From: Gracilibacillus caseinilyticus
Lineage (GTDB): Bacteria > Bacillota > Bacilli > Bacillales > Amphibacillaceae
Assembly: GCF_022919115.1 (NCBI RefSeq)
Contig: NZ_CP095072.1
Location: 4,030,001 to 4,094,000, forward strand
DNA length: 64,000 bases
Reading direction: 5' to 3'
In this document: in pieces, positions 1-64,000 of the stretch
Numbering within the stretch: the stretch's first letter is position 1
Layout of the letters: each line of letters starts with the position of its first letter
The notes under the pieces: model-generated
What the model was told of the DNA's origin: nothing
Seen by the model: the letters and a program-made list of their open reading frames with translations, nothing else
Databases searched by the model: none
Translations under genes and position numbers: made by a program

Positions 1-323
1 TCTTCTGTAAATGGTTTAACGATAAAATCCGAAGCACCTGCTTTTATCGCGTCTAAAACCATTTGTTGTTGTCCCATTGCGGAACACATGATAATCTTGG
101 CATTTGCATCCTTTTCTTTAATTATTTTCGTTGCTTCTACACCGTTCATTTCCGGCATCGTAATATCCATCGATACAATTTCTGGCTTTAATTCCTCGTA
201 TAACTGAGCAGCTTCTTGCCCATTTGCTGCCTCACCAACTACTTCATGACCTAAATTCGTGAAGATATTTTTTAATTGCATGCGCATAAACGCAGCGTCG
301 TCTACAATCAATACTTGAGCCAA
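1..323 (-). CDS. cheY: CheY chemotaxis response regulator (3' part missing)
   Basis: Single-domain receiver that, when phosphorylated by CheA, binds the flagellar switch. The visible 107 residues hold the acidic pair near residues 8-9 (VDDAAFMR), the phosphoacceptor Asp53 in SMDITMPEMNG, the switch Ser/Thr region (CSAMG) and the conserved Lys in FIVKPF. Only about a dozen C-terminal residues should lie beyond the left window edge. The start is a TTG codon (321-323) preceded seven bases away by GGAGGG; no ATG fits the family N-terminus. It follows cheW by 30 bases and cheX on the same strand, so the three look co-transcribed. Identity as a CheY rather than another lone receiver rests on the sequence pattern and the neighbours. 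Confidence 0.9.
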   Translation of the reverse strand, partial: MAQVLIVDDAAFMRMQLKNIFTNLGHEVVGEAANGQEAAQLYEELKPEIVSMDITMPEMNGVEATKIIKEKDANAKIIMCSAMGQQQMVLDAIKAGASDFIVKPFTE

Positions 324-353
324 CTCAAATCCCTCCGTTATTTGACCAAAAAT

Positions 354-821
354 TTATTCTGCTGCTACATGTTGTACTTCTTCTAATTCATGTAAACTTA
401 ACACATGGTTTAAGTCTAATAACAACAACATGCCTCTATCCTCTAACTTTGCGACACCTTTCATGTATTGATAATCTACACTCTTGACAAGCTCAGGTGC
501 ATCCTCAATACTATCTGGGTGAATGTCAATAACATCAGTAGCTTCATCAACAATGAGTCCTAAACGAAAATCACGGACATTCGCAATTAAAATTCTGGTT
601 TGTTCCGTTGGCGCAGCCTCTATCAATCCTAATCTTGTTCTTAAATCGACAATCGGAATGACACTTCCGCGCAAATTAATGATTCCTTTAATAAAATCAG
701 AGGTTTGTGGCAAAGGTACGATCTCTTCAAACCTTTCAATGGAAATGATCTGCTCAATATTCGCCCCGTATTCCTGGTTGTTTAATTTAAAAATAATAGT
801 CTTCGTCATTGTTTGTACCAC
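354..821 (-). CDS. cheW: CheW chemotaxis coupling protein
   Basis: Adaptor that links methyl-accepting receptors to the CheA kinase at the cytoplasmic membrane. The 155-residue protein is one CheW domain with the typical core FKLNNQEYGANIEQI, the IIPIVDL-like strand (residues near 52-60) and RILIANV/GLIVDEA strands. Length matches the family. The start used is GTG at 819-821 behind GGTGATGG; an internal ATG four codons later (MTKTIIF) is a reasonable alternative but has no good ribosome site. It begins 19 bases after the end of cheX and precedes cheY. CheV is excluded because no receiver domain follows. Confidence 0.92.
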   Translation of the reverse strand: MVQTMTKTIIFKLNNQEYGANIEQIISIERFEEIVPLPQTSDFIKGIINLRGSVIPIVDLRTRLGLIEAAPTEQTRILIANVRDFRLGLIVDEATDVIDIHPDSIEDAPELVKSVDYQYMKGVAKLEDRGMLLLLDLNHVLSLHELEEVQHVAAE

Positions 822-840
822 GATTCCATCACCAACCTGT

Positions 841-1308
841 TTATTGATTTAATAACAGTGACATTTTCATATCACCGATACGCTTATAATGAATGGCTAC
901 TTCTAATACTCGCTTAAATCCTGTTAACCTTGCCTCTCCACTGATAATAGTGGGATGAGTAATGTCTGTTTCAATACCGGCGTCAGCTAAATGTGTAGAC
1001 AGACCCCCTGCAAGCATATTGCCTAATTCACCGGAAAATGAATCGAGCATTTCTGCTGATAATTGCATGCCATACAACGCTTCGCCAATCGAGCTAAATA
1101 CGGAATGGCTAGCCTGGATTAATAAATCACCTTTAAAGGTGCCGCTGTACCCGATAAGAACACCATACTCGACACTTAATGGATTTGTTGATATTTTAGG
1201 AGATTCGAATTCATGCTCAACAGGTACAACACTTTTAATCGACTTCACCGATCCATTATATAATTCTTTAATTATTTCGTTCACATTCACTTCCGTTGAT
1301 GATGCCAT
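841..1308 (-). CDS. cheX: CheX-family CheY-P phosphatase
   Basis: Member of the CheC/CheX/FliY phosphatase family that removes phosphate from CheY-P. It carries the single ExxN catalytic motif of CheX (Glu94 and Asn97 in GELGNMLAG); CheC would have two such motifs. The 155 residues match CheX length. Two in-frame ATGs exist: AGGAG lies eight bases before the ATG at 1306-1308 but only two before the one at 1314, so the inner start is chosen. It heads the cheX-cheW-cheY group. Family assignment is from the motif and context; whether it acts on this particular CheY is inferred. Confidence 0.85.
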   Translation of the reverse strand: MASSTEVNVNEIIKELYNGSVKSIKSVVPVEHEFESPKISTNPLSVEYGVLIGYSGTFKGDLLIQASHSVFSSIGEALYGMQLSAEMLDSFSGELGNMLAGGLSTHLADAGIETDITHPTIISGEARLTGFKRVLEVAIHYKRIGDMKMSLLLNQ

Positions 1309-1599
1309 TTTCATTTCTCCTATTCATAACTAGTAAAATATAATCAGTTCTTACTTCTCATAATACCTAATTGTATACCAAGTTACAACATCATCTCATT
1401 AGTTTCTAATATAAATGTGACTTTATGGTATAATTATATCATAAAAACAGGAAAATTAATAAGTATTTATACCTCATCAGAAATAACTTTTTCCGAATTA
1501 TGATTACCTGTCAAATAAAATTGATAAATTTCAATATCGACCGATTCAATTTGCACCTATCATATAGATGGAAGATTGGCCTTTCCTCTTCTAAAACTA

Positions 1600-1991
1600 C
1601 CTATAATATCGAATATGTAAAGTAGAACTTGGAACTGTTTAACAATGTGGTAATTTTGATAGGTTGTATATACGTAGCAAAGCTCCGGAAATATGCTTCA
1701 GTGAAGTGCTATACCGTTAGAAACAGCTAAAAGCAGCAAGTGCTAAGCAAAGTGTTATATACAAATAATATTTCACTATATCCATTCTCACACTTAAGTT
1801 GTAGAATCTGTACCATAGCGCAGGCCAACCATGTAGACTCGAGGTCACTGAAAAACTTATTATGGAAATTTATTCTCCCACTAATATAGCTATGCCCCAC
1901 AGGACGCGAAGTGGTTGTCCGGAGCGGTCTCCCAGCACATGAATCATTTCAAAATTACATCTAAACTACTTTACATAATCCATATTATAAG
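1600..1991. repeat. Dispersed inverted-repeat-ended element, copy 1 (392 bp)
   Basis: Non-coding element filling most of the 800-base gap between cheX and the siderophore locus. Its ends (1600-1625 and 1966-1991) are inverted copies matching at 23 of 26 positions, around the core TTACATA...TATTATA. Inside lie blocks shared with the copy at 9512-9891: GTGGTAATTTTGA, GCAAAGCTC-GGAAATATGCT, AACAGCTAAAAGCAG, and CCAACCA-GTAGACTC, and blocks shared with 62166-62328 (GACGCGAAG, GGAGCGGT, CCCAGCAC). It has no credible reading frame. MITE-like by structure; no obvious target duplication was seen. The flanks (1309-1599, 1992-2044) show nothing recognisable. Confidence 0.8.
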
Positions 1992-2044
1992 AACCCCTAC
2001 ATCTTTTTTGTGAATGCTTGCTACTGCCATTCGACTTGATGATA

Positions 2045-2096
2045 GTAAAAATATAAAAACTACCGAAAAATCAGTGTTTGCTGACTTTTCGGTAGC
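2045..2096 (-). terminator. Rho-independent terminator of yclQ
   Basis: On the minus strand a stem formed by CTACCGAAAAGTCAG and its near-perfect complement (2059-2074 with 2081-2095) is followed by TTTTTATATTTTT. It sits 22 bases after the yclQ stop codon. Confidence 0.85.
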
Positions 2097-2117
2097 TCTG
2101 CTCGTTAATTTATTGAT

Positions 2118-3188
2118 TTACTCTAACTCAGCTACAATCTCTTCAATTTTTGCAAGTTCGGATTGTAAACCGCCACCACTCAAGTACCAAAGCGGTCCAT
2201 CTAAATAAATAATATGATCATTTTTGTAAGCTGTAGTTTGTTTTATAATGTCATTTTCCATATCAGCCTCAATATTGGAATCCCCACCAATTGCTGCTGT
2301 ACGGTCTATTACAAATAATACTTCCGGATCAAATTCCAAAATCGCTTCGAATCCAAAGTTCGAGCCATGTGAAGATGATTCAATATCTTCCGTTACCGGT
2401 TGGAAACCATGTACATCATAAACATAGCCAAAACGGGAATTAGTAGCGAAACCAGATAAGCTTCCTTCGTTATACATCGTTACTAAACTTGTCTCAAATT
2501 CACCTGCTAGCGTGTTGACCTCTTCTAAAGCTGAATCGTACTTAGCAAGATACTCTTCTGCTTCCGCTTCTTTACCAAAGATTTGCGTTGCAATATCTAC
2601 AGATTCCATGAATGTATTCCAGTAATCATCTTGTTGAGTACCAACAAAGACAACATTAGGTGTAATTTCTTTTAATTGGTCATAGAATGCAGATTGACGA
2701 CCAGAGATAAAAATGGCATCCGGCTCTAAAGCAGCTATATCTTCAAGTAAAGGCTCTTTTAATGTACCAATATTCGTATACTCATCTCCTGAGTAATCTT
2801 CAAGATGCTCAGGTAAAGTAGAACCTTTTGCAACACCGACAATACCTTCCACCCCAAGTGAATCTAAAGTGTCCAAGAAACCATAATCAAAAACGACAAT
2901 TTTTTCTGGCATTGATTCGAACGTTACATCTTCAAAATTATATGTGGAGCTTCCATCTCTGCTTTCAGATGAAGAAACGGTAGATGAAACTGTCATTGGA
3001 TATGTAGAACTAGCTTCGTCAGTTGATTCTTCTATAGACTCTTCTGAACTTTCGTTATTACCTTCTTCTGTTGATTGTTCTTCTTGATCCGCAGTTTCTC
3101 CACTAGCAGAATTATCTGCTCCTCCGCATGCTGCTAAAGCAAAGATTAGTGAAACTAATATAAAACTCAGAAATTTCCAATTTTTCAT
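2118..3188 (-). CDS. yclQ: YclQ-like siderophore-binding lipoprotein
   Basis: Cell-surface solute-binding lipoprotein that delivers ferric siderophore (petrobactin in the B. subtilis homologue) to the YclNOP transporter. The ATG at 3186-3188 gives a classic lipoprotein signal (MKNWKF..., lipobox LAAC, Cys20) behind GGAA; an upstream ATG would add 23 residues before the signal and is rejected. After a long acidic Ser/Glu linker (about residues 23-75) comes the binding fold starting at PEKIVVFDYGFLDTLDSLG, typical of the YclQ/FatB/CeuA group. It lies downstream of yclNOP but has its own tandem Fur boxes and terminator, so it can be transcribed alone. Substrate is inferred from similarity. Confidence 0.85.
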   Translation of the reverse strand: MKNWKFLSFILVSLIFALAACGGADNSASGETADQEEQSTEEGNNESSEESIEESTDEASSTYPMTVSSTVSSSESRDGSSTYNFEDVTFESMPEKIVVFDYGFLDTLDSLGVEGIVGVAKGSTLPEHLEDYSGDEYTNIGTLKEPLLEDIAALEPDAIFISGRQSAFYDQLKEITPNVVFVGTQQDDYWNTFMESVDIATQIFGKEAEAEEYLAKYDSALEEVNTLAGEFETSLVTMYNEGSLSGFATNSRFGYVYDVHGFQPVTEDIESSSHGSNFGFEAILEFDPEVLFVIDRTAAIGGDSNIEADMENDIIKQTTAYKNDHIIYLDGPLWYLSGGGLQSELAKIEEIVAELE

Positions 3189-3232
3189 TTCCTGTATTCC
3201 CCCTACAATAATAATATATATCTCGTCGATAA

Positions 3233-3263
3233 TGATAATCGTTATCATTGATAACAATTATCA
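3233..3263 (-). promoter_or_regulatory. Tandem Fur boxes upstream of yclQ
   Basis: Two adjacent 7-1-7 inverted repeats, TGATAATCGTTATCA (3233-3247) and TGATAACAATTATCA (3249-3263), each one base from the Bacillus Fur consensus. They lie 45-75 bases upstream of the yclQ start, the usual place for iron repression. Confidence 0.85.
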
Positions 3264-3474
3264 TTATATGCAAATGCTTTACCGTTGTCAATGATTAAGT
3301 GTAATATTTTTGAAATATTGTTGTAGATATTGTTTACACCTAATCGTTTTGCAGACTATTATGCCAGTTTTTTTATTGTGAGGGGGGGTTTGTGATCAAT
3401 CGCTGACTTCAAATTCGCAAAAAGAATGTAACCTTTCTGTAAATTACTTCTTTGTAAAATAGTTTTATCAATAA

Positions 3475-3501
3475 ACGCCTTAATTGCTTTGATTAAGGCA
3501 T
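3475..3501 (-). terminator. Hairpin after yclP
   Basis: GCCTTAAT (3477-3484) and ATTAAGGC (3492-3499) form a perfect 8-bp stem 20 bases after the yclP stop; the following bases on the minus strand are only moderately T-rich (GTTTATTG), so termination may be partial. The rest of the 330-base gap to yclQ holds the Fur boxes and no gene. Confidence 0.6.
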
Positions 3502-3519
3502 TTATTTCTTCATATATAT

Positions 3520-4287
3520 TTATGACTGCGCATTAAAATATACACATATTCGGCAACCGTTCTGTTCCTGAACCGGAATATCCATATCGTAAATATCCCG
3601 GAGAGCTTCGGAGTTAATAATGTCGTTTGTCGGCCCGTTTTTCACTAATTTCCCATCCTTTAAAGCGACAATACGATCTGAATAAACGGATGCGAAATTA
3701 ATATCATGTAACACAATCACAACTGTTTTACCTAGCTCATTAACAAGCCTGCGTAAAATTTTCATAATTTGCACAGAATGCTTCATATCCAGATTATTTA
3801 AAGGTTCATCCAATAAAATATAATCAGTATCTTGTGCAATTACCATTGCGATAAACGCACGTTGTCTCTGTCCTCCAGAAAGTTCATCAATAAATTGATC
3901 TTGCATATCATGTAAATTCATATAATCCATCGCTTGATCTACAAATTCTTCATCTTTTTCAGTTAGACGACCTTTCGAATATGGATAACGACCGAATGAA
4001 ATTAGTTCACGGACAGTTAAACGGACATTTGTATGGTTCGATTGTTTTAAAATTGAAACTCGTTTTGCAAATTCGTTCGATTTCCATTTTTGTACATTTC
4101 CCTGATCCAGTAGGACTTCACCTGTATCTGCTTCTAATAATCGACTTACCATGGACAGCAATGTTGATTTACCTGCACCATTTGGACCTATAAATGATGT
4201 AATGGTACCTGGCTCAATCGTTACAGAAACGTCTTCGACTACATTTTTTTTACCAAAACGCTTCGTTAATTCCTTTATTTTTATCAT
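3520..4287 (-). CDS. yclP: YclP-like siderophore ABC transporter ATPase
   Basis: ATP-hydrolysing subunit that powers ferric-siderophore import through the YclN/YclO channel. The 255-residue protein has Walker A GPNGAGKST (near residue 35), the signature LSGGQRQRAF (near 138), Walker B YILLDEPLNNLD (near 160) and the switch His in IVLHDINFA. Length is normal for the FecE/FepC group. Its ATG overlaps the stop of yclO by one base (TAATG), so the two are translationally coupled. It is the last gene of the permease operon before a hairpin. Confidence 0.92.
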   Translation of the reverse strand: MIKIKELTKRFGKKNVVEDVSVTIEPGTITSFIGPNGAGKSTLLSMVSRLLEADTGEVLLDQGNVQKWKSNEFAKRVSILKQSNHTNVRLTVRELISFGRYPYSKGRLTEKDEEFVDQAMDYMNLHDMQDQFIDELSGGQRQRAFIAMVIAQDTDYILLDEPLNNLDMKHSVQIMKILRRLVNELGKTVVIVLHDINFASVYSDRIVALKDGKLVKNGPTNDIINSEALRDIYDMDIPVQEQNGCRICVYFNAQS

Positions 4288-5240
4288 TATGCAGCCCTGC
4301 TTTCTTTTAATAATAAGTAAATGAAGTAAATACCACCGATAAAGTTAATCATTACACTTAACGTGGTACGTAGTTCAAAAATATGTTCGACAAGGAATTG
4401 TCCTCCTACTAAAGCGATAATACTAATTAGACTTGCACCTAAAATTAAGATGGAATGTTTATATGTTATCAAATACTGATAAGACAGATTCGCGACAATT
4501 AATCCTAAGAATGTAATGGGACCAACTAAAGCGGTCGACGTTGCAATCAGTACAGAAGATAAAATTAAAATATTCATTACCATACGATCATAGTTAATTC
4601 CAAGGTTCATCGCATTTTCACGGCCTAGTGACATAACGTCCAGTTTATCCATAATTCGATAGCCATAAATAAACGTAATAATTAAAATAACAATAGAAAT
4701 GTATAGCAATTCAGCTTTAACTTTTGTGAAACTCGCAAATAACATCGTTTGTAAGCTTAAATATTCAACTGGATCGATTAACACTTGCAAAAACGTTACA
4801 AAACTACCTAAAAGTGTCCCTAATATCATGCCGACTAATAATAATAGATAAATAGGATGCTTATCAGATCGGAATAGAAAACGATATAAAATAAGCGCAA
4901 ATAAAACCATTGCAATAATTGCGGCTCCAAAATTCAAATATCGATTTACCACCCAGATCGACATGGAACCCGAAAAGAAATATATCAATGTTTGGACTAC
5001 TTCATACATGGAATCCATTCCCATTATTGATGGAGTCAAAATACGGTTATGAGTTATGGTCTGGAACACAACGGTAGCATAAGAAATCGCTACTCCTGTC
5101 ACAATCATCGCTGAAATTTTTATGACACGTTTGGGGAAAGCATAATCAAAGCCGCCTTTAATATCATAAAATGCATAAAAAAGTATCGAAATGATTGCCA
5201 GCACCAATAAAAAAATTAACTTCGCACTATTTTTTCGCAT
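4287..5240 (-). CDS. yclO: YclO-like siderophore permease subunit
   Basis: FecCD-type integral membrane permease, 317 residues with about nine to ten hydrophobic segments, half of a heterodimeric iron-siderophore channel. Recognisable family stretches are the PSIMGMDSMYEV region, GRENAMNLGI (the ATPase-coupling loop) and PITFLGLIVANLSY. It starts at the ATG at 5238-5240, overlapping the end of yclN by 14 bases, and abuts yclP. Assignment as the YclO partner rests on order and sequence flavour; ferric petrobactin as the substrate is inferred. Confidence 0.88.
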   Translation of the reverse strand: MRKNSAKLIFLLVLAIISILFYAFYDIKGGFDYAFPKRVIKISAMIVTGVAISYATVVFQTITHNRILTPSIMGMDSMYEVVQTLIYFFSGSMSIWVVNRYLNFGAAIIAMVLFALILYRFLFRSDKHPIYLLLLVGMILGTLLGSFVTFLQVLIDPVEYLSLQTMLFASFTKVKAELLYISIVILIITFIYGYRIMDKLDVMSLGRENAMNLGINYDRMVMNILILSSVLIATSTALVGPITFLGLIVANLSYQYLITYKHSILILGASLISIIALVGGQFLVEHIFELRTTLSVMINFIGGIYFIYLLLKESRAA

Positions 5241-6183
5241 ATACTCTCCCCCTAAGTAACATAATTAGGAAGATCGCACTTCCGATTACAGCAACGGTTA
5301 CGTTTACAGGTATCTCATAAGGATGAATGATGATACGACCCATAATGTCACAAATTAATAGAAATACAATCCCAAGTACCATTGTATGGGGAATGGTTTT
5401 TCTTAGATTATCCCCCAGATAAAGAGAGACAATATTAGGGACAATTAGACCTAAGAATGGTATCATCCCGACAGTTAGTACGACGGATGTAGATATGATT
5501 GCAACTAGAACGAGCCCAATATTAAGCACGAACTTATAGCTTAATCCGATATTTTTGGCAAAATCCTCTCCCATTCCAGCAACTGTAAACTTGTTCGCAT
5601 AAAGGTATGCCAATACAACTGCTGGTATACTGACATATAACAGTTCATAACGACCAGAAATAATTAATGTGAAACTCCCCATCAACCAAGATGAAATGTT
5701 TTGAAGAATATCTGCTTCATAACCAAAAAAAGTCGTTATCGATGATAAAATGTTTCCATACATTATCCCGATTAATGGTACAAAAATAACATCTTTAAAT
5801 TTTATACGATCTAAAATTTGCATAAAAATAAATGTTCCTGCTAAAGCAAATGCAAAACTGAAAATAACTTGCTGTGTATATGTAACATTCGTTAAAAACA
5901 GCATGGAAATCATGATTCCTAATTTCGCCGCATCTAATGTTCCTGCAGTTGTAGGAGAAACAAATTTATTACGACTCAAACTTTGCATAATTAAACCCGC
6001 GATACTCATTCCTGCCCCTGCCATAATAATCGCCAACAACCGAGGTACTCTACTAACTAAAAAGATTTGAAACTTATCAGAATGAAAGTCTAGCAAATCA
6101 CTTACTTTAATATCTATCGCACCTACAAAAAGCGAAATAAATGACAGGATAATGGCACAAATGATTAATATCCATAATCTCAT
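5227..6183 (-). CDS. yclN: YclN-like siderophore permease subunit
   Basis: First permease subunit of the ferric-siderophore importer, 318 residues and about nine membrane segments. Stretches such as IMQSLSRNKFVSPTTAGT, AGMGEDFAKNIGL (coupling loop) and PFLGLIVPNIVSLYLGDN closely resemble YclN/CeuB/FatD proteins. Two ATGs are possible: GAGGA lies six bases before the ATG at 6181-6183 and touches the one at 6189, so the inner start is used. A Fur box lies 38 bases upstream, making this the head of an iron-repressed yclN-yclO-yclP operon. Confidence 0.9.
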   Translation of the reverse strand: MRLWILIICAIILSFISLFVGAIDIKVSDLLDFHSDKFQIFLVSRVPRLLAIIMAGAGMSIAGLIMQSLSRNKFVSPTTAGTLDAAKLGIMISMLFLTNVTYTQQVIFSFAFALAGTFIFMQILDRIKFKDVIFVPLIGIMYGNILSSITTFFGYEADILQNISSWLMGSFTLIISGRYELLYVSIPAVVLAYLYANKFTVAGMGEDFAKNIGLSYKFVLNIGLVLVAIISTSVVLTVGMIPFLGLIVPNIVSLYLGDNLRKTIPHTMVLGIVFLLICDIMGRIIIHPYEIPVNVTVAVIGSAIFLIMLLRGRVYAKK

Positions 6184-6220
6184 GTGCATTCCTCATATCC
6201 TGTTATTTTTTGCATCTAAT

Positions 6221-6235
6221 TGATAATGATCATCA
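6221..6235 (-). promoter_or_regulatory. Fur box upstream of yclNOP
   Basis: TGATAATGATCATCA is a 7-1-7 Fur site with one mismatch, followed by further ATTATTA half-site sequence. It is placed 38 bases before the yclN start and explains iron repression of the permease operon. Confidence 0.85.
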
Positions 6236-6425
6236 TTATTAACGCAATAAATTTAATTATAGCTTTAAGGTTAAATAATATCAAGTTCCTATTTGTCTTT
6301 ATAAGGTACAATTAATCATCGTTTATAAATGTTAAGTATGATATGTACTTAACATATTGTTCGTATATAACGGTGTTATCGGCTATAATAACTAATGGTA
6401 TATTGATATAGAAAGGAAGAAATCT

Positions 6426-7001
6426 TTGATTGTTATTATCGATAATTATGATTCATTTACATATAACCTTGCACAATATTACCGGCAACTAACGGATACA
6501 GTACGTGTCATTAGAGTCAATGAAGTCACGATCGAACAACTTGCACAAATGAAACCTAGCCTGATCGTTATTTCACCTGGTCCTGGTGCACCAGAAAATC
6601 AACCCGTTTGCTTCGATATTCTGGATCACTTTCATCCTACTACACCGATATTTGGTGTGTGTTTAGGAATGCAAATGATGGTACATTATTTTGATGGAAA
6701 GGTGAGCAAAGCGACTGCACCCATGCACGGCAAGACTTCTGTGATAAGCCATACTGGTACTGGTGTTTTCGAAGGGGTTCCTAACCAGATTCGTGTGACC
6801 AGATATCATTCATTAGTTACCCACTACATTCCTGAACAGTTTGACATTACTGCACTAACAAGTTCGAATGAAATTATGGGTATCAAACATCATCATTTTC
6901 AAGTGGAAGGTATTCAATTTCACCCTGAGGCTATTTTAACGGAATATGGTTTTGACATGATCCGGAATAGTTTCAATCAAGCAATGGAGAGATATACATG
7001 A
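6426..7001 (+). CDS. pabA: Aminodeoxychorismate synthase glutaminase subunit (PabA/TrpG)
   Basis: Class I glutamine amidotransferase that feeds ammonia to PabB for p-aminobenzoate and folate synthesis. The 191 residues show the N-terminal IIDNYDSFTYN, the oxyanion region PGPGAPE, the nucleophile Cys79 in GVCLGMQ and the His/Glu pair in FHPEAI. Length is typical. The start is a TTG (6426-6428) six bases after AGGAAG; no ATG gives the conserved N-terminus. Its stop overlaps the pabB start (ATGA), so the subunits are coupled. No trp genes lie nearby, so service to folate is the likely role, though such subunits may be shared with anthranilate synthase. Confidence 0.92.
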   Translation: MIVIIDNYDSFTYNLAQYYRQLTDTVRVIRVNEVTIEQLAQMKPSLIVISPGPGAPENQPVCFDILDHFHPTTPIFGVCLGMQMMVHYFDGKVSKATAPMHGKTSVISHTGTGVFEGVPNQIRVTRYHSLVTHYIPEQFDITALTSSNEIMGIKHHHFQVEGIQFHPEAILTEYGFDMIRNSFNQAMERYT

Positions 7002-8725
7002 CACAGCCATTATTGCAATTCAATTTTGATCATGATGTCCAACAATTTATCGATCCTGTCCAGATTTGGAAAACAGATAATATCCATCAAATACATCGTA
7101 TTTTCCAAGAAATAGAAGCCTATTTGAATAACGGCTATTATATTGCAGGATTTGTCTCATATGAAGCAGCACCAGCTTTTGATCCAGCTTATGAAGTAAA
7201 TACAGATCACAAATTACCGCTTGTCTGGTTTGCTGCTTATGACAAGATGGTAAACGATCAAGAAATAGTCGCTGAACAATCATTACAATATTTGTCTGAT
7301 TGGCATAATACAACGGACTTCCAACAGTATCACAAGCATATCAACCAAATTAAAAACGCGATTGCTGAAGGCAACACCTATCAAGTTAATTACACAACAC
7401 GACTCGAAGCAACCTTCAATGGCTCTGCTTATCACTATTATCAGCAGTTACTGGCTAATCAACACGCTTCCTACAGCGCATTTCTAGACATTGGTTCGCA
7501 ACAGATCCTTTCTGTTTCCCCTGAGTTATTTTTTGCTGTGGAAAATGGCGTGATTACAACAAAACCGATGAAAGGAACAATAAAACGAGGAAAAACCTTT
7601 GAAGAGGATCAACATTTAAAAAAAGCATTAAGACATTCCAAGAAGGATCAGGCTGAAAATGTAATGATTGTTGATTTATTGCGAAATGATCTTGGAAGAA
7701 TAGCTAAGCCAGGAACGGTTCAAGTCAAAAGCTTATTTGACATAGAAACATATCCTACTGTTCACCAAATGACTTCGACCATCACAGCAGAACTGGAAAC
7801 CGAAACAATTTTTGAGTGGTTTCGAGCATTATTTCCTTGCGGTTCCATAACAGGCGCTCCTAAAGTAGAAACAATGAAATATATTGCAACACTGGAAAAT
7901 ACACCTCGAGAAGTATATTGTGGAGCGATTGGCTGGATTAGTCCTGATCGTTCTGCTACATTTAATGTCCCAATTCGGACTGTTATTATCAACGAAGGCA
8001 AAGCAACATATGGAACCGGTGGCGGAATTACTTGGGACTCATCAAGTAAAGGTGAATATCAAGAACTACAGCACAAAGCGGAAATACTAAAACAAAAACG
8101 CGAAGAAATTTCATTAATAGAGTCCCTATTATTAGAAAATGGGGAATTCCCTTTATTAGAGGAACATATGTCAAGGCTTGCTAATTCAGCTCAGTATTTT
8201 GGTTTTTCTTTTTCTGAAAACAACGTGCGCACTAAATTACTGGCTTTAGCAGCTGAATATCAGTCTGATACCTACAAGGTCAGACTTCTGTATCACCGTA
8301 ATGGTGAAATCAAGATAAACAGTCAAGTGATTGCCACTGTTCAGCAACCAGTTTCCGCTATAATTGCGCCGTTTCCAGTTAATAAAGACGAGATTTATTT
8401 GTATCATAAGACAACAAGAAGAACGACATATGACAGCATTTCTGAACATCAGCCTGCAAACGCATTTACCTCATTACTTTGGAATAAAGATCGTTATGTA
8501 ACAGAATTTACGATTGGAAATGTTGTGATCGAGAAAAATGGAGAATTTTTCACCCCCCCTGTTTCGGACGGATTATTGCCAGGTACTTTCCGTCAGCGCT
8601 TACTACAGGAAAATAGAATAAAAGAGAAGTCCATCTTAGTTGATGATTTAGGCGACTATGATCAGGTCTGGTTCATCAATAGCGTCAGAGGCTGGTTAAA
8701 AGTAACTATTTCTGATCCTTTTTAA
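6998..8725 (+). CDS. pabB: Fused PabB-PabC: aminodeoxychorismate synthase and lyase
   Basis: One 575-residue polypeptide that should convert chorismate plus ammonia to aminodeoxychorismate and then release pyruvate to give p-aminobenzoate. Residues 1 to about 365 are a chorismate-binding domain (GNTYQVNYT, PELFF, KPMKGTIKRG, ENVMIVDLLRNDLGRI, PCGSITGAPK, YCGAIGW, GGGITWDS). Residues about 375-575 are a class IV PLP fold resembling 4-amino-4-deoxychorismate lyase, with the probable PLP lysine in YHKTTRRTTYD and the C-terminal DGLLPGTFR motif. The fusion removes the need for a separate pabC. Coupled to pabA through ATGA. Chemistry is inferred from the families. Confidence 0.88.
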   Translation: MTQPLLQFNFDHDVQQFIDPVQIWKTDNIHQIHRIFQEIEAYLNNGYYIAGFVSYEAAPAFDPAYEVNTDHKLPLVWFAAYDKMVNDQEIVAEQSLQYLSDWHNTTDFQQYHKHINQIKNAIAEGNTYQVNYTTRLEATFNGSAYHYYQQLLANQHASYSAFLDIGSQQILSVSPELFFAVENGVITTKPMKGTIKRGKTFEEDQHLKKALRHSKKDQAENVMIVDLLRNDLGRIAKPGTVQVKSLFDIETYPTVHQMTSTITAELETETIFEWFRALFPCGSITGAPKVETMKYIATLENTPREVYCGAIGWISPDRSATFNVPIRTVIINEGKATYGTGGGITWDSSSKGEYQELQHKAEILKQKREEISLIESLLLENGEFPLLEEHMSRLANSAQYFGFSFSENNVRTKLLALAAEYQSDTYKVRLLYHRNGEIKINSQVIATVQQPVSAIIAPFPVNKDEIYLYHKTTRRTTYDSISEHQPANAFTSLLWNKDRYVTEFTIGNVVIEKNGEFFTPPVSDGLLPGTFRQRLLQENRIKEKSILVDDLGDYDQVWFINSVRGWLKVTISDPF

Positions 8726-8796
8726 AACAAATAGGTCGTAGAATGATGCGAGATTTGTTAAAATCAAATTAGTCATGTTTTAGAGGAGGTAAACGA

Positions 8797-9225
8797 ATGA
8801 ACGCTTATGAACAATATATGAGAGAAATTGCGCAACCTATGCGTGATGAACTAACGAACGCTGGCTTTAAAGAACTCGTTACACCAGACGAAGTCGATGA
8901 ATTTATGGATACTAATACAGATTCAGCCCTTATCGTCGTTAATTCTGTGTGTGGATGTGCTGCAGGATTAGCAAGACCAGCAGCCATTGAATCACTTCAA
9001 GGAGAAACAAAACCATCCCAATTGGTGACAGTTTTTGCTGGTCAGGATCGTGATGCAACAGCAAAAATGCGGGATTATTTCAAGGATGTGGAACCCTCTT
9101 CACCTTCAATGGCCCTTGTTAAAGATGGTCAATTAAAGCACTTCATCCCTCGTGAACAAATTGAAGGCTATGAAGTAGAAGACATCGTTTCTCAACTGAC
9201 AGATGCCTATGCAAAACATTGCTAA
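8797..9225 (+). CDS. brxA: Bacilliredoxin BrxA
   Basis: Thiol-disulfide protein of the YphP/YqiW family that removes bacillithiol from mixed disulfides after oxidative stress in the cytoplasm. The 142 residues carry the CGC active site (Cys52-Gly-Cys54 in VNSVCGCAAGLARPAA) plus VTVFAGQD-ATAKMR and PSSPSMALVKDG. The opening AYEQYMREIAQPMR matches BrxA rather than BrxB. A strong AGAGGAGGT precedes the ATG. Transcribed alone: it starts 71 bases after pabB and has its own terminator. Confidence 0.93.
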   Translation: MNAYEQYMREIAQPMRDELTNAGFKELVTPDEVDEFMDTNTDSALIVVNSVCGCAAGLARPAAIESLQGETKPSQLVTVFAGQDRDATAKMRDYFKDVEPSSPSMALVKDGQLKHFIPREQIEGYEVEDIVSQLTDAYAKHC

Positions 9226-9236
9226 TAACATCTACA

Positions 9237-9268
9237 AAGCCGAGTAGCCATACTGCTCGGCTTTTTTA
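9237..9268 (+). terminator. Terminator of brxA
   Basis: AAGCCGAGTAG and CTGCTCGGCTT form a stem with a short loop followed by TTTTTT, eleven bases after the brxA stop codon. Confidence 0.92.
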
Positions 9269-9511
9269 TTATGCTGTAAATATAAAGTGTGAAACAACTA
9301 TACATATAATAAGGCTTTCTACGTCCTTATAAAATAACAGCTTGTAATCGCTCAGTATTCTAAAACTTATAATTGCTTCGAAAAAGAAGAATACCTCTTT
9401 ATATCGTATTGTCATTCATACCTTTTTGATCCACGATCATTCGTTTACTAAAAAGATAGGAAAGATCAGGCTTAAAAGCGTCCGATCCTTGCTTTGTATA
9501 TATTAAAGTTA

Positions 9512-9891
9512 CCTATAATACGGATTATGTAAAGTGGAACTATAATACAAAGTGGTAATTTTGAAATGTTTTAGATGCTTAGCAAAGCTCTGGAAATATG
9601 CTCCGCGAACTGTGGGGCATATTTCCGGAGCTTAAAGGAAGTGCTACAACGCATGAAATAGCTAAAAGCAGTGGTGCTAAGCATTATGTTTTTGAAAGTA
9701 AAACTGATAATATAGATGGACACTTCAGTTTACCAGTCAATATACAACCTCATGACTCAATTGTTGAGCCTAAATACTAGCGTAGACCAACCACGTAGAC
9801 TCCCACGGAGTGGTTGACCGAAGCGGAATACTACCACATTTTCTATTTCAAAATGATTCCAACTCTAGCATTACATAATCTGTATTATAAG
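9512..9891. repeat. Dispersed inverted-repeat-ended element, copy 2 (380 bp)
   Basis: Second full copy of the element at 1600-1991. The left end (9512-9537) and right end (9866-9891) match as inverted repeats at 20 of 26 positions around TTACATAATC-GTATTATA. A strong internal palindrome (GGAAATATGCTCC ... GGGGCATATTTCC, about 9591-9634) is present, and the block CCACGGAGTGGTTGACCGAAGCGG-like sequence (9803-9827) is shared with the other copies. A 60-codon open frame inside (9598-9780) has no ribosome site and is not called. The rest of the 9269-10003 gap shows no gene. Confidence 0.8.
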
Positions 9892-9967
9892 AATTGTCAC
9901 TTCTTCTTGAGCATGAATCTGCCATTCGCCTTTAAGAATATACTTCTATACTTTCTTTAAGCACAAA

Positions 9968-10000
9968 AAAAGCAAGTGAGCATGGACTCACTTGCTTTTT
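9968..10000. terminator. Bidirectional-looking terminator of cwlO
   Basis: AAGCAAGTGAG and CTCACTTGCTT form an 11-bp perfect stem around a 6-base loop with runs of A on the left and T on the right, so it can stop transcription on either strand. It lies directly after the stop of the minus-strand endopeptidase gene. Confidence 0.92.
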
Positions 10001-10003
10001 TAT

Positions 10004-11248
10004 TTATTGTGCAACACGACGTACATAACCAGAGAAAGTAGATTTCCAGTAACCACTGCTCATACTCTCAATTGCAACACCAGATGAACTTTGAGATCCG
10101 ATAAATTTATTGTTTCCTAAATAAATTCCAACATGACCGTTTGTTTTGTATGTGTTAAAAAATACTAAGTCGCCTGGCTGCATGTTACTTGAAGATACTC
10201 TTTCTCCAACCGAAGATAATGCAGATGTACTTGCAGGAATACTTATTCCAGCCTGGCGGAATGCCCAGCTTACGAATCCAGAGCAATCAAAACGACCATT
10301 TGCAACATCATATGCAGTTCTGCCTCCACCGAAAACATAAACGGAATTACCGATATATTTATTACCTGCTGTCATAGCAGTCTGAAGTGCACCGCTCCCT
10401 GCTGATACAGGTTTAGATGATTCACTTGCATACTGGTCAATCACATTTTTGCTGGAGCTGCTTGATGATGACGATTGACTACTGCTAGTTGAAGCGGCTT
10501 GCTGTGCTTCTGCTTCTTCTAATGCTTTTTGTTTTTTTGCTAGTAACTCATCTTCAATTTTTAAATCATCAAGAATATCGCTATTTTCTTCTTCTTTTTG
10601 TTGTAATTCTGATTTTAAATCTTCATTTTGTTCTTTTTGTGCAACAATCTGTTGTTGCATTTCTTCATACTTTGCCTTCATGTCTTCTAATTCTTGCAAT
10701 TTTTCATCATGTTCTGCTTTTTCTTTTTCGATCTCTAATTTATCTTGCTCCTGGCTTTCTAACAGGTTTTGATCTGCTTGAGTAATCTTATGTACTAGTG
10801 TAGCTCGGTCAATAAGATCCAGAAAACTTTTGGCACCAAAAATCACTTGTAGATAGCTTGAAGAACCGCCGTTTTCCTGTAAAGATGCAATTCTTTCTTT
10901 TAAAATTTCATTACGCTGATCGATCTTTTCCTGGATGGTATCAATATTAGACTCTAAATCTTGTACTTCCGACTCTACATTGTCCATCTCTTTTTCCGTT
11001 TCTTTAATCACTTTTTCATTGTCTTCAATCGCTTCATCAAACCGAGCGATTTGTTCATTTAAATCAATCAATTCTGTTTTAATTTCTTGAATCTCTTGCT
11101 CTTTCTGATCAATATCAGATTGTACTTCCGAACGCTGTGACGAAATCTCTTCCTTTGTTTCTGCACTTACCGATTGAGCAAAAAACAGGCTGGAGACAAC
11201 TGTTAAGACAACAACTGAATCTTTCACTAAGACTTTCATTTCTCTCAT
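10004..11248 (-). CDS. cwlO: CwlO-like D,L-endopeptidase (NlpC/P60) with coiled coil
   Basis: Secreted cell-wall hydrolase that cuts the gamma-glutamyl peptide bond in the stem peptide and supports lateral wall growth. Order: signal peptide ending near SVSAETK (about residue 30), a long coiled coil (about 33-250) with the PcsB/CwlO-type stretch RIASLQENGGSSSYL, a Ser/Gln-rich linker (about 250-285) and a C-terminal NlpC/P60 domain with nucleophile Cys in RFDCSGFV and His in GHVGIYLGN. At 414 residues it is shorter than B. subtilis CwlO, mainly in the linker. Either of two nearby ATGs (11248 or 11239) could start it. CwlO proteins are normally activated by FtsEX and controlled by WalRK; no clear WalR site could be fixed here. 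Confidence 0.87.
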   Translation of the reverse strand: MREMKVLVKDSVVVLTVVSSLFFAQSVSAETKEEISSQRSEVQSDIDQKEQEIQEIKTELIDLNEQIARFDEAIEDNEKVIKETEKEMDNVESEVQDLESNIDTIQEKIDQRNEILKERIASLQENGGSSSYLQVIFGAKSFLDLIDRATLVHKITQADQNLLESQEQDKLEIEKEKAEHDEKLQELEDMKAKYEEMQQQIVAQKEQNEDLKSELQQKEEENSDILDDLKIEDELLAKKQKALEEAEAQQAASTSSSQSSSSSSSSKNVIDQYASESSKPVSAGSGALQTAMTAGNKYIGNSVYVFGGGRTAYDVANGRFDCSGFVSWAFRQAGISIPASTSALSSVGERVSSSNMQPGDLVFFNTYKTNGHVGIYLGNNKFIGSQSSSGVAIESMSSGYWKSTFSGYVRRVAQ

Positions 11249-11955
11249 GAGACTCCCCTACTTTCCACAAAATTAGTTATCATTATTTCTTTGTATTTAT
11301 GTACTATTCGTGTTTTGTATTGTATGTAATCTTGTATTCTATCTTTAGAACCAGACTCATTGTAACACATGTAGATTGCAGTCATATTATATGAATATTA
11401 CAATTGTGTTTCAAAACTATCAGTTATTATGTTATTTTGTGTAGAAATCAAGGATAATTCTACCATTACAAGCACCAAAATATGCCAATGAATATGCTTA
11501 CATCCACATTACTCCTGTTACAATTCTATTCATGTTACACTTCAACATGTCGAAATATAGTAGGACAAGCATAGGATATAATAGGAAATCGGCAGCAGAT
11601 CATCAAAAAGTTGAATAGAACTAATAACATTGCAAAATGTTGAAAAGCAAGGATATATTTACAACAAAAGACCCTGAAATTGGATCACCATTCTATTAAA
11701 TCCTGATCATAATAGTGTTTTAATAGTATTATAGTGCGAACATTATCGATTTGTGTAGGCTTTTCTCCTTAGACAAGCAAATATCAACAGATGCGGATAG
11801 AATATTCGAGTGAATCTCCGGTGTCACTTTAACTAAAAATCGCTTCAGAACTTGATAGCAAAACCTTAAAAACATCAAATTCTCCCGATCCTAACTAACT
11901 TGAGTATCTTCAGAATGATTTCTTCTGAGATTCGCTTTTGAGTGTGATTAAATGC
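11249..11955. other. Long gene-free stretch upstream of cwlO
   Basis: About 700 bases without a credible reading frame on either strand. It must contain the cwlO promoter and may hold a long untranslated leader, as in B. subtilis, but no clear operator, repeat element or RNA structure could be recognised by eye. Confidence 0.5.
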
Positions 11956-12008
11956 TAAAAAAACACCACCAAATAATAATGATTCATTACCATTTGGTGG
12001 TGTTGCTT
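11956..12008 (-). terminator. Terminator of the yes-type operon
   Basis: Read on the minus strand, AACACCACCAAAT and ATTTGGTGGTGTT form a 13-bp stem followed by TTTTTTTAGC, immediately after the yesL stop codon. Confidence 0.92.
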
Positions 12009-12009
12009 T

Positions 12010-12642
12010 TTATTCTTCTGCTAATGCACTGTCGTCATAAGTTACCTTCTTTTCCTGGATTTTTTCAAAAGCTTTTTGAGCAGGTAGCATGACCGCAAGC
12101 GAAATCAGACTCATGCTGAAGAATAGCGCCCATCCTTGGAAATGCCATAATATAAACGTAATGCCAAATACCCCTAGCATCATGATTAAAGTCTTTAACG
12201 GATTTAAGATCATGATAAAAAAGGCACTTTTTACCACTTCTAAGAGTCGCATCTTGTAGTGTACATATACCGGGAACACATACAAAAAGGTTAATCCCGC
12301 GAGAATGCTGACAAACAAAAACGGCACTGTCAGTATCATAACAAAATCATTTGGTGCCAACGTGATGAATACAAAATCCAAATATAATACATAAGCGATT
12401 GCAGCAAAGATATAACCTAATATATTTGCCTGCACAAACGATGCTCGAAAAGACTGCCAGAACGTTTTAAAAAGAGGAATATCAGTATAGCCGGTTATCC
12501 ATTTTCTCGTGACAGCAAAAACAGCAGCTGTTGCTGGAAAAAGTCCTGCAACAAATAAACCCAATATGGTAAATCCAATCCATAATACATTCAAATATGC
12601 CATTTTGCTTATCCATTCAAAAGCTTTATTTAACGCGTTCAT
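12010..12642 (-). CDS. yesL: YesL-like DUF624 membrane protein
   Basis: Integral membrane protein of 210 residues and about five hydrophobic segments (near 15-35, 75-95, 105-125, 145-165, 170-190). The N-terminus (WISKMAYLNVLWIGFTILGLFVAGLFPATAAVF in spirit) is the hallmark of the YesL/DUF624 family, which accompanies sugar ABC transporters with YesMN-type regulators in Bacillaceae. Its function is unknown. It ends the yes-type cluster here, 166 bases after yesQ, whereas in B. subtilis it leads the group. Function is therefore only inferred from company. Confidence 0.82.
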   Translation of the reverse strand: MNALNKAFEWISKMAYLNVLWIGFTILGLFVAGLFPATAAVFAVTRKWITGYTDIPLFKTFWQSFRASFVQANILGYIFAAIAYVLYLDFVFITLAPNDFVMILTVPFLFVSILAGLTFLYVFPVYVHYKMRLLEVVKSAFFIMILNPLKTLIMMLGVFGITFILWHFQGWALFFSMSLISLAVMLPAQKAFEKIQEKKVTYDDSALAEE

Positions 12643-12808
12643 ACTAATATCCTCCTTCTATGCTCGATATATTAGAATAACTCGGTATTCGCCTAGTCTT
12701 TTAGTTAGTGCCGTAGTTTCTCTTATACTTGGTACACTCTGAATTTTCACTACGTCGTGCTTCATCATTGCTAAAATTTTATGCTTTCCTAACGCGCAAA
12801 GAAAGGTG

Positions 12809-13648
12809 TTACCCTTTCAAACCACTTGTACTGATTCCTTCGACAACGTAGCGTTGGAAAATAAAGAAGATGACAAAGACCGGTATTAATGACACGACGG
12901 ACATGGCAAACATGGCGCCCCAATTCGATACGGTTTCGTTACTTAAAAACATATTTAACGCCATTGAAACAGTATATTTTGATGGACTGTTCAAATATAA
13001 TACTGGTCCAAGTAAGTTATCCCACGTCCAATAGAACGTAAATATTGCAGTAGTTGCTAAAGCTGGCACAATTAAAGGTAAGATAATTCTTCTGTATATG
13101 CCAAACGTATTACATCCATCAATAATCGCTGCTTCATCTAATTCACGTGGTATTGTACGGATAAATTGCACCAGTAAGAAAATAAAGAACGGATGTCCAA
13201 AAAAGGCAGGAACGACTAACGGTTTTAATGAATTCAACCATTCTAACTTTGCAAAGATAATGTATTGCGGTATCATTACTACTTCATATGGAAGCATTAA
13301 TGTCATGATCATTATCGCAAACCAGAATCCACGCCCCGCAAACTTCAATCGCGCAAACCCAAATGCTATCAACGAACAGGAGATTAAGTGACCAATTAAT
13401 ACTAATGCGACAAACACTGCTGTATTCGTAATAAATGTGCCAAATCCATAATCACCAAACCCTTCCCAACCTTGACCATAATTGCTTAATACAAATGGAT
13501 CCGGTAAAAGCGAATCAGCCGTTACGAAAATGCGTTCACTTTTTTTGAAAGAACTCATTACAAGCCAGGCAACAGGATATAATAACAGGATGGCAAAGCC
13601 ACCGACGATGACATGATATATTAGTTTTTTTATGTGTTTTGGTTTCAT
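12809..13648 (-). CDS. yesQ: YesQ-like sugar ABC transporter permease
   Basis: MalG-type permease subunit, 279 residues, about six membrane segments. The EAA loop that docks the ATPase is visible as [21 protein letters not shown] (about residues 180-200). It begins four bases after yesP and forms with it the channel for an oligosaccharide bound by YesO. No ATPase gene is in the cluster, so a shared MsmX-type ATPase elsewhere is probably used, as is common in this group. Substrate is inferred (rhamnogalacturonan fragments in B. subtilis). Confidence 0.88.
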
Positions 13649-13651
13649 CGA

Positions 13652-14548
13652 TTATTTGCCCCCTTCTGATTCATAGTGCACCCAGAATCTGGATGTCATA
13701 AAAATAATAGAAGTTAATATCGCAATAATCAACAGCATTACCCATGCCATTGCGGAAGCATATCCCATATGGAAAAACTCAAAACCTTGCTTAAATAGAT
13801 ACAACGAGTAAAGAAGCGTTCCGTCCAGTGGTCCACCAGTACCTTTTGAAATAATAAAGGCAGGAACAAATGTCATAAATGCTCCAATCGTTTGCATAAC
13901 CGCATTGAACAAAATGACAGGACTGAGCATTGGAATCGTAATGCTAAAGAACTTCTGAAAGAAACTGGCGCCGTCTACACTGGCCGCTTCATAATAACTT
14001 TGCGGTATCGATTTTAAGCCGGCTAAGAAAATTAACATCGAAGAACCAAATTGCCAAATGGACAGGAAAATAAGCATCCATAATGCAGCAGTCGGATCCC
14101 CAAACCACCTGACAGGATCAATTCCCATCGACATCAGCGCAATGTTGACAACACCATCATCACCAAAGATGTTACGCCACATAATCGCAACTGCAACACT
14201 TCCTCCAATTAAAGAAGGTAAATAATATAATGTGCGATATAAGCCGACTGCTCTTGAAGCCGTATTCAATAACATCGCAACGATTAACGCAAATAGTAAT
14301 CGTAAAGGCACACCAGCAAAAACATAAATAAATGTAATCTTTAATGAGTGTAAATACCTTGGATCAGCAGTGAACATCTCTTTAAAGTTCTGTAACCCAA
14401 CCCAACGTGGAGAGTTAAATAAATCGTAAGAAGTAAATGAAAAGTAAAAAGAAGCAACAATAGGAATAATAGTAAATGCAAGGAATCCAATAACAAAAGG
14501 GCCAATAAATAGATATCCCCAAAGGTTTTGCTTCATATTTGTCTGCAT
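13652..14548 (-). CDS. yesP: YesP-like sugar ABC transporter permease
   Basis: MalF-type permease, 298 residues with six hydrophobic segments. Stretches such as SFYFSFTSYDLF, FTADPRYLHSLKITFIYV and GTGGPLDGTLLYSLYLFKQGF closely follow B. subtilis YesP as remembered. The EAA loop is YYEAASVDGASFFQKFFSITIP. It sits between yesO and yesQ in the same direction, separated from yesO by an 87-base gap with a hairpin. Confidence 0.88.
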   Translation of the reverse strand: MQTNMKQNLWGYLFIGPFVIGFLAFTIIPIVASFYFSFTSYDLFNSPRWVGLQNFKEMFTADPRYLHSLKITFIYVFAGVPLRLLFALIVAMLLNTASRAVGLYRTLYYLPSLIGGSVAVAIMWRNIFGDDGVVNIALMSMGIDPVRWFGDPTAALWMLIFLSIWQFGSSMLIFLAGLKSIPQSYYEAASVDGASFFQKFFSITIPMLSPVILFNAVMQTIGAFMTFVPAFIISKGTGGPLDGTLLYSLYLFKQGFEFFHMGYASAMAWVMLLIIAILTSIIFMTSRFWVHYESEGGK

Positions 14549-14592
14549 TTTGTAAAGCTCCCTTCTATTATCAACGATGGTTGGAAAAACAA

Positions 14593-14618
14593 TAGCTGAC
14601 CTCTTCTGGATCAGCTAC
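14593..14618 (-). terminator. Intercistronic hairpin between yesO and yesP
   Basis: TAGCTGACC (14593-14601) pairs with GGATCAGCTA (14608-14617), one bulge. No T run follows, so it is more likely an RNA-stabilising or partial-termination hairpin that raises binding-protein output over permease, a common arrangement; that role is inferred. Confidence 0.5.
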
Positions 14619-14635
14619 TGTCCTTCACAACTTGA

Positions 14636-15970
14636 TTAATTGCCTAAAATACTTTCAGCTTGTGTTCTGAATTGTGTGGCTGCATCCTCTGGTGAAATTT
14701 CACCATATGCAATTTGCTCTTGCAGTCCATCAATTAATTCGATAACTTCACCTGCTCCAGCTGGATCTGGAGCACCCATTGCAGTACTGTTTTCTTCTGC
14801 CCATGCAACATATTCAAAGACTTTTGCCTGTGCTTCAGAAACTTCACTTAATAAAGCATCTTTTACTTCTGATGAAACTGGCACACCACGGTCACCTAGA
14901 ATTAATTTATTTGCTTCTACATCATTGATAAAGAAGTTAATAAAATCAGCTGCTGCTTCTTTTTGCTCTGAGTTCTCAGACACGGAGAAGAACATACTAG
15001 GTTTTAAGAACAACCCTTGGTCTACATTCGGACCTGGTGTAGGAGCAAATTCAAAGCTAGACTCTGAAATATCTTCTAATCCTACAAACTGGTTAGACCA
15101 TTGGAAGATACCTACTCCTTCTCCTTTGACGACTGGATCATCTTCCGGACCTGCTAATTGTGCTAAGAAATCAGGTGTTGGTGTTGCTCCTGATTCCACT
15201 TGTTCCTGGACCATTTTAAAGAAGTCTACAAATAATTGATCATCTTCATATCCTAAACCGCTTCCATCTTCAGCGTATAAGCGTTTCCCATTCTGACGTA
15301 AATAATAATTAAAGAATACATCTGCTTTCAAGCCGTTATCGAAATAATAGCCTGCATCTACCGCTTTCTGAGAAATTTCTTGATATTCTTCCCAAGTCCA
15401 CTCTTCAGGGAATTCATCATATCCTAATTCAGACATTATTTCTGGGTTATAATGAAAACTTAAAGCATTTACACCAAGGTTAAAACCATAAACACCATCG
15501 CCGACTTTTCCGCCGTCAATTGCATTTTGTGAAATATTAGTATCATCAATGTTACTTCCAATAAAAGGTGATAAATCCGCTAATTGATTATTTTCTGCAT
15601 ATTGTGAAAGATAAGATAAGTCCATTTGCACGATGTCAGGTAATTCGTTTGCTGCTGCTTGTGGTGCTAATTTTTGCCAATAATCATCCCAACTTGCATA
15701 TTCTGGTTCGATTGTGACGTTGGGATGTTGCTCCTCATACAATTTAATTACTTCTAATGTATAATCATGTCGTGGTTGTGAACCCCACCAAGCAATTCGT
15801 AATGTTACTTCTTCATCCCCAGACTCGGCACCTTCAGAGTCTCCATTGTCTGCAGTTTCTTCAGATGCATTATCGTCACCGGAAGTTTCTTCATTTCCAC
15901 CGTCGCCGCTACATGCCGCAAGCCATAAAATCATCATCATTCCTAACAGTACTAACAAAGATTTCTTCAT
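14636..15970 (-). CDS. yesO: YesO-like sugar-binding lipoprotein
   Basis: Extracellular solute-binding protein of a carbohydrate ABC importer. Lipoprotein signal with lipobox LAAC (Cys20), then an acidic linker, then the binding fold beginning TLRIAWWGSQPRHDYT; that phrase, WDDYWQKLAP and KPSMFFSV are near-identical to B. subtilis YesO as remembered. Length 444 is normal. GGGGAGGG precedes the ATG. A CcpA-type cre site lies 27-41 bases upstream, so expression should fall when preferred sugars are present, and YesMN likely induces it. Confidence 0.9.
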   Translation of the reverse strand: MKKSLLVLLGMMMILWLAACSGDGGNEETSGDDNASEETADNGDSEGAESGDEEVTLRIAWWGSQPRHDYTLEVIKLYEEQHPNVTIEPEYASWDDYWQKLAPQAAANELPDIVQMDLSYLSQYAENNQLADLSPFIGSNIDDTNISQNAIDGGKVGDGVYGFNLGVNALSFHYNPEIMSELGYDEFPEEWTWEEYQEISQKAVDAGYYFDNGLKADVFFNYYLRQNGKRLYAEDGSGLGYEDDQLFVDFFKMVQEQVESGATPTPDFLAQLAGPEDDPVVKGEGVGIFQWSNQFVGLEDISESSFEFAPTPGPNVDQGLFLKPSMFFSVSENSEQKEAAADFINFFINDVEANKLILGDRGVPVSSEVKDALLSEVSEAQAKVFEYVAWAEENSTAMGAPDPAGAGEVIELIDGLQEQIAYGEISPEDAATQFRTQAESILGN

Positions 15971-15996
15971 TTCTTACCCTCCCCTTTTTAATAACG

Positions 15997-16011
15997 CTGT
16001 AAGCGATTACA
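15997..16011 (-). promoter_or_regulatory. CcpA cre site upstream of yesO
   Basis: CTGTAAGCGATTACA fits WTGNAARCGNWWWCA at every position but the first and is nearly palindromic (TGTAA-CG-TTACA). Placed 27 bases before the yesO start, it should mediate carbon catabolite repression. Confidence 0.8.
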
Positions 16012-16112
16012 CTTATATATTATCAAAAGATTTGAAGAAATAGGATCTAATTATCAGTGCTAAATGTTCAAAAATCAGTGTTAAACCATTAAATAGCAGA
16101 GAATTCTTTCAC

Positions 16113-17642
16113 TTAACCTGATTTAATCCGCTCTGATGGAGAATACCCTTTCATTTTTTTAAAGATTTGGCTGAAATATTGCGGGTTATTGCCGAAGCCT
16201 AATCTTTCTGCTAATTCAAATACTTTAATGTCCCCTTCTATCTCAATAATTTCAATCGCTTTATTTATCCTGGTATTGGTAAGAAACGCAGAGAAACCTT
16301 TTCCTGTTTCCTTCTTAAAGGTTTTGCCGAGATAATCAGCATTCATAAACAAACGGTGATTCGCTATCCATTGTAGTGAAAGTTCTGGATTAGCAATTTC
16401 CTCTTCGATAAATCCGAGCATCTGTTTAACTGTTTTAGAATATTTACTTTCTTGGCTGGACATCTGAATTAATCGATCATATAACTGTCCAAAAAATACC
16501 GTAAAATCGGTTACATGATGATAATCCTCCATTTCGCTTATTACTTGGATATGATCCTCTGTCGATCGATGACTTAAGCGTTGAACGATGAATAAATAGA
16601 TTTGAATAAAATATCCTCTAGCTCTTTTTGGCAAGACATAATGTTCTCTTAATTCTTCTTCTAATTGTTGGAAATAAGCTATCATTTCTGGCTTTTTGCC
16701 TTCTCTCATACAATTCAAAATTTTCTCGAATGAAAAATCAATACTCTGTACAGTTCTGTTAAGGTAAGGATACCAACGCTTATGATCAATAAATTGCTGT
16801 TTTGTCCGATAGAACACTTGAAAATTCATTTCCTCTAAACTTGGAATACCTTGTATATTATGACGGCTAAATGCTCCTGTTGTAACTGTTGTATGAGTAA
16901 AATGGTGGAGCATTTCCTCATCTTGTAAAAATTGCTTTAGGTGATCACAGTCGTTAGAACGCATCAGTAACATGATTTTATTATCTATAATGTTTGCAAG
17001 AACTGATTCGTGTAGGAAAGTACTTTTTATCGAATGTTTTAACGAGACTAATTGATCATAGGCCACCTTTTCTTTCATATAAATCATTGCAAATAAGCAA
17101 GATTCTCCTTTATAAAGTTCCTCCATGATTGATTTCAGCTTCGTTACCGCATTTAAGTTTTGTTGTGGATGAGTAAATAACTGCTTTAGTGCTTCCTCGT
17201 ATTCATTTATCATTATTTTTGCATTTTCTTCTTCCATTTCTTTCACATATGCTGAGGACTGTTCTTCTTGTTGTTTTTCTTGAACAACATCTGCTAGTGC
17301 TTCGGCAATATTATCCTCGTTACATGGTTTTAGTAAATAATGTTTCACTCCAAATCGCATCGCTTGTCTGGCATACTCAAATTCATTATAGCCTGAGATG
17401 AAAATCCATTTGATCTCGGGATATTCCATTTGTGCTTTTTTGACTAATTGCAGACCATCTAAACCAGGCATTGTAATATCAGTAATCACAATATCCGGCT
17501 GATTTTTGGTAATGAAATCGTAGGCTTCCAGGCCATTTATAGCTTTTCCGATTAATTGTGTCTGGTATTTGTTCCAATCGACAATCGTTGATATACCATC
17601 TAAGATCATCCGTTCATCATCTACTAATAACACTTTGTACAT
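16113..17642 (-). CDS. yesN: YesN-like response regulator with AraC output domain
   Basis: Cytoplasmic DNA-binding regulator, 509 residues. Receiver domain at residues 1-120 with the acidic pair VDDE and phosphoacceptor Asp55 (VITDITMPG), a long middle region (about 130-400), and a C-terminal AraC/XylS helix-turn-helix pair (about 410-505) ending GFGNNPQYFSQIFKKMKGYSPSERI. It overlaps yesM by 26 bases and lies directly upstream of yesO, so it should activate the transporter genes in response to an extracytoplasmic sugar signal. Length is somewhat above the common 360-540 range for YesN-type regulators. Confidence 0.9.
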   Translation of the reverse strand: MYKVLLVDDERMILDGISTIVDWNKYQTQLIGKAINGLEAYDFITKNQPDIVITDITMPGLDGLQLVKKAQMEYPEIKWIFISGYNEFEYARQAMRFGVKHYLLKPCNEDNIAEALADVVQEKQQEEQSSAYVKEMEEENAKIMINEYEEALKQLFTHPQQNLNAVTKLKSIMEELYKGESCLFAMIYMKEKVAYDQLVSLKHSIKSTFLHESVLANIIDNKIMLLMRSNDCDHLKQFLQDEEMLHHFTHTTVTTGAFSRHNIQGIPSLEEMNFQVFYRTKQQFIDHKRWYPYLNRTVQSIDFSFEKILNCMREGKKPEMIAYFQQLEEELREHYVLPKRARGYFIQIYLFIVQRLSHRSTEDHIQVISEMEDYHHVTDFTVFFGQLYDRLIQMSSQESKYSKTVKQMLGFIEEEIANPELSLQWIANHRLFMNADYLGKTFKKETGKGFSAFLTNTRINKAIEIIEIEGDIKVFELAERLGFGNNPQYFSQIFKKMKGYSPSERIKSG

Positions 17643-19398
17643 TTTCTTTCATATCCCCCTTCGGCAAAATAATGGAGACCTCTGTTCCTTTCCCCAATGT
17701 ACTCTCTATATATAAGCCATATGCATCTCCAAACAGGAGTTGAACTCTTTCATTTATATTGCGAAGACCTATACCAGTCCCTTTGGATCGATAATTTCCC
17801 TCCTTGATCTGATCGACATATGACGGAGACATCCCTGGTCCATTATCTATTAACTTAATGACTAAGTTTTGTTCTACATAAACTATTGATAAATGAATGC
17901 TGCAAACTCCAACCATCTCCTGTAATCCATAGCGAATGGCATTTTCAATGATTGGTTGAATGATAAATTTTGGCACTTGAACGTCTAACAATGCATCCGG
18001 GATTTCTTTAGTAAATAATAATCTGTCTTCAAATCTGTGTTTTTGAATCGTTAAATAATGGTCAACAACTGATATTTCTTCTCGTAAAGAAATCAAGTCA
18101 TCTTTCATATTTATTGAAGCTCTCAATATATAACCTAACGATTCTGCCATCTGAGAGATCTTTTTTTCACCAACGACCTTGGCAGACCAGTTAATCGAAT
18201 CAAGCGTATTATATAAAAAATGTGGATTAACTTGTGCCTGAAGCGTTTTAAATTCAGATTCCTTTATCAATAATTGCTTTTTATAATTCTCTCCGATTAA
18301 ATAATTAATCTGATTCATCATAGTTTTGAAATTTTCATGCATTTGACCTGCTTCATCTCTATTTAAATTCTGATCAAATCCGACATCATAATAATCAAGG
18401 TCGCCTGTTTGTACTTTTTTCATTTTCTGATTTAAACTTTCGATTGGATTAACGATCGTTCCGGTAAATTTACTTCCCAAAAAGATCATAATAATAAAGA
18501 GAATAAGATACGTTATAAATACAGCAGTTCGTGCATTATTGATGACAGAAAACAGATTACTGTATGGCGTTACTATCATATACGTCCAATCAAGATGACT
18601 AGCTTCAGCATATGTCAAAAAGTACTTCTCGCCATCCATATCGATAATTTGATAACCTGATCTCCCTTCATTGAAATCAGTTGGCTTTATGGAAGCTATA
18701 TCATCCTCGTTTGTAAAGATTTGATTTCCATTATTATCATATATTAAGAAGGATGTTTCTTGATCTTTAAGATTATTGGTTAAATCAGCCATAATCCCTT
18801 CAATGTCTACTCGAACAGCAACTGATCCAAGTCTGGTAAATGAAAAATCCACAAAATCTCGTAAATCCCTAACTGCCATAATCGTTTTATCATTCTCTGA
18901 AGGTGATACCCAGTTCACACCACCTTCTTTTTCCGCTGCCAATCGTTTCAGCCTGTCTAACCGGTCTTTTGAAAGGGTTACCGGGGCCGTTCCACTTGCA
19001 TACTCCTTGTCTGCGGTATCATACACCTGGATTGACTTTACATACTTATTTAAGCTGCCAATATTCAATACACGCTGACGTAAATTCATCCCAATGATGA
19101 ACTGATTATAGCTGTTATCTGTTTCTTTTATTTCTTTTAAATACGATTGCACATACACATCGGTTGAAATCTGATAAGACAATCGTTCCATTTTTTTTAA
19201 TTCTGCCTCCACTGAATTTGCTGATACTTGTAAGGATTGTGCTGATTGAAGATATATTTCTTTGTTATATAAATGAAATGCATATTGAAGGATCGATAGT
19301 CCGCCGATACTAAACGCTAGTAAAACAAGAGAAGTTAATATGACCATTTTGTATTTTAAGCGCAAATCAAGATAATATTGTACTATTTTTTTTATCAT
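17617..19398 (-). CDS. yesM: YesM-like membrane sensor histidine kinase
   Basis: Membrane kinase partner of YesN. Two membrane segments (about residues 18-40 and 290-312) frame an extracellular Cache/dCACHE-type sensor; a HAMP domain follows (GSKFTGTIVNPIESLNQKMKKV), then the His_kinase domain with phosphoacceptor His in QVNPHFLYNTLDSINW and an ATPase domain with IIENAIRYG and GTGIGLRNINERV. AGGA lies eight bases before the ATG at 19396-19398, which is preferred to an ATG three codons earlier. First gene of the yesMN pair. Confidence 0.9.
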   Translation of the reverse strand: MIKKIVQYYLDLRLKYKMVILTSLVLLAFSIGGLSILQYAFHLYNKEIYLQSAQSLQVSANSVEAELKKMERLSYQISTDVYVQSYLKEIKETDNSYNQFIIGMNLRQRVLNIGSLNKYVKSIQVYDTADKEYASGTAPVTLSKDRLDRLKRLAAEKEGGVNWVSPSENDKTIMAVRDLRDFVDFSFTRLGSVAVRVDIEGIMADLTNNLKDQETSFLIYDNNGNQIFTNEDDIASIKPTDFNEGRSGYQIIDMDGEKYFLTYAEASHLDWTYMIVTPYSNLFSVINNARTAVFITYLILFIIMIFLGSKFTGTIVNPIESLNQKMKKVQTGDLDYYDVGFDQNLNRDEAGQMHENFKTMMNQINYLIGENYKKQLLIKESEFKTLQAQVNPHFLYNTLDSINWSAKVVGEKKISQMAESLGYILRASINMKDDLISLREEISVVDHYLTIQKHRFEDRLLFTKEIPDALLDVQVPKFIIQPIIENAIRYGLQEMVGVCSIHLSIVYVEQNLVIKLIDNGPGMSPSYVDQIKEGNYRSKGTGIGLRNINERVQLLFGDAYGLYIESTLGKGTEVSIILPKGDMKENVQSVISR

Positions 19399-19605
19399 AA
19401 TCACCATCCTGTGATACCGTTTTCATTTTTTCTTAATTATATGGATATTACCATCGATCGTCAATTTAGAATCGGGAATACTTAAGAGGATGGATCATCG
19501 GCATTGATTAATATATTTTATAACGTTTTACTAGTACAATTATTCGGAAGTAATATCAGTTAAAAACTTTCCGTCCCATGAAACATTGCTTCATTAACCA
19601 ATTTT

Positions 19606-19640
19606 AAGCAAAAGCATTTGATCAACAAATACTTTTGCTA
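19606..19640 (-). terminator. Hairpin after cardiolipin synthase
   Basis: AGCAAAAGCATTTG and CAAATACTTTTGCT pair with one mismatch around a short loop; it lies 20 bases after the cls stop. The T tract on the minus strand is weak. Confidence 0.6.
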
Positions 19641-19658
19641 TTTATGAAATTTCCTAGG

Positions 19659-21113
19659 CTATAATATTGGTGACAACAGCCTTGAAATCCCTTCTTTTAT
19701 TTTAATAATAGTGGACCTTTTCTTATACCGCTCTATCGTTATCTCTGAACAGTAATTGCGATCTTCTTGAAACATATCATATAGCTGCTGAGCTATTTCT
19801 TTTTGATATACAATGGCATTCACTTCAAAATTCAGCCGGAAACTTCTGGAATCAATATTCATCGTTCCGACAGACGCTACCTCCCCGTCTACCACGATTG
19901 TTTTAGCATGGAGAAAACCTTTCTCATACAGTAAAATCTTCGCACCATAATCCAACAGTTCTGCAGCATGTGCCCATGTTGCCCAGTATACGAAAATATG
20001 ATCTGGTTTATTTGGAATCATAATTTGCAGATCTACTCCAGCTAGAAGTGCCATCTTGCAAGCGTCCATAAAACTGTTATCTGGAATGAAATAAGGAGTT
20101 TGAATGAGTACTGTTTCCTTTGCCCCTTGAATCAATTTCATATACATAATTTTTAAATGCTCCGTTCTGGAATTAGGGCCACTGGAAACGATCTGCAATG
20201 GGATATCACCTGCAGGTTCAGCCTGATTAAACAAAAAGTGATCAGAGAAACCTTTTTTATGTTTTCCCGCCTGACGCCAATCAAGAAAAAACCTGACTTG
20301 AATATCGTTCACCGCGTGACCAGTGATACGCAAGTGTGTATCACGCCAATATCCAAATTTTTTGTTATGACCAAGGTACTCATCACCAACATTAAATCCC
20401 CCTATGTAAGCGACTTCCCCATCAATAATGCATAATTTACGATGGTTGCGATTGTTAATGCGGAAATTGATAGGTCTGATAATAGAAGGAAAAAAGACCT
20501 CTACCTCTCCACCAACCGATCTCAAAGATTGAAAGAAATGAGGTGAAATTTTTTTCGAACCAATTTCATCGTACAATAACCTAATTTTCACACCGTTCTT
20601 CGCTTTCTCCGTTAATATATCTCGTAATTTTTTTCCTAGGGAGTCAGTTTGAATAATATAATATTGAATGTTTATTTCTTTCTTAGCTTTGTTTATATCA
20701 TGAAACAATGCATCGAATTTTGCTTGTCCATCATGATAGATCTGTATATCATTATCAGTAGTTATTAGAGAATTGGAAGAACGTAAATTCATTTGAATTA
20801 AAGCTGCATATTTCTGAAAATAGAATGAGCTGTTTTGCTTTTTTTCTTCAATCATACGAAATTGCTGATCTACTTCGGATTGCAGAAAATGTTTCTCCTC
20901 TGCAGTCAGATGGTAGAAATTTTTCTGTTGTACCTTCCGACCGAAAAATATATAGATCACAAATCCTGCTATCGGGATAAATAAAAGGACAAGCAGCCAG
21001 GCCCATGTGTAGCCTATATCTCTTCTTTCAAAGAACAATACACCTGCAGATAAAATGATATTAAAAACGGTAATGATGGAAACAACGAGTGCGATAATAC
21101 TACTGGTATCCAT
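19659..21113 (-). CDS. cls: Cardiolipin synthase
   Basis: Membrane phospholipase-D-type enzyme that joins two phosphatidylglycerols into cardiolipin. Two N-terminal membrane segments (about residues 5-28 and 36-56, ending IYIFFGRK) precede two HKD catalytic motifs: HRKLCIIDG (near 225) and HAKTIVVDG (near 403), each followed by the GG/GTMN-D-R pattern. Length 484 is the family norm. Transcribed alone with a hairpin behind it. Bacillaceae usually carry two or three paralogues, so the exact ClsA/YwnE equivalence is not claimed. Confidence 0.93.
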   Translation of the reverse strand: MDTSSIIALVVSIITVFNIILSAGVLFFERRDIGYTWAWLLVLLFIPIAGFVIYIFFGRKVQQKNFYHLTAEEKHFLQSEVDQQFRMIEEKKQNSSFYFQKYAALIQMNLRSSNSLITTDNDIQIYHDGQAKFDALFHDINKAKKEINIQYYIIQTDSLGKKLRDILTEKAKNGVKIRLLYDEIGSKKISPHFFQSLRSVGGEVEVFFPSIIRPINFRINNRNHRKLCIIDGEVAYIGGFNVGDEYLGHNKKFGYWRDTHLRITGHAVNDIQVRFFLDWRQAGKHKKGFSDHFLFNQAEPAGDIPLQIVSSGPNSRTEHLKIMYMKLIQGAKETVLIQTPYFIPDNSFMDACKMALLAGVDLQIMIPNKPDHIFVYWATWAHAAELLDYGAKILLYEKGFLHAKTIVVDGEVASVGTMNIDSRSFRLNFEVNAIVYQKEIAQQLYDMFQEDRNYCSEITIERYKKRSTIIKIKEGISRLLSPIL

Positions 21114-21170
21114 GATTATCTCCTTTACTTGTTACATATGGCATTCAATGTTGACTTTTATAAAGCATCT

Positions 21171-22327
21171 TTATTTTGGAATACGAGCACTGTTCATGTT
21201 CACAAATTTTCTGATTACAGGAAGAACACTGAGTCGCATCGTAATATCTCGTAATAGAATTCTAAGACGAGTATCAGGAAGGAAATAGTTTGCAAATTTT
21301 CTCCCTGATGCTTGTGTTTTACGGATTTGTGTTTTTAGATTCTGTTCATATTTTATTAATGCTTGCCTTATATCGTTGCTCTTCTGCAGATTTTCAGCTA
21401 ACACATAACCTCCTGTCATCGCCAGCGAAGCACCTTACCCTGCTACTAATGAAACAGCTTGACACGCATCACCTACGAGGACAACTCTATTTTGGCTCCA
21501 GTGAGTCATATCTACTTGTGAAATCTCATCAAAATAAAAGTCAGAGGCAGCATCAAGATTTTCTAGCAATTCAGGGACGATCCAGCCCGTGTGCTGAAAT
21601 GTAGTCTTTAATTCCTGCTTTGCATCATCCATTGACAAACGCTCCGGCTTCTTGTTAGCCCGATACAGAAAGCCGCTAAACGATCACCTCTGATAGGATA
21701 TACAGAAGCTTGTAAATCCGGAGCATACAACGAGTATAAAGCATCTGTTTAGTCATGAAATCTACTTGAATCGTCTAGAATATAAGAAGCCGTATAAAAC
21801 CCCAAATGTTTAATATATTTCCGATGTTCACCAAACACCATAGAACGAACTTGAGAGCCAATCCCATCAGCACCCACTAACAGATCCGAGGTCTCGACCT
21901 TTCCATTGCTAAGTGTTACATGAACTTTATCATTATCTTGCTATACTTTATTTATCGTTGTACCAAATTGAAATGTTACTCTGTCTTTTATCAGATGATA
22001 TAATACCTGTTCCAAGTCCCCTCTCATAAAGTTAAAATGACGGTTATCAAATAATTCTCTTAATGACGGATAAGACAGGCTAAATTTTATCTTTCCTTCC
22101 TTATTTAAAAAGGTCAACCCTGATATGGGATAATGAATCTGTCTTAGTTGACCAATTATCCCCATTTTCTCCGTAACATCATAACCTGGTCCAAAAAAGT
22201 CCAACATATACCCTTTCGTTCTTAATTCATTGGATTTTTCGATTATATAAACCGAATTACCATTCTTTTGGAGCCAATAGGCTAAGGTTAAGCCCGCTAT
22301 ACCTCCACCTGCAATCATTACTTTCAT
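21171..22327 (-). pseudogene. Broken FAD-dependent monooxygenase
   Basis: Remnant of a PHBH/TetX-like flavoprotein hydroxylase. The start is intact (GAGGGGATATTTC then ATG at 22325-22327) with the FAD dinucleotide motif MIAGGGIAGLTLAYWLQKNG, but the frame stops at about 21941 (TAG). Later pieces in other frames include a DGIGSQVR-like FAD site near 21850-21880, the VLVGDACQAVSLVAG motif ended by a TAA at 21435, and the C-terminal 82 residues to 21171. At least one in-frame stop after AG (TAA for an expected Tyr) and further frame changes between 21638 and 21941 make it non-functional. Confidence 0.88.
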
Positions 22328-22711
22328 GAAATATCCCCTCTTCTTCCCCAACATCAAAAAAAGGGCTGTTTTATCCATTAAACAGTTGATTAGCAGCATA
22401 TAACAAAAGGTATTATTTCCCTGTAATTACTACCTATATTATAAAGTGTTTTTAACATGTTATCCAATTATATAATCTCGTTTATAAATTAGTGATCACC
22501 ACAAAAAACTGAATAACCATAACAGTCTAGTCATCCAGTTTTCATTCATAATGATGGTATTTTCTATTAGAATCAAAAACGTTAGGAAACTTGGATATTT
22601 CACCTAAAACAGTTCCATTCACGATATGTGCCCCTTGGAAAATTAAAAATCCTTTAACGATTTTTCTTTGAGGACAACATGACTTTCGTAATTATTGATC
22701 TTATAATCTAA
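22328..22711. other. Gap with possible coding relic
   Basis: Mostly gene-free. On the minus strand 22545-22665 an open stretch reads KGFLIFQGAHIVNGTVLGEI and onward to a stop, which looks protein-like but has no start and was not identified; it may be another decayed gene. Confidence 0.35.
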
Positions 22712-23025
22712 TCAATCTAACGCATTATTCATCTGATTAATTCGCTCTTGAAGTACCTCTCGTTGATCCATTAACAGTTCAACTCTGGCTGTTATCGTGT
22801 CATCTCCAGCTCGAAAAAGGGTTATATACTCAATTAATGTTTCAATAGATAGTCCTGCATTTCTCATTTATCTACTAAACCCTATCCACTTTATATCTTC
22901 TTCATCAATGGTGCGAACACCATTGTGATCACGTTGAATGGGGGGGATCAACCCGATTCTCTCATAATACCGGATTGTATCAGCAGAAACATTCGTTTTT
23001 TTGGCTCACTTCCTTCTTATTCATA
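22712..23025 (-). pseudogene. Broken MerR-family regulator
   Basis: The DNA encodes MNKKEVS at the start (ATG at 23023-23025), then after a frameshift in the run of seven T bases near 23000 continues NVSADTIRYYERIGLIPPIQRDH, the MerR winged-helix signature, then GVRTIDEEDIKWIGF, a stop, and RNAGLSIETLIEYI plus a coiled-coil dimer helix ending at 22712. It is divergent from the aldo/keto reductase relic, the usual layout for a MerR regulator and its target. At least one frameshift and one stop disable it. Confidence 0.82.
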
Positions 23026-23212
23026 TTATTCACTTCTTTCTTATAGAGTTATTTCACGGCAAATTTCATTGTAATAAAAAGTTATTAATTCTAGCTTATC
23101 ACAAACAATACTACCGGTTAGAGTACACTCTAAGTCAACTGAAAAATTCTTGAATTGAAGTGTACTCCAGCATCTATTATCAAAGAAGATTTAACAAAAG
23201 GAGGAAACATGC

Positions 23213-24179
23213 ATGTAATATACAAATGTGGGAAATACTGGTATCGATGTATCTCGAAATTGTCTTGGTTGTATGGGTTTTGGTGATCCAGATAAGTGGT
23301 TTCACCCTTGGGTATTGAAAGAAAAAGAAAGTCGGCCCATTATAAAACATGCGTTAGATTTAGGAATTAATTTCTTTGATACTGCTAATGTCTATTCAAA
23401 AGGAGCAAGTGAAGAAGTGGTTGGAAAGGCGCTAAACGACTTTGCGAATCGAGACGAAATAGTTCTTGCGACCAAAGTACACTTCGGCAGTGATCGGCCT
23501 AATGGTTCTGGACTTTCGAGAAAAGCCATTATGAGTAATATTGATAAAAGCTTACAACGACTTGGAACAGATTACATTGACCTTTATCAAATTCATCGTT
23601 GGGATTACAATTCTCCTATCGAAGAAACAATGGAAGCATTACACGATGTAGTTAAGGCTGGCAAAACTAGATACATAGGGACGTCTGCTATGTACGCCTG
23701 GCAATTTTAGAAAGCACAACATATTGCTGATAAGAATGGCTGGACTTCCTTCATTTCCATGCAAGATCATTTAAACCTTATTTATCGTGACGAAGAAAGA
23801 GAGATGCTACCTCTGTGTAGAGAAGAAAAATAGGGGTTATTCCATATAGTCCTCTTGCTGCCAGAAGATTAACTCGTGACTGGCAAGAGACTATTGAGCG
23901 TTCTAAAACAGATGATGTACAAAAATCAAAATACGATCCTACAGCCAAGCATGATAGAGTAATAATTGAACGCGTTGCCGAAATCGCATAAAAATACAAT
24001 GTCCCGCGTGTTCAAATTGCCCTTGCTTGGCTATTACAAAAGAAACCGTTTCTGCTCCAATTGTCGGAGCTACGAAAGTGTCTCATTTAGAAGATGCGAT
24101 AGCTGCACTCACTGTTACATTGTCATCTGAAGATATAGCTTATTTAGAAGAATCGTATTTACCACAAAGTGCGTTGTAA
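23213..24179 (+). pseudogene. Broken aldo/keto reductase
   Basis: About 322 codons of an AKR of the YdbC/YhdN kind. A strong AGGAGG precedes ATG (23213), but codon 2 is already TAA. Downstream the frame shows NTGIDVSRNCLGCMGFG, the catalytic FFDTANVYSKGASEE (Asp, Tyr), KVHFG (Lys) and DLYQIHRWD, then a TAG at 23708-23710, a frameshift near 23825-23835, a TAA at 23989, and an indel near 24050 before APIVGATKVSHLEDA and the C-terminus at 24177-24179. Multiple lesions show old inactivation. Confidence 0.92.
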
Positions 24180-24371
24180 AGCAGTTGCAAGTGGTAGACC
24201 CATTATAGTATTCAACAAAAACAGTTGCAGAATTAATTCGGCAGCTGTTTTTCGCTAACCTTCACTATTTACCTAACAATTCACACTAAATATAAAGACA
24301 TAATTATTTGGAAATAAATTCAGTTAAAAGTATAGTAATTGTAAAATATTACTAACAAAGGAGTTAACGAA

Positions 24372-24686
24372 ATGAAAATGGAGGAAGCCGCATACTTGGC
24401 AGACAGGTATTATTGATGGTGATGGAACCATAACTCTCACACGCATGCATAAAAAAACCATAGACGTCTATGTATAACAATTGCTTCTACAGTTTTAGCA
24501 CTTCTAGAATATGTACATTTAATAGCTGGTGGGAAAATCTCTAATAAGAAAAACTATAATCCTGATAGTTTTAAAGAGTCTTATGTTTGGAGCATTAAAA
24601 TAAAAAGTAAGGTGTTGTGTTTATTAGAAATGATCCTTCCCATCCTTAGAATTAATAAGAAAAGAAAGCGTGCTGAATGGATTTAA
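24372..24686 (+). pseudogene. Fragmented LAGLIDADG endonuclease-like gene
   Basis: A ribosome site AAAGGAG precedes ATG (24372). The product reads KMEEAAYLA, then after a small insertion GIIDGDGTITLTR, i.e. a recognisable LAGLIDADG helix (LAGIIDGDG), followed after another frame change by LALLEYVHLIAGGKISNKKNYN, SYVWSIKIKSKVLCLLEMILPIL and KKRKRAEW, which fit the single-motif intron-endonuclease/WhiA-like fold. No intron host is visible around it, so it is a free-standing relic. Two frameshifts or more. Confidence 0.7.
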
Positions 24687-25452
24687 AGCATTATAATACC
24701 GTCACAGTTAGAAACGGGAAATACTCAAAGCAACAATTGCAAACAAAATTGAGTTTGAAAGTAATTTTTTCAATCTAACATCATATTAATTCAATTTTAA
24801 AAATGTGACGTAAACCATAATGATTCCAACAATTGATGCCAAAGGGTTTCACAGACAATATAACCTAATGGTTTTGTTTAAAAAATGTAGTAATATTAAA
24901 TATCACTACATTTTTCGAATTATTCGTATACTTTAGGAAAGGTTATCGTTTATTTTTTATTAGCAATTATTTACTAAGTCCAGCTCATACACTTGGAATT
25001 TTTCATAATATTCATCATTAAATATTCACTAAGGTTGATTATAAAGTACGGTAATTATTTTTATAATTGGACACATAAAATGTTGAATATTCTAAAGCCT
25101 CTATCACACTTTTTGATTCCTGTCCTCACAAATGACGAAAGGGAGATTATGATCGCAAGAAGGTACCACATCCACCATGTCATTCACCATAATTTCCCAC
25201 GTGTTTTACCACTTGATTTCAGTTTGAGTTTAATTACCAATATAAAAAACGCGAAGAAAAGGCTTATTGTTTCTGCAATCATAACTGATTGAGGAATTAC
25301 ATTATTAATGAATAGTATCGTTGTACTATGCAGCAAGACAAAGGCATTGTTCACAGAAGAAGACCACATTCATAGTTCTGGACAGTAAAATGAAATTTAG
25401 AGATATTAAAAGAAAAATAATTGCATATCCCAATGGTTGTTAATTTAACCAA
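24687..25452. other. Gene-free stretch before the persulfide cluster
   Basis: Roughly 770 bases. Short open frames exist on both strands (for example 24993-25292 plus and 25184-25369 minus) but they overlap each other, lack ribosome sites and match no family I know. Likely more decayed sequence. Confidence 0.4.
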
Positions 25453-25484
25453 AATAGGGAGATCCGTTGATCGGATCTCCCTTT
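25453..25484 (-). terminator. Terminator of the persulfide operon
   Basis: AGGGAGATCC and GGATCTCCCT form a perfect 10-bp stem with a 7-base loop, 17 bases after the yrkJ stop; on the minus strand it is followed by ATTTTGG. Confidence 0.85.
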
Positions 25485-25501
25485 AATTTCAATTAATTTT
25501 T

Positions 25502-26281
25502 TTAACTTAGAATATCCAACCAAATCTTAATTGAAGTTCCCAAAATTAACAATGCTAATATCCATTGTAGTAGTTTCGTATTTACTTTCTGTCCCATTTT
25601 CGCTCCTAAAGGAGAAGCAATTAAACTCGCTATAACCATAATAAACGCAGGAAGAAATTCGACCTGGCCAGTTGATATTTTCCCAACTGTAGCACCAATA
25701 GATGAGATGAACGTAATGGCTAAAGAGGATGCAATTGTCACACGTGTTGGTAACCTTAAAATAACTAACATAATTGGAACCAATAGAAAAGCCCCTGCTG
25801 CTCCAACAATACCGGCCCCTATACCTACAATAAGAGCAAATACTGCTGCTAACCATTTATTAAAAGTAACTTGATCTGGGGGGATATCATCTCTACCTTT
25901 TTTCGGTAAAAACATCATAATGGCTGCAAGCAATGCTAAAATACCATACACAAGGTTTATGATTTCTCCAGACATCATCCTTGAACCATAACTTCCTATA
26001 AAACTACCAATTAAAATACTTATTCCCATAAAGGTGATAAGTGTCTTATTTAAATAGCCACCTTTACGGTAAGCCCATACCCCACCAAGCGTTGCAAAGA
26101 ATACTTGTACAGCACTAATACCTGAAACTTCATGTGCACTAAACGCTGCTAATCCAAATAATGGAGGAATATAGAGTAACATTGGATATTTTATGATAGA
26201 TCCACCTACACCAACCATACCGGATATATAGGAACCAATGAAACCTATCAGAAAGATCGTTACGATAAATAGTAAATCCAT
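25502..26281 (-). CDS. yrkJ: TauE/SafE-family sulfite/sulfur-compound exporter
   Basis: Membrane permease of 259 residues with about eight hydrophobic segments and the family pattern [21 protein letters not shown] at the start and the repeat [19 protein letters not shown] in the middle. Members export sulfite, sulfoacetate or related anions. Last gene of the persulfide operon, right after a TusA protein, as in the yrk locus and in the S. aureus cst operon (TauE there). It likely removes sulfite or thiosulfate made by the persulfide dioxygenase; that role is inferred. GGAGG precedes the ATG. Confidence 0.87.
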
Positions 26282-26334
26282 TTCGTTTTACCTCCTATAC
26301 GATAAAAGGGAACCTTATTGGTCCCCTTACATTT

Positions 26335-26562
26335 TTAGCCTTTTTTAATCCAGAACTTTAGTACACCAGCATCTTCTGAATCTTTTAGTAACTTATGACC
26401 ACCTGACTTTGCCCATGCTGCAAGATCACTTTTTGCTCCTTTATCTGTCGCATGAATTTCTAAGACCTCTCCTGCTTCTAATTCATTGATTGCCTTTTTT
26501 GTTTTTACAATTGGCATTGGACATGCTAATCCTTTTGCATCTAATACTTTTGCTACGTTCAT
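26335..26562 (-). CDS. yrkI: TusA/SirA-family sulfur carrier protein
   Basis: A 75-residue TusA-fold protein that carries a persulfide on the conserved Cys of GLACPMPIVKTKKAI (Cys13). AGGAGG is nine bases before the ATG at 26560-26562; a longer frame to 26607 runs into the upstream gene and is rejected. It lies between the metallo-beta-lactamase/rhodanese gene and the TauE exporter. One of three TusA domains in this cluster, nearly identical in their first 30 residues. Confidence 0.92.
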   Translation of the reverse strand: MNVAKVLDAKGLACPMPIVKTKKAINELEAGEVLEIHATDKGAKSDLAAWAKSGGHKLLKDSEDAGVLKFWIKKG

Positions 26563-26591
26563 GTTAACATTCCTCCTAATATATATTTGAT

Positions 26592-27719
26592 TTATCGAAC
26601 AGCACAACGGTTTGGACCAATTTCCATCTCACGTTGTTTCTCATCATCTGGACTGATTTTCCCCATGTTTGTTTCACGGATTTCTTGGTAAGCATTTGGT
26701 TGTGGCGGTAAATTTTCCGTCACTAATTTTCTAAACTCGTTTTCGTCTTTCATGTTTAACCCATGGTTTTGAGTAAATAGAGTACCTAATTTTGCAGAAA
26801 TACTACCGTCTTCATTTAATTCGTCAATAATCATAAAGTGGGCTGGAAGAACAATAAGTTCCTCAGACAATTCTCTGTAACGTGAGTAAAGACTTTCTCG
26901 TAAATCTGTTACCCAATCTTCTGCCATACCTGCTAAATCCGGTCTACCGATAGAATCAATGAATAAAATATCACCTGAAAGTAAGAACTTTTCATCGACA
27001 ACAAAAGAAGTTGAACCAATCGTATGGCCTGGAGAATATAAAGCATGAATATTGATCGTTGTGCTACCAATGGTTATATCAATACCACCTTCTAATGACT
27101 GATACTCAAATGTAACATCTGTTGCATCTTTTGGCGGTAACCAGTACTTTCCATTTGTTTTTTCGGCTATTACTCTACCACCTGAAATATGATCCGCATG
27201 TAAATGTGTATCAAATACTTGTGTAATCGTTGCACCAATCTTTTCTGCAAACTCCGTATAGACATCTGTCATTCTTGATGCATCGATAATGGCAGCCTCA
27301 CCATTTGAAACGATCATGTAAGATAGACAACCTTTTCCAATACGAACAAATTGATAAAGGACTCCGCCATTTTTTAGGTCCCCTACTTTAATAGGCTCTA
27401 AGTGTTCACTCCATGCCTTCATACCACCTTTTAGATAGGCAACATTTACCCCCTCTTCAGAAAGCATGTCAGCAACCATGACAGATGAACCCTCTTTTGC
27501 ACATACAACTAGAATTTCTTTGTCTGATGGAAGTTGATCTAAGATACCTTCCACTCCATCTAATAAATCGAAATAAGGTACATTTAAATAATCAAAGTTT
27601 GCTCCTTCAATTTTCCAATCACTAAATGCATCTTCATTTCGGACATCTAAAATAAATAATTCCTCTTGGTTAATTACTTTCTGTGTTATTTCTCTTGCAG
27701 TCATTTCTCTTACACCCAT
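26592..27719 (-). CDS. yrkH: Rhodanese-metallo-beta-lactamase fusion, likely persulfide dioxygenase
   Basis: 375 residues in two parts. Residues 1-110 are a rhodanese domain with the sulfur-accepting Cys73 in VVCAKEGSS. Residues about 115-375 are a metallo-beta-lactamase domain with the metal motif THLHADH (His172, His174, Asp176, His177), further ligands in YSPGHTIGS and the Asp in LSGDILFID. This group (ETHE1/CstB/YrkH-like) oxidises low-molecular-weight persulfides to sulfite or thiosulfate. GGAGG lies seven bases before the ATG. A degenerate CstR-like repeat (27724-27739) overlaps its ribosome site. Exact product is inferred. Confidence 0.9.
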
Positions 27720-27776
27720 TCAAATACCTCCATCGGTATAAATTCAGTTAAAAAAATATAAGATATTAATCAGTTG

Positions 27777-28171
27777 TTAAAATGTTAATGTTACATCAGC
27801 ATCTTTTGCAAACTCAAGGAACGTTACGGCTCCCCCAACCTCAATACCATCTATAAACGCATCTTTCTCTAATCCCATAACGTCCATTGTCATCTGACAT
27901 CCAATGAACGTTACACCCATTTCTTTTGCCATATCTACTAATTCTGGGATAGAAGGAACCTTTGCTTTTGTAAAGTCTTCTACAAAATGTTCTTTTCCAC
28001 CTGGCATTGGAAGTTGTCGATACCCTTCTTTATGAATCAGATTCAATCCTTCAAAAGTAAAGAAAATGGCTACTTCTTGATCTGTTGCTGCTGCAGCCGT
28101 CGCAATGTTAAATACTTTGTATGCATCAAACAATCCGCCATTACTTGCAATAATCGCTACTTTTTTGTCAT
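27777..28171 (-). CDS. DsrE-family protein with apparent N-terminal frameshift
   Basis: DsrE/DsrF-type small sulfurtransferase. The readable frame (TTG at 28133 to 27777) gives 118 residues with GYRQLPMPGG and the conserved Cys in FIGCQMTMDVMG. The natural start, however, is ATG at 28169-28171 with AAGGAGG eight bases upstream; from it, M-T-K-K meets TAG because the run of A is six long. One more A would give MTKKVAIIASNGGLFDAY, a perfect DsrE N-terminus joining the downstream frame. So the gene has a one-base deletion in a homopolymer, or is read by slippage, or the base call is wrong. Confidence 0.75.
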
Positions 28172-28195
28172 CTAATATACCTCCTTCATAAACTC

Positions 28196-28771
28196 CTAAT
28201 CTACTGTTTTTTCAGTTTCACCTTCCCAACCGCTCATACCTGGTACAACATTTATGACTTGTTTAAACCCTTGGTCGGTTAGTTTTTGTGCTGCTAAATC
28301 ACTACGATTACCAGTTCTACACACGATATAAATTGGAGTCTCAGGATTTAATTCGTTTAACCGATTCTCCAACTCACCAAGTGGTATTGATTTTGCCTTT
28401 GGGATGTGACTAAATACGTATTCCGCATGCTCTCTTACATCTAGCACAATCAAATCTTCACTGGATGAAAGTTTTTGCTCTAACTCATCATTACTAACGA
28501 TATGAGGGTGTTTCTTTTCTAATTTTTCTTCTCCACTTGCTTTACGAAGGTAATGCTTTAATACATCGCCTTCTTCGAGAGTTCCTAAATACTGATGTCC
28601 TGAACTTTCTGACCATGCTTTAATATCTGCCTTTGATCCTTTGTCCGTTGCTTGAACTTCTATGACTTGTCCAGCCTCTAGGTTATTCATGGCTTTCTTC
28701 GTCTTTACAATCGGCATTGGGCATGCTACATTTTTCGCGTCTAAAATAACATCTGTTTTTATCATTTCCAT
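28196..28771 (-). CDS. yrkF: TusA-rhodanese fusion protein
   Basis: 191 residues: an N-terminal TusA domain (NVACPMPIVKTKKAM, persulfide Cys near residue 14) and, from about residue 90, a rhodanese domain with active Cys in YIVCRTGNRS. The fusion could pass sulfur between the two cysteines, as proposed for YrkF. The ATG at 28769-28771 stands nine bases from GGAGG; a TTG at 28780 touches the ribosome site and is rejected. A CstR-type operator lies just upstream (28794-28809), suggesting an internal promoter. Confidence 0.92.
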   Translation of the reverse strand: MEMIKTDVILDAKNVACPMPIVKTKKAMNNLEAGQVIEVQATDKGSKADIKAWSESSGHQYLGTLEEGDVLKHYLRKASGEEKLEKKHPHIVSNDELEQKLSSSEDLIVLDVREHAEYVFSHIPKAKSIPLGELENRLNELNPETPIYIVCRTGNRSDLAAQKLTDQGFKQVINVVPGMSGWEGETEKTVD

Positions 28772-28793
28772 GTTATACAACCTCCAATTTTAA

Positions 28794-28809
28794 TTACCGT
28801 ATAGGGTAT
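28794..28809 (-). promoter_or_regulatory. CstR-type operator (site 1)
   Basis: TTACCGTATAGGGTAT has the ATACC-N6-GGTAT layout repeated through this cluster. It lies between a rhodanese gene and the TusA-rhodanese fusion gene, with a TAAAAT-like -10 nearby on the minus strand. Confidence 0.65.
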
Positions 28810-28826
28810 ATTTATTCCTAAAAAAT

Positions 28827-29117
28827 TTATTCGATTGGCCCTTCCCATGCAAGCATTCCACCTGTCATGTTAATCACATTGAAACCGTGGCTTTCGAGAA
28901 ATTTTAATGCTTGTGCACTTCTTCCACCTGAACGACACACCATAATATATTCTTTTGTTTTATCTAGTTCATGCATTCGAAATTCCAATAAGCCTAGTGG
29001 AATGTTTATTGCTCCAGGGATTGTTCCTTGTGCTATCTCACGGGCTTCACGAACATCAATTAAATTCAATCCCTCACCAAGTAAATTTTCAACTTGTGTT
29101 GTTGTGAATTCTCTCAT
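28827..29117 (-). CDS. Single-domain rhodanese
   Basis: 96-residue cytoplasmic sulfurtransferase with LNLIDVREAREIA and the active loop MVCRSGGRSAQA (Cys near residue 61). AGGAGG precedes the ATG. Set between a membrane-anchored rhodanese and the TusA-rhodanese fusion, all in one direction with short gaps. Likely moves sulfane sulfur from thiosulfate or persulfides to TusA partners; the direction is inferred. Confidence 0.93.
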   Translation of the reverse strand: MREFTTTQVENLLGEGLNLIDVREAREIAQGTIPGAINIPLGLLEFRMHELDKTKEYIMVCRSGGRSAQALKFLESHGFNVINMTGGMLAWEGPIE

Positions 29118-29129
29118 TCTATTAACCTC

Positions 29130-29498
29130 CTAGCCCTTCCAGGTGCTTACGCCACCTTTTACATTTGTTATTTGTTTAAATCCTTGTTTTTTTAATACTT
29201 TACTTGCTTTCTTACTTCTCATTCCACTTTGGCAAATAACGACTACTTCTTTATCCTTTTTCAAAGTGTTTGCCTTTTGTGAAAGTTGATGTAAGGGGAT
29301 ATTTTTAAAGCCAGGAATATGGTATTGACCAAATTCACCTTGTGTACGAACATCAACAAATTGAAACCCTTTTTCTTTCAATAAACCTTTTAATTGAGTT
29401 GTATTGACCTGTTTTACCCCCTTCACAGGCATAAAACGTAGGGCAATAAAAAGTATAACTAGAGAAATAATCAGCGTATCAACACTAAAAACATTCAA
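29130..29498 (-). CDS. Membrane-anchored rhodanese
   Basis: 122 residues. One N-terminal membrane helix (about 5-23, TLIISLVILFIALRFM) then a rhodanese domain with FVDVRTQGEFG and active Cys in VVICQSGMRS. The domain should face the cytoplasm because positive residues (KGVKQ) follow the helix. It resembles the YqhL/YtwF-like anchored rhodaneses of Bacillaceae and begins 33 bases after the DsrE gene. Confidence 0.9.
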   Translation of the reverse strand: MNVFSVDTLIISLVILFIALRFMPVKGVKQVNTTQLKGLLKEKGFQFVDVRTQGEFGQYHIPGFKNIPLHQLSQKANTLKKDKEVVVICQSGMRSKKASKVLKKQGFKQITNVKGGVSTWKG

Positions 29499-29531
29499 GG
29501 AATGACCTCCTGTTCTCTTCTAAATAGGCTA

Positions 29532-30011
29532 CTAGATAAATAAGTTTACATTTCCTTCTTCTGCGTCACCAATGTATGCAGCAACTCCGGCGTAATCAAG
29601 CCCATCAATTAACTCTTCTTTTTGTAATCCAAGAAGATCCATTGTCATTGTACATGCAATTAATTTCACATCTTGTTCTTGTGCCATTTCTATTAGTTGT
29701 GGAAGTGGCATAGCATTATGCTTTTTCATCACATGCTTTATCATTTTAGGTCCCATTCCTGCAAAGTTCATGTTAGAAAGGCCCATATTATCAGCACCGC
29801 GAGGCATCATTTTGCCGAACATTTTTTCTAGGAATCCTTTTTTCACTGGTACTTGTGCGTCTTTTCTAAGAGCGTTTAATCCCCAAAATGTATGAAAAAT
29901 AGTTACCTCATGATCGTAAGCCGCCGCTCCATTTGCAATAATATAGGCTGCCATTGCTTTATCATAATCTCCGCTAAATAGAACAATCGTTGTTTTCTTT
30001 TTCTCTGACAT
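29532..30011 (-). CDS. yrkE: DsrE-family sulfurtransferase-like protein
   Basis: 159-residue DsrE/DsrF/DrsH-like protein with the N-terminal strand TTIVLFSGDYDKAMAAYIIANGA, a Met/Gly-rich insertion (about residues 75-95) typical of YrkE, and the conserved Cys in LIACTMTMDLLG. These proteins pass sulfane sulfur to TusA. A CstR-type operator lies 18 bases upstream. Whole and unbroken, unlike the second DsrE gene at 27777. Confidence 0.9.
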   Translation of the reverse strand: MSEKKKTTIVLFSGDYDKAMAAYIIANGAAAYDHEVTIFHTFWGLNALRKDAQVPVKKGFLEKMFGKMMPRGADNMGLSNMNFAGMGPKMIKHVMKKHNAMPLPQLIEMAQEQDVKLIACTMTMDLLGLQKEELIDGLDYAGVAAYIGDAEEGNVNLFI

Positions 30012-30028
30012 TCTAATTCCTCCTCATT

Positions 30029-30044
30029 ATACCGTGTGGGGTAT
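30029..30044 (-). promoter_or_regulatory. CstR-type operator (site 2)
   Basis: ATACCGTGTGGGGTAT, same layout as the other sites, 18 bases before the yrkE start. On the minus strand it runs directly into TATAAT, so it likely overlaps an internal promoter, although no good -35 box is spaced at 17. Confidence 0.7.
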
Positions 30045-30062
30045 GTTTGTTTGTAAAAAAAT

Positions 30063-30290
30063 TTAACCTTTCCTAATTTGGAAGATAAATACACCGTTCT
30101 CTTCTTTATAGTCAAGTAATTCATGTCCAGTTGAATTTGCCCAAGCAGTTAAGTCACTCTTAGCACCTTTATCTGTTGTATGAACTTCTAGGACTTGACC
30201 TGTTTCAATTTCACTTATGGCCTTCTTTGTTTTAACAATAGGCATTGGACATGCTAGTCCTTTTGCGTCTAAAATCTTTTCAACTTTCAT
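30063..30290 (-). CDS. TusA-family sulfur carrier protein
   Basis: 75 residues with the persulfide Cys13 in GLACPMPIVKTKKAI; very close to the product of 26335-26562, suggesting a duplication inside the operon. It follows the CstR repressor gene by 87 bases and has its own operator upstream. Carries sulfur between the DsrE and rhodanese proteins by family analogy. Confidence 0.92.
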   Translation of the reverse strand: MKVEKILDAKGLACPMPIVKTKKAISEIETGQVLEVHTTDKGAKSDLTAWANSTGHELLDYKEENGVFIFQIRKG

Positions 30291-30325
30291 TTTTATCCCC
30301 CTCGAGCCTTTAATTTCAATTACCA

Positions 30326-30341
30326 GTACCCGTATAGGTAT
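30326..30341 (-). promoter_or_regulatory. CstR-type operator (site 3)
   Basis: GTACCCGTATAGGTAT, between cstR and the first TusA gene, 36 bases before the latter's start. Confidence 0.7.
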
Positions 30342-30377
30342 ATGTTATCCTAAATAAAAAAGGATGTCAACCCTTTA

Positions 30378-30638
30378 TTATCTGCTTTTTACAAGCATGT
30401 TAACAGCCTCTTTGACCAACTCATCGCTACTTTCCACATTTTCTTCTGCTTTTCTAACACATTCTATTAAATTGGCACTCACTAAAACACCAATTGTACG
30501 ATCAATTGCGGTTCTACTAGCAGACAACTGGGTAATGATGTCCTTGCAATCTTTGCCCTCTTCCATCATTCTCAAAACACCTCTTATTTGACCTTCAATA
30601 CGTTTTAAACGGTTCTTTGTCTGAACATCATATTCCAT
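30378..30638 (-). CDS. cstR: CstR-type persulfide-sensing repressor
   Basis: 86-residue all-helical CsoR-family regulator. It has Cys31 and Cys60 but Asn56 where copper-binding CsoR proteins have His, which is the mark of CstR: the two thiols form a di- or trisulfide link with sulfane sulfur and release DNA. Preceded by AGGTG and by a perfect promoter whose spacer holds the operator, so it is autoregulated. It leads the sulfur operon that runs to 25502. Confidence 0.9.
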   Translation of the reverse strand: MEYDVQTKNRLKRIEGQIRGVLRMMEEGKDCKDIITQLSASRTAIDRTIGVLVSANLIECVRKAEENVESSDELVKEAVNMLVKSR

Positions 30639-30716
30639 ACTAGCACCTCCATATTAGATAAAGATTTCATGGTCCAATTCAGTAATAAACCTAGGTGTTT
30701 GTGATTCAATAAGTTG

Positions 30717-30745
30717 ATTATATACCCGACTGGGTATTTTGTCAA
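30717..30745 (-). promoter_or_regulatory. cstR promoter with operator in spacer (site 4)
   Basis: On the minus strand TTGACA (30740-30745), a 17-base spacer and TATAAT (30717-30722) form a perfect consensus sigma-A promoter. The spacer contains ATACCCGACTGGGTAT (30722-30737), a perfect inverted repeat of the CstR type, so repressor binding would block RNA polymerase directly. Confidence 0.9.
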
Positions 30746-30766
30746 CGTGTTTAAATTACTTTATTT

Positions 30767-31165
30767 CTAGTTACTCACACATAACTTTTCTATACCTTTT
30801 CGATTTAACTTGTAACTCTCATTACATAGTTCTTGAGAAGATAGCGAGTAACTGACTACTTTAAAACCTTTCTTTCGTAATATTCGAGTTCCAACGTTCT
30901 TATCCAGAGTATTTGAACAGATTAGGTGTAATGGTCGATAAGGAATTTCGTTATAAAATCTATTCAAATAAGCAACTGGAATGTTAATTGCTTCATTCAT
31001 TTGGTGATTATATGCAACGTTGTAATCTCTTATATCTATTACAACCTTATCACTAGACTTAATTACATCACTTATATCAAAATAGGACATACATAGAACA
31101 GGAACGTATCTTTTATAAATGCCTATTAGGATAGGCATACATAATAAAATGAAAATAAAATTCAT
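30767..31165 (-). CDS. Membrane-anchored rhodanese-like protein
   Basis: 132 residues: an N-terminal membrane helix (MNFIFILLCMPILIGIY) and a diverged rhodanese domain with VVIDIRDYNVAYN and a candidate active Cys in LHLICSNTLDKNVG. The start at 31163-31165 is behind GGAAGGG; a TTG 12 codons upstream lacks a ribosome site. It has a dedicated promoter with a CstR operator 50 bases upstream, and lies just outside the main operon. The active loop is unusual in sequence, so activity is uncertain. Confidence 0.8.
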   Translation of the reverse strand: MNFIFILLCMPILIGIYKRYVPVLCMSYFDISDVIKSSDKVVIDIRDYNVAYNHQMNEAINIPVAYLNRFYNEIPYRPLHLICSNTLDKNVGTRILRKKGFKVVSYSLSSQELCNESYKLNRKGIEKLCVSN

Positions 31166-31213
31166 CAATACCCTTCCACTCTCCTTAGCACCCATGAGCA
31201 ACTAACAACTCGC

Positions 31214-31242
31214 ATTATATACCCCGTATAGTATATTGTCAA
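31214..31242 (-). promoter_or_regulatory. Rhodanese promoter with CstR operator in spacer (site 5)
   Basis: TTGACA (31237-31242), 17-base spacer, TATAAT (31214-31219) on the minus strand: a second perfect consensus promoter. The spacer carries ATACCCCGTATAGTAT (31219-31234), the CstR-type repeat with one mismatch. Confidence 0.88.
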
Positions 31243-31243
31243 C

Positions 31244-31277
31244 AAAAGGAGACATAAACTGTTTTACATCTCCTTTT
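31244..31277 (-). terminator. Terminator of the DUF302 gene
   Basis: AAAGGAGACATAAAC and GTTTTACATCTCCTTT pair with a central mismatch; on the minus strand the stem is followed by TTTTGTTG. It insulates the DUF302 gene from the rhodanese promoter. Confidence 0.8.
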
Positions 31278-31285
31278 TTATTATT

Positions 31286-31675
31286 TCATACTATACTCTT
31301 GTCGATGCATCCAATTAGACGTCGCTCAATATCTTCGGCAAGTTCCTTTATCTTAGGATCATCCACCATACTCACTAAAGCCGTGGGTCTTGGCATACCT
31401 ATTTTTGTTTTACCTTGATCATCATAAACTACGATTTTACAAGGAAGAAAATATCCAACCATTTGATTTTCACTAAGTATTCGCTGGGCTTCATGTGGGT
31501 TACACACTTCTAATACCATGTATTCCTTGTTAAAGTCTAAACCCTTTTCTTGTAACTTACCCTTAATATCAAATTCCCATAAGACACCAAATTTCTCTTC
31601 CTTTAGAGTTTCTTTCAATGAAGATATGGTTATTTGAATATTATTATTGGTTTCAACCGTGTAATCAAATTGCAA
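31286..31675 (-). CDS. DUF302 domain protein
   Basis: 129-residue cytoplasmic protein of the DUF302 family, seen from FGVLWEFDIKGKLQEKGLDF, LEVCNPHEAQRIL and MVGYFLPCKIVVYDDQGKTKIGMPRPTAL. The family has no proven function but often sits with thiol or sulfur genes in Firmicutes; here it adjoins the CstR cluster. Start is TTG (31673-31675) behind AAGGAGG. Its first codons overlap the end of a methyltransferase relic by 11 bases, pointing to former translational coupling. Confidence 0.85.
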   Translation of the reverse strand: MQFDYTVETNNNIQITISSLKETLKEEKFGVLWEFDIKGKLQEKGLDFNKEYMVLEVCNPHEAQRILSENQMVGYFLPCKIVVYDDQGKTKIGMPRPTALVSMVDDPKIKELAEDIERRLIGCIDKSIV

Positions 31676-31900
31676 TAGTATTCCTCCTTATATAATTGAT
31701 AATCGCAACATAAACTGCATCACTAAAGTGAATGATTGACGGAGAAAAATCATTTTCAATTAGTATGTCTTTCATTTTATCTGAAGAGATTCTTTCGTGT
31801 AATGGCGGTCCCATTTCCATTTCTATAGCTTCCCATGTTCTAATCGCTTTGAATCTAATAACTTATCTGCTTTATCGGGGTTAAAGCGATATCCTGCCAA
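31665..31900 (-). pseudogene. Methyltransferase gene with large internal deletion
   Basis: From a TTG (31898-31900) the strand reads MAGYRFNPDKADKLLDSKR, the typical N-terminus of a class I SAM-dependent methyltransferase, and then with a frame change goes straight to TWEAIEMEMGPPLHERIS and a C-terminus ending at 31665. The roughly 130-150 residues holding the SAM-binding core are absent. The two ends are adjacent, so a deletion between about codon 19 and the C-terminal region explains it. Confidence 0.65.
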
Positions 31901-32019
31901 ATCCTTCACACCTTTCCAAAAATTATTACAAAAAACACATACTAAATTAAAACGATTCGCGCTATAATTCCTAGTAATCATATATGTTTTAACTAGATTT
32001 TGATTTGGGGTGATAATAA

Positions 32020-32175
32020 ATGAATTTACTTAAACTCTTTCTAAATGAAAAATGCCCAAATTGTAACAAGACTTTAGAAACAAAGAATTCAAGCATACTA
32101 AGTGCTTTTGTTATTAAATACTGCACTAAAGGTCGTTATCAAAAAGAGTATCATCCATCTGTGACCGTCAAGTAG
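32020..32175 (+). CDS. Small Cys-rich (zinc-ribbon-like) protein
   Basis: 51 codons starting MNLLKLFLNEKCPNCNKTLE, with a clear GGGGTGATAATAA ribosome site and a CPxC knuckle (Cys12, Cys15); a third Cys (35) sits in KYCTKGRY where a second knuckle would be expected. Similar tiny hypothetical proteins occur in Bacillus. The second knuckle looks incomplete, so it may be decaying. Function unknown. Confidence 0.55.
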   Translation: MNLLKLFLNEKCPNCNKTLETKNSSILSAFVIKYCTKGRYQKEYHPSVTVK

Positions 32176-32195
32176 AATGATACAATTTTTGCTCG

Positions 32196-32858
32196 TTAAT
32201 TTGAAACACTTTGTTGACCAAATATAGTCTTTCTATATTTCATTCGCCAACTATCTTCATTCAAATGAATAATTTCCACTCAGTGTAGTATTCGATCTAA
32301 TATTGCGGTAGTAATTGCTTGATCTCCTAACAGTTCTCCCCATTCTTTTGGTCCTTTATTTGAAGTCAAAATGATGGACGCTTGATGATAAAGGTCATTA
32401 ATTAAATGAAAGAACATATTTGCTTCTTGTTTATCCATTGCCATGAACATTAGATCATCAATAATGACTAAATCTGCTTCTCTAATCCTTTTCATTCTTG
32501 TTTCTGCTTTCCTAGTAATTTCTTCAGTTTTTAACACACTTATTAGGTCTCCCATGGTTGTAAGTATTACTTTGAAACCTTCGTTTAAAGCCTCCATTCC
32601 TAATCCAATGGATAGGTGGGTCTTGCCAACACCTGGCGGTCCAAGAAGAATAATATTGTATAATTGCTCTATCCAGGTTAAATCCTTAAGCTGGTTTAAT
32701 TTCTTGCTGCTTAATGATTTCTGTTGTTGTATATTAAATTCCTCTAAAGTGCTATAGAAGGGAAATGTCGCCCATTTGAATCGTTTTTCCAATTGCTTTT
32801 CTTCTCTACGGTTTTGCTCATAAGTTGTTACATTTCTTTTCAGTGCTTCTGTCTCCAT
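32196..32858 (-). pseudogene. istB: IstB-like transposition ATPase, premature stop
   Basis: AAA+ helper of IS21 transposition. Starts at ATG 32856-32858 behind GGAGGGG. Walker A GPPGVGKTHL, Walker B LVIIDDL and sensor TSNKGPKEWGELLGD are intact. A TGA at 32280-32282 cuts it after AILDRILH; the same frame then continues VEIIHLNEDSWRMKYRK to the natural stop at 32196-32198. The loss of about 27 C-terminal residues could leave partial function, but its partner istA is destroyed. Confidence 0.85.
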
Positions 32859-33480
32859 TACCCCTCCAGAAATTTTATTTAATGGTGTCACCACCTCATC
32901 GTAATCGGTTGCTGTATCATCGACTCGTCGTTGTCGTTTCAGGTATGAAACGATATCGCTGAAATCATTCCTTTTGATACATTCACGCAGTGATGTTTAG
33001 CGAAATTATGTTTTATAAAACCTACCACATTTTCTATTTCCATTTACTCTCGGGATCAGCTTTTCTACATCCATTTAAATGTATTTTCATGAGCTCGAAT
33101 TACATCTTGTGTTGTAAAAGGTCTATCTAACCATTCTTTGTATTTGTATCTTGAATTGGCTAAAACAAAAGCTATAAAGTTAAGCTTTTCATCTCTATTA
33201 TCATGCGTTTTTTGTTTAGTATGACCAAAGTCGACTTGAATTTGCTCTCCCATCGGTAGGTAAATCAGGAATAGCTTCATAATCTCTAGGTGATGTTACT
33301 TTTTATATTTGCTACTCTTCTCTTAACTCTCTGACAAAAGAACGAACTGTATTTTCACCAATCTTCAAATCTTCATGCTTTTCTTGCAGCCAATCGTGAA
33401 CTTGTGCAGCTGACATATCAGGATGTTTTTATACAAATCTAAAGCCTCGTTATCTTAAGTATACTCTTCCACAAAATGAC
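32859..33480 (-). pseudogene. istA: IstA-like transposase remnant
   Basis: Pieces of an IS21 transposase in several frames: HPDMSAAQVHDWLQEKHEDL and NTVRSFVRELREE (33310-33425), two in-frame stops, then the DDE-domain start PMGEQIQVDFGHTKQK (33065-33280). The N-terminal helix-turn-helix and much of the C-terminal half are lost. Non-functional. Confidence 0.8.
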
Positions 33481-33662
33481 GGAATAACGGATATTTTTGT
33501 TGCGCAGAAGTGTCAAATACGAAGAAGAGACGATCACTTAATAACGTAATCGTCCCAGAAAATTTTAAACAGTATCGTTGCTGTGCAACAGAAAATTGTT
33601 TTCGTTATTGCTTTTCTTCAACATGAGTTCTAGTTTGTGGAAACTTTTTTCGTTTACATACT

Positions 33663-33692
33663 AAAAAGGAGCCAATCATTTGGCTCCTTTTT
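33663..33692 (-). terminator. Terminator of the wrbA-like gene
   Basis: AAAAAGGAGCCAA and TTTGGCTCCTTTTT form a near-perfect stem with a 3-base loop 15 bases after the stop codon; flanking A and T runs allow action on both strands. Confidence 0.92.
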
Positions 33693-33706
33693 AAATAAGA
33701 ATTAAT

Positions 33707-34366
33707 TTATTGATTTCCCTTTTTAACCCACTCTGCCACTGTAACAGTACGCTTAGCTTGATGCTTTACTGCAGCTTCTACGTCTTCAACCATCTTACCA
33801 TCTTGATCAACTGTTACACTTGTTCCATAAGGATTTCCACCTGCTCCAAATAGTACTGGATCAGTGTAACCAGGAGAAGCAATGATAGCACCCCAATGCA
33901 TCATAGAGGTATATAATGACAATATTGTTGCTTCTTGACCACCGTGAGGATTTTGTGCAGAAGACATCGCACTTACTACTTTATTAACTGTCTTACCACT
34001 TGCCCATATCCCACCTTGTATATCAAGGAACTGTTTCATTTGAGATGCCATGTTCCCAAAACGTGTTGGTGTACTGAAAATAATTGCGTCTGCCCACTCT
34101 ACATCATCTGATGTTACTACTGGAACATCTTTTGTCGCATCAACAGTTGATTTCCATACTTCATTTCCTTCAATAACTGATTGTGGTGCTAATTCTTGAA
34201 CTTTTAATACTTTAACCTCAGCTCCTGCTTCTTTTGCTCCTGCTTCTGCCCATTTAGCTAATTGGTAGTTAGTACCACCCATGCTATAAAAAACTACAGC
34301 TAATTTTACATTCGACATATTATCCATCTCCTTTGGTTTTCTAAATAGTTTGTCTAAAAATCCCAT
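33707..34366 (-). CDS. WrbA-type NAD(P)H:quinone oxidoreductase
   Basis: Flavodoxin-fold FMN enzyme that reduces quinones by two electrons, avoiding radical formation. Motifs: VVFYSMGGTNYQLAKW (phosphate loop), STPTRFGNMASQMKQFLD and a GHQE-equivalent HGGQEATILS. Two starts are possible: 34366 (weak GTGGGTG) gives 219 residues with a charged extension MGFLDKLFRKPK; 34318 has AAAGGAG nine bases upstream and gives 203 residues, the family norm. A 9-9 inverted repeat like the MhqR box lies 125 bases upstream of 34366, so it probably belongs to the quinone regulon. Confidence 0.88.
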   Translation of the reverse strand: MGFLDKLFRKPKEMDNMSNVKLAVVFYSMGGTNYQLAKWAEAGAKEAGAEVKVLKVQELAPQSVIEGNEVWKSTVDATKDVPVVTSDDVEWADAIIFSTPTRFGNMASQMKQFLDIQGGIWASGKTVNKVVSAMSSAQNPHGGQEATILSLYTSMMHWGAIIASPGYTDPVLFGAGGNPYGTSVTVDQDGKMVEDVEAAVKHQAKRTVTVAEWVKKGNQ

Positions 34367-34490
34367 ATTTTACACCCACTTATTTTTATTTCTTTATTCC
34401 TTATAAGAACCACCTTCATTGAAAATCAACCATTTCCAATGTTGCCCTGTTCTTGGATTCCTATTCAGATAATAATACATTTAATTCATA

Positions 34491-34508
34491 TATCTAGATT
34501 TTGAGATA
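34491..34508 (-). promoter_or_regulatory. MhqR-type operator upstream of wrbA-like gene
   Basis: TATCTAGAT-TTTGAGATA, a 9-9 imperfect inverted repeat matching the family TATCTCGAA-TTCGAGATA seen at three other places in this cluster. Confidence 0.65.
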
Positions 34509-34527
34509 TAACAGATAAAAAAATTTC

Positions 34528-34920
34528 TTAAGATTCCCTATTCTTAGATACTAGCTGACCGAGAGAATATAGCTTACTACCATTTAAGTTAATGTGAATT
34601 GCAATAACTAATAACACAAGGTCATATACATAACCATTTAGGAAACCATCAGGCAACTTAACTGTAAAGATTGCACCAAGCATGATAAGTCCAAATAGTA
34701 GTGCAACGATACGTGTACCTAATCCTAGAATAATTGCAATACCACCTACCAATTCAATGATAGCTACAACATAAGCTAGAAATCCTGGAAGTCCTAAACT
34801 ATCAAACCAACCTACTGTATTCTCTATACCACCTTGAAATTTCGCTATACCATTTGCTAAGAAGACAACCCCCAACATAACACGAAGTAACAGTGTTCCA
34901 ATTTCATTTTTATTAAACAT
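34528..34920 (-). CDS. mhqP: DoxX-family membrane protein (MhqP-like)
   Basis: 130 residues with four hydrophobic helices; the DoxX signature is in LLLRVMLGVVFLANGIAKF and LVGGIAIILGLGTR. In B. subtilis the DoxX protein MhqP is produced with the MhqNO enzymes upon quinone stress; here the gene is preceded by AGGAGG and by an MhqR-type box 48-66 bases upstream. The biochemical role of the family is unclear, possibly tied to thiol/sulfur redox chemistry at the membrane. Confidence 0.85.
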   Translation of the reverse strand: MFNKNEIGTLLLRVMLGVVFLANGIAKFQGGIENTVGWFDSLGLPGFLAYVVAIIELVGGIAIILGLGTRIVALLFGLIMLGAIFTVKLPDGFLNGYVYDLVLLVIAIHINLNGSKLYSLGQLVSKNRES

Positions 34921-34968
34921 TAAAAAATCCTCCTTAATTTATCTCTACATTGAATATTCCATTTAATA

Positions 34969-34986
34969 TATCTCTAATTCAAGATA
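34969..34986 (-). promoter_or_regulatory. MhqR-type operator upstream of doxX
   Basis: TATCTCTAA-TTCAAGATA, a 9-9 inverted repeat, lies between TTACGA and TATATT spaced 17 bases apart on the minus strand, so binding would cover a promoter. Confidence 0.75.
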
Positions 34987-35024
34987 TTCGTAATAATTTT
35001 TTACATTTTTTCAGAAAATCTAGT

Positions 35025-36305
35025 CTACTTAATCTCTTTATTAAACACATACTGATTTCTATCTACTTTAGCTTGATATAATGCGTCGTCTGCGCGATGA
35101 ATTAATGTTCTAAAGTCTCCGCCGTTATCTGGAAATAGCGCAATTCCTATACTTGAAGTTACGTGGATACTTAAACCATCAATCTCGTAAGGTTTTTGAA
35201 ACATAGTATGCATTCTTTCTGCAACATCTATTGTTTCCTTTCCCAGCGTGATTTCTTTCAGTAAAACAAGAAATTCATCCCCGCCAACTCGGCAAAGTGC
35301 ATCTCCATTACGAACACATGATTTTAATCTGGTTGCAAATTGCTGGAGTAATTGATCACTTACATTATGACCAAAAGTATCATTTATTGCTTTAAACTTA
35401 TCAATGTCAATATACATCAATGCAACTTTTTTGTTTTCTTTCTTGGCTATTTCAATTGATTCTGTAACAATTTCTGTAAAACTCCTTCTGTTTTTCAACC
35501 CTGTTAAAGGATCTTGATACGCAAGATGTTCCAGTTGTTGTTCGTATTTTTTCTTTTCAGTCACATCCCGAAAAACAATTTGTATATCTGGTTTCTTTTT
35601 ACTACCAATCGGTATTATTTTTACTTCTGCATCAATCTCTGTACCATCACTTAGAGCAAACATACCAATCAATGTCTTAGGTACTCCCAATTTGTCATCT
35701 ACATATACGTTATTTATCACATGCTGTATTTCGACTCTTCTTTCACTTGTTATAAAATCCCAAATAGATTGACCAGCAATATCTTCTAGGTTTTGTTTTC
35801 CAAAAAGTTTAACAGCAGATGAATTAGCAAATTCAATCTTATTATTACGCTGTTTTACTATTACTTCTGGTAAATATTCTACAAGCGTTCGATAGCAGTA
35901 TTCACTTTCTTCAAGTTGCCTCTGAATTTGTAATTGCTCCGTAAAGTCCTTATACATCCCTATTGCAAGAATTCTTTTGTCATTAACTGACCAGTAAGAT
36001 GCTAAGATATCCAACATCAAATCATGCTTACTTCTTCTTTTTGCAACCTCATAAGGGAAGTCTTGCCCATCTTTTAAATTACTTAATAGACTCTGATGTT
36101 CTTCTTCTGTCATATTGGTAATGAACGGAGGAAAAGTAATATCATGTAATTCCTCTAACTCCCAGCCAAGCATATGATTGAAGACTGGATTCGCGTCAAT
36201 TACTGCTCCTCGATAGTCTATAGCAAAAATAGCATCTGTTGTATTTGTCCAAATAAGATCCAATATATTATATTTTTTATTAGGTTGATATACTAAATCC
36301 ATCAT
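35025..36305 (-). CDS. PAS-PAS-GGDEF diguanylate cyclase
   Basis: Cytoplasmic sensor enzyme that would make cyclic di-GMP. Two PAS domains (about residues 20-130 and 140-255, the first opening with DLIWTNTTDAIFAIDYRG) precede a GGDEF domain (about 260-425) with an intact CRVGGDEFLV active site and an inhibitory RxxD site (RNGD) five residues before it. The ATG at 36303-36305 overlaps the stop of the EAL gene by four bases (ATGA), so synthase and hydrolase are coupled. No membrane segment, so an internal cue such as redox state or a ligand is expected; unknown. Confidence 0.9.
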   Translation of the reverse strand: MMDLVYQPNKKYNILDLIWTNTTDAIFAIDYRGAVIDANPVFNHMLGWELEELHDITFPPFITNMTEEEHQSLLSNLKDGQDFPYEVAKRRSKHDLMLDILASYWSVNDKRILAIGMYKDFTEQLQIQRQLEESEYCYRTLVEYLPEVIVKQRNNKIEFANSSAVKLFGKQNLEDIAGQSIWDFITSERRVEIQHVINNVYVDDKLGVPKTLIGMFALSDGTEIDAEVKIIPIGSKKKPDIQIVFRDVTEKKKYEQQLEHLAYQDPLTGLKNRRSFTEIVTESIEIAKKENKKVALMYIDIDKFKAINDTFGHNVSDQLLQQFATRLKSCVRNGDALCRVGGDEFLVLLKEITLGKETIDVAERMHTMFQKPYEIDGLSIHVTSSIGIALFPDNGGDFRTLIHRADDALYQAKVDRNQYVFNKEIK

Positions 36306-37096
36306 AGCCACCCGATTCTTTGTTCGCCAGTATTATGAATATATGCTGTTTCCACTACCTCACTTGATAAATAGTAGTCTATAGACCCAGGTTTTCCTAA
36401 CACATATCCTTGTGCATACCGAATTCCTAATGCTTTTGCCATGTATAAATCTTCTACTTTCTCTAAGCCTTCTAAAATAACAATTGGATCATCACCTAAG
36501 AGCTTAATTATGGATTGAATCGCCCTTTGCTTATCAAGGTTATATGCTAGATTCTGTGAAAAATAACAATCTAGTTTTACAATGTTTGGCTCAAGCTCCA
36601 TAGCGTATGGTATGGTCGAATCACCTTTACCTAAGTCATCCAATGCAATTAAAAATCCTTGTTTTTTCATGTCAGAAACCATGGTTTTACACATCAATAA
36701 TTCTGCTTCTTTTCTCTCTTCCGTAATTTCAAACACTATATTATGAACAGTTGGCTTTAATGTTGATTTAAGCTGCTCTATCCCCTGTATATTAAAATTA
36801 TTTGCTATGTTGGACGGAAGGATATTGATGAATAAATGTTTTCCCTTTAGCTCAGATGCACGTTCATTTATTTCTTCAAATGCTTTATTTATGGAGTACA
36901 TATCTAAATCAAAAAGCTTGCCTTTTTTTTCTGCATAACCGAAGATTTTCTCTGGACTATCCATGTCTTTTGAGCGAAGTAACATTTCATAGCCATAAAC
37001 CTTATTAGTAGTTAATTCAACGATTGGCTGTACCATATGGTACAAGCTTTTTTTGCTTAGGTATGGACCTAAATTTATATTATTCACCAACCACAA
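36302..37096 (-). CDS. EAL-domain cyclic-di-GMP phosphodiesterase-like protein
   Basis: 264 residues, a single EAL domain. Family positions are mostly kept: YEMLLRS for E-A-L-L-R, NILPSN, FEITEE, ALDDLGKGDS, KLDCYF, EGLEK and YAQGYVLGKP, so catalysis is plausible, though EML and DDLG differ from the classic EAL and DDFG. The start is uncertain: TTG at 37096 or 37090 or GTG at 37087, none with a strong site (GAGG nearby). Forms a coupled pair with the downstream diguanylate cyclase. Confidence 0.85.
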   Translation of the reverse strand: MWLVNNINLGPYLSKKSLYHMVQPIVELTTNKVYGYEMLLRSKDMDSPEKIFGYAEKKGKLFDLDMYSINKAFEEINERASELKGKHLFINILPSNIANNFNIQGIEQLKSTLKPTVHNIVFEITEERKEAELLMCKTMVSDMKKQGFLIALDDLGKGDSTIPYAMELEPNIVKLDCYFSQNLAYNLDKQRAIQSIIKLLGDDPIVILEGLEKVEDLYMAKALGIRYAQGYVLGKPGSIDYYLSSEVVETAYIHNTGEQRIGWL

Positions 37097-37171
37097 TCCT
37101 CAACTCTCTATCAGTTAAGATCTTTCATATAAGTTTCTAAATTATGCTATAGACTGTCCGTCCCTTCCTTT

Positions 37172-37786
37172 CTATTCATTTAAGTCTAAGGTAGAATACC
37201 ATTTACTAGCAGCCGCTACCTCTGTAGGTGTCAGTTGATGTCCTCTATCTTCCCAGTGTATATCTACTTTCGCGTTGGCTTTTTCTAGTAAAGTTTGTAA
37301 TTCTGTAGATTCTACAGCTGAACAAATAGGATCGTTTGTTCCAGCTGCAATAAATACCGATTTCCCTGATAAATCTGGCAGTTTTATTCCTCTTCTTGGA
37401 ACCATGGGGTGATGAAGGATTGCGCCCTTTAGAGTATTTTGGTAATGAAATAATAAACTTGCTGCAATATTCGCACCGTTTGAGTATCCGATGGCAATAA
37501 TATTATCTCGGTCAAAGTCATATTCTTGCGCTGCATCATCAAGGAATTGATTCAGCTCTTCAGTACGATATACTAAATCTTCTTCATCAAATACACCTTC
37601 TGCTAACCTCTTAAAGAAGCGGGGCATTCCGTTTTCTGAAATGTTTCCACGAACACTTAATACAGATGCTTCATCATCTACTCTTCCAGCAAGAGGTAAT
37701 AAATCTAATTCATTACCACCAGTTCCATGTAACAGTAGTAACGTTGGCTTCTTAGGATCTTTTCCTTTGTTAAATATGTGCTTCAT
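37172..37786 (-). CDS. mhqD: MhqD-like phospholipase/carboxylesterase-family hydrolase
   Basis: 204-residue alpha/beta hydrolase with LLLHGTGGNELDLLPLAG, nucleophile Ser in AIGYSNGANIA (about residue 107), catalytic Asp in GTNDPICS and His in DRGHQLT. Closest in style to MhqD of B. subtilis, made with ring-cleaving dioxygenases during quinone or catechol stress. Here it follows the dioxygenase relic and shares direction with the mhqN-mhqO group. Substrate unknown. Confidence 0.87.
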   Translation of the reverse strand: MKHIFNKGKDPKKPTLLLLHGTGGNELDLLPLAGRVDDEASVLSVRGNISENGMPRFFKRLAEGVFDEEDLVYRTEELNQFLDDAAQEYDFDRDNIIAIGYSNGANIAASLLFHYQNTLKGAILHHPMVPRRGIKLPDLSGKSVFIAAGTNDPICSAVESTELQTLLEKANAKVDIHWEDRGHQLTPTEVAAASKWYSTLDLNE

Positions 37787-37835
37787 TATTTATCCTCCTC
37801 TAAATCTCTAACTTTCACATTGGGCAAAGCAGCTT

Positions 37836-38738
37836 CTAGTTCTTCCTTTTTTCTTCTAACCAAGAAGGAAGCATAAGTTCCTCTCCTAGTTTATTGATAG
37901 GTTCATCAACAATCAATCCTGGTGGATCTGTTGCTATCTCAAAAAGAATTCCACCTTCTTCATGGAAATATAGTGCTTTAAAATAATTGCGATCTTTTAT
38001 TTCTGTAGGGTAATATCCCTTTTCTATTAGTAGTGACCGCCACTTCTGAAGGTCTTCATCGTCCTTGGCTCTCCATGCAATGTGATGAACTGTACCAGCC
38101 CCCATTAAACCACGCGGAGATGGTGTTAACTTTATATCAACCGTATTGCCAAGCTCTGCTGCCGATTTGAATCTAAGGTATCCTTCCTCTTGCCCAATGA
38201 GTTCAAACCCTAATATATTCTCTAGTACATTTGCCGTTTGATGTGGCTTTGCTGAATTCAATGTAGTTCCACCAAATCCTTTAATTGCAACTTTATCGGT
38301 TATTTCGCCAAAACTCCATCTATTTATTGGTCCATTAATTCGTTCAACTAGTTCAATTGGAAGTCCGTCTGGATCGCTGAACCTAAGATATCTCTCTTCA
38401 AACCAGGTTAATTTTCTCTATTTCTACTCCAAACTTTTGCAAACGGTTCTCCCAAAATTCAATCGAACCATTCGGGATAATATAACTTGTGACTCCTACT
38501 TGACCAGTGCCAATATGTCCTTTAAGTTGTTTCTGCCATAAAAAAATGTAATTATAGTTCCAGGATCAGCAGATTTATTTCCAAAATAAAGGTGATATAC
38601 TTCTGGCCTGTCAAAATTTATTGTCTTTTTTACAAGTCGTAATCCTAGTACACCGGCATAAAAATCTATATTTCTTTGCGCATCATTAACCATCGCTGTA
38701 ATATGGTGAATACCTGCTGTCTTGTGCAAACTACTCAC
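37836..38738 (-). pseudogene. Frameshifted ring-cleaving dioxygenase (second copy)
   Basis: Relic of a two-VOC-domain extradiol dioxygenase, paralogue of 39397-40335. The start region (GTG near 38738) reads KTAGIHHITAMVNDAQRNIDFYAG to TIITFF; the frame breaks near 38510, continues QVGVTSYIIP in another frame, hits a further frameshift near 38405 (before RYLRFSDPDGLP), and the last 141 residues (GAGTVHHIAWRAK, EEGGILFEIATDPPG) are open to 37836. Two frameshifts inactivate it. Confidence 0.88.
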
Positions 38739-38766
38739 TCCATTTCTTACAAGATTATACCTAGAA

Positions 38767-39375
38767 TTATTTCGGTCTTTCCTTAGTAAAGATTTCACCA
38801 ATCTTTGCGTAATCATGCCCTGCTAACCTGCTTATGGCACCAAGACCTCTGGGATCTATTCTTCCGTTTTCGTAAATATCACTTTCAACATGATATTGAA
38901 CTACTCTCCCTATCAGAAAATCACACCCTGGTGTATCTTCGTTCTCCAACTCTAATGCATGTTCCAGCACACATTCCATACGGACTTTTGCTTCCCTTAT
39001 GCCTGGCACCGAGATATTTACACTTTCTACTTCCGTTAAAGCCGCCAGCTGAACCTCACTTTGACTTGGTGGTAATTTTGCTGCCGTTGCATTTATTTTT
39101 TCAACATTTTGTTCATCGACAATATGAACTACAAATTCCTTACTCTTCATGATGTTTCTAGCAGTATCCTTCTGGTTCCCTCCAGACCGTTGTATCGATA
39201 AAGAAACCAAAGGTGGATTAGAAGATACAATATTAAAATAACTAAAAGGTGCTCCGTTTAAGATACCTTCTTCGGACAAACTTGTAACAAATGCAATTGG
39301 TCTCGGTATAATACTCCCGATTAAAAATTTGTAATTCTCTCTTTCCGTTATTGTCCGTGGATCAATGGAAAACAT
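38767..39375 (-). CDS. Flavin reductase-like (flavoredoxin) protein
   Basis: 202-residue split-barrel FMN-binding protein with ENYKFLIGSIIPRPIAFVTSLSEEG, APFSYFNIVSSNPPLVSLSI and KDTARNIMKSKEFVVHIV. Such proteins supply reduced flavin or act as flavoredoxins; next to ring-cleaving dioxygenases it may serve an aromatic hydroxylation step, which is inference. It is 21 bases downstream of mhqO and overlaps nothing, so it should be co-transcribed. Confidence 0.88.
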   Translation of the reverse strand: MFSIDPRTITERENYKFLIGSIIPRPIAFVTSLSEEGILNGAPFSYFNIVSSNPPLVSLSIQRSGGNQKDTARNIMKSKEFVVHIVDEQNVEKINATAAKLPPSQSEVQLAALTEVESVNISVPGIREAKVRMECVLEHALELENEDTPGCDFLIGRVVQYHVESDIYENGRIDPRGLGAISRLAGHDYAKIGEIFTKERPK

Positions 39376-39396
39376 CGAATCACTCCTTTACAAAGT

Positions 39397-40335
39397 TTAA
39401 TCAAGTTCTTTCACTTTTATTGGTATCAATCTACGTTCTAATTGCTCTCTGTATTGTTCATACTGGGCTGGTAACATTAATTGTCCCCCCATTGTTTCAT
39501 GTGATTCATCATGAGCAAATCCAGGAGGGTCTGTTGCAATTTCAAACAAGATTTCCCCATGTTCTCTAAAGTAAATAGCGTTAAAGTAATTTCTGTCTTG
39601 CACAGGCGTAACACCATAACCTTGGTCTGTAACATACTTTTGCCACTCTAACTGATCATTGTCATCAATAGCTCTCCACGCAATATGGTGAACTGTACCT
39701 GCACCTATCTGTCCATTCCCTATTGTAGTTAATTTCAAATCAATGACATTTCCAATATCACCGGAAGAACGGAAACGAATAAAATCTCCTTCTTCCCCAA
39801 CTTTTTCTAGTCCCATTACCTTTTCTAATAATTCAGCTGTTTTTTCTGGTTGTTTGGATAAAAGTGTCGCTCCACCAAACCCTTTGATTGCATTATCTGG
39901 TGTTAATTCCCCGAATTTCCAATTGTTCTTGTCCCCTTCTTCTCTTTCAACTATTTCTAGGTGAAGTCCATGAGGATCATCAAACTCCAAGTATTCTTCT
40001 CCAAAACGGTGCATCTTTGTATAAGGGACGTTAAATTTTGTTAATCTATTTTCCCAGAATGTCATTGCACCTTTTGGAACGACATAAGAAGTAACTCCTA
40101 CCTGACCATCTCCGATCACTCCTTGACTAGCATCTGCCCATGGAAAGAATGTAATGATAGTACCTGGTTTACCACCTTCATCACCAAAATATAGGTGGTA
40201 AGTACCTGGATCATCAAAATTAACGGTTTTTTTCACTAAACGTAAACCTAGAACTCCAGCATAAAAATCTACATTTTCTTGCGGATGACCTACTATTGCT
40301 GTAATGTGGTGAATCCCACTTGTTTTTTTAATCAT
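39397..40335 (-). CDS. mhqO: MhqO-like ring-cleaving dioxygenase
   Basis: 312 residues with two VOC (glyoxalase-fold) modules. Candidate iron ligands are His in SGIHHITAIVG (N-module), His in GTVHHIAWRA and Glu in GEILFEIATDPPG (C-module). This group (MhqA/MhqE/MhqO) opens hydroquinone or catechol rings and confers quinone resistance. It starts 40 bases after mhqN with a clear AGGAG, and the neighbouring relic at 37836 shows a former duplicate. Confidence 0.9.
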   Translation of the reverse strand: MIKKTSGIHHITAIVGHPQENVDFYAGVLGLRLVKKTVNFDDPGTYHLYFGDEGGKPGTIITFFPWADASQGVIGDGQVGVTSYVVPKGAMTFWENRLTKFNVPYTKMHRFGEEYLEFDDPHGLHLEIVEREEGDKNNWKFGELTPDNAIKGFGGATLLSKQPEKTAELLEKVMGLEKVGEEGDFIRFRSSGDIGNVIDLKLTTIGNGQIGAGTVHHIAWRAIDDNDQLEWQKYVTDQGYGVTPVQDRNYFNAIYFREHGEILFEIATDPPGFAHDESHETMGGQLMLPAQYEQYREQLERRLIPIKVKELD

Positions 40336-40374
40336 TTCATTTCACTCCTATTTAATATAATTGTTGTTTTATTA

Positions 40375-41004
40375 TTAGATATAAGTTACAAATTCATTTA
40401 CAGGTTTTCTATATCCTCTCGGTTTTCTGCTTTCCACTTTTTCCTTTCCAAGTGTAATAAGTGTAATCATCATGACGACCTCGTATTGTTCACTTATGTT
40501 CAATACCTCTTTCACCTTTATAGGATCGAAGCCAATCATAGGACAGGTATCCCAACCTTTTTCTTTAGCAGCCATCATAAAAAGCATGGAAGATAAGGAT
40601 CCATTTCTAATGGCTTCATCCCTTTGAAACTCTTCCCCTCTGGATTGATAAAAAGAAACAGTATCATTGACCATTAAATCATATTCTTGTTTGTTTACTA
40701 TTCCAAGCAGTTTTAAGCCTTCGTAGATCTCTGCGGTTTGATGAAAAGCATTCTTATCTCCCAAAACGATAATAACTGCAGATGAACTTAATACCTTGTA
40801 TTGACCATTAGCCGCCACTTGTAACATTTCCTTTTTATCTTTGTCTAATACAGTTATATAGTTGGTATGTTGCAAATTAAAAGCAGAGGGTCCCAACTTG
40901 ACTAATTCAAAAATTTCATTTAATTCTTGTTTAGAAACGGTGAATTCTGGGATGAAATTTCCTGCTGATCGCCTTTCTTTTACTAACTCTTTAAAATCTG
41001 ACAT
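40375..41004 (-). CDS. mhqN: MhqN-like nitroreductase
   Basis: 209-residue FMN-dependent NAD(P)H nitro/quinone reductase. Motifs: RRSAGNFIP, LGPSAFNLQHTNY, and MAAKEKGWDTCPMIGFDP plus a C-terminal PRGYRKPVNEFV. The ATG at 41002-41004 stands five bases after GGGGA; a GTG four codons earlier is less likely. First gene of the mhqN-mhqO-flavin reductase-mhqD run, directly behind an MhqR-type box (41046-41063). Confidence 0.9.
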   Translation of the reverse strand: MSDFKELVKERRSAGNFIPEFTVSKQELNEIFELVKLGPSAFNLQHTNYITVLDKDKKEMLQVAANGQYKVLSSSAVIIVLGDKNAFHQTAEIYEGLKLLGIVNKQEYDLMVNDTVSFYQSRGEEFQRDEAIRNGSLSSMLFMMAAKEKGWDTCPMIGFDPIKVKEVLNISEQYEVVMMITLITLGKEKVESRKPRGYRKPVNEFVTYI

Positions 41005-41045
41005 ATCTATCCCCACAAACGATTCTTATTTATTATTAATTAATA

Positions 41046-41063
41046 TATTACTAATTCGAGATA
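41046..41063 (-). promoter_or_regulatory. MhqR-type operator upstream of mhqN
   Basis: TATTACTAA-TTCGAGATA: the right half matches the consensus, the left half is weaker. On the minus strand TTTACA-N17-TAATAT overlaps it. Confidence 0.65.
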
Positions 41064-41077
41064 TTATTGTAAAAAAT

Positions 41078-41533
41078 TTACATGCTTTGTGCATGGAAGC
41101 CTAGTTTTTTCAACTGTACAATTAGACCTTCTTTTTCTTTAATGTCTAATCCCCCAAAGATTTCTTTCAAAGCTGCTTTATGTTTTGGAAAGACTTCATT
41201 TATCAGTTCAATTCCAGCTTCCGTTATGACAGCATGTGTTATTCGTCGATCTTTTGGACAAGGCTTTCTCTCTAATAATTTTTTCTTTTCTAGTTTATCT
41301 ACAACATAGGTAATACTACTACTTGCAATTAAAACTTTTTCACCAATTTTTTGTATTGGCTGATCACCTTTACTATAGATTAATTCTAAAACAGCAAACT
41401 CAGTTGGATTTAATCCTAGACATTTTATGTCTTCTTCTACACGCTTTTTAATTGATTGTAATGCTCGAGATAGGACAATAAATGCCTTTAATGACAAATC
41501 CTCTTCATATTTCTCCATGTCTTGACTATCCAT
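41078..41533 (-). CDS. mhqR: MhqR-like MarR-family repressor
   Basis: 151-residue winged-helix regulator. The stretch SLKAFIVLSRALQSI, LGLNPTEFAVLELIYSKGDQPIQKIGEKVLIASSSITYVVDKLEKK and CPKDRRITHAVIT closely follow MhqR, the repressor of quinone-detoxifying genes in B. subtilis. AAAGGA lies nine bases before the ATG at 41531-41533. It is flanked by matching 9-9 operators on both sides, so it is autoregulated and controls mhqN, doxX and probably the wrbA-like gene. Confidence 0.9.
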   Translation of the reverse strand: MDSQDMEKYEEDLSLKAFIVLSRALQSIKKRVEEDIKCLGLNPTEFAVLELIYSKGDQPIQKIGEKVLIASSSITYVVDKLEKKKLLERKPCPKDRRITHAVITEAGIELINEVFPKHKAALKEIFGGLDIKEKEGLIVQLKKLGFHAQSM

Positions 41534-41552
41534 GATACTCATTCCTTTCAAT

Positions 41553-41599
41553 TACCTCGAATTCGAGATAATTGTATTATATTGATTGGCATGTGTCAA
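41553..41599 (-). promoter_or_regulatory. mhqR promoter and MhqR-type operator
   Basis: On the minus strand TTGACA (41594-41599), 17-base spacer, TACAAT (41571-41576), then the best operator copy TACCTCGAA-TTCGAGATA (41553-41570) immediately downstream, where bound repressor would block initiation. Confidence 0.85.
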
Positions 41600-42526
41600 C
41601 CCTTTCTAAAATTGTTTTTAGTCATTTCATAAAACTTAGTATCAATTATACTACAGATTTACGTAAACCTTTAAGTGGCCAATTCAACTTCTAATAATAT
41701 AATCTCCCTTTTTTTCTGCGGAAATTATCTACGGCCTTTGTAGTATGTTCCGCTTTTTGAAAACCATATAAATCAAGACACTTCTATGCTTTAGGTACAT
41801 CGTTTTATAAATGAAGTTGATTGCTGAGTAGTAAGCGTCTACTACGTAATACAAGAGTTAAGCTGAGCCATTTATAAAAACTGATTATAAAATAAAATAT
41901 TAAACCTTTTATCACCAGAGAAACCGCAGTGGTAAACAGTCTGTAGTTCTTTGGTACACTTTGGGTCATTTTGTGGTAAAAAACTATGCCAGAGGTGGGA
42001 CATTTCAGTGGTCGTATTAAATACGACGTTACTCCTTGTTGTTCTCTTTTAGTGTTCAACAATATCCTAAAGTCAACACTGCGATTATGATTTATTAAAA
42101 AGTTAACAAAATAAGGATTTAAATCAGGTTCCCAATAGATGTAAGAATATTTGGAGATTTATGTGATATAAATTTATTGATAGTGCAACAATATACTTAG
42201 TAATAAAAGTATCGAAAATGCTTTATTTACCCCGACATATATTCTGGGGCCAATAAACAAAGACTGAAAGAAAAAAGAAACTCTTTAATCTCCCAGCCCT
42301 ATCCAAACGTTCTTAATTTTAATATATCAAGTTTTTCTTTTTCCATCTTTATTCGACTAATTTCCAATTAAATTGTGTCGATTCTAAATCATCTTTCTCT
42401 CTTTTACAGAAAAAGATTGATGTTGTGCGATACATTTAGAGATGGAATACTTTTAAAAAAACCCGAATTTATTTAAATAAACAATATTGAACCACCAAAA
42501 GTTTGTGGACTTTCGTTGTAGCAATA
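41600..42526. other. Gene-free stretch between mhqR and ssrA
   Basis: About 930 bases. A minus-strand open frame (41805-42062) has no ribosome site or family resemblance. The only structure noted is a perfect palindrome GTCGTATTAAATACGAC around 42019-42036. No gene is supported. Confidence 0.5.
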
Positions 42527-42637
42527 GTTTATGCTTATTTGAATTTATTATGGTAGTTCACAATAAATTATCAAGCATAAGATTCCATAAAGTATATTCA
42601 AGCATAAGCTTTCATTTTATGAAAATTTATGCTTGAA
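42527..42637. repeat. Cluster of CAAGCATAA inverted repeats
   Basis: Four copies of TTCAAGCATAA or its complement lie within 110 bases: complement near 42530 (one mismatch), direct at 42571 and 42598, complement at 42627. The last two form a strong hairpin (TTCAAGCATAA...TTCA / TGAA...TTATGCTTGAA, 42597-42636) just downstream of the tmRNA terminator. Role unknown. Confidence 0.7.
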
Positions 42638-42651
42638 GTAACAAAAAAAAC

Positions 42652-42680
42652 AAAAAAACCACCAATTATGTATTGGTGGA
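42652..42680 (-). terminator. tmRNA terminator, sharing the 3' CCACCA
   Basis: On the minus strand CCACCAAT and ATTGGTGG form an 8-bp stem followed by TTTTTTTGTTTTTTTTG. The left arm starts within the encoded CCACCA end of tmRNA. Confidence 0.85.
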
Positions 42681-43311
42681 GACGGTGGGACGTGCACTTC
42701 CATGCTTTCGACATGGCACTGACTATATCATGAACCTGTTAATCACAGGCTCTTCGGCGTATTATGCAAAATGTAGATTTTGTTAAAAACAACAAGTATT
42801 TTGCATCCTAGTACTACCTTCCTGGTAGCCTATAAGTCGATACACGGCTGTTGGATTCCTCCACATACCGCTCGGTGTTGCCTTATCACCTTTATGGTAA
42901 CTTAGATTTCACCGATAAAGCCGAATTATCACTCATGTGTTGCCACACGAGGCGACTATTTACTAATCGAACCCACGTCCAGAGATATCGGCACTCAGGC
43001 GTCTACACGCATAGTTGGTATATTGCGCATTCGCCAGCTCTTCTGCCTACCAACAGGCGTCCGAGTGGCTAGCCTGATTAGTCTCTTCTATCCTTCCCCA
43101 GGCGGAGGATGATAGCGTAGCCCACTAATAAGTGAGACCCTTCAATCTACCACATGGGCGATGGTAGGAAGGATCCTTCAGCAGTGCTTACGCAGCTGCT
43201 AAAGAGTAATTGTTTTCTTTGCCAGTTATTATTGGCGTTAACGTTTTACGAGTCGTAACCTCGACGCGCAACCTGAGCTCGATCTATCCCTGTCGAATCC
43301 GTAACGTCCCC
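42674..43311 (-). ncRNA. ssrA: tmRNA (ssrA) gene, interrupted in the T-loop
   Basis: Transfer-messenger RNA that rescues stalled ribosomes with SmpB. The 5' end GGGGACGTTACGG and GATTCGACAGGGATAG (43311 downward) and the 3' end CGTCTCCACCA (42684-42674) pair as the acceptor stem, GGGGACG with CGTCTCC. The tag frame (43223 to 43188) encodes GKENNYSLAAA and a stop, giving a degradation tag (A)GKENNYSLAAA. The T-arm is split: GTGGG-TTCGAT at 42976-42966 and T-CCCAC at 42690-42685, with 275 bases between. Removing them leaves 363 nt, a normal tmRNA size. It is downstream of smpB on the same strand, the usual Bacillaceae order. Confidence 0.95.
42691..42965 (-). ncRNA. Putative group I intron inside tmRNA
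   Basis: 275-nt insert between T-loop bases. Evidence for group I: the 5' exon ends in U (TTCGAT) and its CGAU can pair with GUCG at intron positions about 10-13, giving the U.G wobble of P1; the intron ends in G; a segment GATATAGTC near the 3' end resembles the conserved P7/J8-7 region; AAGGCAACACCGAG resembles the P4-P5 core. Hairpins are visible: CTCGTGTG/CACATGAG (P2-like), ATGCAAAAT/ATTTTGCAT (P8-like), CCTGT/ACAGG and CCATG/CATGG near the end (P9-like). No protein is encoded. Full secondary structure was not computed. Confidence 0.85.
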
Positions 43312-43390
43312 ATATATAAAATAAAAGGGCAAACGGACAGAGCGAAATTGCTCAATATATTCAATTATAGATGTCCTGCCGACTTAAACT

Positions 43391-43418
43391 ATTATAACAT
43401 AAATTCTCTCTAATTCAA
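43391..43418 (-). promoter_or_regulatory. Candidate ssrA promoter
   Basis: On the minus strand TTGAAT (43413-43418), 16-base spacer and TATAAT (43391-43396) lie about 80 bases before the mature tmRNA 5' end, which would leave a leader to be removed by RNase P. It lies in the gap between smpB and ssrA. Confidence 0.55.
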
Positions 43419-43438
43419 GGAATATGAACTGGGAATAT

Positions 43439-43903
43439 TTAGTTCATACTATCTTTAATCGCTCGGTCCATATCACGTTTCGCCTGTTTTTGTTTCAGGT
43501 CCTCACGCTTATCGAATTTCTTCTTCCCTTTTCCTAATCCGATCAGAACTTTGGCAAACCCATTCTTAATATATACTTTAAGCGGAATGATAGAATAACC
43601 CTCCTGTTGGCTTTGACCAATCAGCTGATCAATCTGCTTGCGGTGAAGCAACAGCTTACGTGCTCTAGTCGGCTCATGGTTATATCGATTTCCTTGTTCA
43701 TAAGTAGAGATGTGCATGTTATTGACATAGGCTTGCCCTTGCTTAATGGTCGCAAAACTGTCTTTCAAGTTTACTCGACCTGCTCGAATTGATTTTATTT
43801 CCGTTCCTTGTAAAACAATTCCTGCTTCAAACGTATCCTCAATAAAATAATCATGATTTGCTTTTTTATTCTGCGCAATTACTCTTCCTTCTTTTTTTGC
43901 CAT
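43439..43903 (-). CDS. smpB: SmpB, tmRNA-binding protein
   Basis: 154-residue OB-fold protein that binds the tRNA-like half of tmRNA and brings it to stalled ribosomes. The body has [40 protein letters not shown], and the basic tail [20 protein letters not shown] typical of SmpB. AGGAGG precedes the ATG at 43901-43903; a longer frame to 44002 would add an unrelated hydrophobic N-terminus. Sits between rnr and ssrA. Confidence 0.95.
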
Positions 43904-43983
43904 AATCCGGTTCCTCCTACTGTTACGTAAAATACATTTTAACAAAAAAATGAGAAATGTGCGAATAATTGTAGAAAGAAGAA

Positions 43984-44020
43984 CTGGGATAGCCCAAATC
44001 ATGCTACATCGCTATCCCAG
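43984..44020 (-). terminator. Hairpin between rnr and smpB
   Basis: CTGGGATAGC (43984-43993) and GCTATCCCAG (44011-44020) form a perfect 10-bp stem, ten bases after the rnr stop. The tail on the minus strand (AGTTCTTCTTTC) is only partly T-rich, so read-through into smpB is likely. Confidence 0.65.
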
Positions 44021-44030
44021 TAACTTGTGA

Positions 44031-46310
44031 TTACCTTTTCTTTTTCTTCTTTTGACCTTGTTTCTTATTGTTGTTTGGTTTACTCGAATTTTGTGATTTT
44101 TTTGCCGTTTTCTTTAGTCCACCTTTATCTCGACGAGCTTGAATTACCTTATCTTCTGGCTTTGAACGTCTTTTTTTTGGCTTCATACCGACAATTTCAA
44201 AATCGACGGAGCGTTCATCTAAGTTAACCTGTGCTACTTTTACTGTGATCGCATCGCCAACTTGAAAGACATTGCCTGTTCGCTCACCAATCATGGCATA
44301 CGCTCTCTCATCAAAATGATAATAATCATCTGTTAAATAGCTTACGTGTACAAGACCTTCAACAGTGTTTGGCAATTCCACAAACAACCCGAAGTTGGTA
44401 ACAGAGCTGATCACACCATCATATTCTTCTCCGATTTTATCTTGCATATATTCTGCCTTCTTCAGATCATCAACTTCACGTTCAGCATCTACAGCTGCAC
44501 GTTCTTTTAATGAAGCTTGCTTTGCTATATCAGGCATTTTGTCTTTCCAATGATGTCTCGTATTTTGGTCTAGTTTCTTTTCAATCAAATACGTACGAAT
44601 TAATCGGTGCACAATTAAATCCGGATAACGACGAATTGGTGACGTGAAATGCGTATAAAATTCCGTAGCTAAACCGAAGTGACCAATTCCTTGTGGATCA
44701 TATTTTGCTTGCTTCATGGAACGCAGCATTAATTTGGAAATAATCATATCTTCTTCTGTACCTGCTACTTCATCTAATACATTTTGCAATGCCTGTGGAT
44801 GAATTTCATTGGAACTACCCTTAACAACATATCCAAATCTAGCAATAAATTCAAAGAATGTTTGTAATTTTGCTGGATCAGGATCTTCGTGAATACGGTG
44901 AATGAACGGAACATCCATCCAATGAAAATGTTCAGCAACAGTTTCGTTGGCACAAAGCATAAATTCCTCAATTAATCGCTCCCCAACGGAACGCTCCCGA
45001 ATCACAACATCTTCTGCCTTACCTTCTTGATCAACCAATACTTGTGCTTCTTTAAAATCAAAATCAATAGCACCACGGCCAAAACGTTTCTTACGCAATA
45101 CTTCCGCTAATTCTTCCATGTCCTCAAACATCGGAACAAGGGATTGATAGCGGTCAATTTGTTCTTGATCCTTGTCCACTAGTATTTGGTTAACTGCCTT
45201 ATATGTCATTCTTTCTGTTGTATTAATGACTGCCTGAAAGATATCATGGTTGACTACTTCACCTTTTGGATTAATTTCCATATCACAACCCAATACAAGG
45301 CGATCTACTTGAGGATTTAATGAACAGATACCATTGGAAAGTCGATGCGGAATCATCGGTATAACACGATCCACTAGGTAAACACTCGTTCCTCTTTCAT
45401 AAGCTTCACGATCGATCGGAGAGTTCTCCTCCACATAATGCGTGACATCAGCAATATATACACCTAGCTTATAATTACCATTTTCTAATTTTTTCACTGT
45501 TACTGCATCGTCTAAGTCCTTGGCATCAGCACCATCAATCGTCACAATCGTTTCTTCGCGTAAATCTTTACGACCTTCTAAGTCTTTTTCAGGTATTTCC
45601 TTGGAAATACTCTCTGCTTGTTTTAATACATCCTCTGGAAAATCAATGGTAATACCATTCTTATAAATGATTGATAATATATCCATTCCTGGGTCATTTT
45701 TGTGACCAAGGATATTTACTACTCGTCCTTCAGCACTCTTACGTCCTTCAGGATACTTTGTTATTTCAACAATAACTTTATGGCCACCAACAGCACCTTT
45801 TGCTTCGCCTTTCGGTACAAAGATATCATTAGGAATTCGTTTGTCATCGGCAATTACGAATCCAAACGCTCCATTATCTTCATATGTACCGATAATTTCT
45901 GATGTGAATCGTTCAATGATACGGACGACAACACCCTCCGCCCGTTTACTAGTATCATCATGATGATCCACACGGACGAACACTTTATCGCCATTCATTG
46001 CAGAACCAAGATCAGCATGGTTAATGTATACATCCGCCATTCCTTCCTCTTCTGGAATCAAGAAGGCAAAACCTTTAGCATGCATTTGAATACTACCGCG
46101 TATTAAATTCATTTTCTCTGGTAATCCATAACGGTTTTTACGAGTCCGAATCAGTTCTCCGGCGTTTTCCAGCTCATTCAAAGCTTTCATTAATTCAGTG
46201 AATTGTTCTGATTCATCTAATTGCAATACCTCTTCGATTTCTTGAACCGATAAAGGTTTGGTGGCATTTTCGTTAAAATAGTTGAGAATTTGTTGTTGCA
46301 TTGTTGACAT
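44031..46310 (-). CDS. rnr: Ribonuclease R
   Basis: Processive 3'-5' exoribonuclease of 759 residues that degrades structured RNA and, with tmRNA, non-stop mRNAs. Order: N-terminal helix-turn-helix (about 1-65), two cold-shock domains (about 70-215), RNB catalytic domain (about 245-580) with the metal motif [12 protein letters not shown], an S1 domain (about 630-710, [20 protein letters not shown]) and a Lys/Asn-rich tail. GGAG lies eight bases before the ATG. Located in the conserved est-rnr-smpB-ssrA order. Confidence 0.96.
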
Positions 46311-46354
46311 GATTTTTACTCCACCTCTTTCTCTTTTTCTCTTAGTATGGGCTT

Positions 46355-47095
46355 TTACCAGTCAAGTGATGCGAAAAAAGCAGCGATATCTTCATGTAAT
46401 TGATCTTTTGCTTTACTGAATGTAATCGCATGACCAGCATTTTCATACCATTTGATTTGTTTATTGTTTGATTCAACATTCTCATAAATATAATTCGCGC
46501 TGTCAGGATTGATCATTTCATCCTGTTTAGCTTGTGCGACAAGGGTTGGTGTATACAACATATCGATATTATCCTTTACCCTTGTAATGGATTTTTCAAT
46601 CTCTTTAAATAAATCTTTTGAATCGTCTAACAGCTGTTCTGTCTCTTGTTGGATGGTTAATTCATCTTTTCCTTCCAATTGTTTAAATTCTTTGGCAAAG
46701 TGTCGGAATCCAATTGTTAATTGTGATTCATTATCAAAGAACATTGGTGAACACATTGTCACAATTCCTTGAACAGGATTATTACAAGCAAGGCGTAACC
46801 CCAATACTCCACCAAGTGATAAGCCGACGACCGCGATCTTTTGATAACCTTGTGTTTGTAAATACTGATAAGCATCTTTTACATCTTCCCACCATTGTTC
46901 CGCAGTTGCATTAACTAAATCTTCAGGCGATTTCCCATGTCCACGATATATAGGTGCATAACATGTATAGCCCTCGCTATTTAAATGTCTGCCTAACATC
47001 CGCACATCAGCAGAATGTCCTGTGAATCCATGTAGTAGTAATACCGCACGTTCGTCTCCTTTAAACATAAACGGTTCTGGCTGTTTTCTCTTCAT
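46355..47095 (-). CDS. est: Carboxylesterase of the Est30/YvaK family
   Basis: 246-residue alpha/beta hydrolase: [15 protein letters not shown] (oxyanion region), nucleophile Ser in [11 protein letters not shown] (about residue 93), Asp in [13 protein letters not shown] and His in AGHAITF. This esterase lies between secG and rnr in Bacillus and Geobacillus genomes as well, so conserved order supports the call. It hydrolyses short-chain esters in homologues; natural substrate unknown. Confidence 0.93.
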
Positions 47096-47167
47096 TGTTG
47101 TTCTTGTCCCCTTTCGATCTTTCTAAATATTTCTAAGTGTACTATATTTTACGTAATGTTACGAAAA

Positions 47168-47202
47168 AAAAACACCCTCTGCAATCCGCAAAGGGTGTTT
47201 CA
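47168..47202 (-). terminator. Terminator of secG
   Basis: AACACCCT and AGGGTGTT form a stem followed on the minus strand by TTTTTTTTTCG, 20 bases after the secG stop. It separates secG from est. Confidence 0.9.
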
Positions 47203-47218
47203 TCATGATTGTATTTTT

Positions 47219-47449
47219 TTATAAAATATAAGCAATAGCAAAAGTTAGCACGAACAGAATTACAGAAGTAATGATTGTGCCTCGGTGTAAGACAGCGTCT
47301 ATCCCTCTCGCTTTTTGCTTACCAAAAAGTTGTTCAGCACCACCAGAAATAGCTCCAGAAAGTCCAGCGCTTTTTCCTGACTGTAATAATACAAATACAA
47401 CTAATACAATAGCATCAATAATTAATAAAGTCATTGCAACGGCCATCAT
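47219..47449 (-). CDS. secG: SecG protein-export channel subunit
   Basis: 76 residues with two membrane helices (about 4-20 and 55-75) around the SecG loop [29 protein letters not shown]. Auxiliary subunit of the SecYEG translocon. AAGGGGGG precedes the ATG. It has its own terminator before est and is divergent from the hydrolase gene at 47569. Confidence 0.95.
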
Positions 47450-47568
47450 GTTGCAAACCCCCCTTAGACGTACAAATCAATACTTACAATGTAGCAAAAA
47501 GAAACCAAAATGGCAAGCTATTTTTACAGGATTCGTGGTAAGATGTAGAAAAAAAGGAGTTCATTTTA

Positions 47569-48516
47569 ATGAAAGATAACCGTTTTTGGCTTGAAACACA
47601 CGATCGGCAATCACTGTATGTGAAAAGCTGGCAAAACAATGCGGAACCAAAGGCAGTCGTTCAACTGACACACGGTATGGCAGAGCATATCGAGCGCTAC
47701 TATGATTTCGCCGCTTTTCTTACTGATCGTTCATTCATCGTATATGGCCACGATCATCGCGGTCATGGTCGCACTGGGGAAAATGCAGATTCACTTGGAC
47801 ATATAGCAGATCATAATGGTTTTGCTAGTATGGTTAACGATGCCATCACCGTTACAGAAGCGATCAAGAAAAAGCACCCAAGCCTCCCCGTTTTTCTTAT
47901 TGGACACAGCATGGGATCTTTTATCAGCAGGCGTTATATGACCCTCAGACCTGAACTTCTTGATGGTGTTGCGCTGATTGGCACTGGTTTTCAATCAAAT
48001 GCTTTATTACACACAGCAAAATTGCTAGCCAAAATGGTTTGTATACTACGAGGCAAAAAAACACCAGGAAATCTGTTGCATAAACTATCTTTTTTTGGCT
48101 ATAACAAGTATACAGAAAATAATAGTGAATTTGACTGGCTTTGCACGGACCGGGAAATTATTGATCAGTATAAGCAAGACCATTATTGCGGTTTCACACT
48201 TTCCAATCAATTCTTTTATGATTTATATGACGGACTGCTTTCCATTCAATCCACCAGACAAATAAAGAAGCCATTCAGTGACTTACCTCTACTTTTATTA
48301 AGTGGAAAAGAAGATCCGGTCGGAAATTATGGCGATAGTATCAAGAAGGCTGTAACCTTTTACAACTCGATAGGAATGGTAAACATGGAGTGGAAATTAT
48401 ATAAAAATGGAAGACATGAAATATTGAATGAAACGAACAAAACAGAGATTTTTCTAGAAATTGCTACATGGATTGAAAAGCAAATGGCTTGTCACAAAGA
48501 CACACAATCCGTATAA
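47569..48516 (+). CDS. Monoacylglycerol-lipase-like alpha/beta hydrolase
   Basis: 315 residues of the PldB/YtpA lysophospholipase-type family: VVQLTHGMAEHIERYYDFA, the HGRTG loop YGHDHRGHGRTG, nucleophile Ser in LIGHSMGSFISRRY (about residue 110), Asp in GKEDPVGNYG and His in GRHEILNE. GGAG precedes the ATG. It faces away from secG and stands before ptsH, but no link to the PTS is implied. Substrate unknown, likely lysophospholipid or monoglyceride. Confidence 0.88.
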   Translation: MKDNRFWLETHDRQSLYVKSWQNNAEPKAVVQLTHGMAEHIERYYDFAAFLTDRSFIVYGHDHRGHGRTGENADSLGHIADHNGFASMVNDAITVTEAIKKKHPSLPVFLIGHSMGSFISRRYMTLRPELLDGVALIGTGFQSNALLHTAKLLAKMVCILRGKKTPGNLLHKLSFFGYNKYTENNSEFDWLCTDREIIDQYKQDHYCGFTLSNQFFYDLYDGLLSIQSTRQIKKPFSDLPLLLLSGKEDPVGNYGDSIKKAVTFYNSIGMVNMEWKLYKNGRHEILNETNKTEIFLEIATWIEKQMACHKDTQSV

Positions 48517-48620
48517 TGAGCATGTTACATGATAATATCCCTTGAAATATGACCTATATTAAGAGTAAAATTAAGGTGAAGTATTATCTTAAAACAATTT
48601 TTATTAGGAGGTTTTTTATA

Positions 48621-48890
48621 ATGGCAGTAGAAAAAACAGTAACAATTACAGATGAAACAGGTGTACACGCACGTCCAGCAACTGTACTAGTTAATAAAGC
48701 AGGTAGCTTTGCATCTGATATGAACTTAGAATACAATGGCAAATCCATTAACTTAAAATCTATCATGGGTGTTATGTCTCTAGGTATCCCTCAAGGTGCA
48801 GAAATTAAAATTATTGCAGACGGTTCTGATGAGCAAGAGGCTTTAGATGCAGTAGTTGAAGTTATTAAATCAGAAGGTCTAGGAGAGTAA
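48621..48890 (+). CDS. ptsH: HPr, phosphocarrier protein of the PTS
   Basis: 89-residue protein that carries phosphate from enzyme I to sugar-specific IIA domains; Ser-phosphorylated HPr also assists CcpA. Active His16 (His15 in usual numbering) in [10 protein letters not shown] and regulatory Ser47 (Ser46) in [11 protein letters not shown] are both present. AGGAGG stands nine bases before the ATG at 48621; the frame is open further upstream but without a ribosome site. Followed seven bases later by ptsI. The cre site at 15997 makes it a functional partner of the yes operon. Confidence 0.96.
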
Positions 48891-48897
48891 TTCATCC

Positions 48898-50613
48898 ATG
48901 AATCAATTAACAGGTATAGCAGCATCGAACGGAATAGCTATTGCCAAAGCATACAAATTAGCTATTCCGGACCTTTCTTTTTCCAATGAGAAAGTAGAAG
49001 ATACAAACGCTGAAAAAGATCGTTTAACAAAAGCTCTAGACATTTCTAAATCAGAGTTAGAAAAAATCAAAGAGCATGCTCGTACCTCACTAGGGGACGA
49101 GCATGCAGAAATTTTTTCAGCTCATTTACTCGTACTTAGTGATCCGGAATTAATTAATCCGATCAAGGATAAAATTGAAACGGACAGTGTTAATGCGGAA
49201 TTTGCGTTAGATGAAACCGCTCAGATGTTCATTCAAATGTTTGAAACGATGGACAATGAATATATGCGTGAGCGTGCCGCTGATATTAAGGACGTTACCA
49301 AACGTGTAATGGCCCATTTATTAGGGGTTAATTTCCCTAACCCCGCATTAATTGACGAAGAAGTTATTGTCATTGCAGAGGATTTAACACCATCTGATAC
49401 GGCGCAATTAAACAAACAATTTGTACAAGGTTTCACTACGAACATTGGTGGCCGCACATCCCACTCCGCTATCATGGCTCGCTCATTAGAAATTCCGGCA
49501 GTCGTTGGAACGAAAAATATTACCGAGCAAGCAAAAGCTGGAGACATGTTAATTGTAGACGGAATCGATGGAAAAGTTATCATTAATCCAACTGAAGATG
49601 AAATTGCTAGCTATCAAGAGAAGCAGCAACAATTTGAACAACAAAAGCAGGAATGGGCGAAGTTAAAAGATGAACCTACTGTATCAAAAGATGGTTCGCA
49701 TGTTGAGCTGGTAGCGAACATTGGTACACCAAATGATGTAGAGGGTGTTATGAATAATGGCGGCGAAGGTGTCGGCCTTTATCGTACAGAATTCCTCTAT
49801 ATGGGGAAAAATGAGCTTCCTACAGAGGACGAACAATACAATGCGTACAAATCTGTTTTAGAACAGATGGGCGATAAACCGGTAGTTGTCCGTACATTAG
49901 ATATTGGTGGGGACAAAGAGCTTCCATACTTAGAACTGCCAAAAGAGATGAACCCGTTTCTTGGCTATCGTGCCATTCGTTTATGCTTAGAACGTGATGA
50001 TATTTTCCGTACACAATTACGCGCATTGCTTCGTGCCAGCGTCTATGGAAACTTAAAAATCATGTTCCCGATGATTGCTACTCTCGATGAATTCCGTCAA
50101 GCGAAAGCAATTCTTTTAGAAGAAAAAGCGAACTTAACGAATGAAGGAATCAAGGTTTCCGATGATATCGAAGTTGGTATCATGGTTGAAATCCCTTCTA
50201 CTGCGGTAATCGCTCGTCAATTCGCAAAAGAAGTCGATTTCTTCAGTATTGGAACGAACGATTTAATTCAATATACGCTCGCAGCTGACCGTATGAATGA
50301 ACGTGTTAGCTACCTTTACCAACCCTATCACCCAGCAATCCTTAACCTAGTGCATAATGTGATTGAAGCAGCACATGCAGAAGGTAAGTGGGCTGGTATG
50401 TGTGGTGAAATGGCTGGCGATTCCATCGCGATCCCTATCCTTTTAGCATTAGGCTTAGATGAATTTAGTATGAGTGCAACATCTATCTTACCAGCACGTA
50501 CACAAATCCGTGATCTTTCTAAAAAAGAACTTGCTTCTTACAAAGATCAGTTATTAGGCATGAGTACTGCTGATGAAGTGGAAGCATTCGTACGCGAAAA
50601 AACGAATCAATAA
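48898..50613 (+). CDS. ptsI: PTS enzyme I
   Basis: 571-residue phosphoenolpyruvate-protein phosphotransferase, first step of PTS sugar uptake. Order: HPr-binding helical domain (about 30-130), phosphohistidine domain with [13 protein letters not shown] (active His near 190), and the PEP-binding TIM barrel with [41 protein letters not shown] and the C-terminal Cys in [11 protein letters not shown]. Full length, in operon with ptsH, with a terminator close behind. Confidence 0.97.
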
Positions 50614-50619
50614 TTTTTT

Positions 50620-50651
50620 GGACTCAGACTTATGTCTGGGTCTTTTTTATA
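50620..50651 (+). terminator. Terminator of ptsHI
   Basis: GACTCAGAC and GTCTGGGTC pair around TTAT and are followed by TTTTTTAT, eight bases after the ptsI stop. Confidence 0.9.
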
Positions 50652-50768
50652 TAGTCAGCTCCAACAATCGGGCAATTTTTCAAAATACAGTATTTGTCCT
50701 GCTTCTTATAACAGTTATGTTCACTAAATTTATTTCAAGATTATTATTTTAAAATAAGGCATTTGCGT

Positions 50769-50815
50769 GGCAAAGCTTTAAACAGTTAATAGCAGTGGTG
50801 CTTTGCATTATGATT
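50769..50815. repeat. Fragment of the dispersed inverted-repeat-ended element
   Basis: About 47 bases (GCAAAGCTTTAAACAGTTAAT-AGCAGTGGTGCT-TTGCATTATG, approximate) match the middle of copies 1 and 2 (AATAGCTAAAAGCAGTGGTGCTAAGCATTATG in copy 2). The terminal repeats are missing. The 314-base gap otherwise contains only two terminators. Confidence 0.6.
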
Positions 50816-50892
50816 TGTGTACAGGTCCTAACATTTCTAGCTACTTCTTAATTTTGATAACTTATTGTTGAAAACCTTATCATTTATTGTAA

Positions 50893-50922
50893 TACAAAAG
50901 ACTTGTACTGACAAGTCTTTTG
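50893..50922 (-). terminator. Terminator of the siderophore permease gene
   Basis: ACAAAAGACTTGT and ACAAGTCTTTTGT form a 13-bp perfect stem with a 4-base loop just after the permease stop codon; the minus strand continues ATTACAATAAATG. Confidence 0.85.
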
Positions 50923-50927
50923 TACTC

Positions 50928-52967
50928 TTAAAATTTCCATTTGTTTGAACGATTCATTAACCATAAAAAATACGGCGCGCCAATGATGGCGACGATTATG
51001 CCTGATGGTATTTCCTTTGGTACTAATAAAGTTCGGCTGAGTACGTCAGCAACCATAAGGAAAACAGCGCCTAATAAAGCGGTAGCTGGCAATAATTTTT
51101 TATGAACCGGACCTAATAATAAACGGGCAACGTGCGGAGCGATCAATCCAACAAAGCCAATTGTACCTACTGTAGCAACACTTGCGGCTGCTACGACAGA
51201 AGCCAATAGCGCCAAGTAAAACCTCGTTTTAACTACCCCTAATCCTAGCCCTTTTGCCGTATCATCCCCAAGTGCAAGTGTATGAATACGATCACTTACA
51301 ACATATATGATGGGAACTAAAATAACTAGTGGCCCAAGCAGATAATAGATCAATTCCGTCCAGCTAGTCGCATACGTTGTGCCCGATAACCACGTTAATG
51401 CGGAAGCTACTGCCATGTCCGACTGTACGACAATTATTTGGATAACTGCAGAACCAAATGCTGAAACACCTATCCCTAAAAGTGCCAGTAATGCGGGTTG
51501 GAAATCTGTCTTATATGCTAATGCCATCACAATTAAAAATGCGATAATAGCACCTAAAAATGCTCCCAACGGCACCCAAACAGCTGAAACAGAGCCGATA
51601 TACAGAAAGAGAAGCGCTCCGACACCTGCACCAGATGTAATTCCGATTACCGAGGGATCTGCAAGCGGATTACGCAGTACACCTTGAAAGATATAGCCGC
51701 TTATCGCTAAGAGCACCCCACTTCCTGCCGCTACAAGTAATCTGGGTAATCGCAAATCAAGTGCCATATTTTTTAAAAAAGAGTCTTGATTAAAAAATAT
51801 CGCCTGAAAAGTTTGGATCAGTTCCATACCATTGTTACCAGTAGCAACTCCAACAAACAGTGTGATGATAGCAATCACGATTAGAATTGGCATCATCCAT
51901 TTTTGTAAAGTCGGTGTATGTAACTGGCCAGCCAAAATAGCAGTATCTTTTTGACTGTATTGTTTGTTCCTTTTCTTCATAATAAGCCAAATTAGCCATG
52001 GTGCCCCGATAAATGCGGTAATCGCTCCAACAGGTAATTCTGAAAAACTGGAATCTATCATTCGAGCGAGAACATCCGCACCTAAGAGCACATTGGCTCC
52101 CCATAAAAAAGAACCTAATATAATAACGATATGCTTTTGAAAACCAAATAATTTGATCAGGTGTGGTGCAATCAATCCGACAAACCCGATTGGACCGACA
52201 ACACTAACGGTTACAGAGGTAAGAAAAACTGCAACAAGGACAGCAATCAGTCGCATTAATGGAACATTTTGCCCCAGTCCTCTTGCTACATCCTCTCCCA
52301 ATTGAAATATATCAAGTGATTTTGCGATGATCATAGAAACGAGAAGACCAATTAAAATAAATGGTAAGACAAATTGAGCTCCATTCCAGTTATTTTGCAC
52401 AAGCGTCCCGGAACCCCATAAAAATAAACCAGCTGTTTCATTTTCAAAGAAAATCTGCAATAACGAGGTAAATGCCGAAAACATCATGGTCACAACCATA
52501 CCTGCTAATACCATCTTTACTGGACTAGCATGGACCACACCTGCTAAAGTATAAACGATAAATGCTGTAAGTACTCCACCAGTAAAGGCAATGATTAAAC
52601 CACTCCATCCACTTGTCGTGGTCATAAATACACTAGCAAATACCACTGCAAAGTAGGAACCTGAGTGAATACCTAGCGTACTTGCTGATGCCAATGGATT
52701 TTTCGTTATTGTCTGCAACAATACTCCGGACACTGCCAGTGCGCCACCAGCAAGAATGCCCATCACCGCTCTTGGCATCCTTAAATAACGAATTGTATGG
52801 TGTTCGATTATATCCTGAGGATTAAAAATTGCTTGTAACATAGTAGCAGCCGAGACGGAGACACTTCCCTGCTGTAAATGAATAAATAATAGAAAAAGTA
52901 AAAGGACGGTTCCCCCTCCAAAGGTAAGAACCGTTTTCCAACTATATGAATCTTTCATTATATTCAT
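50928..52967 (-). CDS. Fused double FecCD siderophore permease
   Basis: 679 residues made of two tandem FecCD permease modules (about 1-335 and 345-679), some 18-20 membrane helices in total. Each half repeats the family signatures: PRAVMGILAGGALAVSGVLLQTITKNPLA and PRLLVAAGSGVLLAISGYIFQGVLRNPLA; LGEDVARGLG and LGDDTAKGLG coupling loops; GPIGFVGLIAPHL and GTIGFVGLIAPHV. FhuB and FpuB are fused in the same way. Its binding-protein partner just upstream is destroyed and no ATPase gene is near, so uptake needs subunits from elsewhere. Confidence 0.92.
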   Translation of the reverse strand: MNIMKDSYSWKTVLTFGGGTVLLLFLLFIHLQQGSVSVSAATMLQAIFNPQDIIEHHTIRYLRMPRAVMGILAGGALAVSGVLLQTITKNPLASASTLGIHSGSYFAVVFASVFMTTTSGWSGLIIAFTGGVLTAFIVYTLAGVVHASPVKMVLAGMVVTMMFSAFTSLLQIFFENETAGLFLWGSGTLVQNNWNGAQFVLPFILIGLLVSMIIAKSLDIFQLGEDVARGLGQNVPLMRLIAVLVAVFLTSVTVSVVGPIGFVGLIAPHLIKLFGFQKHIVIILGSFLWGANVLLGADVLARMIDSSFSELPVGAITAFIGAPWLIWLIMKKRNKQYSQKDTAILAGQLHTPTLQKWMMPILIVIAIITLFVGVATGNNGMELIQTFQAIFFNQDSFLKNMALDLRLPRLLVAAGSGVLLAISGYIFQGVLRNPLADPSVIGITSGAGVGALLFLYIGSVSAVWVPLGAFLGAIIAFLIVMALAYKTDFQPALLALLGIGVSAFGSAVIQIIVVQSDMAVASALTWLSGTTYATSWTELIYYLLGPLVILVPIIYVVSDRIHTLALGDDTAKGLGLGVVKTRFYLALLASVVAAASVATVGTIGFVGLIAPHVARLLLGPVHKKLLPATALLGAVFLMVADVLSRTLLVPKEIPSGIIVAIIGAPYFLWLMNRSNKWKF

Positions 52968-52971
52968 GTTA

Positions 52972-53601
52972 TCACTTCGCTTGCACTAGTGCTTCCTTAA
53001 TTTGATTGGCAAATACTTCTGCAGATAAAGGACCACCAAATGTCCATGTGTCTCCAGGCAACTGATATGTTCTGTCTTCTTTTACAAAGGCAAGTTCTTC
53101 CCATGCAGGATTTCCTGCCAAATGATTGGTAAAAATATTGTCATCTTCTTGCACAATATAAAAAAAGTGAGCATTTTGTACCGTTTGTAATGCTTCCACA
53201 CTTGTTTCATCGAAGCCATAGACTTGAAAACCATCGGATTGATAAGCATTTTCCAATCCTATCTTCTTCATGATTTCTGTTGCCATTGCGTTATCTTTGA
53301 ATAAACGAATAACTGGTGAATTTTCAGAGCTGTATGCTTGTGATAAAACAAATTGCTTGTTCCCAACACCTGCGTCAGAGATTTCAGATTCAATATCAGC
53401 ATACGATTGAGATAAATCACCCAGAATTTGGTCAGCTTCTTCTTCTTTTTCTACTAATTTAGCAATCTCTTTAAAAGTAGCTTCCATTTCTTCATATTGT
53501 GTGCCTTCCCCTTCTTCCGGGTATGCGTTATAAGCTAATGTCGGTGCGATATCTTTTAAGCTGTCCAGAATCTTCTCATGCCGAGAACTTGATGTAATGT
53601 G
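52972..53601 (-). pseudogene. C-terminal remnant of a siderophore-binding protein
   Basis: About 210 codons (ITSSSRHEKILDSLKDIAPTLAYNAYP to the C-terminal EVFANQIKEALVQAK) of an iron-siderophore binding protein of the FhuD/YfiY type; DTWTFGGPLSAEVFANQI is a typical ending. The signal peptide, lipobox and N-terminal lobe are missing and replaced, in the same frame, by transposase sequence. It directly precedes the double permease, which begins five bases later, so it was the first gene of that uptake operon. Confidence 0.85.
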
Positions 53602-54384
53602 TTTCATACGCTTGCACTTTTTGCGGTCGTAATCATGGAATTCTTTTTGAACACGTCTTCTCACTCGTTCTAAAGCCCAATAAATATACCGACAAAAGTG
53701 GAAGCGATCTGCAATGATGATGGGGTTCCGCAAAGCCTTTTGAACTGCTGACTTAAAGCTTTAGCTCATATCCATGACAACCATCTTTACTTGAGATCCT
53801 TTTTTAGCTAAGTACTTTTTAATCGTACGTACAGAGCGATTCGGTAATATATCAAGCGGGACACCTGTTTCTCCATTTGCGATGATTACTTGGTATTTAC
53901 CTTCTGTTGTATCCCCTTTATATTCATCGATAGCTATTACTGGTGGTAACGTGTCCACTTCTTTTAAACTAGTAGCTGCTAGTTGATCAAATCGACGAAT
54001 AGCTGTTGTTTGAGAAGTTCTGAACTGACCAGCAGTATCTTTAAAGTTTTTTCCCTGAATAACACGAAGCCCTAGGGCTTGATTCCATTCCTTTGAATGT
54101 CTTTGATATCGCCCTACAACTTGGTTTTTCTCAGGAAACCTCTTTCCACAAGTACAAACGTATCTTCGCTTCCTATAAAACAGATAAGATGTTCGTTCAA
54201 AGAGCTTTAAGTGTTGTACCTTTTGTATTCTATAGTCATGGACGTGGCTTGTTCTTTCCCCACAAGCAGGACAACGGTGTTTCTTAACAGGCAACTTTAT
54301 ATGTAAGTAAAAGTCCCCCTCCAACTCCTCCATCTTAGTAACAATAACACTTTCTAATCCTGGTAAATTCATGTTAAACTGCAT
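53602..54384 (-). pseudogene. ISL3-family transposase, truncated and with a stop
   Basis: The ATG at 54382-54384 starts MQFNMNLPGLESVIVTKMEE. A four-Cys zinc motif (CPACGERTSHVHDY ... CTCGKRF), a helix-turn-helix region and the DDE core VIAIDEYKG and VVMDMS follow. A TAA at 53761-53763 interrupts MDMS-SFKSAVQKAL; the frame then goes on PIIIADRFHFCRYIYWALERVRRRVQ to about 53602, where it joins the binding-protein sequence. The C-terminal third of the transposase is gone. It cannot move by itself. Confidence 0.88.
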
Positions 54385-54386
54385 GT

Positions 54387-54456
54387 ACACGCATCTCCTA
54401 TCCCTTTGGTTTGTTTCTAGTCCATTCAAGTGTAAAGGATATAGGAGCTTGCGTGT
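54387..54456. repeat. Inverted repeat ahead of the ISL3 transposase
   Basis: ACACGCATCTCCTATCC (54387-54403) is mirrored by GGATATAGGAGCTTGCGTGT (54438-54456) with small bulges. It lies between the transposase start and the enolase terminator, so it may be a leader hairpin or part of the element end. Confidence 0.55.
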
Positions 54457-54529
54457 TTTATTATGCTTAATTTTTTCAAACCCCAACATATATAATAGAG
54501 CCTGCTTTTATACTTTCTTTCCTCCTGAT

Positions 54530-54562
54530 AAAAAAGCACCCCAACTAAGGGATGCTTTTTAT
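54530..54562 (-). terminator. Terminator of the glycolytic operon
   Basis: On the minus strand AAAAAGCATCCC and GGGTGCTTTTTT pair with one mismatch, then T run; it lies ten bases after the eno stop codon. Confidence 0.88.
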
Positions 54563-54571
54563 TAATATAAC

Positions 54572-55990
<1,419 letters not shown>

Positions 55991-56030
55991 TTAGCGGCAT
56001 ACCCGTAGCCTTATCTAGAAAGTTTCCCTT

Positions 56031-57569
56031 TTATTTTTTAATTAAACTGTCTCCAGTCATTTCTTTCGGTTTATCAACCTGTAATAAATCAAGAAGTGTT
56101 GGCGCTAAATCAGCAAGGATCCCGCCATCACGTAATTCTATGTCATCTTTTGTTACGATGACAGGTACCGGATTGGTCGTATGAGCCGTCATTGGGTCCC
56201 CTTCAGGTGTAATGACCTCATCTGAGTTTCCATGGTCAGCTGTAATAATCGCCTGACCGCCTTTTTCAACGATCTTGTCTACAATTTTTCCAAGACATTC
56301 ATCTACTGTTTCAATTGCCTTCACAGTAGGCTCCAGCATACCTGAATGGCCTACCATATCCGGGTTGGCAAAATTCAAGATGATCGCATTTTGCTCGTCT
56401 TTATCCAATTCCTCAAGCAATGCATCTGTTACTTCATACGCACTCATTTCCGGTTTCAGATCATATGTTGCTACTTTTGGTGAATCAATTAAGATTCGTT
56501 TTTCACCAGGAAATTCTTTTTCACGTCCACCACTCATAAAGAAAGTAACGTGAGGATATTTCTCAGTCTCAGCAATACGGAGCTGATTCAGGTTATTCTG
56601 TGATAATACTTCACCAACCGTATTGTCTAAGTTTACTGGTTTATAAGCGACGTAACCATCCACCGTTTCGCTGAAGTTCGTCAAGCAAACGAAATGAATG
56701 TTTTTCGGTGCCTTATCGCCACGGTCAAAATCACGGAAATCTTCATTTGCGAAGGTACGTGAAATTTGGATCGCGCGATCAGGACGGAAATTATAGAAAA
56801 TAACCGAGTCGTCATCTTGAATAGTTGCTTTAGGTTTGCCGTTCTCATCAGTGATTACAGATGGGATCACGAACTCGTCATAGATTTCATTCTTGTAAGA
56901 ATCCTCTACAACTTCCAGTGGATCCATATATTTCGGTCCTTCTCCGTATACCATGGCATCATAGGACTTTTTGACACGATCCCAACGTTTGTCGCGATCC
57001 ATGGAATAATAACGACCAGATAATGTAGCAAATTCACCTACACCATATTCATCCATTTTTTCTTGTGCATCTTTTATATATTTTTTGGCAGATTTCTGAT
57101 CAACATCTCGTCCATCTAAAAACGCGTGCACATATACTTTCTGCACTCCTTTATCTGCTGCAAGCTTTAGGACAGCATACAGGTGCTTGATATGACTATG
57201 TACACCGCCATCAGATAACAAGCCAAAGACGTGTAATGCTTTGTCATGCTTTTTCGCATGGTCTACAGCATCTAATAACACTTGATTTTCAAAGAAATCG
57301 CCATCTTTAATAGATAAGTTAACGCGTGTTAAGCTTTGGTAAACGATTCTTCCTGCACCAATGTTCAAATGACCCACTTCTGAGTTACCCATTTGACCCT
57401 TAGGTAATCCAACCGCTTCGCCACAAGCAGTTAACTGATTGTGCGCATATTGGTTCCAGTAGCGATCGAAGTTAGGTGTGTTTGCCTTTTTTACCGCATT
57501 TCCTTTTTCCTCATCTCTAATAGCATAACCATCGAGAATGATGAGGGCTGCTAGTTTGTTTTGGCTCAT
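56031..57569 (-). CDS. gpmI: 2,3-bisphosphoglycerate-independent phosphoglycerate mutase
   Basis: 512 residues; Mn2+-dependent interconversion of 3- and 2-phosphoglycerate through a phosphoserine. Catalytic Ser in [17 protein letters not shown] (near residue 62), [36 protein letters not shown] and the metal motifs [12 protein letters not shown] and [10 protein letters not shown] are intact. Starts within ATGA overlapping the tpiA stop. Confidence 0.98.
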
Positions 57570-58324
57570 TTTGCACCAGCCTCCACTAATTGTAAAAAGG
57601 AATCAGCTTCGAGACTTGCACCACCTACTAGCGCGCCATCAATATCAGACTGTGAAAGCAATTCATCAACATTTGCTGGTTTGACACTTCCACCATATTG
57701 AATACGTACCGCATCTCCAGCTGTGGCAGATACAGCATCTGCTACTACTTTACGAATATGTGTACAAACTTCATTCGCTTGTTCAGAAGTAGCTGTCTTA
57801 CCAGTTCCGATAGCCCAGATTGGTTCATAGGCAATGATCGAAGCTTTTACTTGCTCTTCTGATAATCCAGCAAGAGCTGCCTTCACCTGGTCTTCTACAA
57901 TTGTCATTGTTTCATTTGCTTCACGTTGATCCAATGTTTCACCAACACAGATAATTGGAATTAGATTGTGTGCAAATGCTGCGTGTGCTTTTTTGTTCAC
58001 TGTTTCGTCTGTTTCAGCAAACATTTCACGACGCTCAGAGTGACCAAGAACGACGTATGTAACGCCGATATCAGCAAGCATACTAGGGCTTACTTCACCA
58101 GTAAAGGCACCACTCTCTTCGAAATGCATATTCTGTGCTGCAACTGCTAATTCAGTTCCATTAGCCTTTTCTACCAATGTAGGCAAATAAGGGAAAGGAG
58201 CACAGACAACTGATTCCACTTTGTCTTGACTTACTACCTTGTTTTTTGTTTCTTCTACAAATTCAACTGCTTCACCAAATAACTTGTTCATTTTCCAGTT
58301 ACCCGCTATTACTTTTTTACGCAT
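57566..58324 (-). CDS. tpiA: Triosephosphate isomerase
   Basis: 252-residue TIM barrel. Catalytic Lys in AGNWKMN, His in VLGHSERRE and Glu in [14 protein letters not shown]; loop 7 GGSVKPAN. The ATG at 58322-58324 follows GGAGAGGTG; an ATG seven codons earlier sits on the ribosome site. It follows pgk by 20 bases and overlaps gpmI by four. Confidence 0.98.
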
Positions 58325-58344
58325 GTGATTCACCTCTCCTATCA

Positions 58345-59526
58345 TTACTTGTCGGTTAGTACACTAACACCTGGTAGTTCTTTTCCTTCCATGAATTCCA
58401 AGGAAGCTCCACCACCAGTTGAGATGTGGTCCATTTGTTCTGCGTAATGAAATTTCTCAACTGCAGCAGCAGAATCACCGCCACCAATTACAGTATAACC
58501 TTCTGTTTTACTTAATGCATCCGCAACAGCTTTTGTACCATTGGCAAATGTATCCAATTCAAATACGCCCATCGGTCCGTTCCAAATAACTAATTTAGAA
58601 TCTTTTACGATGTCAGCATATTTTTCACGTGTTTTCGGTCCAATATCCAACGCTTCTAAGTCAGCTGGAATCTGGTCAATATTTACGATTTGTGTGTTTG
58701 CATTATTAGAGAAATCATCCGCTACTACTACATCAACAGGCATAACGAAATTAACACCTTTGTCTTTCGCCTTTTGCATGTATTCTTTCGCTAATTCAAT
58801 CTTGTCTTCTTCTAATAAGGATTTACCGACCTCGTGACCTAATGCTTTAACGAAAGTATAAGCAAGTCCGCCACCGATGATCAAGTTGTCCACTTTGTTT
58901 AGTAAGTTATCAATTACCCCGATTTTGTCTTTTACTTTGGCACCGCCAATAATAGCTGTAAAAGGTCTTTCCGGGTCAGATAACGCTTTGCCTAAAACAT
59001 CCAATTCTTTTTCAAGCAAGAAGCCTGCTGCAGATGGAATATGTTCTGCAATACCAGCTGTAGAAGCGTGAGCGCGGTGTGCTGCACCAAACGCATCATT
59101 CACATAGTAATCAGCAAGACTACCGAATTCTTTAGCTAAGGCAGGATCATTTTTCGTTTCACCTGCTTCGAATCGTACGTTTTCGATTAGTAAAAGGTCA
59201 CCATCTTCTAATTGACCTACCGCTTCTTGTACTTCTGCACCAAATACCTCATCAGTCTTAATAACTGTTTTGTTAATAAGATCACTTAGACGTTTGGCAA
59301 CAGCATCCATACGTAATTCTTCTACCACTTCTCCACCTGGACGTCCTAAGTGACTGGCAAGGATTACTTTTGCACCTTGCTCAGATAGGTACTGAATCGT
59401 TGGTAGTGCTGCTTTAATACGTGTATCATCTGTAACTTCTCCGTCCTTCATCGGTACGTTGAAATCAACACGGCAAAATACTTTTTTTCCTTTTACATCA
59501 ATGTCTTTGATTGTTTGCTTGTTCAT
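58345..59526 (-). CDS. pgk: Phosphoglycerate kinase
   Basis: 393 residues, usual bacterial length; makes ATP from 1,3-bisphosphoglycerate. N-terminal substrate site [33 protein letters not shown]-site [12 protein letters not shown] and the C-terminal [12 protein letters not shown]. Between gap and tpiA, with a hairpin in the gap-pgk spacer. Confidence 0.98.
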
Positions 59527-59581
59527 GCGTTTGTGCCTCCTTAGCGAGATTGCTTTTTACCTTCTATCGGACCAATTCAAA

Positions 59582-59611
59582 AACGGGAGGAGGATTGATC
59601 CCCCTCCCTGT
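59582..59611 (-). terminator. Attenuator-like hairpin between gap and pgk
   Basis: On the minus strand AACAGGGAGGGGG and CCTCCTCCCGTT form a GC-rich stem followed by TTTTTGAATT. Placed ten bases after the gap stop, it probably lowers expression of the distal genes relative to gap. Confidence 0.75.
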
Positions 59612-59621
59612 TCAAATAATC

Positions 59622-60629
59622 TTATAGTCCTTGTGCTTTAACGTATGCTGCTAAGTCTACTACACGGCTAGAGTATCCCATTTCGTTATCGTACCAAGAT
59701 ACTACTTTTACCATGTTGCCTTCCATTACCATTGTAGAAAGACCATCAATAGTAGAAGAATTAGTGTTGCCGATGTAGTCAACAGATACTAAAGGCTCAT
59801 CAGAATATCCAAGGATACCTTTTAAGTGACCTTCTGCTGCTTCTTTTAATGCACCATTTACATCTTCAGCTGTTACTTCTTGATCTAATTCTGCAACTAA
59901 ATCAACAAGAGATCCGTCTGGAGTAGGTACACGCATTGCCATACCATTTAATTTACCTTCTAATTCAGGTAATACTAGTGAAACTGCTTTTGCAGCACCA
60001 GTAGTTGTAGGAATGATATTTTCAGAAGCCGCACGAGCACGACGGTAATCTTTATGTGGTAAATCTAGAATTTGCTGATCATTTGTGTATGAGTGAATAG
60101 TTGTCATCATACCACGTTTCAAGCCGAACTTGTCATTCAATACTTTAGCATAAGGTGCTAAACAGTTTGTTGTACAAGAAGCATTTGAGATTACATCGTG
60201 GCTTGCTGGATCGTATTTATCTTCGTTTACACCCATTACTACTGTAATATCTTCTTCTTTAGCAGGTGCTGAGATGATAACTTTTTTTGCACCAGCAGTT
60301 AAGTGTTTCGCTGCTGCATCACGTTGTGTGAAGATACCAGTTGATTCAACAACGATTTCTACTCCTAAGTCTCCCCAACCTAAGTTTGCTGGATCACGCT
60401 CAGAAAGTACTTTGATTTCTTTTCCACCTACTACTAAAGAATCACCATTTACAGAAACTTCTTGATCAAGTTTACCGTGAACAGAATCATATTTTAGTAG
60501 GTGTGCAAGCATATTTGCATCAGTTAAATCATTAACCGCTACTACTTCTACCTCATCATTTTTTAAAGCCTGACGGAAAACGTTACGACCGATACGGCCA
60601 AAACCATTAATACCAATTTTTACTGCCAT
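59622..60629 (-). CDS. gap: Glycolytic glyceraldehyde-3-phosphate dehydrogenase
   Basis: 335 residues; NAD-dependent oxidation of glyceraldehyde 3-phosphate. NAD fold [19 protein letters not shown], acidic Asp in [10 protein letters not shown] (NAD preference), catalytic Cys in [12 protein letters not shown] (near 152), and [15 protein letters not shown] at the end. It is directly behind the CggR repressor gene, so it is the glycolytic GapA rather than the gluconeogenic GapB. Confidence 0.98.
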
Positions 60630-60681
60630 GCTAAAATTCCTCCTTAAAGAATGATTATTAATTTTATATGTAAAAGGGTTC

Positions 60682-61701
60682 TTATCCCTTTAACAACTCT
60701 TGTGCTGCTGCTTCGTCGGTGATCAATACGTTACTTTTTCCTTGTTTGAAGTACGATTGAATTGCCTTTACTTTGGAAGTTCCTCCAGCAACGGCCACGA
60801 CATATTGAGCTTTCTCTAATTCTTCCAGTTGCATACCAACAGTACGTACCTTGTACACAACTTCACCTTGTTCATTAAGGTAATAACCAAAAGCTTCACT
60901 TACAGCATTACCTCTTCTCAACTCATTCAGAACTTGTTCCGATGCTTTTCGGCGCTTTGCCATCGTAAAGGCATCACCAATACTGTGCAAAACGATTTTA
61001 GCATCATGAATTAATTCCAGAATGTCTTTAATAGCTGGTTCCTCAATGATCGAATGATACGTTTCTTCACTCAAAGGATCCGGTACATAGAGCATCCGAT
61101 AATTGCCTTTGCCTTTTTTCGCCATTTGTGCGCAAATTGAATTAGCTTGGTTTTCCACTTGCTCACCAAGTCCTCCTCTTGCTGGCACAAAGGTACAACT
61201 TGCTGCATGTTCGATCGGCTTCATCTGATTAGCAACCTCTGCCATCGATGTGCCTCCAGTAACAGCAATTGTTTGCTCGGAAGTTATTATCGTGCTTAAG
61301 AACTGTACACACGCTTTTCCTAATTCCTGTTTCACCGAAGGTTGGTTGTCACTATTTCCAGCTACAATGATGACATGCTCCAGTTGTAATTTATCCTTAA
61401 TTTGAGATTCTAAAACACGGAATTCGGAAATTTCATTCATAAATTCGGATAATTTTTCAACGATAATGTTCCCTTCTTCTGTCAATTTCATGCCTTTTGA
61501 CGTAACCATGATAAAACCATGGTTGTTGAGAAATTCAATTTCACTACGGACTAATCGTTCTGTCAGCTTCACATTCTCTGCCAGACTTCGGCGTCCGATC
61601 GGCTGCAGCCTTTCGATTTTTTGCAGTATTTTATATCTCTTTTGCATGACATCTAGTAAGTCTGGAAACAATTTTTCTTGTATTGCTAACAAATCCTTCA
61701 A
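60682..61701 (-). CDS. cggR: Central glycolytic genes regulator CggR
   Basis: 339-residue SorC/DeoR-type repressor of the gap operon, released by fructose 1,6-bisphosphate. N-terminal winged helix (about 20-75: [26 protein letters not shown]) and a large sugar-phosphate-binding domain (about 95-335: [36 protein letters not shown]). Start is TTG (61699-61701) nine bases after AAAGGAG. First gene of the operon, with 20-base-spaced GGGAC repeats upstream. Confidence 0.95.
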
Positions 61702-61727
61702 TCGGAAACGCTCCTTTATACTCTACC

Positions 61728-61764
61728 GGGGGGATTTTGTCCCTCCTAGTCGCATTCCGTCCCA
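61728..61764 (-). promoter_or_regulatory. Candidate CggR operator
   Basis: On the minus strand two direct repeats beginning GGGAC (61763-61759 and 61743-61739) are exactly 20 bases apart, the spacing of the known CGGGACN6TGTCN4 tandem operator. The TGTC parts are degenerate (CGAC and CCCC). Confidence 0.6.
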
Positions 61765-61820
61765 CTCAGAACAAAAAAATTAACTTCCGTAGATAATTGT
61801 ATCAAAAGCTTCACCTGTGC

Positions 61821-62075
61821 TCAACTATTTTCTGAATTATTTTTCGATAATAGATAGTTTTCGACAGTTTCTATGTCGATTATGCCTATGTCAATGATCG
61901 TTTCCTGATCTTTGAGCACTGGAATCATCAGATGGTAAGCTTCTAACAACTCATCTTCATTATAAATATTCACTTCTTCTAATTCAAATATAAAATCCTG
62001 TCGCAGTATTTCTAATATATGGTAAGCGTCCGTGCACAAGGAACAATTTTCTTTCCCATATAGTGTTAATTTCAT
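61821..62075 (-). CDS. Glutaredoxin-family (DUF836-like) protein
   Basis: 84-residue thioredoxin-fold protein with the dithiol motif CSLC (in YGKENCSLCTDAYHILE) and a cis-Pro region MIPVLKDQ. Proteins like this commonly lie before cggR in Bacillaceae. It likely exchanges thiols in the cytoplasm; partner unknown. The ATG follows AAGGAGC at a workable distance. It is separated from cggR by about 120 bases holding the operator. Confidence 0.85.
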   Translation of the reverse strand: MKLTLYGKENCSLCTDAYHILEILRQDFIFELEEVNIYNEDELLEAYHLMIPVLKDQETIIDIGIIDIETVENYLLSKNNSENS

Positions 62076-62165
62076 CTCCGTGCTCCTTTCTGATCAGTCA
62101 AAATCCAACTGTTTATTAACTAAAAAACATAACACAGAATATGTATACCGAAATATATTTCAATT

Positions 62166-62328
62166 ATTATTTTGAAATTAAAATGGATTAGTAAAGCTTC
62201 GGAAATATGCTCCGCGTCCTGTGGGAGCGTCAGCCGCGCTCCCCCCCGCAGGACGCGAAGCCGTTGACCGGAGCGGTATCCCAGCACAATAAATATTTCA
62301 AGCGAGTTTACATAATCTGTGTTATCAG
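62166..62328. repeat. Dispersed element, copy 3 (shortened)
   Basis: The right end (GTTTACATAATCTGTGTTAT, about 62306-62324) and inner blocks GGAAATATGCTCCGCG, GACGCGAAG, TTGACCGGAGCGGT and CCCAGCAC match copies 1 and 2; the left terminal repeat and some 200 inner bases are absent. The centre is a GC-rich hairpin, GCGTCCTGTGGGAGCG against CGCTCCC-CCGCAGGACGC. It fills the gap between the glutaredoxin-like gene and ldh. Confidence 0.75.
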
Positions 62329-62377
62329 CAGTTCAGCTATTGTTTCTTTAATCTTTCAACTCCATCCGTTGCTTAGG

Positions 62378-63343
62378 TTATCGCTTAATGGCGTTCAATC
62401 CGACATCGAGCATTTCTCGTAAGACTTTTGATGAATGATGTAATTGTTCGGTTTCTTTGTCATTCAGCTGTAATTCCATCACTTCCCGAATGCCATTTTC
62501 GTTCAATATAGCTGGTACGCCTAAATATATATCTTCTAATCCGTATTGACCATCTACGTATGCAGAAACGGTTAATACAGCATTCTCATTATTTAATATT
62601 GCACGAGTCAAACGGACTAACCCTAAACCGATTCCGTAGTAGGTTGCTCCTTTTCGCTCAATAATATGATAGGCAGCGTCACGGACATTTTCGAATAACT
62701 CAGCCATTTCATGGTGATTATATAAATCATCAATACCGGCATACTGTGATAATGGAACTCCGCCGATCTGAACATGACTCCATATTGGTAGTTCGGAATC
62801 GCCATGTTCACCCATAATATACGCATGTATATTACGAGCATCCACTTGAAAATGCTCTCCTAATAAATATCGAAATCTCGCTGTATCCAAAATCGTTCCA
62901 GATCCGATGACACGTTCCTTCGGTAACCCTGATATTTCTCTGGTAATCTGAGTTAAAATATCAACAGGATTTGTGGCGATCACAAATATTCCTTTAAAGT
63001 TAGTATCCATAACGCTAGTAACGATGCCTTTAAATATTCGAGCATTCTTTTCAACTAGATCCAATCTCGTTTCCCCAGGTTTTTGATTTGCTCCAGCTGT
63101 AATCACCACTAGATCGGCGTTATGGCAATCCTGATAACTCCCAGCTTTTATACGCATAGGGTTTCCAAAAGGCATACCATGATTTAAATCACGTGCTTCC
63201 CCTTCTGCCTTCTTTTCATTAAGGTCAATCAAGACTAGTTCATTGACTACACCTTGGTTTAACAATGCATAGGCATAGCTGGTACCGACAAAGCCTGTTC
63301 CGATAATAACTACTTTTCTTAATTTTGTAGTTTGATACGTCAT
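62378..63343 (-). CDS. ldh: L-lactate dehydrogenase
   Basis: 321 residues; reduces pyruvate to L-lactate with NADH during oxygen-poor growth. NAD fold [18 protein letters not shown], substrate Arg in [21 protein letters not shown], and catalytic His in [18 protein letters not shown] lies nine bases before the ATG at 63341-63343; an ATG three codons earlier touches the ribosome site. Transcribed alone. A Rex-type site was looked for upstream but not seen. Confidence 0.96.
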
Positions 63344-63483
63344 CACAACCATCCTTTCTCAAAGAACCTTCATGAACTACATACCCAATATGTAAATAGA
63401 AAAACAAGCGAGACAAAATGGGATATAGTTCTATTTATACTATACCCCATACGAAGCACTGATGATATGAATTTTTATAACAA

Positions 63484-64000
63484 TTATGTGAATAATTGAG
63501 CAATTACACCTTCTACTCCTGAAACACCCGATATTGACAAGCCGTGAATGTAACTTCTTTGCACTGAAACTGCATCTGCACCAACATGCAAATATTGGTC
63601 TAACGCTTCCTTTGTGGTCACTTCTGTTTCGATAATAATACTAAGATTATCACCTACCACCGTTTTCACACGTTCTAATAAATCGATATTGTCATAACTG
63701 ATATTAGTTAAGATAATACCTTCTACTTGCTGCTGTAACGCAATCCTTACATCATCAATGGACAAATCACCATAAATAAATACTGGCAGATTAGTAAATT
63801 GCTTAATATATGCTAAGTCATTCCAGGTAACATGGCGATTTTGATACTCATTCGCTACCTGTTCTGCTATCGATTGTTTATTACGATGATTTTTTTTCGC
63901 AAAAATAGGATCCACTACAAAATTGGTAGTACCTCTCGCCTCTGTATCAGCAGTCTGATGGATCACATCATTAGATAATGAAACAACAATAGCTTGATAG
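63484..64000 (-). CDS. Diverged alpha-hydroxy-acid oxidase-like protein (partial)
   Basis: C-terminal 171 residues of a protein whose frame is open to the window edge (YQAIVVSLSNDVIHQTADTEARG). The pattern WNDLAYIKQFTNLPVFIYGDLSIDDVRIALQQQVEGIILTN, then GADAVSVQRSYIHGLSISGVSGVEGVIAQL, follows the FMN-dependent lactate oxidase/glycolate oxidase barrel. However the usual SNHGGRQLD (catalytic His and an Arg) reads TNISYDNID, and DGGIRRG reads ETEVTTK, so the key catalytic and phosphate-binding residues are lost. It may be inactive or have a new role. Next to ldh. Confidence 0.65.
   Translation of the reverse strand, partial: YQAIVVSLSNDVIHQTADTEARGTTNFVVDPIFAKKNHRNKQSIAEQVANEYQNRHVTWNDLAYIKQFTNLPVFIYGDLSIDDVRIALQQQVEGIILTNISYDNIDLLERVKTVVGDNLSIIIETEVTTKEALDQYLHVGADAVSVQRSYIHGLSISGVSGVEGVIAQLFT

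Follow-up and report, generated by a model that had tools for sequence, protein, structure and literature searches.

Evidence for a group I intron in the T-loop of the tmRNA gene of Gracilibacillus caseinilyticus

Introduction

Introns that divide the T-loop of tmRNA have been described in bacteria. In a 2025 survey, 883 intron-form tmRNAs are counted, mostly with the intron at T-loop position 7 and predominantly in Bacillota (PMC11915505). A report on the tmRNA intron of Clostridium botulinum, which is 287 nt long, states that this intron was previously shown to self-splice and describes folding assays to which a CGAU oligonucleotide was added (PMC2729099).

Here, we describe an interrupted ssrA gene in Gracilibacillus caseinilyticus. 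It lies in a 64,000-nt stretch of DNA, the window, to which all coordinates refer. As in the intron-form tmRNAs of the survey, the intron is in a member of Bacillota, lies between T-loop nucleotides 6 and 7 (the survey's position 7), follows a U, and ends in G; it carries no endonuclease gene and has 275 nt, with a founding mean of 293 bp for the surveyed introns. Measured against the properties given in that account, we found no difference in kind (PMC11915505). The CGAU oligonucleotide of the Clostridium botulinum assays is the same exon strand that pairs with this intron, but that intron belongs to another lineage and is likened to ours by its description rather than by its sequence (PMC2729099). 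The Gracilibacillus intron is a further example of an arrangement already described, and one that is fairly common in its bacterial order.

Results

The T-loop of ssrA is interrupted

We found ssrA on the minus strand at 43311-42674. It consists of a 5' exon of 346 nt (42966..43311, GGGGACG...GTGGGTTCGAT), an insert of 275 nt, and a 3' exon of 17 nt (42674..42690), whose segments T, CCCAC, CGTCTCC, and ACCA complete the T-stem and the acceptor stem. The insert sits at TTCGAT^T. The first-pass annotation had proposed a tmRNA gene split at this place, and the tmRNA model RF00023 bore this out, matching ssrA with 161.7 bits over 43303-42964 and breaking off inside the T-loop. ARAGORN reported no tmRNA, whether it was given the window or the interrupted gene. 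With the exons joined, it returned one 363-nt tmRNA with the tag GKENNYSLAAA, encoded with its stop codon at 43188..43223 on the minus strand. Exact removal of the insert thus restores the T-arm, as had been claimed, and the coordinates, the insert length, the U before and the G at the end of the insert, the pairing of CGAU with GUCG, and the spliced length all agreed with the earlier description.

We identified this gene as ssrA by its tag reading frame, by an acceptor stem with a G3.U70 pair of the alanine type, and by the presence of SmpB in the genome. The smpB gene, which encodes the tmRNA partner protein, lies directly upstream on the same strand (43439..43903; Pfam SmpB, E = 9.8e-64). 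Among the best 80 of 569 relatives, its product was 91% identical to SmpB of Gracilibacillus massiliensis and 90% identical to that of G. suaedae, and the named relatives place the source genome in Gracilibacillus. A rho-independent terminator, a stem-loop followed by a T run, overlaps the end of the gene (42659..42679, minus strand); the region holds two terminator-like sites, compared with 0.7 expected. A possible promoter, TTGAAT-16-TATAAT, lies at 43391..43418 on the minus strand, with 10 of 12 consensus matches and a TG before the second hexamer. It is a weak candidate, since the region contains three such sites and shuffled sequences contain 2.4.

The annotation had named a second intact ssrA gene as evidence against its proposal. 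The host genome is a single contig of 4,509,959 bases, and a search of it found one ssrA gene above the cut-off and no second one; the 19 other matches had at most 28 bits and were mostly of tRNA length. Elsewhere, in Peribacillus huizhouensis (L100), we observed a pair of ssrA genes without introns; they lie about 1.1 kb from each other, and each has a T-arm and an acceptor end. In the window itself, we also observed two reading frames at 37836-38816, both of which contain a partial Glyoxalase domain. One resembles the C-terminal part and the other the N-terminal part of the gene at 39397-40335; together they are apparently a second, broken copy of that gene.

The insert has a conserved group I fold

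The group I model RF00028 matched the insert (42691..42965, minus strand) end to end against model positions 1-253. The check with this model, which had been suggested at first pass, came out in two parts: the match was significant (E = 6.1e-5), but its 27.8 bits fell short of the gathering score of 50, which is a detection cut-off and not a biochemical definition. Genome-wide, in a search that scored 138 of 319 first-look candidates, the insert was the only match at E ≤ 0.001 (E = 7.6e-5). Because the score lay below the gathering score, we tested the fold on relatives. Our alignment (A2) contains 20 homologous introns, six from the genus and fourteen others; one duplicate (L038, of L025) was left out. 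Of the 67 distinct introns, the 47 outside the alignment entered only the tree, the boundary counts, the J8/7 comparison, and the reading frame check.

The 20 introns share a P1-P9 fold that includes the P3/P7 pseudoknot. In P1 (42953..42969), the exon bases CGAU and the intron bases UA pair with UAGUCG and place a U.G wobble at the 5' splice site. P2 (42932..42951) is a hairpin with a GCAA loop, and P3 pairs 42925-42920 with 42758-42753. The P4-P6 domain (42844..42914) comprises P4 (42914-42910/42877-42873), P5, P5a, P6 (42871-42867/42848-42844), and P6a. P7 pairs 42838-42833 with 42725-42721, forms the pseudoknot with P3, and contains the expected guanosine site. The P8 hairpin (42732..42752) is followed by J8/7 (AUGAUA, 42726..42731). 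P9.0 (42719-42717/42694-42692) encloses P9 (42716-42712/42704-42700) and adjoins the terminal G at 42691. Two segments that had been singled out as resembling a group I core proved to belong to the core: AAGGCAACACC forms the 3' strand of P5/P4, and GATATAGTC is J8/7 plus P7. Compared with RF00028, this intron has extra hairpins between P7 and P3, P7.1 (42828-42814) and P7.2 (42806-42764), which we take to be subgroup IA-like.

We drew the P1-P9 structure on the window copy and then scored it across the 20 introns. It was paired in 98.0% of 1,653 cells, compared with 92.5% in shuffles, a percentage biased towards the structure, whose template was itself among the aligned sequences. When the strands were slid by one to three columns, pairing was only 30 to 41% (maximum, 41.2%). 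Changes on both sides of a pair are firmer evidence for the fold than the cell percentage. They occurred in 31 of 83 pairs (14.5 in shuffles) and in 106 cells (30.3 in shuffles). P3, P4, P5a, P6, and P8 each contain such pairs; the counts were 4 of 8 pairs in P2, 4 of 6 in P3, 4 of 8 in P8, 5 of 8 in outer P7.2, and 1 of 5 in P7.1. P1 and P7 were invariant in all 20 introns, so that they are supported by conservation and not by covariation.

From the alignment alone, RNAalifold returned P1, P2, P3, P4, P5, P6, P7.1, P7.2, and P8, and 32 of its 83 pairs were doubly changed. P7 was missing from this output because RNAalifold cannot draw a pseudoknot; the 5' strand of P7 was paired elsewhere, and P9 was drawn differently. 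The intron with the last six exon bases folded at -91 kcal/mol (z = -5.16), and none of 200 shuffles folded as well. By eye, a P10 pairing with the 3' exon was almost absent.

As had been proposed, the data support a group I intron in the T-loop of tmRNA: 66 further distinct introns at this site are homologous to the insert, the helices carry compensatory changes, and genus mates have exact empty sites.

Splice boundaries are uniform

After duplicates among the intron loci were merged, all 67 distinct introns, the window copy included, had U at -1, a terminal G, and T at +1. The U|...G rule sets the exact boundary because the T on both sides leaves a one-base ambiguity in the sequence. We also found that the T-loop U was present in all 37 intron carriers of the family sample. 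Among intron-free genes with a standard T-arm, it was U in 52 of 84 genomes and C in 32 of 84 (counted by hand; the Fisher test ignores kinship). A T-loop U in every family carrier fits the expected need for U at -1.

These boundaries bear on whether the insert could instead be kept, unspliced, so that the mature tmRNA is interrupted, much as in the two-piece permuted tmRNAs. In the predicted fold of the precursor, the two halves of the T-stem could pair across the insert. Circularly permuted tmRNA genes are likewise non-contiguous, but in them the 3' part is encoded upstream of the 5' part, whereas the parts of this ssrA gene are in the normal order. With the permuted model RF04321, the score was 28.6 bits, where 47 are required. 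Retention would also leave the conserved group I core, with U at -1 and G at the end of all 67 introns, without a reason. We regard retention as extremely improbable and continue to read the insert as an intron that would be spliced out.

A core substitution is shared by two genomes

A less expected feature of this intron is found in J8/7. The second base (42730) is U in the window copy and in one other genome of the genus (G011), and it is A in the other 65 of 67 distinct introns. The matching adenosine of the Tetrahymena intron contacts P1. The substitution could lower activity.

It raises the question of whether the intron has decayed into an insertion that does not splice, which would make ssrA a pseudogene here and leave ribosome rescue to another route. 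The restriction of this U to 2 of 67 introns would agree with decay, as would the long branch (0.33) of the window/G011 pair in the intron tree. The G011 intron, however, is 95% identical to the window intron and keeps the same U, which makes a sequencing error or very recent decay less likely. All core helices are intact, as are the exons, the tag, the acceptor stem, and the terminator, and the adjoining smpB gene is intact as well. On this evidence, decay is very unlikely, and a self-splicing intron accounts better for the locus.

The intron is widespread in the order and patchy in the genus

The first-pass annotation had called introns at tmRNA T-loops rare, which did not hold for this order: 89 of 397 genomes in the order sample, about one in five, matched the intron 3' end with the 3' exon, and these belonged to 38 of 135 genera. 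The pattern used could count a remnant, and introns that vary there were scored as non-carriers; an 11-base pattern search was set aside for lack of specificity. In the family sample, 37 of 159 genomes carried the intron, from 41 matches less two short ones of 29-32 bases (G014 and G058) and two remnants (G094 and G097). Among the named smpB loci in the best 80 of 569 relatives, 15 had the intron, 49 had an empty site, and 16 had no ssrA by the pattern used.

In the genus sample, we found the intron in 6 of 17 genomes and an exact empty site, with an uninterrupted T-arm, in 11 of 17; a second ssrA copy of one genome (G007, L026) was left out of this count. The host tree was built from SmpB and the end of RNase R (414 of 919 columns) for 16 of the 17 genomes and six outgroups. 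G004 was absent, and G007 was represented by the contig of its second ssrA copy. The six carriers fell within one clade of nine, of which G001, G012, and G014 have empty sites. In the tree of 67 distinct introns, the six genus introns formed one clade (89/90), and 89% of bootstrap trees gave them a single origin. Two pairs, G000/G011 and G005/G008, agreed between the two trees; G006 and G009 were paired in the intron tree, and the host tree left their relationship unresolved. We infer that gain preceded loss: one acquisition followed by later exact losses is the simplest reading of the genus. These trees are also compatible with a second reading, in which the intron was gained more than once from a near source.

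A mobile intron with an endonuclease was considered and rejected: the window intron has no such frame, and no reading frame of at least 60 aa was found on its own strand. Eight of the extracted introns exceed 300 nt; none of them has a stretch free of stop codons longer than 75 residues, and the 75-residue one is on the opposite strand. Three related introns (L151, L152, and L153, from G110, G079, and G066) are 412 to 426 nt long, with a longest stop-free stretch of 75 residues. Their matches are split between window-intron bases 67 and 80, in the P5a loop region, where the extra length lies; the G110 match is also split between bases 171 and 182.

Two genomes keep displaced intron remnants

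Two genomes of the family sample have an intact, intron-free ssrA gene and, apart from it, a piece of the intron. In Paucisalibacillus globulus (G097; L148, L050, and L159), the last part of the intron lies about 200 bases downstream of ssrA, together with a 3' exon and another copy of the terminator. In G094 (L149, L157, and L158), the displaced piece starts at about intron nucleotide 80 and continues through a 3' exon and a terminator. The same ISL3-type transposase gene (Pfam DDE_Tnp_ISL3, E = 2.1e-70) borders both pieces at two contig ends, so that a copy of the element probably lies between ssrA and the fragment, which the assembly leaves unjoined.

A displaced target fragment marks the ends of genomic islands in the description of Islander, and the two remnants resemble such fragments (PMC4383910). 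They suggest one route of intron loss, in which the intron may have been displaced by an island-like insertion. By eye, no integrase-like frame was seen among the frames listed from 80 aa in L157 and from 130 aa in L158 and L159. Other explanations of the remnants are a simple duplication and recombination with an ssrA gene of foreign origin.

A broader and rather doubtful idea is that T-loop introns and ssrA-targeting islands compete for one site. The intron would split the usual att region, and an incoming element, by supplying an intron-free 3' end of its own, would regenerate ssrA and push the intron aside. We counted by hand the genomes with additional exact copies of the 3' end of ssrA; the exact 16-base end is present in 35 of 37 family carriers and in 75 of 89 order carriers. 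In the pooled samples, extra copies occurred in 1 of 103 carriers and 17 of 261 other genomes (P = 0.03, kinship ignored), and without G094 and G097, in 1 of 103 and 15 of 259 (P = 0.05). The figures were 0 of 35 and 9 of 75 in the family sample (P = 0.055) and 1 of 75 and 8 of 193 in the order sample (P = 0.45). Four of the genomes with extra copies belong to one genus (g84). Since the pooled P value ignores kinship, and given the P values of 0.055 and 0.45 in the separate samples, we do not regard it as established that the intron protects against islands. The only counted intron carrier with a second exact copy of the 3' end is G197, in the order sample.

Discussion

Our best explanation, to which we give a probability of about 0.95, is that ssrA of this genome encodes a precursor with a self-splicing group I intron that is inherited in a Gracilibacillus subclade and removed to give a working tmRNA. 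According to this model, ssrA would be transcribed with the intron after the sixth T-loop nucleotide. The intron would fold as P1-P9 with P7.1 and P7.2 and dock P1, in which exon CGAU lies on intron GUCG. A guanosine bound at P7 would be used for the cut after U, and the freed exon would then attack after the terminal G, joining the exons as TTCGAT-TCCCAC. The joined T-arm would let the 363-nt tmRNA fold its tRNA-like domain, be processed at its ends, be charged, and be used with SmpB. From the sequences compared here, we infer that the intron splices in the cell without an essential protein helper. It would have been inherited within the subclade and precisely lost in some members, without an endonuclease gene.

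An intron at this place has consequences for annotation. Because ARAGORN returned nothing and the RF00023 match was cut in the T-loop, such genomes may wrongly look as if they lack tmRNA or have a broken one. Pairs of genomes with and without the intron inside one genus are natural material for testing what the intron costs. With the intron in about one in five of the sampled genomes of the order, ribosome rescue would depend on a ribozyme in many of them.
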